NCBI GenBank assembly: GCA_903813345.2
Contig: CAIIXF020000005.1
Location: 8,433,375 to 8,497,374, forward strand
Reading direction: 5' to 3'
DNA from: Owenia fusiformis
Taxonomy: Eukaryota > Annelida > Polychaeta > Sabellida > Oweniidae
Length of the DNA stretch: 64,000 bases
Position numbers and translations under genes: made by a program. Positions 1 through 64,000 of the stretch are shown piece after piece (position 1 is the first letter of the stretch; each line of letters opens with the position of its first letter). The notes below the pieces were generated by a model that was not told the DNA's origin, did no database searches, and saw only the letters and a program-made list of their open reading frames with translations.

Positions 1-450
1 CTCCTTATGCAAAATTAATTATAAACCCTCTTACATATACACATGTTTCCATGGGTTGTGTAACATATATTCACAAAAACTTTCAGAATAAAAAAAAACG
101 TTTAAGAATCATATACCTTACAAAAATGAACATTTCTGGAAGAAATGTTTTGTGGACTGTTATACCTTAACTTTGGATGATCTTATATAAGGCTTTGTCT
201 TCTTATTTTAAGACATCCTTATGCAAAATCATTTTTAAACCCTCTTACATATGTTTCCAATGGGTCGAAAACTTATATTCACAAAAACTTTCAGAATGAA
301 AAATGTTTCATAATTGTATGACTTACAAAAATGAACATTTCCAGAAGATCTTATCACTTTTGTTTTGGAGGTTTTTATACTTTATATCTCATGTTGTGTG
401 GACCTGTATACCTTAGGTTTTGGATGATCTTATATAAGGCTTTTGTACCT
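1..450. repeat. Tandem duplication, about 215-bp unit, two diverged copies
   Basis: The block starting at base 1 (ccttatgcaaaattaatt) recurs from about 217. Both copies share 'ccctcttacatat', 'attcacaaaaactttcagaat', 'cttacaaaaatgaacattt' and 'ggatgatcttatataaggct' in the same order. The copies differ by substitutions and small indels. The array runs off the left edge, so the true copy number is unknown. It lies downstream of WDR6. Confidence 0.75.
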
Positions 451-1591
451 TATCTTGATACACCCCACTGATTTATAACAATGAAGTGACCTCATTTGTA
501 TGGTAATAGATCACCTATAATATGAAATTTTCCAAATATGAAAGTTTCATTTTATATGCGTTTCTGTATTTTAAATCCATATGATTTACAGCATGCTTAT
601 TATATACAAATATCCAAGATTTGAATAGTGAAATTCAAAGAGTCTCTAAGACATATTATATTTTAGATTTTATAAACTGCAAAGAAAACTTGGCATATAC
701 TCAAAAAGTATTCGCAACGGTGTTATAAAGTACACATATGGTGCTTAGTAAATTACATTTTGTCTAGGTTTTGACATTACTATGAACCGAGGGTAGAAGG
801 TGTATCCAAAATGTATAATACTAATGAAACTAAAATGTTATTTGTGAAGAACTAAATAAATGTAGATGAATTAAGTGAACCTTGTGGTCTTATAAGTGGC
901 CGGATCAATATTTTAGTGTCCTTCAACAAAGAAAAAACATAATTAATCTAGTCAGGTCTTAACCCCCTCCCCGTCAAAATGTAATGCGCGGTGTAAAAGT
1001 AGTTGCAACGTTGATTTGTATTTTTTTCACCATGCCTTACAAACCAGAAATCGCAGAAACACTAGGAAAGTAAAAATCAATGTCTGTCACCTAATAAAAT
1101 AGCGTTTACACCCCCCCCAAATGTAATCAATTACATTTTTTTGACAGACATTGAAATATTGACCCAACTCCTAACAGGTCAAAACATCTGGGAATCCTTA
1201 ATCATATCAAGTAAACCTGGTGGAAATTAAATGAATATTTTCTAAACCAAGTGGTTGTACAAGATGTTTTCACATTTACACACAATTCCCAGTTTATTTG
1301 CTATCCTCTCACCATTTGACATGCAATTTGGAGCAAGATGAAAACAAAAAACTAGACATCTTCACATGAGGTACATGCAAAAGTAATTCTCACAATAATT
1401 GTTTTCTATATTATCCATAACAACAGTTTGTACTAAATCAACATGATGAAAAAAGAAAGTTGCCAGTCACAAAACATTGGTGACTCATATAAAGATATGT
1501 ATTGAAACTTCAAAGTTCATATTAAGTTCATCTTCCTAAAAGCCATGCATGACTGCAGTTTGAGGACATATTGTTGATATGTACAACAGAT
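451..1591. other. Non-coding, WDR6 3' flank or 3' UTR
   Basis: No convincing reading frame here. On the minus strand this is the region after the WDR6 stop codon. A TTTATT at about 1293 (AATAAA on the minus strand) could be its poly(A) signal, but this is untested. A short inverted pair, 'caatgtctgtca' (about 1079) and 'tgacagacattg' (about 1142), brackets a small hairpin with a C homopolymer in its loop, probably a small transposon relic. Confidence 0.5.
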
Positions 1592-4500
1592 TCATATGTA
1601 GTATTTTCCATATGTAGTATTTTCCTTATGATGTGTCCTTTTTACAACAATCCCTCTAAGTTTTAAAAGCTGGAAACCCTCACCACATACAACAACAGTC
1701 TGGTCCTGCCTGAAATCAAACAAATCAAGAAATTAATAGATTTAAGAGATGTTTGGGGTAGATAACACCCGAGAATATATTTCATATCTGAGGAGCAGAC
1801 TGGATCTATTGTATATATCCTACTCAAGTCAGGAATGGACAGCTGTCATGTATTTGCCCACCCTCTAGAATTTTTCTGTGTTGTTTAGTGTTTTACTGTT
1901 GGAAGCGAAAATTGGAAGTACAGTGTACTCCTCAAATTATTATCAAAATTGCAAATGAACAATGAATGGTCTGTATTTATGACACATATTTATAAAATGA
2001 TGACCAAGAAAACGGGTTTAATAATTTGAGATTGGATAACCACTAAATTATTGAGAACTCATCAAGCAAGAGACATAATATCAGTAGATATACTATACTA
2101 GTTTGGCTTCAGATATAGGATTTATACCTTTAGAAATGTATAAGGGTTGTGTACTGGGAGGTTTGGGATATATCCTATATCCAAAACTGACCGTACATAA
2201 CTGGTGTATCCCATACTTGAGTGGGTTTTCAGTAGATGATAGAAAATCCTCAACATGGATTAGGTTGGTAGCTCCTTCTTTATCACTCAAATTAGTCTCA
2301 TTTCATGTCTTTTATCCATATGTTTTAAATTTTCCAGATTTTCATTCCACTATTTTCAGAATTATTTTTAATTTCTCGTCTGAAAAAGTCCCACAATGCA
2401 TCATTACACTGCATGAAAAAATAATAATTATATTGACAAATTTGCGGGAGTGGGATGGATATATCATTTCTGCCTGCATTTGGCCTGGGGCGGCACATAT
2501 ACACTATATCCTGCCCACTCCTCAGATATGATATATATTCCCTGGTGATATCTACCCCAAACCCACTCAAGTTTAGTATGAGGTACGAATATTTACGGAA
2601 TCTAGGAACAATTCTCAGGACAAAACCGTATATGTCAAAATCTTCAACATCTTTTGAGATTGAATTTCCATAAAATCAATTAAATATTAACTTTAAGAAG
2701 TTAAGTTAGTGGCCTCCATAGGCCAAGGGAAAAGGACTGTTTAGGTCAATATGAAAGTCACTTCTATCTATATTGAGCTTAATAGTACTTTTCCCTTGGT
2801 CTATGGTGGTCTCCTTGTCATATGCAATACTTATCTCAGTAGCACTTGGAATAAATCAACAGAAAGTTAGCATCATTGAGTAAAGAAATATCCTAAATGA
2901 GTGGTGTAGCTGCAGTTTTCACTCACCAGACATCATACATACTGCATATGTGGCTGATAATGCTGATGCCCAGCCACAAGCACATGTGCACTTGTTTAAT
3001 GTATTCTTTGTAGAAATATATAAATAAATAGTAAAAAAAACAAAAAAAACTGACCATTTGCTACTGGAGTCTTCGTTTGTGATGTTCACATTTGAAAGAT
3101 CCATACTGGCTATATCAGCAACACTGACATAACGAGATAATATGCAGTCAATCTGAAAGAGGTTTATGTATTATATTTTACATGCAACACGACACATTTA
3201 GATAAATATAAGTTCCATTGACTCCACTTAACAAAGAAAATATACTTCCAGACATTCTGACAAATTGCTGTCATATTCACTCAGTATAGGCAACTTATTA
3301 AGAGGAGAGCTATAGGTTAAATTTCTTCAAAAAAACTTATCCAATTTTGACCAGGATATTATTAAGAATTGGTCAATTGCCTTGAATACACTTGAAATGA
3401 TTAATCAATTTCCACTCAGTGTTGTAATATACAATCTCAATACCATCCCAAATAGTAGTGTTGTAATAAATCAAATCAAAATAGTAGTGTTGTAATAAAT
3501 CAAATCATTACTACTTGGTATAATATAATGAGTGTTTACCTTTTTGAAATCAGGAGAGATTCTCCATACATTCAGCCTCTGGTCTATAGAAGCTGTTATG
3601 ATGTCACCACCCTCAAGGGCTTGAATACCTGTGATTTGAGCCCCATGTGCACTGAGTTGTACACAACGTTTTATCACAGACAATGTAAGCTGGAAAGTGT
3701 TTCTTTGTAGACTTTCTGATTTTTGTGTAGCTGTCAATAGGTGTATCGCCAGTGAGTTGTCATCTCCTCCACTGGCCACTACGTATTCACTGTCATGAAC
3801 CTGTCGTATACAGATACTATTTACACCAGATTGATGTGCAGGTAGTATCAACACAGGGGAAATATCTGCATCCAAAGTCAACTCAGACTTTTCAGTTGTC
3901 TTTGAGAATATTTTGGAGATATCCCATAATGCAATTTTACCATCTGTTCCTCCTGAGTAGACAATTAATGACGGAGCACCATCTATAGTAATGACTTCAT
4001 GACCAATTGTTAGAACACAATGTTGATGGAAATCACTGTCCCCCACTAATGTTAGATTGTTTGTTTTTTCTTGAAAACTATAGAATCTTAAAAATCCATC
4101 AGAGCACCCAGCTGCTAGAAAATGAAAACCATGTAGATCATCATTTTTTAAACTTTCCCCGAGGTTACAAGCTGTAACGTCCATAAATCTGGTCTCAGGG
4201 TTGGAATCAACTTGAGTCGATCGCCAATGTTTTTGTCGTTTCAATGATTGTGACATTGTGTATGAAGTAAGTAGTTCATACTGACACTGGACTTCACGTG
4301 CATTATTTTTGGTCCCATTTTCTGATATTGATGACATGGCTGTAAATATATTGATACACCAAACTTTGATTTGAGCCCTCCCACCACCAGAGAAAAGAAT
4401 CATGGAGTGTGGTGAAGTGGTGGATGAAGTTTCAACACACTTCTTGTCTATGGAGATGGCACTTGGGCTGGTTGCCAGGCAACGGACACTGGACACATGA

Positions 4501-7500
4501 CCTTGGAGCCTCTCTTTCACTGTCAGCTGACAAAGGTCATCATCATCTAAATGCTGGTTAAGTTTACATGTACTGAATATTGTGAGATAATGGAAATTGA
4601 ATCCCTCAACAAGGAAAAAACCAATGCATGACATCAAACATTTGGATTGCTTCTAATTTAACGTTAATTCTGATATATATTCTTAACTACCGTATAATAT
4701 GAAGATCCATGAAAGTACTGTTTGAAGTGAGAGTATAATTAATAAAATAAATAATAATAATACCAAATAATTGATTAAGCTTGTTGAAAAGGATACTTTG
4801 GTTGATTGCAACTATGTTTATAAAGGTATCTTCACTGCCCGTCACACACACAGAAACAGTGGTTCCACCTGGTGTTTGAATACTGCATAGATGTTTCACA
4901 CAGGTCAGTTCCCTCCCATGTAGACTAGACTGAAATGTCATAAAATACAAGGTCAAAGAATTCCAAAATTGTTGCACCCTTCTTCGCGGAATGCTAAACT
5001 GAACGAGACTAAAACACTTGTATCTTTCCAAGCTTTGCCTCCATGTCCTTTGGTCCATAATTAACCTCTTGAATACCCAGAGTGACGGATATATCTGTCA
5101 CAAATGAAATAAGACTGGTGCCCAGAGGGACGAGAAAATCCGTCACAAAATTTTTCACAAAAATTGCTCTCATTTGAACAATTTTCATCCAATTTACACA
5201 AAAATTGTTTTAAAACGTGTAGAAATGATCTCTGCCGTCCAATTTTACTAAGCTGAGCATCTAAAGTTGTATAGGTATGTAATAAAATGTCAAAAGGTGG
5301 CAAAAAATGAAAAATTCTCTGGTTTCATGCCAATTTTAGAGCCTGGGATTCAAGAGGTTAATAGATTAAACAACCATGTTTTATTAGGTTCAGGTTATGT
5401 ACATGAAGTTACCTTCAGTGTTTTGTGGGCTGTATTAATGGTTGCACGATGAAGTTGGACAGTCCCTGCTTTGACACAAACGAATCTGACATCTGTGCCC
5501 CTCTGGCTATAATCCCAGGCCCTGTGCCCACCTCCACACTGCAGTGCCACCTTTCTTTCACTGTTAGCAACATCATAGCAAACAAACTTGTCCTAAAAGA
5601 TGAAGTTGACATATTTGTACATGTATTTTATTTAGCAAGAACGTGACAGATGAAATAATCCGACACTATTACTTGGACTGTATTATTAGAATCAAAAGTA
5701 GTAGCCTGTCTGGAATATCTCATGCACCTCTTTCTTGCACTATTTTGCATGAAAATCAAAAATACTATACTTTTCATATCTTATTCCCATTGGTTGGGTT
5801 TTGTAGGGTTAGTAAATTTTTTATTTTTTTATTTGTTTATTCATATATATTTCAACATCAAATGTACAGTAAACGGGTGACACTTCACGTGTACATTCCC
5901 GTGTTTATCATCAAACATGAAATGTACAGATTGGGGATCTGCTTGTGTGATGAATGCTACTATCTATGTCTGACTTAAAATGTGTCATATAATGCCCACT
6001 ATGGTTATCTGAAATTGATATTATTGATTGATAAAATATTTTTTCAATTCTTTTTTCATAATAAAAATACTTCCAGATGATGTTATTTCAATAGGTAATG
6101 AATTCCAAATTCACTTACATTATGAAATCCTAGCACTGACATCTGACTGTTGGAAAAGATGAGGCGTTCTATCCACTCAAATCCCTTTGCAACCTGAAAT
6201 AATGAGCTGTCAGTAACATACATACTTCTTTAGAGTCATAGGTGGATCCGAAGGAATTTTTAGATTATAGGTTTTTTCTACCATTTTAAGTTAATTTTAC
6301 TAACTTGCTGTTCAGTTATTCAAGAGTTTGGTATCGTGGTACTGTCTAGATGCAAATTACAAATGTACAATACAAGTAAGAATACAATACAATCCACAAA
6401 CCTTTTGGTGGTAGAGTAAATGCAATGTGGCATTCTGAGTAATACTATATTGCCGATAGCAACCATCTCTCCCAGCTGTATATACAGAGCCTTGGTGGTA
6501 ATGGACATCAGTGGTACCTCCCTGGCCATGGACCTTGAAGAATGACTGGACTGCATTCTGGAGATCAATAAGAGGGGACATAATAGACAATACAGGGTTC
6601 GTACACCTTTTTCAAAATGAATTTCCCTGACAATTCCCTGACATTTCCAGGCAAAAAAGGAAATTTCCAGATCTAATTTTCCTCGCGCGCCCTCTAAAAA
6701 GTCTCAAACAACTGTATTATTCAAGATAAAAAGACTTATTATGAAACATTTGGGGTTTCTCCTTCAGTACCATTTCTCATGACTTAACTACTTGTACAGG
6801 CTGTCTTATTCACCAATTTATTCCTGATACATCTTATTTTTAATATTACATATTTTACATTGCATAAGGCCAAAGGTAAACATACATGTACAGGGGCATA
6901 GCCAACAAGTATCAAGGAGGTGCATCTTTTGGGGTTTGCATCACTGCGAGCGAAGGAAAACCAGAAGGGGGGGGGGGGTACGGAAATTTTTCAAAATTGA
7001 CACTTGTATATGGTGCATTCTAAGCATTTCAAACTATAATTTGTTAATGTTTTGTAATGAATCCAAATGACAACTGAAACTTTAAAATTTTGATCTAAAT
7101 CCTACTAGAAAAATAGCAACTCACTTGAGGGGCAATTCCCACCTAATGAAACATATTTCTATTGAATACTATCATTGTGAACATTATATGATAGCAATAA
7201 CCTGGCATTACTATTATGTCTTCTCCCTTTTGGGAAAATTACACCAAAACAATTGACACCATATTAGAAATTCCTTCTCAAGTAGCATCACCAGATCACA
7301 AAAAGGCTCAGGCCTATGATACCAAATCAAATAATCAGTATTTTGTGTTATCAGGAATCAAATTTCTTTAAATTATCAAAAATTTCATAAAAAAATGGTG
7401 GCAATTTTGAATTCAGAGACCATCTTGAATATTTCTTCTTGAGCAGGTCTTTTGTCCCTAAGGCTACATCATACAAAATTTGAGCCAAAGTAAAATGCTG

Positions 7501-10500
7501 GGTTCATCTTTACAAGAAGAAAAATTTGGACCAAATTCAAAAACTGTTAATAGTACCCCACACACATTTTGGTTGCCTACTTCCATGTGCTAAGGTTTTC
7601 AAAATTGGCAAAGCCCCTGAAAGTTGAAAAGACTGACGTACGATCGGACTGTCGAACAGACAGCTTCTTAATATAAATACAATTTTACATTGTAAAGAGC
7701 TCCCAGAATTTTTTTGTTTTTCATTTCCCGCCCCCCCCCCCTCAGATTAACCCCTCATCAAACCATGAAATATATACCAGTAATTACCTTTGAATGGCCT
7801 AAGACTAAGCTTACTACATAAAAAAGCATAATTGTATTAAATCATCTATGCATTATTTTTATTGTTCGGTTTCAGTGTAATGTTCACACTGTTCTTACAA
7901 ATAGACAATACCAGATCTAATGTCATTCAACCAACCCTAATGAAAAGATTTGCAATTTGTGGAAACAGCTAGATGATTTTGGATTTCACTTATATCCTGT
8001 CATAGCCCTAAAATGTATTTTGCTGGAACATTATTCTTTCAACATTGATACAAAATTCCCTGACATTTCCCTGACACATCTACTGTTTCAAAATTCCCTG
8101 ACATTTTTGGCCCTTTTTGACCCAATTTTAAAATTCCCTGACATTTCCAGCACCTGGAAAAATAAATCAATTTCCCTGACATTTCCAGGTGTGTACGAAC
8201 CCTGCAATAAGGTATTATCATGACAAAATATCACCAAAAGAGTATTGACTGTTACAGATGTTGACATAAATTGCAAACGATATATGTCAGTCACAAAAAT
8301 ACTTGGCCATAACAAACCTTCTGGTGGTGTTGTAAAAGGGTTGAACTTTTACTAAATATACATGTACATCTCTGCATCTCATACCATTATGCATTAATAA
8401 ATCAGTATAAAAACAGCAAACATATAAATTGGCCTTCTTATGAATATTTGAATTTCGGAAAAAAAATCAGAATCCCACTCCACAGTTATTGGTGCCTGAA
8501 CTTATATTTACTTATATGCATTTTCTATAGGTAAGAAGAAACTTCATCAAAAATGCATTAAGCAATATCAGTTGGGAGGGGGGGGGGCTCAGTTGTATGC
8601 CCTGAAGAGCCCTCTGTAATGATAATATATTCGTATGACAAAAACTTACCTTTTCTGACTTTTTATACACATGAACAGAACCAACTCTGTCGCCAACAAT
8701 GAGGAGCTCATACTGCTGAATCCAGGTGGCAGCACTTGTCCATCGCTGTTTGCTTGTTGGTAGAATCCACACATCTTTTCTTTCCACTTCTCCAAGATTT
8801 GCATCAACACTCCATCGTATCTAAAAATAATACACCTTTAGACTATAAATTACATAAAAACATATTTGGGCTATTGTATTAGTCATTTCAAAATTATTTC
8901 TAAGATGCCTTTATTAATTTAAAATAATTAGTGTACATCAGTACATTGGGTTTTGGAAATTTCTCCATATTTTATACAGCATCATTAATTGGCTTAACAT
9001 ACCTATTTCCAAGTCTTCTGTTTATACTGGTACTTTGAAATCACCTTTTCATAACTTTTACCCCAAATGAGAAGAGCATATGGGATATATTACATAGGTT
9101 TTACTGTACATCTGTCTAAATCAATGTTTATCCCAGAGAAGTAGTATGTTCATGTTGATTACTTTCATAATGAGAGTACATATAGCAAAGACTCCAGTTT
9201 TCACACAAAAATGATCCAATGACTTTAAATGGATATGACTTCTGATAGGTACTATTATTAGTCATGTTTAATCAGTATACAACTATTTTGACTTATTAAA
9301 TCATAACGATAAGTCATTTTTTATGATTTTTTGATACATCGCGGCAGCCATCTAAGATTTTCGGTGAAAAAGTCATTGGATGGCTTGGTGCCACTTCAGG
9401 TTTTCAAAAGAATGGTATGAAGTTCAGGTATGGCTTACAGTATATTAAGCTTTTCTACTTTAGTAGTTGTACTTACAATCTCACCCTCAGGACCACTAGT
9501 TAGCACAGATTCTTCAGACAGCCATTTCACACTAAACACCTTCCCTGTATAGATGTGCTTCTCAAACAAAGTTACTCCTGTAAATAGAAAAAATGCATAC
9601 AGATGTTAGAAAAGATCATTAGCTAAGTTTGCTATACCCTTTGCATTCGTTTGACTTCACTTCTTAAAAGAGAGCTTCGTCTTCACTCTTTCAAACTTAA
9701 ATAAACCTGTGAACTCACCGCGGCAATCAGTGTTCGTCGGCCAAATTTGACCGACGTTCTATATGGTCATTCCTTCTGACGTCATCGTTGAGCTCAGAAT
9801 TGACCAATGACATGCGCATATTTAAATAGCACGCATTTGGCGTATGTTTCTTCAAGCTCGCTGACTGATGGAAGAAAGGTCAGCGCGTAGGTCAGAAGTG
9901 ATTTATTACACAAACTGTCACCGGTACCTGTCGTGGGGGCGGGGCTACTAAACTGTAATATGGTCTCTACTAGACAGAGTGTAGTTTAACTAGACTCTGC
10001 ACACAGGGTAAGTTTGCTAATGAGTATACTCAGAAAATTATTTCCTTGGCTTTACCTTATTTTTTATGTCAATGTCTAAAGGTACCAAACAAATGTATTA
10101 CCAAGCATTCTCCATATTTATATTTTGCACAAATCACCAAGTGATTCAGTAACTGATTTATTTCATTTTGTTTAATTCCATCAAAACAGAAAAATAGTAA
10201 TGGAAACCATGATATAAATTGTTGCAAAGAAAACTACAGATTAAGGCAAATGGTCTCCCATATGATCAAATGGACCACCAAAACTATAGAGAGCTTTCGA
10301 TAAAAGTTGTTTCCAGAACATATACGTAAAAGGTCTTGCCACACTAAAATCAATTTGAAATTGATTATTATGAATTGTGCCCATAATAAACTCTCTCACA
10401 AGTATTTGTACAGTGTGTTTCATAATGTTCATCTCCTAAGTCAATTTTTAAGATAGATGTTTAATGTGCATCTCACATAGGTATTTCCATTTTCATATTA

Positions 10501-13500
10501 GACCAAGAGATCCCACTCATGTGATAACAAGTACAGTTAAATGTTACAAATGGTTTGTATTTGAATGTTACATTACTGTACGCCCGGTATTATTCGCGAG
10601 CTTTAATTTCGCGAATTTTGCGAAAACACGGTTTCGCGGCTATTAAATTTCGCGAATACTGTATTTTATCGTATTCGGGGATTCCCCAGTATATGAAATT
10701 CAGTTCCCAGTACATTCCCCAGTATGTGATGTCAAATCAAATTGCAGGCTACGATCACGTGAGCAATCGTGCGCACGTGCTCTTTCATTGCCGCGCATGC
10801 GCATAGTAAAGTCATGGAGTTGCACAGTACTACTGAAGTACTATAACTCGATCCAAACTAATAGACAAAACGAAATGCATCAGAGCCCCGGGTAAAAACA
10901 AATCCCCGGGGATTTAATTGGCAATTTCGCGACGATAATTTTTCGCGATTTTAACACCCTCGCGAAAAGCGCGAAAGTTAATCGCACGCGAATAATACCG
11001 GGCGTACAGTATATCCAACATCTGGAGATTTTTGACTAATTGCCTTCGTTATGTCGTATGTTTTTATTTAGAAGTACAAGTTGACCAAATAACTTATATC
11101 GAAAGCTCTCTTATGATTCATTGTAGACCTTATTCTTCACCTGCCAAATATACTGATATGATAACTCTCATGTATTTACCCCAAGGTTATAAATTTCCCA
11201 GTAAATACCTGCAAAGTTATCTTAAACTTAATATTGGAATGTTTTTGAATCTAAAATAACAACATCATATGATCATAATAATGTGTGCATGGTTTAATTT
11301 CTATATGGGGCAATTCACAAGTTAGATCTTGAACATTGCACCTTGTATTTTTGTGCCTTGTTTGTTCACTAGTATAACTGAACCACATACTGCTAAGACT
11401 AACATAGACAAAGTCAAGGACTGGACAACAGTAGCCAACTAGAAAAACAGAATCCTTGATTAAAAAAACAACACTATTAACAAGCCCTGGACAATAACGG
11501 GACAATAACAAGATATTATGTTCATTAAGATACTGCTTACATCATCTCACATGTTTAACATGTTTCCCAGTGAAGATTGAACCAATGACCCATCATTTTC
11601 TGGATGAGTGATTTACCACTGAACTACACAGTCAATAACTAACAGTATCATATGGTACTGTTCTGTATGGTACCAAAAAATGTGGTATCTTATGGTACCA
11701 TAGACTAAAACAGCAACAATCACAGCCATGTCTTATATGCCCTGTTTCCTAGACCTATATTAATTTGTATTAAATGTTTACATATCTGATTTTGATAAGT
11801 GAGTTAAGGGTAAAGGGCAATTTTGTATAAACTAAAAAGCAGCACTCTCTCATTAGCAAGGGTGGGTGGTCAAGTAGTTCAATAAACCAATTAAAGTAGA
11901 ATTTAGTTCAAAATCTTTATGGATGGACCAAGAAGAAAGACTACCCAAGCATGTATGTCTTTTACCCATGCAAGCATGTCTTTTCTAGTAGGACTACATG
12001 TATTTCATTTGTAAGAAATTTACATCCTGTGACACCATCGATGATTCGTATCTCACAGTACTTCGCCTAAAGTTTTATCCGATTTTGAATTGAAATCCAA
12101 GTTTATCCCCCGGGCACATTCTATTTTCTAATATACAATTACCTGGATTTCTATATATTGGCAATCAAGTTCATGTCGATTTCATATTTCATATTTCTAA
12201 TTTTAAAAGAAGGATCTGAGAAAGGTATGTTTTAAATGTTCAAAACTTTATATAAAGAGTATCCCATGAACATCAAGTTAACAAAATAGATTTTTTAAGA
12301 ATCAATGATTTATTATCATGTCTACCTGGTAACGTATCATCTTCTTATTTGTATTCAAAGCATTCATGTACTATAAAGAGATTTTTTCGAAAACATTCTG
12401 GTTGAGGTTGAGCAATCATTTAAAACAACATTTAAAATCGTTAGAAAATGACATCACCATTGAGAAGCATATCTCATTTAAGTATTCCTTCTTAAGAATA
12501 CATAAATTTCATAATTCAAATGGCAGAAATGTAATAGACAATGTATCACATCATGAAACATATTCTTGAACATGCTTGTTGTTAGGTACATTTACGAGAC
12601 AATCATATTCGATTCAACTTCAAGGTGCACAAAACCAGAAGTAATAATCTACAGTTAAATACATCATGGACTTCATGTACCATTGATTTGCAGAAAATAG
12701 CGACATCATTGAACATTACGCTCCTAAAATCAAACCTTTCAATACATTGTTTTGCAAGGGTCATGGTGATGTAATTTTTCATTTTCTTAGCTTTCAGTGT
12801 ATTTTCAATGTATTTTAAGTTGGGTGATTCTTTTGATTCTTTTAATGTTCTCTCAAGTAACACCAAGATATTTATATTCTTTGACCTTTAATAGCATTCT
12901 TTGTAATTCTACTTCTGTCTGGGCCATGAGGACAATGTCATCTGCATATATTAGAGTTAATGCATGACAATCATAGAGTTAACTTGGCGCCCACTTTAAA
13001 TTGGCGAAATAGAAAAAAATGCCAATTTACATCTTTGCCAAAATTTAGAGAGAATCCCCAGGAATTTTGTCTGGTGTATTTCTAAATTGGCTCAGGAGAA
13101 TCACTTTGATAACAAATTACTAGATATAGTTGTTGAATTGAAGGAATGGGTTAACATTTTGTATGGAAGTTGTGGCGTCGGAGCAATGTCTAAGCCCTAG
13201 TGTCCGCCAAATGAAATAGCCACCAATATGGCAAAATCACCAAATTAAGTAGCCCCAAATTAATCCAATCTACAGTATCAAGTTCTCAATCACAAGAGAA
13301 ATAAATGGAATATGATCATCTATTACAAAAAAATCATATTCTTCTTATCAATATGTATTTGTTATTAAATGCGAATTATTTCAAAGGATAAATTCAAAAA
13401 CAACAGCCTTTAAGAAAAGTTTTAATTCTACGAAAAACTATAAACCCTAGTCATTTAACATAATGACATTTATTCATCCAATCAAAAGGTGTATGGAGTA

Positions 13501-16500
13501 ACAAGGAGGAGTTTATTCAGATACAAAACATTGCAGAATTTACTTAAAATTTAGAAGGGACTGATGCAACAGTGAGACAAGCAACATTGACAAAGGAGCT
13601 GCAACTTGGCCAACATCACAAAATGAAACCAGACATTAGTATTGGGAAAGAGGAGAAAGGGGATGTCCGGATTTTTACATCTAGCCCTGTAAGTACCGAG
13701 TACTTTCATACTGCGCAACTTTGATTACATCCATTTTTTTGTCTGTATATGGTGAATATGGGTTTAGAATTTCTAAACCCTATTTCAAACATATGTTTCT
13801 TTGAGACCTCTGTAAATGTGAACAATGGGGAAAATAGATCTATAAAAATGATATAACTCAAAATCATATGATATTCTGTACATGTTAAATTACTCATTCA
13901 ATTATTTTCAGATGCCTCAACCAACACCAAGTGTTGCCCCTAGAAGGAATGGAAGAAAATATGTTTGTGTGTCTGTTACTGTTGTCTTAGTTGTTGCCAT
14001 GGTGATTGGAGGATTCTTTGGAGCAATGCATATGATGCATAAAAATACATTGAAGGTGAGTTTGATACATTAATGGGACAAACATGCAAGATACTACATG
14101 TACACAATTCTTTTGTTATATAATATAGCTTCACAAAAAATAATTACCATCTACTTAAACATTGTGAAATGTTTTTGTAGACATATTATTAGGCAATATA
14201 TATGTGTTATTTATTTTATTGGACAACTGTGATGACAATTGCATTGGATAACCTTAAGTGTAACATGAATATATCTTATATATATAGGTCATATTTGCAA
14301 ATATTCATATTTAAATGAGTTTGCCATCAAATTGCAATCAACCTGGGAAGGGTCGTTGAATGATACACCATTGAAAATAATCCCACCTTTAAACATTTAA
14401 CAGACATTTGAAACAACCATGATAAATGCTGAAGGCAGATACATGAAAGAGAAGATCCAGATTGACGAGGATAAAGAAACTGCCACAGTTGAGGGAAATG
14501 ATGATATGACTCAATTTAAGCTCATCATGGACTACAAACATGTAAGTATCAAAATCAAGCTGAAGATCCAAAAATATAACTAAAACACATGATGTATGAA
14601 TGAGAGTCCACAAAGATAAAAAATATAGAAGTGCAAACTTGAAGTCAGTTTGAGAGATTAGAATATATTAGGTACAAGGTATTTTAATCACAGTGAAATC
14701 ATATCAAATTACAAGGGTTTGCAATACAGATGTCTTATATTATTGAAAGCTTAAGAATCGAGTAAGTTCCAATGTTTTTTATTGTAAATCATCAGTCTAA
14801 ATAAAACTTATGATACAACATCAACCCTTTTACATTCAGAATTTAAGTGTCAGCAGAGTGTGGCTGAATAAAAGACAAGAGTCAGTTTGTTATGTTGCAC
14901 CCCTGAACAAACCTGGTCTTCCTAGCCTCAGAGAGCTGGAGCAATACTTAGAGACACATAAAGAAGAAATACCGGTTAGTTTCAATTTTGTTAACATTAT
15001 AATTCCATGCTGACTATCTGTAAGCTGGACCATTTATAATTATACATGTAATGTCAGAATTTTATCACAGACCACTGAAAGTATAGGAAAACTCTAGTTT
15101 GAAAATCTAGATAAAATGACTAAGCAAAATTCATGAGACTGGAAAACAGGTGCTTATTTCGTGAATTATGACTATGGATCTAAAAGATATACCAGTTTTC
15201 ATGGTCAGAAAAGAGTCATAATCCAAGATATAGCCATCTGAAATTGTTTCCGATACTACATGTAACCTACTACAGTAGCTTGCATGGCCTTTTTCAAGAC
15301 CTCTGAAGGCTTCACGACTTCTGAAGAGTTTTATACTTTACATTACAGGAAAGAAGTGGTGACCCTATAAGAGAGAGCTTCTCTATTAATATTGATCCAA
15401 TAGAAGACATCAGTTTCCTTGGAGATGAGGTGGAAGCCATGTGCAAGGGCCTGAAAGCATACTGGGCCATCCCAAGACAGGAAGAAGGTAACCCAATTGA
15501 CCACATTGACCAATGCTCCCCATGGAGTGTCCATTCAAGTCACCCGGCCACTCTCACAAAAACCAATTAGCTAACAAAAAATGTAACACCCAAAAGGTCT
15601 CTCTGTCCCAATTTTTAGAACGCTCTTTTTTCTCTACCACTATGTGATGGGAATGTGGGTTTACTATGCAAATAAGACCATTTTTAAACATCTCTGATAT
15701 TAAATGTGAAATCATGGCACTCATGATTACTTCTTCATCTTTTCAAAGTAGTGATAAAATGAGGAACACATGTTTTAGGGGCTAACTGATAAACTAACTG
15801 CAAACATATCAATATTCATATCATATATGAACCATTTCTATTTACCCTTACATAATGTATGATTATTTTAGGAAGCAGACATCATCGTGAAAAGCGACAG
15901 ACTGGAGATGAACAGCCTGATACTACTCCTGAAGATAATGCCTTTCATCCTAACGTGACAATTCACTGCCCCCTGCCAAAGTATGGATTCCTGTTTTGTA
16001 ATCAAGACACAGAAACACAATGCACCTATGATTGCTGTGAAAGTTATCTATGTTACCCTGTTTTCTTTGGCCCCTTCTATTACTACAATTGTTATTATAA
16101 TGATTGCACCCTGACTGTAACTAAAGACCCATGTCACTGTGTGTTCAGGTCTCAGTTCATGTTCCCTCCATCAGAAGATGAATAAGAGGCTAAAGAACAA
16201 CCCCATACACCTACACCAGACAAAAAGACAGCAAGAATCCTTTTAAATTTCTTGTTTACATTTTCTATCACAGTAGTAATCAATCCCAGGCTCCCGGCAA
16301 GGCTTTATCTAACATTTAGGCAAAATGGAAAATTTGAGACACTATGAACTTTTCTGATGCATTTTTCTTCCATAAAAGTGAATAATGTGTGCACACAAAG
16401 AAATATGTATGACAGGAATTTTCAGAATTTTCATAACTGCTTTTCTCCACCTTCAGTTGATCATCCATTGAAATATCCTTATACAAAAAAACATTAAAGT

Positions 16501-19500
16501 GATTTATTGATGATGATGTCACATAAAGTTGAGATAACCATTGTGGTTAACTTAAGAGAAAATGAGCTTCTAAAAAGTTTTTGTCAAGGATCTAATATGG
16601 ATTATAAATGGAGGGTTAAAAGTCAAGGTGACACTTATTTTAAAGATCATGAATGCTACTTGAACATAGTGAATGTCCTAGAATGTGCATGAATCAAATA
16701 ACCTTGTTTACATATGTTAGACTAGAGCCCATGGTTAGACTGAACATCAAGGCAATGTATTTGTTATTTATAATGGCAATTTAATTTGGTTTTTCATCAA
16801 TTTTAGAATATTGCTGCCTTTATAATTTGGGAAATTTAAATAACTGACAAAAAACACAATTAGACCTAAATCAAATGGAATTATAAAAGTAATGTGATTA
16901 CTGACACAAAATTAACCCATTTATGGAACTTCATATACATTATTTACTCTTGAAGATTTTAGCAGATATTCAAACATTGTATTCTTCCGATTTGCAAAAT
17001 CGGACACAATAATATGGAATAGGCAGGACCTCCATACTAATTTGTAACTCGGTATATTTGTGGTATATGTTCATGGAATAACATTTGAACATGTTAATGC
17101 AATAAAAAGAGGTACAAGAACTTCTGACGAGACAAAAATATTTTGTTAGTTTGTGATGTGTTCAAGAATATTCCATGAATTAAATATACATTGTATGTGA
17201 TTGTAGAAATTATATATTCAGAAATTAATTATTCAGAATTAAGAAATTATAATCAAGATTATCCCACCCTAAGTGCTTTATATGATTGTATAATAGCATT
17301 GTATAACCACAATATAAAACCAACACTCATGAGAACGATATACAACTCCTGGATAGGGTATACAACTCCTGGGGAGCATATACAACTCTTCGACGTTCAA
17401 GAATATTCCATGAATTAAATATACATTGTATGTGATTGTAGAAATTATATATTCAGAAATTAATTATTCAGAATTAAGAAATTATAATCAAGATTATCCC
17501 ACCCTAAGTGCTTTATATGATTGTATAATAGCATTGTATAACCACAATATAAAACCAACACTCATGAGAACGATATACAACTCCTGGATAGGGTATACAA
17601 CTCCTGGGGAGCATATACAACTCTTCGACTTGATATAAAACTGCTCAATTTAGTGGGTGAGATAATAAGATCATATAATGGTTGATTCTGTATATCGTTA
17701 TACTCTTGTGAGTATATAATAACCATTAAACTGTATAACCTCATATTATTTCCAAGTTAGTTTATCATATCAGAATTGAAACAACATAGAAAATCTTGAT
17801 TCTATGATTTATGGAAAATATGTGACCTTTTATCATAACCGGCCTTTTGGCAATGACCTTTGTTCATTTGTTTAGGGATGGTGTCAAATTATTACCTCCC
17901 CTTCCCTGATGTATTGAAATTCTCAAGTGTTGATTTGTCTTTCTCTTGAATATAAAAAAACATAATTTACCCCCTCCCCCTACACCCCCAAAATGCAATC
18001 TCATTTTCGACGCCGTTTCGGTGCAAAATTTCGGTGCCGTTTCAGCACCAAATGGACTGACTAGTCCTGTGGCAAATTTTGGTGTCAAAAGGTTTCGGTG
18101 CCGGAACGGTGTCGAAACTTCGAAACGGTGCCGGAACAGCGCCGAATTTTTTTGATGCCGAAATGGCGCCAAATTATATTGGCTGTGTAGGGAAACTAGT
18201 TTCTTTTTTCCACAACTGTTGATAATTGGACACCATCCCTAAAAAGATCATAAACTGCTTCATGAATCATAAAATTTACAATTTTCATCCCTTTTAGTTC
18301 AAGTCAAAATTTGTGTTCAGCATGTGATATTATAAGTTAAAATGTTTTCAAAGTAGAATAAACTATCAGCTTTGCAAATCGAAAATTGATTATGTTAATT
18401 AGTTGTTAACAAAATGATACTGAGCTATCAAGCATTAAGCATGACCTCACAAAACATGTACAAAATAAATTTCCTACCTGTCTGAATATTCAGCACTCTC
18501 AGATAACCATGAATATTTCCTATAGCAACCAGATGTTGGCATGGTGATAATGACATCACACTGTAAGAGCTATAAGATGGCTCTTCCATTAGTACCTTGC
18601 ACTCCCCATCACTTTCAAAAATAAGGGCTCTAAAAATTGTAAAGGATATATTTTTATTATTTATTTCATTAAAACAATTCAACATTTATACAAATTTGTG
18701 TACCTATATATATCCCTATATGGGTATATAATCGACCACATTTAAAATAGTAAATCAAAAATTATTGAGTTCAGAATAGATTCATTTTGGACACACCAAG
18801 TGAAGTACAAAATAAACAAACAGATACTAAGACTTCTCAAAGGTAAGTTTTTAGTAAAATAAAGAGGCAAGCTGAATCATGGTTCTCTTTAAGTATTATT
18901 GTTGTTACTGAGTTAAAGTAACATAGAACTTTGCCAATCAAATGAGAAATTACCTAACACTTGGTGTATTACAATGAGAAATTCAAATTATTGACAATAA
19001 TTTCATTTATGGCAATGTGAGAGTCGGTTAAGGTTTAGGTATGAACAAGCCCTAAGAAGACCATTCCCCGGTTATCCCAGGTAAATGTTTCTGGTAAGTT
19101 ACACTGAACGAAACATCAAGCTTCAGATCTCGAGAGTACGAGATGAGACTTTAGACGAGATATCGATAGGATTGTAGTTGGAGGGTTTTCTCCCTAGGTG
19201 CGTACAAAATCCATCAACATCAATGTAAGTTATACATTTCGATTCTTTTTATCGACATTTAGCTCTTGTATATACATTTATCTATCGCTGAATCGTTTTG
19301 TGAAAATTTTATCGTAATATTTCACACAAAAAACGTCAGTTTAAAAAAGTTCAAAAAATTTCAAACACGTTTTATCTTTTGTCTTTATGACTTTGTAGTT
19401 TTATGTTTGAAGTATTCAATTGATATCTCGTACATATGGTTTAAAAACTTGAATTTATACAAAAGAATTAATTTATTGATTAATATGGACACGTCACATA

Positions 19501-22500
19501 TTACTCGAGTCTCTACCTTACAGCTAGATGTAACTTCATTTATTTCATATGTACTCGTATTTCGTATGTAAAAATTGCTACACGCACCTAGAAATCATTT
19601 TTATTAATTATATTTAGGATGAAGCGTTGCTTGTCTGGTTTTAGATATTTCAAAATTTCTTTTCGGAGTTTGACACATGGTTAAATTTTCTCGCTGTAGC
19701 TAAAAATGGCTTCCGGTTCCAGACGTCAATATGTAGGAAACTTTGAAATTATTCTCGCTTAAAGAAATCAAATATAACATTAGATTCAGACGGAGATGTG
19801 TGCTGATGTTTCTCAAATCTATACATAAAGATATATTTCATATTATTATGCCGTATTTCCTGTGTGTGTGACACATTGATTTACATTATTTACAACACCT
19901 AGGCAGCTAATCTTTCTACTCAAAGCCGGAATTTAGAGAAGGTTTGGACCTAAATAAGTCACATACATGTCCTCAAGTTACGTTCAATAGACTCCATCCA
20001 ATCTAATAATAGATATTTCATTTATTTACGAGTGTAAGTAACCTTGTAGGCTATTAAATAAATATATCTATTCTATTTTATTATCCCATTCCAGAGATTT
20101 CTGGTTGTTTTTGGGATTATTCATAGTACCATTAAGGTACAGATATCATTTTATTATTTGATATATATTTATCTCTTGAGAGAGCTATAATTATTCCTTT
20201 TCTTCTATATTTCTGACACCTTATTGCACATAATAAACTTTACTCTGAGGATAAGACAGGAGTCATTAATATCCTTACCTTTCTTCTCCCATTATACAAG
20301 ACAATTAGAGATGCCTAATGTTATTAGGGTCAGCATTATAGGCCACAGTTTTGTTCAGAAAATAGAAGAATCTTACCATTTTGACTTTAAATTAAAGGAA
20401 GACATAGTTTACTATAATACCATCATTGTATATACAATTAAACAATTTCAGATGATGTAAAATATAAAAATCCCTATCCAGATACGGCTATATTACAGCT
20501 AGGAGAAAATGATCTGGTTCATAGATCATCTACCTTTGTTGCAAAAAATCTCATCACTTTGGCTGAACAATATTTAGATATACATCCTTCATTAAAAGCC
20601 TTTTATATTGGAGAACTATTTCAACGCTCATGGCATCCTTTCAAATCCTCGATCAATACTGCTTCATAAGGCATTCAATATAATTCAATATTTTATCTAC
20701 CAATTTCAAATTGTTAAATGATATTCATCATCATAAGGGCAATAGACTTTTGTTGTTAATAGATTTCTTGATTACATTTATTAGGTAATAATAATTAGAC
20801 TTAACATTAGAAGAGACGGCTACTCTTCTCTAACCAAACATAAGCCAGAGAGTCGTTAACTTTTCACAATAGTTTATTCACTTAGTTATCCTTCATAAGT
20901 ACTATACTTATATTAGGAAATTTAGTTTCCTGTTTACTTATATTTTATCATATTTATATTATGATAAATATATATTATTTTCTATATCATCTGCATTTAT
21001 TCATGCAGTGTATACTATACCTTTAGACATGATATGTTATCATATTTATATTATGATAAAATTCATATTATTTTATATTTCATATTCTTGCATTGTATGC
21101 TTTACCTTTATTCTTAAAGGTTATCATATTTATATTATGATAATTCATATTATTTTATATATCATATGCATTTTTTCATGCATTGTATACTTTACCTTTA
21201 TTCTTAAAGGTTATCATATTTATATTATGATAATTCATTTTTTATATATCATATGCATTTATTTATGCAGTGTATTCTAAATCATATTTATTATGATTAG
21301 CCTTATGGGCATCATATTTATATTATGATAATTCATAATCTTTATATATCATATGCATTTATTTATGCAGTGTATTCTAAATCATATTTATTATGATTAG
21401 CCTTATGGGCATCATATTTATATTATGATAATTCATAATCTTTATATATCATATGCATTTATTTATGCAGTGTATTCTAAATCATATTCATTATGAATAG
21501 CCTTATGGGCATCATATTTATATACATCTAACATGGAGCATGTGCTTCTATTTATATTTATCTAAATGTTTTTATGTCTTGAAGTTGCTTACCCTCTATA
21601 TAACTACTAATTATTTCACTGCAAATGTCTAAAACTGAAGGACCTAACCCAAGTATTACTATTGAAGAGTATCACACTTCTAATACCCTGACTGCAGCCA
21701 AGTCTATGCCCACTTTAATAAGGGGCAACTTTACAACAACTTTTCCCTTATCCCCTTTCCCTTCTTATTCCACTACATCTTCCATTCCAACCCAACATTT
21801 CATTCTCTCTAATTAGACCCACAGCATCTATTACTCGCCCTATTCCATCTTTTGCATCAAGCGCTAATATCCAACCCTACCCTTCCATCCCTCCAGTCTC
21901 TACTAACCTTTCAGCTTTTCATAATTCCCAACCCGTCTCTACAGCTTATGGATTAATTCCCAACACAAATGCCATGCTACAAGGACAGGTGTCAGTAGCT
22001 TCAATAAATCCAATTCCCAGTTTTCAACATATTACATTACATTAATTTGTCCATATTTCAGATTTTGCGGATTTACTTTAATTCTTTTCTATGATATTCT
22101 TATATTTTGGTATTCATGTATTGATTCATGATTGTATTGAAGAAGACAAAAACAATGATTATGTCCTCTGTGAGATGTAATCTGACAATTCTTTTGAATC
22201 AAAACATTTGAATTTAAACCCTTCAAAGAAGGGAAAATTCCTTTCATTTCCAGAATGGGTCCGAGCATTCAGTATATTTATTGCTGTCTATACCCAAAGA
22301 TTTCATGATCAAACCCCTCACCTCTTGAAATATATATCCCCTTGTCCCTTTAACCACACCTGCCCAACTTGCAAAATGTTACTCCCGCAACAACGGCAGG
22401 CAAGCCCAATTCCCCAACAAAAAGCGCTCAGGTACTGGAGACTCCAAAAAACCCTTCGAGTGAACTTATGTCAACACAAGTTGTTACTCCAGTTAAACCT

Positions 22501-25500
22501 GAAAGACTCAGATATTGGCTTGAAGGCTATGAACATCAAGAAGAAACAGTTCATGGTTTCTAGTACGGATTTAAATTTCCTCACTCTGATTTGCCAGAAC
22601 ATTACAACATTACTCATGATAATTTGTCATCATATCTAAGAACCCAGAAGCTCTCAAAAATTAAACAAAGAGCTTGAAGCTGGTAGAATACTTGGACCTT
22701 TTGACCAGCCACCATTTGATATTATTTCAACCTTATTTCTCGTTCCTAAAAATCTCCAGGTGAATTCTGTGTTATTCACAACTTATCACATCCCATAGGC
22801 CAACCCATAATGATACTATCCCAGACGAAACTTCTACAGTTAAATATGCAACCGTACAACAAGCCATAGATATTATAAAACATTTAGGAAAAGGTTGCTT
22901 CTTGTGTAAGACTATTAGAAGCTTGTTTGCTCATGGACATGGCAAAACAATCATTGACACTTTATGTAACATCAACCCCTTTACCATTAAGCCAAAACCA
23001 TAGAAAGTCTCAAAGAGAACTTTTATCTGCTATAGGATTCCTTAGCTACTGTTGTTGTGTGATTCCTTTCGGTAGATCATTTATTTCATTATTTATTCAT
23101 CTATCTAAAAATGAAGGAGCTACATTATAAAATCTTAATCAACACTCCATCTATGCAGGATTTATTATTGTGGAAATAGTTTCTAATTCCCTTTAATGGG
23201 AAATCTATTTTCCTTACAGAAGAACAACAGACAAGAGAACAATTGCATCTTTTACCGATGCTTCTACTACGATAGGCTATGGAGCCGTTTGCAATAATCT
23301 TTGGTTTAAAGGGGAATGGCCATCAGAATGGAAAGAATTGGACATCAATATTCTTGAATTATATCCTATTGTTACTGCTATACTTACATAGGCAAAACTT
23401 ATGCCTGGACACACAGTTATCCTGCATTCTGACAATGAAGCAGTAGTGAACATACCTAAATAAATTTTCTACCAGCAATCAAACGTCCATGCAACTCTTA
23501 CTTCCTATATATTAAAATGTCTCTTAAACAATTTCATGTTCAAAGTGAACACATTGCTGGTATTCTTAATTCTGCTGCTGACGCTTTATCTAGAAACAAT
23601 TTATGTTACTTTTTATCTTTTTAGAAGCACTTCAAGCTGCCCAAGCCCCGTCTACCAGAAAGTCATATGATTATTAGTACAGTTCAACTCCCAGACAGGT
23701 ATAGGTGAATTTCCTCTAACCCCAGCCTCTGCTAGCCTTTTTGCAGCACATCTTCGTTTAAAGAATTATCCCCCTAATTCATTCAAGTCAGTTCTGTCTG
23801 GTATATCATTTTTATCATATTTTCACAATTAACAATTTCAAGGATCCCACTACTTCTTATGTAGTCTCTCAAATAGTTTCTGGTTTTTGTAAACAAAATC
23901 CTAGCATAGACACTAGATTGCCAATCAACACAGCCTTGTTAGAACAAATGGTTTCTAAAACTTCTGAAGTAGATTTTGACCCTTTTGCTCAAGTCTTGTA
24001 CAGAGCTATGTTATCTACAGCCTTTTTGGCTTACTAAGAAGTAGTGAGTTGACAAGTACTTCCGCAGGACACAACTTACAGTTAGAAAGTATTAAATTCT
24101 CTCCCGATGAAGCCTTTTTCATTATTACTTTTTCACATTTTAAACATAGCTCATCTCCTGCTACGATATCAATTAATTCTCAATTACCATCTTGTTGTCC
24201 AGTATTACATATGAAGTTGTACCTGAACATAAGTTCCTTTAAATCAGGTCCTCTTTTCATTTATAGAGATGCTCCAGTGAATACTTCTGTATTTAACAAT
24301 TTTCTTCACAAACTCTTTGTTCAATGTCAGGTAGATCCTACCTTCTATAAATGCCACAGTTTGCGGATAGGCGGAGCTACATGGGCCACAATTCTTGGAC
24401 TTGATGACTTTACTACCAAAAGATTGGGAGATGACATACTTACATACATTAAAAAATTATATTAGGTAGACTCAGACTGGTGTCGAGTATGCAATTTTCA
24501 TTAAGCCCCATAGTTGCTCAGACAGGTGTCGAGTATTCATTTTTCATGTAAACCCCAAAGTTGGCTCAAACAGGTGTCGAGCATGCAAATTTCAAGTAGC
24601 TACTGTTTTTTCTTCATTATGTACTAGAAATTTAATTGAGATAAACCCGCACTTTCTGAATTCAAAAATTTTCATTCAATTCTAATTCCTTTATCTTACC
24701 TGAGATTGACAGCATATTACATTACATTACATTAATTTGTCCATCCATATTTCAGATTTTGCGGTTTTACTTTAGTTCATTTCTATGATGTTCTTATAAT
24801 TTGGTATTCATGTATTGATTTGTGTGTATCAATAAATGATTTAACTACTTTCTAATTAATCTTCTTTTCTTTTGGGCTCTCGCGAGAGATCGCGCATGGC
24901 CTTATTTTCGCCCAAGAAGATGAGTTGGAGATGGTATTATAATATATCCAATTGAGCTAATTAACAGTTATGTCAAATTGTAAACTCTTGTAGCTAATTA
25001 ACTTAAATTAGCCATTATTTTCCAAGGTATTGTGTTTTGTGTTAATTGGCTCAATATTTATTTATATTAATTTTATATTAATAATTTTACATGTACGACT
25101 CTCACGGCCATATCTATACTCTACATGAACATAAATTCAAATTATTGACAATAATTTCATTTATGGCAATGTGAGAGTCGGTTAAGGTTTAGGTATGAAC
25201 AAGCCCTAAGAAGACCATTCCCCGGTTATCCCAGGTAAATGTTTCTGGTAAGTTACACTGAACGAAACATCAAGCTTCAGATCTCGAGAGTACGAGATGA
25301 GACTTTAGACGAGATATCGATAGGATTGTAGTTGGAGGGTTTTCTCCCTAGGTGCGTACAAAATCCATCAACATCAATGTAAGTTATACATTTCGATTCT
25401 TTTCCCTCACCTCCTTCCCCAGCTTACACCACCAGTTGGAGATTTATTTTCGCCCAAGAAGATGAGTTGGAGATGGTATTATAATATATCCAATTGAGCT

Positions 25501-28500
25501 AATTAACAGTTATGTCAAATTGTAAACTCTTGTAGCTAATTAACTTAAATTAGCCATTATTTTCCAAGGTATTGTGTTTTGTGTTAATTGGCTCAATATT
25601 TATTTATATTAATTTTATATTAATAATTTTACATGTACGACTCTCACGGCCATATCTATACTCTACATGAACATAAATAACATAGTTATTAACAACCTAA
25701 CATCTTGATATGATGGTCACAATGAGCTGTAATCATATACCTGGTGGGTCATGATAACATATAAACTTACCCTTGGTGTGTCATGACAAGAATGCCTGTG
25801 TGATCCACTATGCCAACACTCCTAGGAGTTGCTGAATCATTTGACATGGATACAGTTTGGCATTTTGAGGAAATTGTATCACTTTCTGTGGAATCTGTTG
25901 AAGAGACCCCATCTCTTAGGGAAGATGGGTGAGTGTTTATGTGTACGGTTGATGTTGTAGGGTCTTTGTCACGCTTCAAGGACCAAAGTCTAATACTAGT
26001 GTCCCCTCCTCCTGATGCCTTTATATATGAAAAACAAGGCATTAACATGCAAAGTGTCACCACCTGCGATTTGTTACAGCTGCCATTTGCTACAGACGAT
26101 GACCATTGAATGCCAAACTCCAATCAGACACTGACCATTGAATGTCAAACTCTAATTAGACACTGAACATTGAATGCAAACCACCAATCAGACACTGACC
26201 ATTGAATGCCAAACTCCAATCAGACACTGACCATTGAATGCCAACCGCCAATCAGACACTGACCATTGAATACCAAACTCCAATCAGACACTGACCATTG
26301 AATACCAACCACCAATCAGACACTGACCATTGAATGTCAACCACCAATCAGACACTGACCATTGAATGCCAAACCCCAATCAGAAATTGACCACTGAACT
26401 GTCAATCAACAAACACCAACCACCAGATATCATCCACAACAATGTTGGAAACTATAGCAATTGTTTTATCCTTACACAGCTGTGCAACAGAAAAGGATGT
26501 CCTACATTTAGAATGATGGAGTAAACTTTGTCCTACAGTCATCGACCTTAGAAACCATGAAATATATAAAAAGGCTTCTTAATCTATAAATATAGACTAG
26601 ACGAAGACATTTAATTCCAAAATCATAGCAATAACTTGAATACAGCCCATTATCTATATGTTAAATTTCATAAAGTTAATGATGATGATTCTGCCATCTT
26701 TTAAGATTAAATACAATTATATACAGACAACAATTTCAGAGTCAATCAAATATATGCTCCAAACATACGAGGGCTGTTAAATAAATAATGCCACTATTAT
26801 CTTATAAATGTATATTCTTACCACAATGGTTTCTTCATCATTGACTGCAAGAGCACGAATGCTTTTACCCTGAAACACATGATTGGATGCATTTAATTTG
26901 CAACCCATGAATCACACATTGAGTAAAATAACATGAAGGATTTCACCAATATATTATTGATCATAAGTGGTCAATCTGTTCCACATTTTCTGTCTGTTTT
27001 CGATCAGTTCCATTCCTTTTACCATTTTGTATATCCTTTTTAGGTCCTTCATATTTTTTTTTACATTTTTCTAAAGTCTGTAAATGTATTTATCATATGA
27101 TCTGTAAAATGAAGCCTTCTGATTGGTCAGTTCTTGTGCTGTACCAATCTGTATTGCTACTGAGATTGTCCTCGTTGATCATCTCCGTCGCAATACAGAA
27201 AATATTGGTATGGAGGGGATAATCTCATTAGCAATACAGAGGATCTCACGATAAAAACGTTATAGAATGATTTGAAGTGCAATACAGGATATATTCTGCT
27301 CTCGATATTCTGTATTGGCACTCGACTTCATCTCATTCCAATACAGAATTTCTCGAGCAGAATATATCTTGTATTGCACTTCAAATCATTCAATAACTTA
27401 TATTGTAGATACTGCATGAGTGACACCATTAAAAATTGTAGCGATTCAGTACGATATGCAATTTTTTGAGATCGATATTTATTTGAATGTTAATTTCTCT
27501 ATATTTCTACAAAATAAACTGCTCTGCCAGTAAGAGACCAGCTCAAATAATTTTACTCACCTTATGACCTGTGAATTTGGTAACAACATTTCCTTGATGG
27601 TTCCATACACAGCATGTGGCATCCTGCAATGTTCGCAAGTGGAATACAAAGTACAAATGTGTACAAAGAATTCAGATTTTCATTAAGTTACAATGTATGT
27701 GGTGGTAAACTTATGAGGTAAAGATTTTGAAAAAATATCTATTCCTAGTTGTGCAATGTGCATTTAAATTTATTCATATCTAATCAAACAAGTACTGCAT
27801 GTAGCATACCTCTCCAATTGTGACAAAATAGTCTTGTAATATACAGAAATCCCATAGCCTGGCAGAGTGACCAAATAATACATGGACCACAGTAAATGTT
27901 GCTTGGTCCCAGCCCAGCAAGTCCCCTTGGAATTGGAGTCCTTCTATTTTCCATATTCTGAGACTGCGGTCATCTGAGACACTGCCAAGGTATTCATGTT
28001 TCTGGTGGAAATGAATGGAAAATATGACCCCCTGAAACATATTATACATGCACACGATGAATTAGAATACTGTAAAGGTACAGATAGCAATTAAAGGCCC
28101 CATACAGAAATCCTGAATTTGCCCCATATTCATGAAAATAGTAATTTCGGCAGCTACACACACATGAAGATATAAGATGCAGAAATGTAAACACCTATGA
28201 TGAAGTCCTCAAGTACTGGTAGTGGTAGGTGTCTTAAAAATTCTGAATCTTTAATGCAAGACAATATATCTATTTTACTGATTAGAGGAAAGGGGTTTTT
28301 CATATTGATATAATGTCCTTGGTCAAGAATAAAATAATGTAATCCCATTTGATTTGAACTGGTGTTATATTGTTAAATAAAAAGGTTGCATTTTATTCCA
28401 GAACTTAGCTTTTAGGGAAGGGCAAAAAAAGATTTGTAATGTGAAGAAAATAAGAAAGGACACATGGAAAAAGCAATACAAGACCATATATTTGCATATG

Positions 28501-30292
28501 CTGAGGCTAAAAAGTCTGGAAAATGAACCATGCCACCATAGTGGTATATGTTGTTTTGTTTTTGCTCAGACTAATGCTGTCCTTAGATGAAGATGCTAAG
28601 TGGTTCATCCTTATGACAATAAACCTTGTACTAACTAATGTAATAAAATACCTGATGACCATCCAACCGGTGCATCACTTCAATTCTGTTTTGTTCTCCT
28701 ATATCATGGACAGAAGATGGTGGCTCTGTTTCATGTATCTGCTGTGTAGATGGTTTCCATATGATAATTTGATTAAACACTGTCCCTGCAGCCAGTACAA
28801 TATCATCCCAGCATGAACCAAGAAACCTGCTACTATATCTAATATCTCATTAAAGACTCATTAAACAATGCCACATAAAAATTGTATTTCGACCGTTTTC
28901 TTCCGATTTTGACATTGCAATATTAAGAACACCCTAATCAGGTCATCCTGCATTGTAAACAGTCCCTAATTTTCTTACCCCGCCACCCTATCCCTACATT
29001 GTACATTGCCCCAAATAAGGTATGGATTAATCAGGAGAGGGTCATTATTCCTCCGAGTGACAGCCTCACCATTATTCAGCTGCATAAATACACAATATTG
29101 TAAAGGATACAAGATACATTTCTCCACACAGTGTGAAACATGAAGTGTTTGCCGAGTTAGTAGATTGTAGTGTATAACTGTGTTGTGAGCCAGGGCCAAA
29201 GCAACCTCTACAGGGGACTCCTCAATCTGCTCCCCAGTTCCCTCTCCAGTCCCTAGCCAGCACACATTCAAAATCCAGTCCTGGAAAAGGATCCCTTCTC
29301 CGTTCTTTTGTAACCTGAAAATGTTGCATTTAAACCATTTCATTTATTTTGGTTTATTTTTTGGTTTTTTGTTTTCCATTTCTATTGGGATTCTCCATAT
29401 ATTGTTCATATATTTAAAAATAAGTTTCTAGCATTGAGTTGCTATGGTTCAATTTCGGGAATTCATATTTCAATAGTTAAGCAAACATGGTATTTAAACT
29501 ACTTGATTAAAACATCAGTCAACAATTTTACTTTCAAAATTCAAATATTCAAGAGTTACATTCATTGTCCCTAGAGTTTCCAGACTGAATGTGAAATGAA
29601 AAATAAAAGTACATGTATACTAAGTACCTTCTATTAGAGGATGTTTGAGACTCCACGACAATGGATTGTAGATATTTCTCACCCCAAATGCATAAGTGAC
29701 GCCCTCTGCTGATAATTCCATGTACTGTTTGGTGAGGCAGTGCACAAAATGTTGACACAAGCAAATTTGTATCTGTATCATATACATTGATATATGGCCC
29801 CTCACCTACAATAGAATTAATTCATATGCAGAGAAAATTGCAAAAAACTTCATACTGTAGCATATTAAGGCCTAAAGTGGTTTATTAAATATGAAACTTA
29901 GAATATAAAAAGAATACTTTTTTTCAAAGTAGGCCAATTTCCGAGTCGAATTTTTTGCAAAATCTATGGTGTCCAGAGTAAACTAAAAAATCTGGGAATT
30001 TGAAAGTAACAGTGAATTCTCCGAAACAAGACAGAAGCAAGAGCCAGGACAACGTATTAGTTCAAACAATAGACAGTTTTCATTTGTCTGAAAAATTGTT
30101 TCAGGATCAACAGAAGGATTGATGGTCAAATGGTTGATTCCATTTCACCATGTGAAGCAGGCAAAATGTGCGCCAATGGGACACCTGTAAATTGAGCTTG
30201 TAAAACTAACCTGCTAATAGTAGATTACAGTGATCCAAGAAATGCAGTGCAGTTATTGGGCCCAAATGTAGTTTACTCTCGAGTTGGGCCAT
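1592..30292 (-). CDS. WDR6: WDR6, WD-repeat partner of the tRNA 2'-O-methyltransferase FTSJ1 (18 coding exons)
   Basis: Exons in transcript order: 30292-30211, 29805-29628, 29314-29111, 28826-28652, 28031-27810, 27623-27561, 26869-26822, 26018-25771, 18629-18478, 9577-9477, 8820-8650, 6557-6402, 6193-6119, 5592-5413, 4929-4797, 4546-3540, 3152-3055, 1709-1592. All are GT/AG and every junction keeps phase. The sum is 3411 nt, about 1136 aa, close to human WDR6 (about 1121). WD-type blades visible include DDRSLRIWKI, GHSARLWDF, GGGDTSIRLWSL, GGTDGKIALWDI and SIDQRLNVWRI. WDR6-specific stretches are GEGPYINVYD, PTSKQRW, GDRVGSVHVY, LHGRELTCVK and CGGGHRAWDY. In the known family, WDR6 (yeast Rtt10/Trm734) binds the 2'-O-methyltransferase that modifies tRNA position 34 and acts in the cytoplasm. 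The start at 30292 is the first in-frame ATG of its exon, but the frame stays open upstream to the acceptor at 30316, so a further 5' exon could extend the N-terminus. Two introns are very long and hold a nested gene and a retroelement. Confidence 0.93.
1751..2562. mobile_element. 812-bp non-autonomous DNA element with long terminal inverted repeats
   Basis: The left end (gtttggggtagataacaccc, 1751) and the reverse complement of the right end (gtttggggtagatatcacca, ending at 2562) match over about 60-70 bp, including 'catatctgaggag'. It lies in the last WDR6 intron, about 40 bp upstream of the final acceptor. The 142-aa and 81-aa open frames inside show no recognisable domain. No clear target-site duplication was found, so the superfamily is unassigned. 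Confidence 0.7.
5060..5362. mobile_element. 303-bp palindromic MITE, piggyBac-like (TTAA)
   Basis: The ends are 'attaacctcttgaat' (5060) and its exact reverse complement 'attcaagaggttaat' (to 5362). The interior holds paired 'gtgacggat'/'atccgtcac' stretches. A TTAA at each border followed by CC fits piggyBac target preference; this is an inference without a transposase. It sits in the WDR6 intron between coding exons 14 and 15. Confidence 0.65.
6593..8204. mobile_element. 1.6-kb hAT-like non-autonomous element
   Basis: Terminal inverted repeats are 'cagggttcgtacacc' (6593) and 'gtgtacgaaccctg' (to 8204), flanked by a direct CAATA on both sides. Subterminal regions repeat 'ttccctgacatttcc' several times near both ends. 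The interior contains one unit of the 'catcttgaatatttcttcttgagcag' type found in the 42-43.5 kb minisatellite. No transposase frame survives. It lies in a WDR6 intron, between coding exons 11 and 12. CAGGG termini suggest hAT, but a 5-bp duplication is short for that family (usually 8). Confidence 0.75.
9205..9386. repeat. Small inverted-repeat element
   Basis: 'atccaatgacttt' near 9213 pairs with 'aaagtcattggat' near 9369, with further short complementary stretches (TAAGTC/GACTTA) between. Probably a degraded MITE within a WDR6 intron. Identity of the family is unknown. Confidence 0.4.
9720..10007 (+). promoter_or_regulatory. Candidate promoter and untranslated first exon of the nested BRICHOS gene
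   Basis: This CpG-richer island in AT-rich surroundings holds a perfect CRE (TGACGTCA, 9777-9784), a CCAAT motif in 'gaccaatga' just downstream, and a GC box (gggggcgggg, about 9935). It ends at a strong plus-strand donor, 'acacagg|gtaagt', with the last exon base at 10007. It lies upstream of the plus-strand BRICHOS gene and inside the WDR6 intron. That it starts this gene's transcript is inference. Confidence 0.5.
10574..11011. mobile_element. 438-bp CpG-rich MITE with long perfect terminal repeats
   Basis: The left end 'tactgtacgcccggtatta' and the right end are exact reverse complements over at least 21 bp, with TA at both borders. Inside, 'ttcgcgaa'-type motifs recur throughout, giving an unusual CpG density. 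A TA border fits a Tc1/mariner-type mobilisation; no transposase is present. Confidence 0.8.
11012..13520. other. Intronic, no gene recognised
   Basis: This is the first intron of the BRICHOS gene on the plus strand and, at the same time, WDR6 intron on the minus strand. Short open frames here look random. At about 12990-13270 there is a run of 'ttggcg', 'gccaat' and 'gccaaa' motifs in both orientations, probably an old inverted-repeat transposon relic. Nothing else recognised. Confidence 0.5.
13623..16185 (+). CDS. Type II membrane BRICHOS-domain protein with furin-type site and Cys-rich C-terminus (6 coding exons)
   Basis: Coding exons: 13623-13688, 13912-14055, 14404-14541, 14840-14974, 15349-15487, 15872-16185. 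All junctions are GT/AG and in phase, giving about 311 aa. Layout: a cytoplasmic tail of about 38 residues (PRRNGRK just before the membrane), one membrane span at about 39-62 (VSVTVVLVVAMVIGGFF), a linker, and a BRICHOS-like region at about 75-205. That region has the family's conserved Asp (IMDYKH, about D113) and Cys pair (SVCYV, about C133, and EAMCKGL, about C193). A dibasic HHREKR site ends at about 216 and is followed by a tail of about 95 residues with ten cysteines, an NVT sequon and a run of aromatic residues. Known BRICHOS proteins (chondromodulin, tenomodulin, ITM2, surfactant protein C, arenicin precursors) use the domain as an intramolecular chaperone for a C-terminal segment released by furin. 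The paralogue is not assigned. The gene is nested antisense in a WDR6 intron. Confidence 0.88.
17161..17630. repeat. Perfect-looking tandem duplication, 235-bp unit, two copies
   Basis: Copy 1 is 17161-17395 and copy 2 is 17396-17630. By eye I find no difference between them. Each copy ends with three 'tacaactcctgg'-like subunits. Both copies are open for about 70-75 codons in the same frame, but the predicted peptide looks like translated AT-rich noise. Sequence just downstream (17685-17745) partly repeats the unit in reverse complement (gtatatcgtt, gtataacc). Lies 3' of the BRICHOS gene. Confidence 0.85.
17872..18242. mobile_element. 371-bp MITE with CGGTGCCG-rich palindromic core
   Basis: Terminal inverted repeats are 'ttagggatggtgtcaaatta' (17872) and 'taattggacaccatcccta' (to 18242). 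The core at 17995-18175 alternates 'ttcggtgccg', 'cggcgcc' and 'gtttcggtgc' motifs in both orientations, so it folds back on itself and is far richer in G+C than its surroundings. No open transposase. Confidence 0.7.
18983..19249 (+). repeat. Split direct repeat A1 of the Ngaro-like element
   Basis: A 267-bp repeat whose second copy is at 25137-25403. By eye the two are identical, starting 'tcaaattattgacaataa' and ending 'cgattctttt'. It carries 'gagagtcggttaaggttt', and a GAGAGTCG/CGACTCTC complement also occurs at the end of B1 and B2, consistent with paired terminal sequences. Confidence 0.9.
20311..20668 (+). pseudogene. SGNH/GDSL-hydrolase-like module of the retroelement, frameshifted
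   Basis: The first segment (from 20311) reads VIRVSIIGHSFVQ, matching the block I serine region of SGNH esterases in the GHS form. After an AT-rich frameshift, a second frame (from about 20475) reads TAILQLGENDLVH, matching the block III GxND motif, and runs on with LITLAEQYL and LKAFYIGELFQR to a stop near 20668. Hydrolase domains of this type are known from Ngaro elements. The module lies 5' of the gag-like region here. It is broken by at least one frameshift, and no block V catalytic His was found. Confidence 0.7.
20930..21535. repeat. Tandem array within the retroelement, about 100-bp unit
   Basis: At least five to six units, each built around the palindrome 'atcatatttatattatgat' followed by 'atatcatatgcatttatttatgcagtgtatt'. 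The last two to three units (about 21260-21520, with 'gattagccttatgggc') are nearly identical; the first ones are more diverged. Each unit can form a hairpin. Confidence 0.8.
22208..22340 (+). pseudogene. Gag-like C-terminal fragment of the retroelement
   Basis: The frame reads FLSFPEWVRAFSIFIAVY followed by HDQTPHLLKY. The spaced pattern W-x2-AF-x2-F-x3-Y ... P-x-LL-x-Y is typical of DIRS/Ngaro gag proteins near their C-terminus. The frame is lost after about 22340, where the sequence shifts frame toward the RT. An upstream open stretch rich in Thr, Ser and Pro (21625-21816) probably belongs to the same degraded gag. Confidence 0.65.
22470..23130 (+). pseudogene. Reverse transcriptase remnant, catalytic core deleted
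   Basis: Recognisable in shifting frames: RLRYWLEGYEHQEETVHGF, then SDLPEHYNITHDNLSSYL, GRILGPFDQPPFDIIS, FLVPK, and YATVQQAIDIIKHLGKGC. These are the usual N-terminal RT signatures of DIRS elements. The frame then jumps to LLSAIGFLSYCCCVIPFGR, which normally follows the RT thumb. The stretch that should carry the YxDD catalytic motif is therefore missing, so this copy could not encode active RT. Confidence 0.8.
23230..23625 (+). pseudogene. RNase H domain remnant
   Basis: Motifs in order: SFTDASTTIGYGAV (first catalytic Asp), WKELDINILELYPIVTAI (Glu), VILHSDNEAVV (second Asp), then in another frame EHIAGILNSAADALSRN, the closing Asp-containing motif. In-frame stops (after VTAILT and VNIPK) and a frameshift disable it. 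The motif order is that of DIRS-family RNase H. Confidence 0.8.
23640..24465 (+). pseudogene. Tyrosine recombinase of the retroelement
   Basis: The N-terminal part is visible as LFAAHLRLKNYPPNSFKSV, with a stop near 24036. The C-terminal catalytic part is open from 24049 to 24465 (138 aa). It carries CHSLRIGGATWA, the H-x-x-R box of tyrosine recombinases, and ends RLGDDILTYIKKLY, where Tyr in LTYI is the likely nucleophile. The residues between RLG and this Tyr look shortened compared with the usual RLGRW-type segment. An upstream stop and frame changes suggest inactivity. Confidence 0.82.
24466..24605. repeat. Three tandem units of about 60 bp after the recombinase frame
   Basis: 'caggtgtcgagtatgcaa'-type units recur three times (about 24477, 24523 and 24569 in their cores), each followed by a TTTCA stretch and an 'agcccca' or 'aacccca' segment in the first two. 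They lie between the recombinase stop and B1 and may be part of the element's 3' untranslated region. Confidence 0.7.
24902..25136 (+). repeat. Split direct repeat B1
   Basis: 235 bp, from 'ttattttcgcccaagaag' to 'ctacatgaacataaat', repeated without visible change as B2 at 25444-25678. B1 joins A2 directly at 25136/25137. The shared interior has AT-rich 'ttaattggctcaatattt' and 'ttaacttaaattagcc' stretches. Confidence 0.9.
25137..25403 (+). repeat. Split direct repeat A2
   Basis: The second copy of A1 (18983-19249), 267 bp, without visible difference by eye. Followed by a 40-bp pyrimidine-rich spacer (ccctcacctccttccccag) before B2. Confidence 0.9.
25444..25678 (+). repeat. Split direct repeat B2, right end of the element
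   Basis: The second copy of B1 (24902-25136). Its last bases 'gaacataaat' mark the right boundary; host intron sequence begins 'aacatagttatt'. The 'ttggagat' just before B2 repeats the 'ttggagat' inside B1 and B2. Confidence 0.9.
26035..26460. repeat. GGTGGTGACAT-family repeat with internal minisatellite (copy 1)
   Basis: Starts 'caaggcattaacatgca' and 'gtgtcaccacctg', then expands into about nine units of roughly 30-33 bp, 'caatcagacactgaccattgaatg' followed by 'ccaaccac' or 'ccaaactc' (26105-26400). No clear right terminal 'ggtggtgacat' was found. The left end lies only 17 bp from the acceptor of WDR6 coding exon 8. Confidence 0.75.
27107..27420. repeat. Fold-back element with a 37-bp hairpin stem
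   Basis: 27265-27301 (gaatgatttgaagtgcaata ...) is the reverse complement of 27355-27391 with one mismatch. The 53-nt loop holds a second stem, 'ttctgtattgg'/'ccaatacagaa'. 'Caatacag' or 'ctgtattg' occurs at least six times between 27150 and 27380. The element begins near 'ccttctgattggtcag', and the hairpin at 39.8-40.3 kb is also preceded by TCTGATTGGT. It lies in the WDR6 intron between coding exons 6 and 7. Confidence 0.7.
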
Positions 30293-30315
30293 CACATAAG
30301 CAGCTAACTGGGCAC

Positions 30316-32929
30316 CTACAGACAGCAACAGAATATCCCACACATTTTAACTAAATGCTTCATAAAGAAAAGTTTTGCAACAAATCTGTGTGCCCTCCCC
30401 CTACAATACACTTTCTGAACAAGTCTGGCTAGGGGAATAGATAATTGGGGAGGGCACAAAAGGATTGATGCAAAACTGTTGTATCTCTAAAGTTATGTTT
30501 TTCCATTCTTACAATGTGCTAAAATGAACAAAGTGAATGTGTTGGTTATCAAGGTGGCCACTTTTGAACCTCAATGGATTCATCATACTAAAACTAAATG
30601 GACCACATTATATTGTAACACTAAAATGTAAAAACTCATTATGTACTTCTTGATTTTGCTCTTTGTGGTTTCAATAACAATTCATATAAAGATGCATTGA
30701 AATAATAATGATCATGGCTAAAGTAAGACTGAGTAAAATGGGCTGGACGCCAGAACAGCTAGTTATGCTCTATCACTATTGTTTTTTACTAAGAGTAAGA
30801 CACAATGATTTCTATGTCGACGATAATTCAAGAATATAACGTTTTCTATGTCTACAACAATTAAGAATATAATGTTCTGGCAATGTACCCCTATACTAGC
30901 AAATACATGTAGATTAGATTCTTCATATTTTAACTTGCACACACTCAAAACCAAGTTTGAAAGCTAGTTCACCCAGTCTACTTTTAAGCAGGCAATTCTG
31001 ATTTATGTTGCACTGTATGTCAATACTTTTACACCAAGTAGAATATGATATACTCTTACTCTAGTACAATAACTCAAACTGCAATAGTTAATATTATGTA
31101 CATGTATGTATATTTCTATATAATGTTCTCACTATATATATAATATAAAAAAAATTACATCACTGTCTTTATACATTAACACTAAGGTTATTACTTCACT
31201 GAAACGGCAACTGTATATTTTGACATTTTAAGATTTTAATTGCCATAATAAACATTAATCTATTTCTTAGATCCTATGAACAACAGATTAATTTTTAAAA
31301 ATGACAAATTCAATAAATCTGAACCTAAGTCTGAATATATCAAAGTTTACAAAACTATTTGATACTCATGATGATTGCAGTTTTACACAGTCACATAAAT
31401 GGTGGCTATAACTTAAAATACCAAGACATCGGGACAAGTACCAAATTAATGAGGACCATCTCACCTTTTTGAATAACTACTCATTCATTATTGTGAACAG
31501 TGTTTTCAATATTTGATATTTACAGGAATAGGGTTTAATTTACAAATCATTTTTGGATAGCATCATATGTTTTTAAAATTACAGACAGTCCCCCTAAAAG
31601 TAATTCTGGCTTATTAATGTCACACTTGTCCAAAAGACATCACTCATCAGACCTACCTAAATTATTCAAATTGCACATGGAAAATTGGTTATGTTTTATA
31701 ATTTATGCCTATCTTGGATATATGATATTTATCTATCCTTCATTATTTATATCCTGAATATATATCAGAAACTACATTTATATGAAAACATACATTACTA
31801 CTAATATAATTGAAATATGTGCTTTACTCTGACAATTATTAAATACATGTATACCAAATTTCAAAATAACTTCCTCAGACTTTGATACCAACCTTTTCCT
31901 GTAACTAGTACAGCTTGAAAATATGCCCAAGTAATAAGTGATTAAATCACATTCTTTAAATTATAGTATATGCATAACTGTCTTAAAATTTATGCGCTTC
32001 ATGCTACTTACTAGTTAAAGGTCCCATATAAAGTATCAACCACTTTGGCTTACATTGTAGTCAAAGCCAACTTTACACGGGGCCTTTAAGGATTTTTTCA
32101 TTCTTTAGTTCATACAGAAAAATAGTATAAAAGCCTGCCGATGGTTCAAATTGAAGGCTGCTTTGAAATTTCAGATTTGGGGTATATGAGTTTAGAGTTA
32201 AAGGCTCTGTCCTTTTAATTTAAACATACTGCAAAATCATGGATTATTTACAAGTCTTTTCTTGCACAGCATTACGTATTACTATGTATCAGTACAGCAT
32301 ATTAATTAAGCTCTGCAGAATTCAAGATGTCTAGAAATATTTACACTCATATTAAATAGTTACACATCAATGTACGATATGTGCTTTATCAAATATTTAC
32401 GATCTTATATTACAAGGAAATTACTACTAGAGCTCAGGTGTATGTAAGTTTGAGATTCAATATGTCCCATTAACTTTGCAGCTTGAGTTCTTCTAATATG
32501 GGCCGACATTGGGAGGCTCTAGGCAAGAACGAATCAAAATAAAAGTCATAAAAGTTTTAAAGTCATTCATTTGCTTAATAATGTAAATCTATAGTATTCA
32601 AACTGCAATCCATTCATTCGATTCTGATAGTTTTCTAGACAGTACTGAGGTGATATACTAGATGGAAATGTCTGGTGTTCCAGGTTTTATTTAGTGTCCA
32701 TACTGCTTTACTATATATAAAGCCAAATTGTATTTAGGGAAATCCAGTCAGGTTCAATGTTCCTAAAAGCCATCAATGCCATCGGAAGACATTGAAACAA
32801 TCTTGCTCAAATCTGGATATTCGTTGGTGCTCTGAACCTTGTATTCTTGATTATATTTAAAGCTTGCTGGTGTTCAAAGCCATCATATATTTAAAGCGTT
32901 TTGAGTATTAATCCTAATTCTAGGTGCTC
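30316..32929. other. Spacer between TMEM127 3' end and WDR6 5' end, no gene recognised
   Basis: Both flanking genes read leftward, so this holds the TMEM127 3' UTR (several minus-strand AATAAA-like sites, e.g. near 32691) and the WDR6 promoter or 5' UTR. The sequence is AT-rich with short random frames only. No CpG-rich block marks the WDR6 promoter. No transposon boundaries were recognised. Confidence 0.5.
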
Positions 32930-35171
32930 CTATGGGGAATATGCGGGAGGGGGGACAGATGGTACCGGCTGAGTGGAAGGTACCACAGGAGGGCCCTCAG
33001 TTGATACAGGGTCCATGTCATCGTAGTTATCCATCAAGTGTTCTCGATCGGACGCCTCCTCTTCATACACAGGGTAACGTTTCAGCAGATTACATGCAGT
33101 GGCAATCACAGACACTGCGCCTGCTCCAGCTATCAGATAGAAACTAACATCAAATGTCACTATGATCTTACTGCCTTTGTGGAGCTTTGTATCATGCTGT
33201 AATTGTTCAATTATTTGTGTCACCCAGTAACAGAATCCATTGATCAGTACACAGAGCAATACTGCAAATATGAAAATTTTCATATTAGTAAATATTGTTA
33301 TATTTAATAGAATCTTTTGGGGAGAAATTAGAGAATTATGAACTTTTTCATGATGTTATCCATTTAAATGTTACTATTGTAATCAGGTTGTCTGATGTAA
33401 AATTTTACACAGAAGTACAATATTACATTCTAATTTGATCGCATCAATTCCACCTTAATCTAGTTAAAAAAAACTTAAAAAACATAAATGTCACACGTTA
33501 AATATTCTATATAATATAACAAATTGCTCCATTTATAGCAAATGGAGAAGTTCATCATTCTTCTCTTCCATACCAACCTGTTACTATGTTTCCAACAGCA
33601 TTACGTCTGAGGGTGCGGAGAGTCTTCATAGAAGGACCAAACAGATCCAGGACAAACGCAAAGAGACTGCTGAGAATGGATAGGAAGCAGAGGGCTATGA
33701 CACCCCGCATAATCTGAACCACTTGTGGCGTCACACAATTTATCAACACTGAAAATAGAATTATAATATATTGAACAACAATTGACTGACATTTGAAGTA
33801 GCATCACATGTGAACAGTGTGTGTGTTAAACTTGTAATATGAACAAGTGTCATACTCTTAATATTCAATACTTGATGTTCAAATTGGTAATATTATTATT
33901 GAACATACTCTTCATACACTGATTGAATGAGTTATCTTTTGAAAGTGGTTAAAAGCAGGATCTCCTTGTCGATATTACCTTGACAACAGGGAAATATGTC
34001 TAAGGATATGAAATATAAATGATATATAATAACAAGGTTTACTTCAGAACATTTATACGTAAATCTGATTTTATGTTTGAACTTCTATTCACTTCCTTAT
34101 TTCCAAACTTATACTGCATTCTAACTTTATTTCATGAAAATGTATAATTGATAAATTGTTTTACAATAATTTCCTGAAAATATAGATGTCATATTTTTGA
34201 TTTCAAAGAATTTGGACATTTTTAAATTTTCTGTAACTTTCCTACTTATCTCATTCAAGTCATAAGGGGAAGTTTGACGTGTTTATTAGAACACATATCT
34301 TTTACTGCTTCTTTAATCATGCATTCCCAATGTGTTTATTTAAATGATTTGGCATTATTTAATTTTTGGTTTTAGCTGTATCGCTTTGCTATATTAAAGT
34401 GAGTGTAAAATTTAACCCTTTCACGACGATAGGCTCCATATGGAGCCCTATTATGTAATACCTTTCAGGACGATAGGCTCCTTTTGGCACCATTATTTTT
34501 TCTTATACACATCAATGAAATGACAATATCTTAAGTTCTATTGAATATTTTTACACCAAATTTTGACAAGTTGTTCTAATGTGATAATTCTTACTAGAAA
34601 TTGTATTTAAGTAATAAAATTTAAGATATAGGTCCCAGGGCGGAGGTAATTTGCAGTTATCGCCTCATAACTGCTCTTACTTATCCGTCACAAGGGCCAA
34701 CTTTTTCCGTTTATATTCATGTCAGGAAAGGGTTAAGACAATATAGTCATAGCATATTCTTGAGATGTACTGACCTGATTCTGTACCGGGCCCAGTATAG
34801 TAGACAAACTTTGGCTGGACAACCTGGCCCGGAACGCCAACATCCCCACTCGACTGCTCAAAGCTTCCAATATAGAAGAACTGGAATACCCCCAGATACT
34901 TTGTGTTACATCCACCTCCTCTCAAGTAAAACCAATTCGGCTCTGCTAGAGCAGTAGATATAGTCACTATAACTATAGTTGTGCACACTGCAGCCACAAA
35001 GTTTCGTTCCCTATGCTTATATCTATGTCGTCTTCTGCTCCTGGATCGTCTACTCCTTCGTGATCTTTCTGATCTTCGCCTTTCACTAGGGCGATGTCTG
35101 TTATTGGCCCTTCCAGACCTACCACTAGGAGGTGGAGGTGTTGCATCATCTTCACTAATTAGTAAATCCAT
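32930..35171 (-). CDS. TMEM127: TMEM127, four-pass endosomal/plasma-membrane protein (3 exons)
   Basis: Exons 35171-34775, 33748-33578 and 33261-32930, all GT/AG and in phase, giving about 299 aa (human about 238). Landmarks shared with vertebrate TMEM127: ALAEPNWFYLRGGGC after the first span (about 57-76), LFAFVLDLFGPSMKTLR, then FCYWVTQII, VTFDVSFYLIAGAGAVSV, ATACNLLKRYP, and the terminal PPPAYSP. The family is a tumour suppressor that dampens mTORC1 and promotes turnover of membrane proteins such as RET. The PPAY motif is a WW-domain ligand for NEDD4-type ubiquitin ligases. Unusual here is the N-terminal tail: about 30 residues (25-56) are almost only Arg, Ser and His. The start at 35171 is the first ATG of the frame and precedes an acidic patch (ISEDD). 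Confidence 0.95.
34412..34736. mobile_element. 325-bp piggyBac-like MITE
   Basis: Ends 'ttaaccctttc' (34412) and 'gaaagggttaa' (to 34736) are inverted, with TTAA at both borders. A directly repeated 'gacgataggctcc' lies near the left end. It sits in the first TMEM127 intron, about 40 bp from the exon 1 donor. TTAA plus CCCTTTC fits piggyBac-type ends; no transposase. Confidence 0.7.
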
Positions 35172-37746
35172 GTTATAATGCTAACTTCAGAGTGTGGTTT
35201 TACATGATTGGTAGCTGTTTTATAAATACATGATCTAGGTAGTTGAGCAGTATTTTATCCTGAAATAGAAAATATGTTTGACCATTGTTGGTCTGTACAA
35301 TGTAACCTTTACTTTTACAAGTAATCGAGTATATTGTACATAGTCCACAAAGCTAAACAACAGATATATATGCATAATAATAAATATATACAATATAATC
35401 AAATGAGTAGTGTATGGTATTACGTACACAAGCCTCATTTAATGCAGTACTTTGATTACAACAATAACATTCACCAATAGCTTTTATATTAATGATAGAG
35501 GAACTCCTCCAATTAAAAACAGTATTACGTGTTGTAATACGCGTTTCACATCAAAATTACTTTTGTAGCTGTACAGTTGATATCACAAGTTAATTTTAAT
35601 TTGTTTTCGCTAAGAGAGGCAAAACATCATGACAAATGTTTTTTTATATCGACTGTAATGTGCAGTGAAAAACTGCGCTGGAAATTCTGCGGAAATTGAT
35701 CAAAATCAATGATTCTGCAATTATGAGCTTGAAGGGCAATTCTATCCAAGCTGCACGAAAACATAATTCTATGCTACTTCTATGCAGTAAATTCCCCCCA
35801 TGTGTCAAGATTGACCAGGTGTTGATGCGGGTTCATGGGCCTGTGAATCCTGATATCTCATTATCTGATTCTGAACTTTCTTTTCTGAGAATTTTATTGA
35901 AACCGGAAGTACAATTATATCGCGGAAATCAACCCAATCTATTGATCCGATCTGTGAAATAAGTCAATCACACTCAGTATATGCTACACTTGAATCTGTT
36001 AAAATAGAAACAAATAGCGTATAATATCGATAAATTAGTAAATTACTGCTTTGAAGAGGAAAATTTTTCTCACCTTTTCTAAACCAAACAGCACATTTAC
36101 TAACGGAAGTTGATGGGCATAAAATAGTGCTTATATAATCTGGCCCTTTTCCTTTTGATAGCTAGAAATCAATATTAGAATATGTGTTATATTATCAATC
36201 ATATGATGATATATCGGGTTTAGATATTATAGATATAAAATATCAGAAACTTTTAATAAAAGAATATGATCTAATATTCATCCGCATAAAATAGTTCCAA
36301 GCAATCTTTGAAAATAAAAAATTGATATTAGGTAGGTATTTTTGTTCATATCAGAGCTGCATAAATGTTGTTTATAGTTAATGATATTTGTAAACTAGTC
36401 TTGGACTCATTGCTATTAGCTTTAGAGTTTTTTGGAACACATGCTAGTCACACAGATTCTGTTTCATGAACTTTCATGCAGAGTCTCACATTTTATTATG
36501 GAAAAATTTGGAATTGTAGGCTATTTTAGATGGTAGGTTTGCTAATGATTACTCGAGTCTCTAGCCAATACTTGGCTAGAGGGGATTCATCTGGAATACT
36601 GTGAACTCTATTTGAAAAAAGCTGCCGGGGTGTCATAAATTTATTGAATATTTTAAAAATCGCCAGATAAATAAATCATTAATCAAACCGGACCCAGCTC
36701 GGCTCCTTGATGAGATATGACATGATTTCATCAGGATTTCGTCTAAAATTAAAACAAAATGGCTCCAAGAAAAATGGCGATGTTCGAAAACTGGACGAAA
36801 TGTCGTTACGTCTGACATAAGTAACTGGCTGTATATTCTAAGTTAGCGATCCAGAAGATGTGAACTAATACACTGATCACTTTGTGTGTGTTTTGGAATT
36901 TTTGGTGAGGTAATAAGACCAAAACTCGCAATTCAAATTGTGATGTGGAAAAATGGCGGACATATGATTTCAAATTTTATGATTACGACATGACCAGTTG
37001 TTCATGCAGGAATATATCTGTACTGGAAGGCCACGATACAGTGGCCTTAGAAGAAGGTAAGCTAATGAGTATCTGAACATACTGACTGAACCCTTATCCT
37101 GTGCCAGGACTATAGACTATAGTCCTGGTACGGGATAAACTGAACCCCCTTTCGGCCGGTGACAACCACCTTTTCTGAAAGATACTGTCTCCTACCCAAG
37201 GCCAGGAATGAGGGTTTGTGTAAAAACCAGGTGACCGGGTTCTCGACCTTTGTCTGAATAGATTCAGATGAATCTCATTCAGTCTGTTTGATACATTCTA
37301 GGTGATCCAGTTCCTAACGTTCCTAGCAGGGTTACCAACTTTCAAAGTTGCACATTTTGCCCTAATATAGTAGCTAATTGACCTGTCGAGTTCTCAATAG
37401 ACATACATGTATCCTCCCAAGCAGCCCAAGTTTAGACTACCGTTTGATATCTAAACGTTAGCATTTTTAGCAAGAACGTGTAAGAGGCTAGGGGCACTTT
37501 TTAAAATAATCGACTACTTTCTCAATATCAGAAAAAATGAATGGCTACCTGCTTACACAAGATATCCTCTGTATAAATATGAACACGAAACCGACTGAAT
37601 TCGGAAGTCCTAAGTCCACATTTTACATCGCAGTTTACACATGATTGATGGTGTTAGCTGCTTGATTGGTCACTTGGGCGTTTTGAGGCATAAAATGAAA
37701 TATCAAATTAACACTGGTAGGAACATTAAGAATCCGTTCAACTGGC
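35172..37746. other. Divergent intergenic region between TMEM127 and MED28
   Basis: Probably contains both promoters. Two YY1-type AAAATGGCG sites occur at 36771-36779 and 36950-36958. Near 37052, 'agaag|gtaagct' is a good plus-strand donor for an untranslated MED28 first exon, with a possible second 5' acceptor 'gattttcag' at about 39271. A short perfect palindrome, 'aggactatagactatagtcct' in form, lies near 37107. No coding gene is recognised; the 88-aa frame at 35696-35962 has no recognisable domain. Confidence 0.45.
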
Positions 37747-38630
37747 CTATGGCGGATCCGGGGGGGCCCATAAGGTTGGCCCAGAAAACAAGAAAATGCA
37801 GCAAACTCCTCGAGTCGAGGTCTCCAAGTCAAAAAATGCCCGACCCTCTCTTATATCTGTTGATTATCCTGTTTATAACTGATTCAAGAGCGTTGCACTG
37901 AACGAACCTAATGCCTATTTGTTATTTGTTTAATTGTTGGTTGGGTAACATGCTTACGACGTCACAAATGGTGCGAAGAATCTTTAAACCAATCAGTGAA
38001 GTCTATATTGATTGTTTGTTTGGTTATTGATGTGGCAATACGTGTCTGACGTCACAGGTGATTGATTGCATCATATTCCAGTCACGCCATTTTGCGACAT
38101 TGCATAATTTTAGCTGATTTTGGCTTCATTTCACTTTATTTGAAAGACTTTTAAAAATATAATAATGGGTCAGTATTTTTTCTTATAAATATTAATATTT
38201 GAATTTGAGGTCAAAGTCCGAAAATTTGATCCACTGATTGAAATCACATTTTAAAGAGGTGAAGAAGTGAATAATTACAGGAGCAAACCTGATCAATGGA
38301 TCGAGGTCTCCCGCAAAGTAGTCGCTACGCTCCTACTTTGCGCTGCCTTCGGCAGAGGAGACCTCGAAAAAAAAGTTGGGCTCAATAATATTTTAGGCCA
38401 AAAAAAGCCTTAAGGCCCCAAAAAGTGGGCTTTTTGGTCATTATTGGGCCTTCTAAGGCCTTGTTTTTTAAATTTTAGGCCATATTTTGAAGAAAATGGG
38501 CCTCAAATTTTCTAAATTTGGGCCCACTTTTCGGTTTTAGGGGCCCACAATTTTTTTCCGCGCAAGCCCCGAGGTTTTTTCTCTGACCTCAAATTTGGGC
38601 CCCCCCTGTTGGTTCCTGGATCCGCCACTG
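37747..38630. mobile_element. 884-bp hAT-like non-autonomous element
   Basis: The right end 'cctggatccgccactg' is the complement of the widespread hAT terminus CAGTGGCGGATCCAGG. The left end 'ctatggcggatccgggg' is a slightly diverged copy, and a poly-G run plus CCCA follows each end inwards. The interior has two CRE-like sites (GACGTCAC at 37958; TGACGTCA at 38047), an 'aaccaatcag' CCAAT box, and a 'cgaggtctcc'/'ggagacctcg' hairpin (38302-38367). No transposase; no clean 8-bp target duplication seen. Confidence 0.7.
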
Positions 38631-39333
38631 CCGGCTACCCGGTCCCCAAGGAATGAGCCCCACTCACAGAAATATGACTATTTTTGTACAATGAATGGCA
38701 CATTTATACTATCTATTTGATGATGCTCTTACTATATTCCATAATTTGATTGTTCATTGAAACTGTGTCCATTGTGATTCATATAATATAGTTTGTATCC
38801 AACAGTCTACTTATCATGTTATGAACTGTCCTGTAGAAATTGTAGGAACCTTCACAAAATAACAAATCAAAATAACATATCAATTAAGTAGTAAGGTACA
38901 ATTTAATGCAATAAAATTGTCATGTGGAAATAAAGCTTGTGGAAGTAACAAATGCCAATTGATTTACTCCATCAGCCGTTTTGAAGAGCACTTTAGACAA
39001 TTATTTTTAATACCTAATTTCAACAAATGTGGGTTATAGTCTGAATATTTTCATTTTTTCAAATATCAGACAAGAGGATATAGTCTACTCCTTTGGCTCG
39101 AACCCTCCCCCTCCCATTTTTATTATAAATGAAATCCAACTGGGGAAAAATAGAGCCCCCTTGGTAAATCTTGACTACAGCCCTGTGTAAATTCATACTT
39201 GAAACAGATGTAGTCTAGCTTCAAGACTGTAACTCCCTCCCTTATATCCTTCACCATTTTGATTGATTTTCAGATGGTATTAATGATGTAAGGCTTGCAT
39301 TCAACTACCAGATACCCTTAAGCAACTGTCACA

Positions 39334-41872
39334 ATGGCAAGCAATGTTGTAGATGACTTGGAAGCATCATTTCAGGTAATTTTTTCTTCAACATAAAATG
39401 GATTAAATATTTATTTGCTGAATGTGCTTTTTATTATAATTTTTAAAATAGATATAGCTGATATATTTCAATAATGATTGTTTCTCCTACCCGGCTGATC
39501 CTAGACAACATACCCATTATCTACAGAGTGGGCCAAAAACATTCATGCTTAAATTTCAATAATTGCATGAAATGAATAAATATATTTGTAGGAGATGCAG
39601 GGGTGACTTGTGCAATAACTCCTAAAATTTGGTCTCATTATTCAGTTATTCTCAATGTCAAACCACTTTTTAATGTTCCAATTTTAGTTTGCGAATAGTT
39701 CTAGAGCCTTGTGAGCACCTTTACTCTTTTCTCTTTGATTGACAATATAAATTGTTAGTTCCTCAACTGAAATACTCGATTCTGATTGGTTGATTCGCGG
39801 TCAACAATACGACCTGTTGACCGCTACTAGGTACTGTTGACCATTTTGTAAACATTGATGAAAATGATATTTTGACTTTACTAGACAAGTATAGCAAAAA
39901 TACAAATAGAAACGTAAAATTAACATTAATTTACAGTGAGTACGCAGTGATGTGCCGAAAACAAAGAGTTTAGCTACCACTGTCTTCAGATTTTCTAAGA
40001 AAAATATTGCTGATGTGGTTCGGAGAAAAGATTGTAAAATGAAGCCATGCCGTCTATATGTGTATTATTAATTTCTTCGGACTAACAAAACAATTGTAGA
40101 CCTCTCCATTCGGTCAACCGTCAAAATCATATACCTCGACTGTAATCCTTGAAACTACTGTTGACCTCGACCTTCGGTCTCTGTCAACAGTAGTTTCTCG
40201 GTTTACAGTCTCGGTATACAATTTTGCCGGTTCACCTCTGGAGAGGTCAACAATTGGTCCTGTATCCAATACCATCACTATTATTAATTGTTCAATTCAA
40301 TTTTTTTCTAAAATTGGAAATTGACACTTTTAATATAGTGTCTGTAACCTGTTCAAAAAAATTCTCCTGACAATCAATTTAATTCTTTTTGAGACAACTT
40401 CAGACTTCTACAGTAGTATGTCACGATTACTAGTGATGACATATTGTTAAAGTCTCCAAACCTTTTTTAGACAGTGTTTTGCATTTAGTGGTTGGTGTTT
40501 GGTGGTTTGCACCTCTAACAAATGACATGTGGTGACATTTTTCATGTTTATGGCTTTTGTACTATTGCAATGTATCATATATTATTGTTTTGCAGAATGC
40601 TTACTCCAGTCTCACAAGCCAGGAACATTTCAACATCAATGACTCAGAAGAAGTCAAAGTTGGTAAGTTTGCCCCTTTTGTCCCGTTTGTCTCAATTTCT
40701 GCTTCCATAGGATGCCTCATAAATTTTATTTAAAGAATCTTAAAAAATTAATAACTTGGTTTACCATACTGCATATTTCTTGTCATCTTACACACAGCAT
40801 GGTTCTCATCATGAATACTCACCAGAGTAAATCTCATTATTTTTATTCATTGTAAGATTGAGGCAGTTAAATTAAGCTATATGAGTGATAAGTGGTAGGA
40901 GCAAGTAAGAGAGAGGTGGAAAACCTCAGTTTAAGAGCTGAGTGAACAACATGTTTAGTGTATGTCATATGTACATGCAGGGTGTGTAATGTTTGTCTTA
41001 TGTACATGTATTGTTACACATGTATGTTAACATATTTTTGCATGTTTAATGTATATTTTTTTTGTTTACATGCGTCTCTATGTGATATGTATATCTTGTA
41101 TATGCAGGTGTGGAGCAGTGTTTACAGAAGTTCTTGGAGAATGCCAGGCAAACAGAAAGTTGGTTCCTCCAAAGACGACTTATTCTATCTCACAATAAAC
41201 CTGAACTCATAGTTAAAGAGGTTGGTACTTGGATCTTTTAACAAGTAATGTCAGAACATTTGAAAATGAAATAAAGCAAAAATAGTATGAAAGTGGTGAA
41301 TTATGAGCTTTATCATTTAACTTTAGAAAGGGTTTGATTTGTGTACTATGAATCAGGTCAACTTAGTTCACTCATGACACCCAGCAAGATCTATAGCCTT
41401 ACCAGATTATCTTCTCCAAAATTCCAATATTGCTCAGACAATTTGCAGTGTTCTCATGCCACTGTTGGCATTATGGTATTTCCAGGAAATTCAAGATTTG
41501 AAGGCAGAGCTGATACGAAAGGAGCAGTTGATAGCCAAACACCATGATAAGCTGCAGCAGTGGCAGTCAATGTTACGTCAGCAAGTCCCTGTAATGCAAC
41601 AGTCGAACCCACAAATGCATCACCACATGCAGCAACAACAGCTTCAGCAACAGCAGAAACATCTGCAGTCCCCACAGAGACCTTTAGTGGCTCAACAGAT
41701 GAACCAACCAATGGTGCGGATGCCCACACCTCAACAGCATGCATCATTGCCATCTACTCCAACCAATCCTCATATACCTGTTGGCCAACAGTCATTTACT
41801 GGAATGCCTGGGCCTTTGGCATATCTAGAACAGACTACATCTAATATTGGAATAGGAGAACAAAGGAGGTAG
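39334..41872 (+). CDS. MED28: MED28, Mediator complex head-associated subunit (4 exons)
   Basis: Exons 39334-39375, 40596-40662, 41108-41220 and 41486-41872, all GT/AG and in phase, giving about 202 aa (human 178). Matches to the family: VDDLEASF near the N-terminus, then [43 protein letters not shown], and at the end [17 protein letters not shown]28 is a nuclear subunit of the RNA polymerase II Mediator complex; the vertebrate protein also contacts merlin and Grb2. The central part is a predicted coiled coil ([20 protein letters not shown]). Between this and the conserved tail lies a His/Gln-rich insert ([17 protein letters not shown]) followed by Pro/Thr-rich low-complexity sequence. It lacks the long Pro/Ala N-terminus of the human protein. 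Confidence 0.95.
40091..40256. repeat. Fold-back hairpin, 166 bp, in MED28 intron 1
   Basis: The arms pair from 'caattgtagacctctcc' (40091) with 'ggagaggtcaacaattg' (to 40256), and internally 'gaaactactgttgac' with 'gtcaacagtagtttc' plus 'gactgtaa'/'tttacagtc'. The unit is preceded by 'gattctgattggttgattcg' near 39777 and by further 'gtcaac'/'gttgac' repeats at 39799-39842, so the full element may begin near 39770. Confidence 0.7.
40471..40560 (-). repeat. GGTGGTGACAT-family repeat, reverse copy, left half only
   Basis: Read on the minus strand: 'ataaacatgaaaaatgtcac', 'cacatgtcatttgttagagg' and 'tgcaaaccaccaaacacc', the same order as in the other copies. It lacks the opposite end. Located in MED28 intron 1, just upstream of exon 2. 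Confidence 0.65.
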
Positions 41873-42337
41873 CCCATATCCTATATTTCCCTAATCCCCA
41901 CCAATCTGCATGTAATCTGGGTCATTTATGGATCTCTTAGTATAATAAAGAACAGGCTACACTGAAATGGGTATAATTTTGAAAGGAACTTCTCTGATGT
42001 GGAACAATTGACATTTATACATGGATTTATACCTCTTTTGCTACAGGACTTTCACTAGAAAGACTATTACTATTTATTTTAAATCCACCATTGACATGAA
42101 GATAGAATTTGTTACCACAATAGGACTTCTCACACAGCTGTATTTTTCTTCTTAAACATTGTTTATTCAACAATAACTAAGGACAGTTTTGGTGTGACTT
42201 CTATGGAGGATTAAAAATTATTTTTTTGTCTTGATAAAATCATAATTTCTGATCACCAGCTAGTTCCAGTCTGATTCATCAGGTCATTAGTCATCTCACT
42301 CTCATCCATTTGTAAGATACTATTTTTGAAATAAAAA

Positions 42338-43552
42338 CTAGAAAAACAGCAACTCCACGGAGTAGCAAATCCCACCGAACAAAATGTTTTAATAAAAAAA
42401 ATTGAGCCAAATTCATCCACTGGTATCTGAATTATCATAGATTATGTCTATATGAAACATGGTTGCCATTTTGAAATTCAGCTGTCATCTTTAGATTTCT
42501 TCTGTAGCAGAGAAAGTCCGTCCAATGGTATCTGGGTTATCAAAGATTACTTTTTTAATGAAAAATGGGAGCCATTTTGAAATTTCTCTTGAAGCAGATC
42601 TCCTTTTTCCCTAAACATGAAAAATGGTGGCCATTTTGAAATTCAGTGGCCATCTTGAAAATTTATTTTTGAGCAGAACTTCTTTGTCTCTAGGCATCAG
42701 CATATAGAATTTGAACCAAATCCGTCAACTGGTATTCATTCTTTTATGGAAAATGGCGGCCATTTTTAAATTTAGCTACCACCTTGAAAATTCCTTCTCG
42801 AGCAGAGCTCCTATGTCCCTAGGCATCATCATGTAAAATTTGAACCAAATCCATTCAATGGTAATTGAGTTATCAAAGATAATGTTTTTTTATGAAAAAT
42901 GGCCGCCATTTTGAAATTTAGCTGCCATCTTGAAAATTCTTTCTTGAGCAGAGCTCCTATGTCCCTAGGCATCAGTATTTAAAATTTAAACCAAATCCAT
43001 TCAATGGTATTTGAGTTATCAAAGATAACGTTTTTTTTACGAAAAATGGCCGCCATTTTGAAATTTAGCTGCCATCTTGAAAATCCTTTCTCGAGCAGAG
43101 CTCCTTTGTCCCTAGGCATCAGCATCTAAAATTTGAACCAAATCCATTCAATGGTCTTTGAGTTATCAAAGATAACGTTTTTTTTACAATAAATGGCCGC
43201 CATTTTGAAATTTGGTAGCCATCTTGAAAATGTCTTCTTGAGCAAGGCTACTTTGTACCAAGGCAACAGCATATAAAATTTGAACCAAATCCATCCACTA
43301 GTATTTGAGTTATTGAAGATTATATTTTTTCCGAAAAATGGCCGCCATTTTGAATTAAGCGGCCATATTGAAAATTCCTTCTCGACCTGAGGTCCTACAC
43401 CCATAAGGCATAAGCCTATAAAATTTGAATGAAATCCGTCAACCGGTATTTGAGTTATTGCTCGGACACACGAATGGACGGACGAACGGACGGACGGACG
43501 GACGGACGGACGGCTTTTCTATATCCCCCTCGAACTTCGTTCGGTGGGATAA
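42338..43552. mobile_element. Pearl/Helentron-like element with about 120-bp minisatellite core and ACGG microsatellite
   Basis: The left end 'aactccacggagtagc' followed by 'aaatcccaccgaac' pairs with the right end 'gttcggtgggat' (43539-43550). Between them lie about eight units of roughly 120 bp, each containing 'atggccgccattttgaaat', 'gccatcttgaaaat', 'cttgagcagagctcct' and 'aaatttgaaccaaatcc'. The core ends in a (GGAC)n tract (43471-43512). This architecture (terminal hairpin, core repeats, ACGG microsatellite) resembles the pearl elements described in bivalves; the assignment is by architecture only. Confidence 0.65.
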
Positions 43553-43634
43553 TGATACAAATGCTTATGTAATGTTCTTGAAGATTTAATTTTAAAATAT
43601 CCCTGGGTCCATGGTTGACATGTCTAAATCTAGA

Positions 43635-44260
43635 ACTAGACAACAGCAACGCCAAAGCGTAGCAAATCCCATCGAACAGCAATGTCTGGAATTTTTACAA
43701 CGGAAATGTTTAGCAAATATCTTAAAATAACATACATAAGAAAGGACACCATTTTCAAAATGGTTGGCTGCTCAGTAGCCAAATTGTCATCAGAAAAAGT
43801 AATATGCTTTTAAGTAGGCACATATAAAATTTTAAAAAATCACACACATGTACATGTACTACCAAAAATGTCTTAAGACAATGTGCCATGCTTATGAGTA
43901 TTCACATATCGAATATGAACAAAAACGCTGTATTACTTTTTGAGTTATAGTAAAAAATGTATAATAGCACACGTAAAAATGGTGGCCATTTTTCAAAATT
44001 GCCAGCTACTCTCAAAGTATTATAAGACAATGTGACATGCTTATAGTATTCACATATCAAATACGAACAAAATCACTCCACTACTTTTCGAGTTATAGTG
44101 AAAAACATAATAAAAATGGTGGCCATTTTAAAAAATGTGTCATTAGACACTGTGCCATGCTTATAAAATACACATAAAAATGGGGGCCATTTTTCAAAAT
44201 GGCCACCTACTACCCTAAATGTCATTAGATATTGTGCCATGCTAGTGAAATTTCAGAAGG
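43635..44260. mobile_element. Second pearl/Helentron-like element with a different core
   Basis: The left end 'actagacaacagcaacgcca' followed by 'aagcgtagcaaatcccat' and 'cgaac' parallels the end at 42338. The core is about four units of roughly 125 bp with 'atggtggccatttt', 'tcaaaatggccacctact', 'aatgtcattagaca' and 'tgtgccatgctta'. The right end is unclear. Confidence 0.55.
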
Positions 44261-44568
44261 GATATAATGAAGCCCTTGTCAGTCCGGAAGATGACTTGAA
44301 TACTAGTTGACCGATTTTCTTCATATTTGGTGGAAAGATGTATATTGGTGAATCATTGTACGCAAATTTTTTTATTTTAAAAATTTTAAACCAAAATAGT
44401 AAATATCATAATTTGAAATTTTGGTAGTATATTCACAACATCTATCTATTTCACATATATCCAGTGTTTTCACCCTGACCCTCAAGGGTCCGTTAATGGG
44501 GGATTGGGAAAACAGGAATTTGCGTTAATTTTGAGATGCTTTTGAAGTATAGCATTAACAATGCATTA

Positions 44569-45214
44569 ACATGACAAAATGTCACCACCTAGTTTCTCAC
44601 AATATTATTAGTTCAATTAGTTGAATTTCTGAGATCTTGTAGATAATTTTGAAAAAAAACTTGTTGAAATTTGAAGCAAGTTAAAAATACCTTTTTTGAC
44701 CCTGAGAAGGTCATTGAAGGTGAAATCTCAAATCTAAAGTCAGATTTGAACTTGTGAGAACTTGTAGTTGATTTAAAAAAGAAATTGGTCATTTTGAAGC
44801 AAGTTGAAAAAATACCTTTTTGACCTTGAGAAGGTCATTGGAGGTTAAATATTTTTTGACCTTGAGAATGTCATTGAAGGTCAAATCTATAGTCAGAGTT
44901 GAAGTTTTAAGAACTTGTAGATGATTTTTGACCTTGAGGAGGTTATTGAAGGTCAAATCTCAAAGTCAGATTTGGACTTTTGAAAGACATTTTTAACCTT
45001 TTTCATTGAAGGTCAAATCTTAAATATAAAGTCAGATTTGAACTTCTGAAAACTTGTAGATGATTTTGAAAAATATTGAAGTCAGTCAAAACACTATTTG
45101 TTAAGTTATTGGAAGTTGTAAGAATATGTTAGACGCCAACCACCAATCGCAACCACTGCCACAAAAAAATGTAGTCCATAACAATATGTCACCACTTTTT
45201 GGTGGTGGCATAAC
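44569..45214. repeat. GGTGGTGACAT-family copy possibly split by 'gaccttgagaaggtcattg' repeats
   Basis: The left end 'atgcattaacatgacaaaat' and 'gtcaccacc' lies at 44571-44600. The matching right end 'atgtcaccactttttggtgg' and 'tggcata' lies at 45186-45213, preceded by 'gccaaccaccaatcgcaacc'. Between them, 44690-45020 holds four to five diverged units carrying 'tttgacc(t)tgagaaggtcattg', 'aaggtcaaatct', 'aaagtcagatttgaac' and 'aacttgtagatgatttt'. The repeat block may have inserted into, or been captured within, the smaller element. Confidence 0.55.
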
Positions 45215-45587
45215 ATACTCAAATGAAAATATACTCAAACGAGGCTGGAATAACTTTTGATGAATTAAACAACATGAAGTTCAACATTCTTGGAAATAAA
45301 GATTCTATTCTCATCTATGATCTACAAGGCTAAGGAACAGGCTCATTTGTTCATTTATTTTTATGAACATTCATGTGTTTTTAACACATTCCTTCAGTAA
45401 AAGTCCCACTATTTGGACCACTTAAACATTGTCTGTGATGTGCTTTGCATAATTGTTTATCGATGGCAACATTTGTCCAATCATTGGATTCTTGGCCTTT
45501 ATTTGTCATAATTCAATGACCAAACTAGACTCGCTTGAATGCTAGTTATGTGGTGTCAATATGATCAAATCTGTGTTCTTGTTTTGA

Positions 45588-47692
45588 TCAGGATGTAGTC
45601 TCAAAACTAGAATTTTCTTTATCTTCATCATCCATGGGCTGAATACTATCATCGTTCTGATTGGTCTGAGTTGTACTATTTAAATCATCATCATCTTCGT
45701 CATCATCATCATCTTCTGCATCCATGAGGAAAAGGCGGACACGGCGTCTGGATGAAAACAGCTGAAATAGAGAAAATCATTGAGAAACGAAAATGACCAG
45801 AAATTAAAGGCATAGTGCTAACTTTTATTAAAGAGTCAAATAAAGCGGGGAAGTCAAAGCATTACTAATAAAAATCACATAAATGAATTGAAGTTCATTT
45901 AGAATTAACAAATTTAAAATCAAATCCATGGCAAAATTTGAAATTCCTACACACCGACATCAGAGAACACATTTCCGGTTTTTCCATGATTATATCATGA
46001 ATTTGTCTAATATCTGCTTAATATGGTAGGCATATTTGTGTTGATCGTTAAATTACAAAATAGGTAGGGTAAAAGGATATGTCAAAGTCGTATGATCTTG
46101 TCCCAGAAGCAATAGTTTTTCATTTCTCTCGACTAGAATTCCTTAAAACATTTGAAAATGTGAATGTTAAAATATGCCAAAAGATACAGGAGTGTACATA
46201 GCTGTCAGGTGCTGCCATCTTTATATTGAGGCTTGAACTAAAACACAGCCTTGGGGCTAGTGTCATATACTTACTACACAGGCAGAGTTCCTAGTGCCAC
46301 TGACAGCCAATGAGAGGGGTTTCATATTCTCCAAACGTCGTAGCTGACTTCCCTCTAAGCAGGTGCCTCCATCCAATGTCTGAACATCTTTTCTCTCAAC
46401 TGGATCAAGAAGGCAGTGAAAACATAACTCAAGTTGTTACAACCATCATAAGCCATAAAAACAAAGTTATACTCAATTTGTAGACCCTACCATATACCTT
46501 TATCTCAGAATCTAAATACAATAAAATGTATCACTTTTTTGAACATATTCCTACCATGTATGATTTGTTTCTCATCAATAAGCATCATTTTTACTTTTTG
46601 AGGATTTCATTTGTAATTCATGTTATTGTACATAAGTGCTATCTGGGATGAATATAATAAAGATGGAAATGGCCCATGCTTTCTTATAGAGAAACAAAAT
46701 CAAAGTATAGGGATGGTGCGAATTCAAAAGAAATTCACTTATTTTGTTTTAAGAAATGAATTGAGAAATTATACAAGGCATTAACATGCAAAATGTCACC
46801 ACCATTTGTTACAGGTGCCAACTGCCGATCGACAACCACAGATCGCCAACCACTGATACAGAGATCATAAAAATATGTCACCAATTTTTGGTGGTGACAT
46901 AATAAATGTACAATTTGGATTTACGTACTTGCATAATCTAACCCATCTACTAATGGTGTCCACATAGTTTCTGGAATGTCCCCTAGAGGGAACTGTATCA
47001 GCACCCCTAGTCCATCTTCAGTCGTCTCTAAAAGCAGGAATGATATTGTGGATTCATCGTAGAAGGAAACATCCAGTATCTGGTGCCGATCACAACTGGA
47101 AAACACAATGAAAAAAAGATTTATTAAATAAGTTCTATTGCATCAATTGTATTGTCATAATGTTTTGCCTGCCTAAAGATACATTATCTGAGGAAGTATG
47201 TACTTGCATCTGGTAGAAATGAGACTAACCAGTGAGCAACTTCAATAAATGAATCAGACACGGCATATGAATTTAACAAGGCATTTAACATGAAAAATGT
47301 CACCACCTGTCATTTGTCACAGATGCCAACCACCGAATGCTGAACACAAACCACCTACCGCCGAACACCATCCACAAAAAATTTGGAGACTAAAACCTTT
47401 GGGTCTGTAAAACAGATTTCTTTGTGAGGAGAAGTAACAACACAGTGATTTGGTAGTTGCGTGAGCCGTAGAGGGACTCGGCCAGGATTAACCCCACAGA
47501 GCTTCTGACCCTCATGCTATGGACCTCCTGCATGCAGAACAGAACAGTATTAAATGCTGAGAAAGAAACATCTCCATACTGACTAAGTACCAAACGAGGA
47601 GATTTTCCAATACCAGTATCTTTACAGTAGGCAATGCCATCTAGGGCAACCATCAGAGATACAGGTGGAGGTTTAACCTCTACTGGTGGCGC
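45588..47692 (-). CDS. ANAPC4: ANAPC4, anaphase-promoting complex subunit 4, C-terminal exons only
   Basis: Coding exons: 47692 (approximate)-47439, 47095-46929, 46399-46275, 45761-45588, in phase under the chosen donors. The two middle exons give DRHQILDVSFYDESTISFLL, EDGLGVLIQFPLGD and LENMKPLSLAVSGTRNSACV. The last exon gives FSSRRRVRLFLMDAEDDDDD and ends in an acidic Asp/Glu tail. This matches the C-terminal half of APC4, whose WD40-like and helical parts scaffold the APC/C ubiquitin ligase. The first listed exon (KAPPVEVKPPPVSLMVALDG ... ) fits by phase and position but is weakly similar, and its acceptor (ttggaag) is poor. No further 5' exon was found in the remaining 16 kb, so the gene is partial in this window or truncated. 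Confidence 0.78.
46774..46904 (+). repeat. GGTGGTGACAT-family repeat, full copy
   Basis: 'caaggcattaacatgcaaaa' and 'tgtcaccacc' at the left, 'tttttggtggtgacataat' at the right, 131 bp. The middle has 'gccaactgccgatcgacaac' and similar low-complexity CCAAC units. Lies in an ANAPC4 intron, about 25 bp from the donor of the 47095-46929 exon. Confidence 0.8.
47277..47395 (+). repeat. GGTGGTGACAT-family repeat, right end missing
   Basis: 'caaggcatttaacatgaaaa' and 'atgtcaccacctgtcatttg', then CCGAA/CCACC units, ending in 'ccacaaaaaatttggagact'. The terminal 'ggtggtgacat' is absent. It lies directly downstream of an ANAPC4 exon. Confidence 0.7.
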
Positions 47693-48633
47693 CTTCCAAT
47701 AATAATCTTATATAGTCGGACCATGGGCAAAGTCCCACTGCATAGCCCCCGAAATTCGAGGAAGGAGACTACTGATGATGTATCTCGGTAGCCAGAATTG
47801 ATGAGCACTTTGTGTTTTTATCTATAAAATGTAACCTCCTGTGGTGGTCACATGAAACAATGTTGACATACATAACTCTTCATATTGGTCACTAATTTAC
47901 ATGTTGTACATACAGAATATTTTGACTTAGAAACATAAAATATGGATAACCACATCTTCAAAAACCCCTCTTCAAAAATGTGCTTAAATATCAAAACGAA
48001 GCCCAAGCAGACTGACGAGTATTCAAAATACTAATAGATTCCTCATAAAGTCTTGTAAAATATGACATTTGGCCATGAAATAATTGAAATAATTACAACG
48101 TAAAACCACTAGGTTCTTTGCCTGAGGGTTAAGAATTATAATATACTTTGACCCCAGACCTGACCCTTCATGGCCAAACATTGCATATTTAGCGTATTGT
48201 AGATAATCACTGTAATTTTAGTTCATTTTGAAATCATTAGGAACCAGTTTACAAAATAGTGTCCCATCTGTGGTAGTCAGGTAGAATACTTTGGTAAAAG
48301 AGCAATGTGTTATTAAAGAGACGCCATGTTAACAATACAATGTACACGTTTCATAATTACTACTTTAAGCTCAACATTTTTTCCTCGTTTTATCAGTAAT
48401 AGTATCAAAGTTCAAGAATTACTGTAATTTAACTTATTTGATAAATATATGGTAAAGTTCAAAGTATTTTGAAATACCTCTGTTTTGAAAAGTGCAACTG
48501 CCATATTTTGATATTTATATTATTTTCCTGACAATATTATGGTACAAACTTAGAGATAATGGTCATGCCCTTTTCATAGATTTTATTTGTACCAAGTCTG
48601 TTGATGGTGCAATATTCAGATTATTATGAAAAA

Positions 48634-49348
48634 AAGGATTGGTATCGATATGGAGAACTGAATTCAACAATGTTTTTCTCTTAAACCAATCATTGAAAAC
48701 ATTCTGTATTTTATGTAATGTTGACTGATTGACAACAATTTAATGCGAAAATCATTTAGAAATATTTTATATAACTGCTTTTGTTAACATTTTTTGTTTT
48801 TTAGTGCAATTGTTTTTGCTCCTTTCTACCAATTCTTGAGAATGAAATAAAATGTCTTTCCGAACCTTGTTGGAACAAAATAGCATATACAACATGTTTT
48901 TAGACCTCTCAATATTATACTTATACAAAGGAATTTTAGGTTGATTTTAAAAAAGTATTCAAAAAATTAAAACAAAATCCCCAAAAAAAGATAAAAATCA
49001 AGATAAACCTTTTATTTCATTAACAAGATACTTTTTTAAAATCAACCAAAATTTCCTTTGTACAATTACAATATTGAGAGACCTAAACATGTTTTGTTTA
49101 TGTCGTTTTGTTCCAATGAGGTTCGGAAAGATGTTTCATTTCACTCTGGAAACACGATACCAAGAACAAAACAAGTATTTGATGTGTTTTCTAAAACAAT
49201 ATAGATGAAAGTATATATATATATATTTCAAATTATATTGTTACTATTCAAAAGATGACCATTAAATAGACAATGTGTTAAATTTTTAGTTTTTTCTTTT
49301 AAGAGAAACGTGTGTTCAAAAAGTTCTCCATATCGATACCACTCCTTT
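48634..49348. repeat. 715-bp imperfect palindrome (fold-back element)
   Basis: The outer arms are 'ggtatcgatatggagaact' (48641) and its exact complement 'agttctccatatcgatacc' (49322-49340). Inner arms pair 'gtctttccgaacct'/'aggttcggaaagat', 'aacatgtttttagacctctc'/'gagagacctaaacatg' and 'aggttgattttaaaaaagta'/'tacttttttaaaatcaacc'. The centre is near 48985. No open frame. Confidence 0.8.
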
Positions 49349-50322
49349 AATTATTTTAGGATTATTTAGGATCAAAACACAGATACTGGCCTTTTTATTG
49401 AAAATACCAACTGGCTTTTTTATCTGTTTTATTTAATACTAATTTCCACCAACCACACGCTATATCACACAGAATGAATATGAAAATCAGTGTGAGATGA
49501 TTGTATCTAAGCAAACATAACCAATGCGAGAAAAATTGAAATAACTCACAATAAAAAAGTGTGAAATGCTTTCTGTATTCAGAAAGTGGAAGAGCTTATA
49601 AACAAATTATTCAGTCAATTAGCACTCAAAGTTGTAAAAACTCATGTAGAAAATTGGTAAAAAATGAACAATTCATCAAAAGAATAAGTCAAATTACAAA
49701 TCGGACTTATACATGACTAACATCACACGCTTATACCAGGTACATAGCAAAATATTGTAAAACTATTTATATTGTCTTTATTTTATTTGAAGTTATAGCA
49801 TCAACACAAACGTCAATTTTCATAAAAAATATCTTAAAAGTTAGTATAGTATGTAAGAGAATGTTGTTTTTCCTTTTTTGTTTATCTAATTAATAAAAAA
49901 TAAATTGTGTTCCTAAAATTACATCCTCACTGGCAGTTCATGTATCACGATACAAAATGTTCACAGCTATACAATTTCTAGTCAAGTTGTACATGAATTT
50001 GCTTCACAATCTAACATTGATAGTTTAAATACCCCAGAAATGATCATTAAAAGCAACATTAATCTCCATACTAAATAGAAGCAATAGATTGATGGAATCA
50101 CCAAGGGAACTGGGAGCTAGGATCAGACATGTACCTCTTTGTAAAGGAGTTACATTTACAAGTAAACCTTAATTGAACAGGGAAACTCATAGCAACACGA
50201 TTTGCAATCAAAGGGGGGCGTATATACAGTTTTCAGAAACATTGCAGATTATATTCAATCAAGATACTAACTCATACATTTTTGTTGTAGTGTTTTTTCT
50301 TCCATATATTACAATAGAAACA
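49349..50322. other. Gene-free AT-rich sequence
   Basis: No reading frame, RNA gene or transposon end recognised. Could be intron of ANAPC4 if its 5' exons lie beyond the right edge. Confidence 0.4.
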
Positions 50323-50500
50323 CAAGGCAATAACATACCAAATGTCACCACCGGCCATTTGTTACAGACACCAAACACCAAACAGCTGGACACCAACCAC
50401 TGAACACCAAACAGCTGGACACCAACCACTGAACACCAACCATCGCCACAATAAATGGGGACAACAACAATATGTCACCACTTCTGGTGTTGACATAATA
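50323..50500 (+). repeat. GGTGGTGACAT-family repeat with CCAACCACTGAACA units
   Basis: Starts 'caaggcaataacataccaaa' and 'tgtcaccacc', contains 'aacagctggacaccaaccac' duplicated in tandem, and ends 'tatgtcaccacttctggtgt' followed by 'tgacataata'. The right end keeps both arms of the short terminal palindrome. Confidence 0.8.
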
Positions 50501-52096
50501 ACTAGATACAACAAATAGAAATGTCTGAATGAAATTTTTTCAGATTGGACTAAGAAAGTTTTGGTGTTTTCATCTGTGTGAGCTTAGATTATCTACCAGA
50601 AAATGAGTGACCACACCTTCAGTTTATAAATCATGAAGGCTGAAATTCTTATATTGGAATTTATGTCCATGTTAATTTTTAAACACAGTGCTGGAAAGAC
50701 CCTGGTTTTGGGATGCTCCTTTAAAAGACATAAACAGCAATAGATGCATTAGGGTGGAAAATTAAAGAGCAAGACTTCAAGCCAATCAAAGTGTGATAAA
50801 TATGAACATATGAAACATGACATTAAAAATGTTTCTTTGAACTATGAATTTTTAATGGAATGGTATGTTTTAATGAAACAAGACTTAAATTATTATTACA
50901 GATATACTGTACAGTATATTGTATATTATGTGACTTTGTGAAGAAACTTAAAAATTCTTTTTTATTTTATTTTTTTCATTATTTTTATGGAATAATACTT
51001 ATTGTTATTCCCTGGTAATTTGTATGGTAAAACATTGAAAAGGGATATAAATCTGTATTAAAAGCACCTGAATCGAATCGCAAAATAATGAGAACATGAG
51101 ATTTGTATTTATGATTTCATCAGATGCATTCATTATTGAATCACAATCCTCAAATATGATCATATGACTAACTTATTCTAGATTCTAAGAAAGTAAATCA
51201 CCGAACATCTAAAACTGACAGATGGACTATCAATGAGGATAATTTTACATGGCTCAAGTTATTTTCCATAAAATTGTCTCTGAATCATCCCCTGCTGGGG
51301 TAGGGCAAACAGGGCAGTCCTGTAGCTTAAGGCAACCTCATTGAGATATACCGGGCAACTAACCTTTAAACACTGGCACAATGGCGGCCAATACCCCTCA
51401 CTGATACCCTTATAATGCTTATATTTTTTATAGTGCATTACTATTAGAAAATGAGAAACTAGCTAGATGGGAACAGAAGTCAAATCAGAAATTGTATGAA
51501 TATTCAAAAAAAATTAACGACTTTTTCAGTTTTTCAGAGGGAATGAAAAAAATGTAACAACGGAAGAATATCCATTATGAGGGCTACCCTGTTGGGATCC
51601 CGGGGCATAGAATGCTGTTTAAAGACCCAAATGAGCTGTATTCTGCCAATGAACATTTGTAAGGTCCTGCTAATGTAATCGACTCAATAGCTGAGCAACC
51701 ATCTGATGCATTGGAAGGCTAATAGCCCCAGTGAGGGGGCATCAATGGGCTGTGAAGACATCATTGACCATAATTAGGACTACATAATGCTGGCACATTT
51801 AAGCTAAAGTGAGGACACATGCCTCATACCCATATAGAGAGGTGGAGCGTGTATGTTGGTAACTACACCAACACCTCAATAAATATGGTATCAGCACCAG
51901 TATGTGGTTTGCATCCATCTGTATGCTATAACATACATTATACCACTTCCTTCATTGATAGAATGGTCCATTCGGTATATCATGTACCTTATGCATTATA
52001 TATCATTTAATTTCAATTGACTAAATGGTCTAATAATCAAACAAAAAAATGTTATGATGTACTATTGTATAGACCCAAAAGCAGCATAAGTATATA
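50501..52096. other. Gene-free sequence with G+C-richer patches
   Basis: No coding or RNA gene recognised. 51290-51410 and 51585-51800 are G+C-richer and less repetitive than the surroundings (e.g. 'gatcccggggcatagaatgc', 'agccccagtgagggggcatc'). They are stop-rich in all frames and match no transposon end I know, so they are candidate non-coding regulatory sequence. Confidence 0.35.
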
Positions 52097-52213
52097 AGAC
52101 ATTAACATGCAAAATGTCACAACCTCCCATTTGTTACAGACACTGACCACCAAACACCAACCATGGTCCACAAAAAAGTTGGAAACTATAACACACTTCT
52201 GGTGGTGAAATAA
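52097..52213 (+). repeat. GGTGGTGACAT-family repeat
   Basis: 'gacattaacatgcaaaatgt' and 'cacaacctcccatttgttac' at the left, 'gttggaaactataacacact' and 'tctggtggtgaaataataa' at the right. Short version without internal amplification. Confidence 0.75.
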
Positions 52214-54017
52214 TAACAAAATCATCTCAAAGATTATATCATAGGACAGCTTAGACAATCTATCATGCTATTTTTTGGTTTGAATATACATGTAGACTAA
52301 TATACATGTATAAATATAACAGTAAAATGTTCACAAAAATGGAAAAATCTTAATTTTAAAGAAGTTTTGTAAAGCCACAAGCTTGCATTTTTGGAAATTT
52401 TCAGCAATTCTGTGCCAAAACTCCATTTTAAAAAAGAAATTTGCAATTAAAAAAGCAATAGGACACCTAATTACTGCATTAGTAAAAAACAAACTAAAAT
52501 AAACTCATCACATTTTTCAGAATGTCCGAATTAAGCAACAGAAGGTGGCAATAAGGAAAATCATATAATTTCAGCTAAGGGCTCTTATGTTTTACTTCCA
52601 GTACCCCCTAGTGGGACATTTAGCCCCCATCTGGGTTCCCCACTACATCAACAATTCACTATTATCAATGATTTGCTGTATTTATTTCAAATTAACAAAA
52701 TACAGCCAGGAGTTTGATGTATGAAATTGAAATCACCTAGTGTATATTTCTTCTATTATCAATGCTTTGCAGTGTTATTTTCAAATTATCTAAATGAATA
52801 ATACATTTAAAGTGTGAAATTGGAATTGTTTGAATAAAACACAATGGTTTATACTAGAGTGACCCACCAAAGGGTTGGTTTTGATAGAACCAATTAAAAT
52901 CGAAATGTCTTTAGTGTTTATCGAAGGATTCTTGATTTTTAATTTTTTTTACTAATCCTAAGCAAATGTAAACTTAAAATTAATTAAAAAATACACACGT
53001 AGTGATTTTTAAGTTTAATAACATTTTCCAGAATTAAATGTTGAGTTGCAAATTTTCCTTGTTTTGGTTTAACCAGCATTTTAAGACAGCTTTAAGACAT
53101 TAACATCAATATGCATATTCTTAATAAAAAGTATCAAAAGTATATAGAAAAAATGTGGAACGATTTGTCTTCAAGCTAAATCTGTACTTGACTTTTTCTA
53201 TATATTCTATACTAAGTCCTTCAAATAAAAACTTAACTAGTTTTAAAAAGCCAAAACATATTTTAACAGGTATCTTCAGAAGTCAAAAAGCTGTGAGAAA
53301 AATGAGTTGATTGGGACCAGTGACACTGTGACAAATTACGCTGTTGTGCTTTCTTCTTATTTTATTGCATTTTTATTGCTTTCTTTCAAATCTAGCGAAA
53401 GTGTGAAATTGCGTTGTTATGGTACCTAATTGTCGCACAATGCTGACTGTCTCTCCTTAGAGAATCTTGTTGAAAAAATGCAGCAAAAAGCGTCCATCAT
53501 TAAATTTCTCTTTGAAAATATCGCCTCAGATCTAGCGTTCATTCATTTTTACAAAATTAGCGGAAAACTTGTGAGACAGCCAGAAAAAATCTGATCTATG
53601 CACTTTTGATATCAACTTGCAAATAGAACATGGACAAAACATTTAGTCTAATGCATTGAAATGACCTTTAACTCACTTTTTAGACCCTAGAAGTTAATCC
53701 TATGGAGTTTATTAAGTGGAAAATTCTGCTTTTGGTCCATGAAATTGATAGGGCAATTCTACACAAAACGAGTGACACTCAGAATTGCCATAAAAATCAA
53801 ATGTGCATTTTGCTTTATGAGTGTGAGGTTAAGTGTAAGATAGTCCTATATGTCATCTCTAAGACAGACATTCTCTTATTGAAAATATCATATAAAAAGT
53901 TTTAAAAAATTAAAAACACAAGCAAATTCATAGTTTGTTCTCACATATTTGTTTAACTGAATAGAAAGTAAGAGAATAATGAAACTCTGACTTAATTCCC
54001 ATTGACACAATGTTAAA
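52214..54017. other. Gene-free AT-rich sequence
   Basis: Stop-rich in all frames apart from a 67-codon frame at 53702-53905 with no recognised domain. One G+C-richer patch at 52560-52660 ('accccctagtgggacattta'). No transposon ends recognised. Confidence 0.4.
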
Positions 54018-54078
54018 CAAGGCATTACCATGCAAAATGTCACCACCATCTACAAAAAAAAGGGTGGTAGTGACATAA
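54018..54078 (+). repeat. GGTGGTGACAT-family repeat, 61-bp minimal form
   Basis: 'caaggcattaccatgcaaaa' and 'tgtcaccaccatctac' joined almost directly to 'agggtggtagtgacata'. The internal CCAAC-type units are absent, so only the two ends remain. Confidence 0.75.
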
Positions 54079-57000
54079 AAATCTTTAGAAATTGGTTTTG
54101 TTTTTAAGATCAAGATCCAAGGTTAAATTGTGCTCCACATGTCAATAAGATTGTCTAGTTGCATGCCAATGGAGTTTTACATTAATTCAATTGGAAATAT
54201 TTAATAAATCAAGAAATTAATCCTATTGTCAAAGTATTCCTGATGGTAAAATGTATTAGAAATTCTATCAAATAAATAATACATCAAAACACTGTTGATA
54301 ATAATCCTAGCCTGTTTCAGGATCAGTTATTTGAAACAGAATTACAAATGTTCATTTAATGTTATTTTTTTATTCAAAATTCTCAGCAAGTATTTATGTT
54401 TACTTGTTACAGTTCCGAGTATAATTTCAGTAGATCCGAGCAAATCAAGACAATGTATGTCTTCAGGCTGAACATTCCAGTCTTTTGTCTCCACTATTCA
54501 ACTCAATTTCTTTAGTCAATAAAACTTCATGGCCTCTTCAATTTTCCAATGAAATTATTGTTTTCACCACATCCATCCAACCTATAAATGTTTTGCCTAC
54601 TTTATAACAATGGACCAAATGGTCATTTTTTGAACTGGACATTTTTCCGCGGCTTGAATATCTCAACAATCATCATCAAGAAGACAATTAAAGTTTTTTA
54701 ATTCAACAATGGTTCTAAGGCTATTCATATTGTTGAAGAGGAAAAATATCAATTATGATATGTCAAAAGTAATTTTTGACCAAGTGAGCAAGTTTCATTT
54801 TTAATCTCTCCGAGTGTCAAAAATGACCAGGGGTCCCCAGTAAACATGATAATTACTTGTCTGGTGGCTTATAAAAATACATCTAGGTGTTAAATGTGAC
54901 AAAAAAACGAGATAGGATTTCAGTAGATGGACAATGGTCAAAGTAAACTTGCGAAAACCTTAACAGAAGGTGTGAGAAGGATTTTTTAATGAAAATAATT
55001 AATTGTCAAAAAAATATTAATGATAAGTTTTTTCTGTCCGAGGGGTCTCAGGTTGATTGACAGCTTCAGTGAGAAATTGTTTCAATTAAATAAAACAAGT
55101 TTTCATTTTGGGTGTGAAACCTCCGAAGGTAACCTCTCCCTGCATGCTTTCCGAAACAATAGGATCAGGATGAATTGGTTTTGGGTCCCACGATAAACTT
55201 TCAAACATTAGAGCAATTATCTTCAAAATTTATATGTAATTGACAAAAATAGAAATAATAGTGTGGGACTTGATTCTTCAAAAATATTATGAACTATAAT
55301 TTCAGAAATTCGATTTTTATGTCTCATGATTCTGCTAAAAGACACAATTTGCAATATCCAAAAAAGCAAGTTAGCAAAATAGAATGAGGAAACAAAAACA
55401 CTTTCCAAGCATAAACAGCATTTAAAAACAACATAACTCACTCACATAGCACTTTTTCAATTGTGCAAGTTTTTAGGTTCACATCATATCATTTAAATGC
55501 CAAGAGTCATATGGAGCACTTATCATGTCATCTTTCAGATTGAACCCTATATTGCATTTAAAATTGATAGCTAAGAAGCTACATTGACTTCTAAAGTTTC
55601 ATCCATTGTGATGATTAATGGAATAAATTGCAAGAAAGTTCAATGATTCAGTGAAGAAAATCATGACTCCATTGTCAACATTAGCTAAATTACCAAATAT
55701 CTGATGAACATAATATCAAGGTGCCTATTTTTTAAAATGAGAAATTGAGCAATATAGAGTCAAAATATCAAGGATGAAACTACACAGGTATTGGGGTAAC
55801 ATTCTAAATTGTACAGAAATGCAAGAAAATCAAACATTTCCCAAAAAGTTTAGAGAGAAAATGACTAGATTGAGGAAAGACACACAGATTTAACACAAGG
55901 GTTATCAGATCACACAGGTCTTTCATTGGTAGAAAACACAGAAATGATTTTAATATTTCCTATGTAGCTTAAAGGCCGAGGAACTTGATACTCTGGCCCA
56001 CAATTAAGCTTCAATTATCTGAATTCTATTTAACATTAGCGGACTGATACTGCAATTGTCTTGTCAGGAACAACTGTTTGATTTTGGGAGTCACTAGCAA
56101 CTTTGAAAAACCGAACATGAAAATCAATCCAAAGATTCCTCTATTATACTGTTACTTTAAAAAGATCTTGTTCTGAAAAAATGTATTTGCAATTTAGACA
56201 TGTTAGATAAGCACCCGGATTTTTCATTTGCATAATGAAGCCTTTGATGTAATTAAGAATGCAACGTTACCTAGACAACGTACCTAAGTGATGCCTCACG
56301 AGGATAACAAATGATGACACATATAGGAAATAGATGACAACTAATTGAGGGGGTCAGTTCAAGTGACAGGATCCCTAGGGGACCAGGGCAAAATCTGACC
56401 CCCAGGAGTATGGCTCACATAACAGAATGACATTTATGAGTTTCTTCAAAACAAACTAATCATGAGAATCTCCAATTTTCCCCTAGTTTTCAAAAACACA
56501 AATACTCAAAATGACCTCTAGCTTTGCTACATTTCAATACATTTCTCGATTACTGGAAGATTTATTAATTGCATCCTATCATAAATAACGGACAACAATA
56601 TCACATTTATTTTCTAATAAAAATACTGGTTTTATTATCATCGTGATTACATTACCGGTCAAGTGTGAGAGGAGGAAGGGAAAAGTTCAGCCCCTTTGCA
56701 TAAGATTTTTCTCTGGTCATTCTATTTCACTCAATTTCTCTCTAAAATTTCAATAAAACACTTCATTCCTTGTGTTTCCATACAATTTAAAGTTCAATCT
56801 GTATGCTCATTGCCTTTATTCCAAGATTATTTGTTATTTTCACATAAAATTTGCAAATGAAAACAACAGCCATGATCTTTTATGGCTAGGTCACCAACAT
56901 TTCAGTGACCACTTATAATACGCTAAGTTACCCATAGGTCTCAGGGTGAGGCACCAGTATTCAGAAAAACCAGAATCATTTGTTAGCAAAAATTATGGTC

Positions 57001-57744
57001 AAATTATAGAATCTCCAATATATAATGTTTCCCTTATACTTCAAACAAAATTCCAAAAATAGTAATTTGTCGGAAAAATAAATTAAAGATAAAAAGAGTA
57101 AAGATAAAGAATGCATGTGTATCAATCACATATATAATGAAAGCAAATTACAGAAAACAATACATGTATATTATCAACGCCATCAAAATATTTATAGTTT
57201 AAATTTTGAAAGGGATTGAGCAATTAGTTGAGAGTTGCTGGGTAATTGGGTTGGGGGTCGGGAGGTGACTTCATGTTGCACAGAAACTGATTTGCCATTT
57301 TATTGGCTTGACCCCCCAGGACCCCCACAATCTGGACTCCCCTAACTGCCAACATGGGCTCTGTCAGGATCTTGTTACGACTTTGTCTATATTGCTTGGT
57401 TAAGCTATGAGGTACTTACCACAATAGAGGAACCACACAAAGCAACAGGAGAAGTCTCTTAGCTTATTCATCTTTCCTCTCATCGTATTACATGTAGTTA
57501 TATGATCATTTGATCAGATTAATTATATCTCCGATTCTGACATGTTTGTTTTTTATAATATAAGACACCTCATTTCTGTTATTTTGTCTGTATTTCTCTC
57601 TAATGTTATCTGTTGGCTAGTGTGCCATAAATAAGGAATCATTATTTGATTAACCATTCTAACAAACTAAACACAAAACTGACAAAGATTATCCAAAGAG
57701 TTAAATGCAAGTTAAAAAAAACAGCAAAAAGCACAACAAATAAA
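54079..57744. other. Gene-free region, candidate regulatory landscape
   Basis: No gene found. The sequence is AT-rich, poor in recognisable transposons, with frequent ATTA/TAAT cores and occasional G+C-rich patches (56340-56400, 'gggggtcagttcaagtgaca'; 57240-57365, 'ttgggggtcgggaggtgac'). No frame of useful length. Confidence 0.35.
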
Positions 57745-57862
57745 CAAGGCAAGGCAAATTATCACTGACTCCAACTGCCAAACACCAAACTCCAAATGCT
57801 GACCACTGAACAACATCCATAAAAATGTTGGATGCTATAACAACATTTTGGTGGTGACATAA
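57745..57862 (+). repeat. GGTGGTGACAT-family repeat, left end eroded
   Basis: 'caaggcaaggcaaattatca' at the left is diverged. The centre has 'aacaccaaactccaaatgct' and 'gaccactgaacaacatcc', and the right end 'attttggtggtgacata' is intact. Confidence 0.7.
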
Positions 57863-59605
57863 CAAATTAAATGTGAATTTTCTTTCTCACGGAATGAAAT
57901 GAGTTTTTATCCAGGTTTGTTTATATCAATACCTATATTCTCCAACAGGTGATCCAAGTCAAGGATTCTATTAATTACTTCACATATCTAAGCAGGGGTC
58001 TAAGATGATCCAAAACCACAAACACTCACGCCAGATTTTAATTAGACTTCATAGAAAATATTAAAAGTTTATTTACTGATGTATTGTGCCATATTACTGG
58101 GAACCTTTTGAAAATCATCATCAATGAACAATAAAATTAATTCCATTAATATTCTCCTTCAAAATAACTATGTAACTAATTCAAAATTTGAGATTTCTAT
58201 CCCTTATACGGAATAAACAGGAACATTTTTCCTCTGCATCACCATGGTTATGATCACTATTTTCATACATTTCCACTCTTTTTCAAGGGATTTCTCTCGT
58301 TTATGATAATTTTAGCAAATAAAACTCAATATTATGGCAATTTCTACCAGAGTAACTGGATTTATATTTCATTGTCTAAGTCCCTAGTGGTCACTTTGTG
58401 GTTTTTCTGGTACAAAATGACATGAAGATTCCTTTTATTTTCATCAGGTCATATTTGATTTGTGGATCTACAATAAACTTGCCAACTGTCATATAATCGA
58501 CTTTAAAAGGTGTTTCGTTGAAAATGAATAATGTTACATTCTGTTTTGACAGAAATGAAGTAAATTAGCAAAGTGCCAGAATTCACTGTCCAAATTCACT
58601 ACCTGGCATATCCAAAACAGGACATCTTGAAATGTCTTCACCTTTGTGTGGTTTATACTCCAGCTTTGAGTCAATATGGCATTAGCCTTCCTTATGTATG
58701 TTTAAATCGACATGGGCCACTAATGCCTAGGCCAGGGCCCATTGTCTGACTTTGTTTCATAAAATGTAAAATAAGATAACAGCACATTGGAGAGAAAATC
58801 AGGCTTGCTTTTAGCCTTACATCCCCTCTTTTAATAATTCTCAATTCACACTTTAATCTTGATCCATCAGTGTACAGTATTTATTATGACTACAAATACA
58901 TTGTCACTGTCACTATACTGATCTTTTGAATTTCAAGCAAAATTATGAATTCTATCTGCGACATAAATTCCATATTTGGAAAGAATAACAAGCATCAGAA
59001 AGACAGCAATCCCCTATAAAATTGGGAATCATATTTATTAATGCGAAGTATTTTTATGGATATGCCTTCTGACACTTAAATCAAATAAATGACTTAAAGG
59101 AATTGGTCAGTTTAACTTCTTTGTATCTTCGTTACATTTGGTAACTCTGCCACAAGAATTAGTTGGAAGCCATATGCAGTTATAACTCAATGGCAAAAAT
59201 AAGAAACAAGAGATAAAGAGATTCACATCATAGCAAGTGTCTTAAATTATCTAAAATGCACTTAAAAAGTCATTTGGCACCTCCTTTCCCAATATTTTAG
59301 GATATTAAGTTAAATCAATGTCAGCACAGATGAAATGAGAATATACCCAGGGGGATATTAATTAAAAATGAAACTGATATAGATAATCTAGTCATCCAGA
59401 AAAATGCTTGGTTTCAAATTCCCCAAATTGTCCAATTTTTCAAATAAATCATATGAATGCAGATTATAATTAATGTGGAATGCAATGAATAAATCAGAAA
59501 TTGATAGGGTCTAAAATGAAGCCACCAAATGTCTAATGAACACTGAATATAGGACTATTTTTCTTATTATTCACTGATGTATAACTGTACATCATTCATA
59601 AAAAA
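57863..59605. other. Gene-free AT-rich sequence
   Basis: No gene or transposon end recognised. Same character as 54-57.7 kb, with a G+C-richer patch at 58700-58750 ('gccactaatgcctaggccag'). Confidence 0.35.
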
Positions 59606-59867
59606 TACAGTCAAACCTGTATATCTGAACACCTCTCAATGTGAATACTTTCATTGGTCCCAAATTTATATCTCACATTGACTTACTCGCAAAATTAATG
59701 AGGAGTAGAGTGGTAAAACCTGTATCTACACACCTCTCTAATTTGAACACCTCTTAACATGAACCATTTTGCGATCCAATGTTGAGAAACTTGATATGTG
59801 AACACCTGCTAATCCTTACACTTTTAGCCAATCCCATAGGCATTTGGAATAGACAGGATTTACTGTA
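59606..59867. mobile_element. 262-bp pogo/Tc1-like MITE
   Basis: The left end 'tacagtcaaacctgt' and right end 'acaggatttactgta' are inverted, with TA at both borders. Interior repeats of 'gaacacctct' (59629, 59756 and related) alternate with 'aatgtgaa'. TACAGTAAAACCTGTAT-type ends are typical of pogo/Tigger relatives; no transposase. Confidence 0.7.
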
Positions 59868-60960
59868 TTCTCCCAGTGACAGAGATTTCTTTCTTTTTGC
59901 AACCATAAAGGAAGGCAGAGGGGACAACTATCAGTATTTGAACCTACATAAAAGTCTAAATTTTGATTCTAACTTATGATATAAATGAGACCTACTGTTT
60001 GTGCGATATTGTACATCATCTTTGGTGAAAAACAACAGATGACCAGTTTTTGATGTTTCTATAGGAGGGATAACAGGTAGCAATGAAAAAATACAACAAT
60101 TTATTTAGAATTCACTTGTTACTGCCTTCCCTTATGAAAAATGTTAAAATATTATAAGTACATTCTTACATTCCTGTCCAAAACAAGAAATACCCAAGTG
60201 ATAAGATGTCTTCTAGAATGATACAGAAAATGTAAGAAAAGAAATGATACAATTATGCTATATAAGTATTATACAGGTATCTTTACATCAAAAATTGTAA
60301 GTTTTAAGTTGAATTTTAAGATTCTGACTATCTTTAAGGGAATTCATATGTACCTTTACCTGCCAAGAGCCAAGTGGACAAGATAATTGTATATATAAGA
60401 CACATCCCTATTATTCACTGGGCTTGGCTTGTGATTTTCGGCTCCAATTACAAGTTAGGACTTATTTATGGGCGGGCTTCAGACAACTACTCATCACCCA
60501 TCTGTTCTCTTACCTGTACACTCTAACGAGTTATCTATCTAACTGTCCAAAAGATCCCCGCTGGTTAAACCAGTTTTCAATCAATTTCTCAAAAATATTT
60601 GAATGAAGTATCTGTTTTTTGCATTTCTATATAATTCAAAGTGTGTGGTTCATATCTGTTTACTTCATTCCTTTGTAATTCTTCTCTTTTAGCTGTATTT
60701 TGCTAAATAAAACCAAAACCCAATCCCAAATCTATGCCATTTTATTCATGATTTCATTACTGATCTATGTATCTTTCTGGTTATCTGTCACTTTATCTCC
60801 ACATACATGACTGTTGGAATGCCAAAATACATTTTAATGTCCCAATTTAAATTATATAATATATTATTATGTTTCATTATTTTTGCATTTGATTCATGTT
60901 TGGTCAATGCCCTCCAGTTAATATAATCAAACACTCTTGCTTTACATTACATTATAGTAA

Positions 60961-61130
60961 TACAGTAAAACCTGTATCAAGGAATAAATAAATTGAAATA
61001 AACTGAAAGTGACAGGAACTGGTCAAAAGAGTTCAGTTTGGCACATGTTCAATTTCGAGTTATGGCAGATTATATGAAAAATGTGACGGAAAAAATGTTC
61101 ACATTGAGAGGTGTTCACATTAGAGATATA
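60961..61130. mobile_element. Partial copy of the same pogo-like MITE
   Basis: 'tacagtaaaacctgtatca' at 60961 matches the terminus at 59606. 'ttcacattgagaggtgttca' at 61098-61117 is the complement of the 'gaacacctctcaatgtgaa' block at 59628. The right terminal repeat was not found. Confidence 0.6.
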
Positions 61131-64000
61131 TATAGTTATAAGTTTTATTTGTATATATGTATAGTTACTATTGCTACTTATATTATGTTATTGGCATATA
61201 AAGTAACAGAAAAGAGGTGCTGATTAATTTGTATCTACTTTTTTGAAGCTTCTAAATACTAAAAAATAAATTTAGAAAATCTACAGTGCTCACAAAAAAG
61301 ACGGTGATTTATGACATATATGTCTTTAAAATCACCAATTATAGCCAAGAGATGTAATAAAGACTAAAATTGCAACTTTATGTCTTTTTTCATCTACAAA
61401 GTCATAAATTACAGTTAAATATGTGAATGCGGCAGGTATAATTTCAGGGTTAGAAGTCTAGGTGGGCGCTACAACACAGCAGGGACATTGTGGAGCTAGT
61501 ATACACGGATCACCGAAGGTCAAAGGTCACGTGCAATGAAAGACCAGGCTTATCTTAACAACTCCATGAATTTATTACTAGAGAATCTGCAAATCACTAT
61601 CATTTTTTAGTTGTTTTTTATGATTTTATGCGTTTGTGTCACACGATCTGGCCATCGAGATATGTTTTATTCTTTCTCTGCCTGATGTTGTGAATATGAG
61701 TCTATCATTATCCCAGAACTGCGTAAAGCTATATATTATAATCACTATGAGGACATTCATAATATGAGTTTTTAATTGATAATGTTTTCTTCTTATGGTT
61801 AAAGGAAGGCTATATAATCCATGCTGGTCAGAGATAAAACTTGATATATGCGAGTTAAGATGAAAAAATGAATCTTTCAGCACGAATCAGTAGTTGCCAC
61901 ATTTATGTTTCGTTCTATAAAATCAGTGATTTCTTTCGAGGAAATCATAGTTTTAAACTGAAATGAATCTTTTTACTATAATTTATATATAGCCTTACTG
62001 ATTTAAACTAATATAAATGTAAGGAAAATTGATGAACCCGGAATCAATGTTATGTCGTATTTTTACAATTTCACAATTCTTGAAAAAATAACATGGAATG
62101 TGAATTGTTTATCTATCCCAACATTAAGCTTGATGATAAGTGTTGAGTTAACAGAGTATTAGTCTCACAAGTGGTATTAACCTTTCAGTTTTAGTATCAT
62201 TTATTTTTTCAAGTGTAGAAACATTGTCTTGAGTTAATAAGATGGACAGGACTTTACTGTGTGTTTTATGGCATGTCGTATCATTGCTAACCATGTTTTC
62301 TACCATAAAGTTTCATGTGTTTTTTATTACTGTGGACAGTTAAACAGGACAATGCTGTGAAACACTAGGAAAACATAAATAAGTATATTGTAACGTTCAT
62401 ACTTTAATATAAAAAATAAAGCATAAAGTGAAAAATGGTAGCTCTGTAGCCAAAGCAACAAAAGCGAGTCATCGCCACAAAGAATATCCAGAAAATTACG
62501 ATAGTCCCAATTTTAATCGCTCCCGCCTGAAAATCATCAGGAAGGGAAGTACCACCATTACAAATGCACCAATAATAATATCACAATAGGTCATAAACTT
62601 TTATGGCCACTGACAATCCGAGGACCTGTTTTTCAATAAAGCAAACAGCTATCATTTGAACTTCTAAAGACTAGAGCCAGATTTTATCTATTTGGGGTCA
62701 GCATGCTTAACACAGTGTCCAGTTCTGTCTTAAATTATTCATATTTAGTGATAACAGTATCATTTCCCTCAGCAAATTATATATTATCAACAAAATGATT
62801 ACTTCCATCAAATGATAACATCAAATTTAATGATTTTTCAGATAATTTCTTTCAAAATCTGATAATATTAAGCTATATTTGACAGATCGTGCTATACACT
62901 GAGAACAATTCTACGCCAGTCTCCACTTGTTCATAATTCAAATTCATATCTCTCTCCAACAAAAAGGGGTACTATTAAGATTGTGAAACAAAATTACAAG
63001 TTTAGATGGTAGTCACAGATAAGTACAATTTTGTGTGGTACTCCAACAGATGTTTCCTAGGGACTCTGTTGAGCTTGAAAATGGTTACATCTTATCAGAT
63101 TATAAAGAACTGTCCATCTTATCATCTTATTACAAAATGAGACAGTTGATAAAGAAATATAATAGTGTTCAAACCATCTTTCATCAAGGTGCCTTCAAGT
63201 CTGTAGCCAGCTTTTGACAAGGGGGGGGGGGTCACTTTTCATAAAAATTCCAGGGGATTTCACATTAACAACTGCGTAGTTTTGAAAGAATTTTTGGGCA
63301 AGGAGGCTTGAACACCCCAAACTCCAATCCCCCACCCACATCCCTTCCCTTCTTCGTGGTTCTTTAGAGGATGAGGGATAGAGATGTACGAAATGAAAAA
63401 TACATAGCAGAAAGAAAAACTTTTATAGACACCCTTAAGCAATTCAATATTATAGGCAGGCCTAATGTTAAATTCAAAAAGCATTTTGATACTAAACATA
63501 CCGTATCTCCTTTATTGCAACATAAGATAAGAAGAGAAGGCAAAATGCACATGAACCCATCACAGACATACCATAAAAAACACACCATACATTTTGCAAA
63601 AATCCTGTCAAAATCAAACACCACAAAGTGATGAGTCTATGAACAACATGGTAATAAATAACATAAAATCAATTATTCACACCTGTAATTGATAATAAAA
63701 AACAAAATGTCTTCCACTCATACAATAATTATCTGCTGCTTAAGAATTATACATACTAGAACCATAGTCACCATCTGAAATATTTCTGAAAAAATACTGA
63801 ATAAAACTGCAAGAAGGTGGTATTTAGTGGTGATATATGAGTGTTCAGATTGAATAGAACCCTTCACATCCACGGCATAGTAATTAGTTAGCTCTACTCC
63901 TAGCTTAAAATATATGTGTTTTTTATGTTTATTGAAAAAAACTGTAGAATAAATCACGTATAATCTATACTCTTTTCGCACCTTGAATAGAACACCTCAA
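61131..64000. other. Gene-free sequence to the right edge
   Basis: Short frames only (e.g. 85 codons on the minus strand at 61626-61883, 86 codons on the plus strand at 63371-63631), none with a recognisable domain. Poly-G at 63222 follows 'tttgacaagg'. No RNA gene or complete transposon recognised. Confidence 0.35.

Follow-up and report, generated by a model that had tools for sequence, protein, structure and literature searches.

An Ngaro-type retrotransposon family of Owenia fusiformis, probably founded by a dead element and mobilised in trans

The 64,000-nucleotide stretch of Owenia fusiformis DNA analysed here (hereafter the window) harbours an element which, judged from its sequence, very probably belongs to a non-autonomous Ngaro-type family of at least 24 full-length members, descended from a dead founder and mobilised in trans. 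Since large deletions, including that of the segment encoding the catalytic Asp-Asp of the reverse transcriptase (RT), are common to all 20 dead copies tested, the founder appears to have been dead already, and because the active-site stretch of RT was lost in every one of these copies, the spread of the family would have needed proteins from elsewhere.

Architecture of the element, its copies and its solo units

All features of the element are given on the plus strand. The left split direct repeat A1 (18979..19249, 271 bp) is followed by a non-functional internal region (19250..24901; mean pairwise divergence of 1.43% among 14 copies), the repeats B1 (24902..25136, 235 bp) and A2 (25133..25403, 271 bp), a 40-nt spacer (25404..25443) and the repeat B2 (25444..25678, 235 bp), which forms the right end of the element. 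The order A1-internal-B1-A2-B2, proposed in an earlier sequence-only reading, was borne out, with the addition of the spacer between A2 and B2. The repeat pairs of the window, described in that reading as seemingly identical, are so without any difference: B1 and B2, given as 235 bp, match upon alignment at 235 of 235 positions, and A1 and A2 at 271 of 271, the proposed length of 267 bp being slightly short. Since 26 further sites in the assembly carry the B1|A2 junction together with its A and B repeats, the repeats of the window are not due to chance. The internal region also contains an AT-rich tandem array with a period of 90-100 bp (20945..21523), related repeats of which are found in the open-frame relatives too, and a 48-bp tandem array in the 3' non-coding part (24471..24598). 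A scan of the 17-28 kb region against Rfam gave no match at the gathering score.

The element proper starts at ∼18981 (ATTCAAATT), the preceding 2 nt differing among insertions. B1 and A2 overlap by 4 nt at the B|A junction, where the sequence ACAT-AAA-TTC is presumed to be the recombinase site. Among the listed junctions, inspected by eye, the left-end dinucleotide consists mostly of A/T, with the exceptions of GT (L018, L032) and TC (L061), the right end is ACATAA wherever it is present and unaltered, and no target-site duplication was seen, which fits insertion at a B|A circle junction. The flanks are distinct among the listed copies. In the one assembly searched for an empty site, the two flanks of the window copy, joined into 320 nt, match only their own two places, so that neither an empty allele nor a paralogue was found there. 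The last 2 nt of the spacer vary among copies (AT, CC or TT), the CC form being a marker of one lineage. The idea that this dinucleotide before B2 is made anew at each copying was rejected, as the four copies with the CC form have other changes in common.

The host assembly of 498 Mb contains at least 27 full-length elements, namely 24 of the dead type, two open-frame relatives (L014 and L015) and one interrupted relative (L016). Twenty-two of the 24 dead-type elements were read, all except C5 (3.90-3.92 Mb) and C12 (25.30-25.31 Mb); the shared lesions were tested in 20 dead copies, L039 and L040 lying outside that set.

In addition, the assembly holds 26 solo A-spacer-B units, as counted in a census that tolerates only 3 mismatches and would miss diverged units. 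Eighteen of them are of the dead type at 99% or more, 4 are nearer to the open-frame type and 4 are more diverged, whereas no A-internal-B unit was found among 81 B sites. There is a substantial chance, if somewhat below even, that the solo units arose in place by ordinary homologous recombination between A1 and A2, in the manner of solo LTRs. Such an exchange yields exactly A-spacer-B, the units derive from several lineages, and the solo AB repeats of Cafeteria are interpreted in this way in the part of the report that concerns them (PMC8547959). However, the 26 solo units stand against not a single A-internal-B, even though B1 and B2 are only 542 bp apart. The polarity of the solo units suits excision by the recombinase via an A-side half-site, or integration of an A-spacer-B minicircle. 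Homologous recombination between B1 and B2 is expected to give A-internal-B at least as often as solo units are formed.

Divergence among copies and strand-asymmetric changes

A1 and A2 show no difference in any of the first 14 copies, nor do B1 and B2 in the 13 that could be compared; the first 13 copies were picked as the best matches to A, a choice that favours young ones. Eight further dead copies contribute a single A1/A2 mismatch (L029) and no difference in the five comparable B1/B2 pairs, bringing the overall count to 1 base across 22 copies for A1/A2 and to 0 across 18 for B1/B2. The interiors of the first 14 copies diverge by 1.4% on average, and if their private internal changes had arisen in place, ∼58 differences between repeats would be expected, yet 0 were observed. 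The repeats also change more slowly between copies: 12 of 500 columns are variable in A and B versus 444 of 5787 in the interior (p=1.4e-6), and A and B vary ∼2.5 to 5 times less. The private variants that do occur in A and B are present in both members of the pair in all of the first 14 copies. A single template probably serves to rebuild A1/A2 and B1/B2 in each cycle of copying, as a consequence of which both members of a pair would carry the same private variants. We infer that selection, rather than exchange between copies, lies behind the conservation of the repeats, which would be maintained as cis signals while the dead interior drifts. The private changes of the dead copies are distributed over the old codon positions as 74/78/51 and reveal no visible coding constraint; the corresponding figures for the fixed differences between dead copies and open-frame relatives are 72/55/102.

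The most surprising feature of the family is its A>T signature. On the sense strand of the element, the 347 private internal changes (singletons) of the first 14 copies include 127 A>T versus 13 T>A, and the ratios by chromosome strand are 60 to 8 for elements on the minus strand and 53 to 5 for those on the plus strand. Two other dead subfamilies show 67 A>T to 14 T>A of 274 when stem changes are counted, and 46 to 9 of 160 when these are removed. The rate of A>T varies with the adjacent base on the 3' side (.123 for T,.055 for A,.035 for C and.016 for G; p=4e-10) and shows no dependence on the 5' neighbour (p=0.25). It is also uneven among the copies: A>T accounts for 2 of 31 changes on four short terminal branches versus 125 of 316 elsewhere (p=1.2e-4, in a comparison picked after seeing the data), heterogeneity over all 14 branches is p=0.04, and the share is low in L012 (3/20) and L029 (4/38). 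Two further families that bear a recombinase showed no such excess (4 A>T and 7 T>A of 59), and neither did the open-frame relatives (2 A>T and 0 T>A of 23, or 4 to 1 of 22 with the dead copies used for orientation); these comparison sets are mostly coding sequence, in which selection may remove A>T changes. The control families were picked by recombinase similarity (35-36%) and only ungapped columns were counted; the first (L033-L038) is made up of three groups and is represented by L033, L034, L037 and L038 only, while the second (L041-L044) is uneven, L042 being 9% from L041 and L043, and L044 aligning over about 2,835 columns. The fixed differences between dead and open-frame elements, which are unoriented, stand at 50 to 31 of 352.

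As the private changes are strand-asymmetric, most of them were probably made during copying. The majority of the interior changes would be errors of cDNA synthesis, mainly A>T and G>T on the sense strand, which suggests that RT puts dA opposite template purines; the context of A>T may be compatible with either first- or second-strand synthesis as the error step. Slippage onto the preceding template base was rejected as the full cause of A>T, since there is no steady rise with the length of the T run and G>T does not fit; it is a partial cause at best. It is possible, though rather doubtful, that the excess stems not from RT but from an RNA template that is modified or damaged, or from transcription-linked damage of the element in the germ line. 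A strand-fixed mark on RNA would also produce asymmetry on the sense strand, and the short branches devoid of the excess indicate that the process is not constant. The tie of A>T to the 3' and not the 5' neighbour, however, resembles the context effects of polymerase misinsertion, and damage in place should strike both members of a repeat pair independently, whereas the pairs are identical. Taking misinsertion by RT as the source, one may tentatively suppose that the RT of this family has a template-purine infidelity like that of diversity-generating retroelements (dA opposite A or G, dependent on the nucleotide 3' to the template purine, and in bursts), leaving a strand-resolved record of fidelity in its passengers, and that the recombinase resolves the split repeats one way, shedding the coding unit and leaving A-spacer-B.

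The same data bear on the identity of the repeats, for which the earlier reading had offered recent replication or gene conversion. Of the two, replication fits better. That the copies are old insertions, dead in place, whose A1/A2 and B1/B2 are homogenised by gene conversion within the element seems quite improbable: conversion between direct repeats is a known process and would place private A and B variants in both members of a pair, as observed in the first 14 copies, but it should not slow the change of A and B between elements, it has left the A1/A2 difference of L029 unconverted, and an 11-fold strand asymmetry of interior A/T changes on either chromosome strand is not expected from decay in place. 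Conversion is disfavoured because it accounts for neither this asymmetry nor the slowness with which A and B change from copy to copy.

Shared lesions and open-frame relatives

A Pfam search with 10 broken pieces of the window gave a sole match, PyrI, at a chance level below the cut-off (E=0.069), and since it was uninformative, the relatives were used for domain identification. The coding region, previously proposed to be dead, indeed carries frameshifts and stops in comparison with the open-frame relatives, and several deletions instead of the single one proposed. Remnants are present of an SGNH-hydrolase-like ORF (20189..20781; 240 codons in relatives; shared frameshifts and a private deletion), a gag-like ORF (21604..22460; 445 codons in L014; deletions of 306, 36 and 82 nt), an RT-RNase H ORF (22335..23621; 605 codons in relatives; a 365-nt deletion with a breakpoint at ∼22912) and a tyrosine recombinase ORF (23612..24466; 302 codons in relatives; a 72-nt deletion and further frameshifts). 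An SGNH hydrolase ORF is known from amphibian Ngaro elements and is not present in all Ngaro elements.

The search for other copies with the same lesions, suggested in the earlier reading, found them in all 20 dead copies tested. Four distinct large deletions are common to these copies: 365 nt in RT, 306 nt across the gag/RT overlap, 72 nt across the RT/recombinase overlap, which removes 46 nt of the recombinase start (20/20), and 36 nt in gag. A fifth, also in gag, measures 82 nt in 18 copies and 81 nt in the other 2, while only the window copy among the 20 aligned has lost 122-124 bp near 20754. The Asp-Asp of RT is located at residue 287 of the relative, inside the segment 218-340 lost by the 365-nt deletion, and this catalytic segment is absent from all 20 copies. 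At 22031..22126, the window carries a stretch that resembles the 3' part of the element (24721-24820). It is found in 20 of the 20 dead copies examined, with a single match in the relatives, and is probably a template-switch scar of the founder. That every copy inserted as an active element and died independently, as the many private frameshifts might suggest (14 of the 35 frame-shifting deletion sites in the RT frame of the dead copies are private to one copy), is barely credible in view of the four deletions and the duplicated 3' segment in all 20.

An intact relative was also to be looked for, and L014 and L015 answer to this description: both retain five frames at least 100 codons long, L015 is free of frameshifts and stops when compared with L014, and their termini nearly match those of the window copy (A, 96.7% identical; B, about 97%). 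The RT of L014 was recognised as RVT_1 (E=1.7e-15), its RNase H-like matches falling below the curated cut-off. The recombinase of the relative has an HxxR motif and a Tyr near the C-terminus, with a weak family-level match to Phage_integrase below the cut-off (E=0.014), and the SGNH-like ORF has a GHS motif and a match to Lipase_GDSL below the curated cut-off (E=0.0037). Neither a DDE integrase nor a methyltransferase domain, a DIRS-like feature, was matched in the five scanned ORFs of the relative. Sequence searches against PDB returned one weak polyprotein match for the RT frame (E=0.0074) and, for the recombinase, five WD40/designed-propeller chains (E 4e-5 to 0.0045), which were discarded as spurious, no single stretch passing. 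The genome also holds other elements with related open recombinase frames.

Mobilisation of the dead family in trans is well supported by these comparisons: the shared lesions, the identical repeats and the open-frame relatives all favour the earlier proposal of a non-autonomous but recently active family. The founder would have been broken before spreading, having lost the active site of RT, the recombinase start and portions of gag. RNA of the dead family would then have been copied, and the DNA inserted, by foreign proteins, most likely those of the open-frame relatives, whose repeats are ∼97% identical, which makes these relatives the likely protein source. The partner is named here from terminal identity and open frames alone.

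Comparison with known systems and significance

TOC1/TOC3 of Chlamydomonas represent a non-autonomous tyrosine-recombinase retrotransposon with a coding relative. Dasheng/RIRE2 of rice, a non-autonomous LTR element with a putative autonomous partner, would likewise depend on a partner. It differs in being an LTR element with other integration machinery. Few reports of non-autonomous tyrosine-recombinase retrotransposons were found in the literature searched; the relevant part of a survey of Ectocarpus elements lists both Ngaro families and non-autonomous families, without stating whether any of the former is non-autonomous (PMC12477816).

The Ngaro-like elements of Xenopus (DIRS-53_XT, PMC9210276) and Cafeteria (PMC8547959) are, in the sections devoted to them, likewise organised as A1-ORFs-B1-A2-B2 with identical pairs and likewise encode RT-RNase H and a tyrosine recombinase. 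The amphibian element has an SGNH ORF (PMC9210276), of which the SGNH-hydrolase-like ORF here is a candidate counterpart, and solo AB repeats occur in the Cafeteria types (PMC8547959) as they do here. Unlike the elements in those sections, 24 of the 27 full-length elements found here are of a dead type that has recently spread (lesions tested in 20), and a 40-nt spacer parts A2 and B2. In Trypanosoma cruzi, SIRE, which is the A2-B2 unit of VIPER, is also a short unit, in which 185 bp from the 5' part and 220 bp from the 3' end are joined with about 30 unique bp; its origin and mobility are left open in the corresponding passages (PMC6681497). In contrast to SIRE as described there, the short units of Owenia occur alongside full-length elements, both dead and open-frame, and were made by several lineages.

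A review doubts, in the part dealing with this subject, that RT errors shape the composition of elements, on the grounds that misincorporation of dATP is exceedingly rare, as tested on retroviral RT only (PMC9099904); the A>T pattern found here points in the opposite direction. A single assembly provides 24 full-length dead copies, along with 26 solo units and 3 relatives, of which 2 have all frames open. Because the interior is unconstrained and the repeats show almost no change after insertion, the private changes would serve as a record of copying errors, and the polarity of the solo units informs how split-repeat elements rebuild and resolve their ends.

Repeat architecture and census of copies

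The Ngaro-type tyrosine-recombinase retrotransposon at window 18979-25678 is bounded by split direct repeats arranged as A1-internal-B1-A2-B2, the layout proposed in the sequence-only reading, to which only a 40-nt spacer between A2 and B2 has to be added. In agreement with the lack of differences noticed by eye, A1 (18979-19249) and A2 (25133-25403) are identical over 271/271 bp, and B1 (24902-25136) and B2 (25444-25678) over 235/235 bp; the end of B1 and the start of A2 share 4 nt. The sequence adjoining the element contains a 118-aa open frame directly downstream (25767-26123, minus strand), the translation of which looks WD40-like by eye, a ∼50-bp stretch within 26025-26086, partly repeated at six places at 44.5-54.1 kb of the window, and, immediately beyond the right end, a 32-bp minisatellite of 9.6 copies (26093-26398).

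The window is part of contig C5 of the 498-Mb host assembly. A pattern search of the assembly with 3 mismatches allowed, which diverged elements would escape and whose counts are therefore lower bounds, revealed 82 A, 52 spacer, 81 B and 27 B1-A2 junction sites, the latter being the mark of a full-length element, with an A1 upstream within 20 kb of every junction (27/27). The at least 27 full-length elements comprise three relatives (L014-L016, all read) and 24 elements of the dead type, i.e. with broken coding frames. Twenty-two of the 24 were read: the window copy together with 13 copies picked as best A matches (hereafter the first 14), and eight more (L027-L032, L039, L040), three of which (L028, L031, L032) have their right ends beyond the stretches read. 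The other two were placed in this type from recombinase fragments that match the window copy at 96-98% identity. L029, overlooked by the spacer pattern, was counted via its junction. In L007, a ∼550-bp insertion interrupts B1 (about 6644-7196 in element orientation). The dead-type full-length elements at C5:3896682-3915229 and C12:25299944-25310345 are enlarged by ∼12 kb and ∼4 kb in the interval from A1 to the junction, probably through nested insertions.

Shared lesions and open-frame relatives

Alignment of 20 dead copies (L039 and L040 left out) to the open frames of L014 showed four large deletions common to 20/20 copies. The largest takes 365 nt from the reverse transcriptase (RT). One of 306 nt spans the gag/RT overlap and removes 40 nt of the RT frame, another of 72 nt spans the RT/recombinase overlap with a loss of 46 nt from the recombinase frame, and the smallest, of 36 nt, lies in gag. 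A further gag deletion measures 82 nt in 18 copies and 81 nt in two, and additional short frameshifts are common to the dead copies as well. The coding region is thus dead, as had been claimed, and the proposed search for other copies with the same deletions was successful. In the RT of the relative, the catalytic Asp-Asp is at residue 287, inside the 365-nt segment. Private changes, those found in one copy only, are distributed 74/78/51 over the old codon positions in the first 14 copies, hence no coding constraint is visible. Furthermore, ∼100 bp similar to the 3′ part of the element sits in the old gag frame of the 20 dead copies, while this segment is matched once in the relatives; the extra segment would appear to stem from template switching in the founder.

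The intact relative that the sequence-only reading suggested looking for is represented in the same assembly by L014 and L015, with stop-to-stop frames of 240, 100, 445 or 439, 605 and 302 codons; their split repeats share 95-97% identity with those of the window copy. Within each of these two, the repeat pairs are identical over the stretches compared. Measured against L014, L015 is free of frameshifts and stops. In Pfam, RVT_1 was matched in the 605-codon frame of L014, and its SGNH and recombinase matches score under their cut-offs. The third, interrupted relative, L016, is cut off within the recombinase frame in the stretch read, the next junction being ∼19.6 kb distant. The interiors of four dead copies differ from that of L014 by 7.5-8%. 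The relatives are the best candidates for the protein source of the dead family. Related open recombinase frames, however, occur in other elements of the assembly; frames of this kind are numerous, with identities of ∼24-43%, and often uninterrupted over 300 codons, indicating that several further families coexist in the host genome.

Age of divergence and the strand-asymmetric error record

Among the first 14 copies, no difference was found between A1 and A2 over 268 bases (14/14) or between B1 and B2 over 232 bases (13/13; L007, with its interrupted B1, omitted). The eight other dead copies have a single A mismatch in total, in L029 (L028 compared over 251 nt, its A2 being cut by the end of the stretch read), and no B mismatch in the 5/8 where B is comparable. 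Between the first 14 copies, mean pairwise divergence is 1.43% for the interiors (range 0.26-1.99), 0.27% for A and 0.43% for B, with 444/5787 variable interior columns vs 12/500 in A+B. Had the private changes of the interior accumulated after insertion, ∼58 repeat differences would be expected; since none was observed, nearly all divergence among these copies is older than their last insertion. Taken together, the shared lesions, identical repeats and open-frame relatives lend good support to the earlier proposal that this dead family would be mobilised in trans.

The 347 private substitutions of the first 14 copies, read on the sense strand, include 127 A>T vs 13 T>A (per-base rate ratio 11.3) and 44 G>T vs 12 C>A (ratio 5.2). 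The A>T bias is tied to the orientation of the element, not to the chromosome strand: among singletons of the 22 copies, A>T to T>A is 60 to 8 in minus-strand and 53 to 5 in plus-strand elements. The bias recurs in the eight copies of the other dead subfamilies, with 46 vs 9 of 160 private changes, or 67 vs 14 of 274 once changes on stems, given a direction by majority, are added. The A>T rate varies with the 3′ neighbour (p=4e-10) but not with the 5′ neighbour (p=0.25), and G>T behaves likewise (p=5e-5 and p=0.72). The simplest cause would be misinsertion of dA at template purines by an RT in some copying lineages. In the DGR (diversity-generating retroelement) reverse transcriptase, the neighbour on the 3′ side of the template adenine is likewise described as mattering most, although its favoured errors differ (PMC12875486).

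Several observations, however, run contrary to a simple reading. A>T accounts for only 2/31 changes in four short branches (a split chosen after the data were seen), 3/20 in L012 and 4/38 in L029; the 23 changes of the open-frame relatives include 2 A>T and no T>A (4 and 1 among 22 if the dead copies set the orientation), and the 59 of two other recombinase-bearing families include 4 A>T and 7 T>A. For the fixed differences separating dead from open-frame elements, which are unoriented, the counts are 50 to 31 of 352. Most of the sequence in these comparison sets is coding, so that selection may be masking the bias there.

Solo units

At least 26 A-spacer-B units without a junction were found in the pattern census. 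All 26 were read, and the flanks listed differ from one another; 18 are dead-type at ≥99%, four are closer to the open-frame type and four are more diverged. The right end is usual in 23/26, truncated in L021 and L047 and altered in L059. One further locus, L063, a diverged unit with its B part displaced by ∼180 bp, possibly by a nested insertion, was excluded from the count. No A-internal-B unit was found among the 81 B sites (≤3 mismatches), three of which lie apart from spacer and junction: B2 of L029, the interrupted B1 of L007, and L063. As recombination between B1 and B2 should yield such units, solo formation looks directional. Recombinase excision or minicircle integration is tentatively favoured over plain homologous recombination.

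Split repeats, identical pairs and SGNH have already been described for Ngaro (PMC9210276), solo AB repeats for Cafeteria (PMC8547959), and SIRE as the A2-B2 unit of VIPER (PMC6681497). In the open-access literature searched, no report was found of a still-spreading Ngaro family whose copies share lesions, or of a strand-asymmetric A>T error signature. Two features are unexpected to a specialist: the strand asymmetry of the error record and the apparent directionality of the solos.
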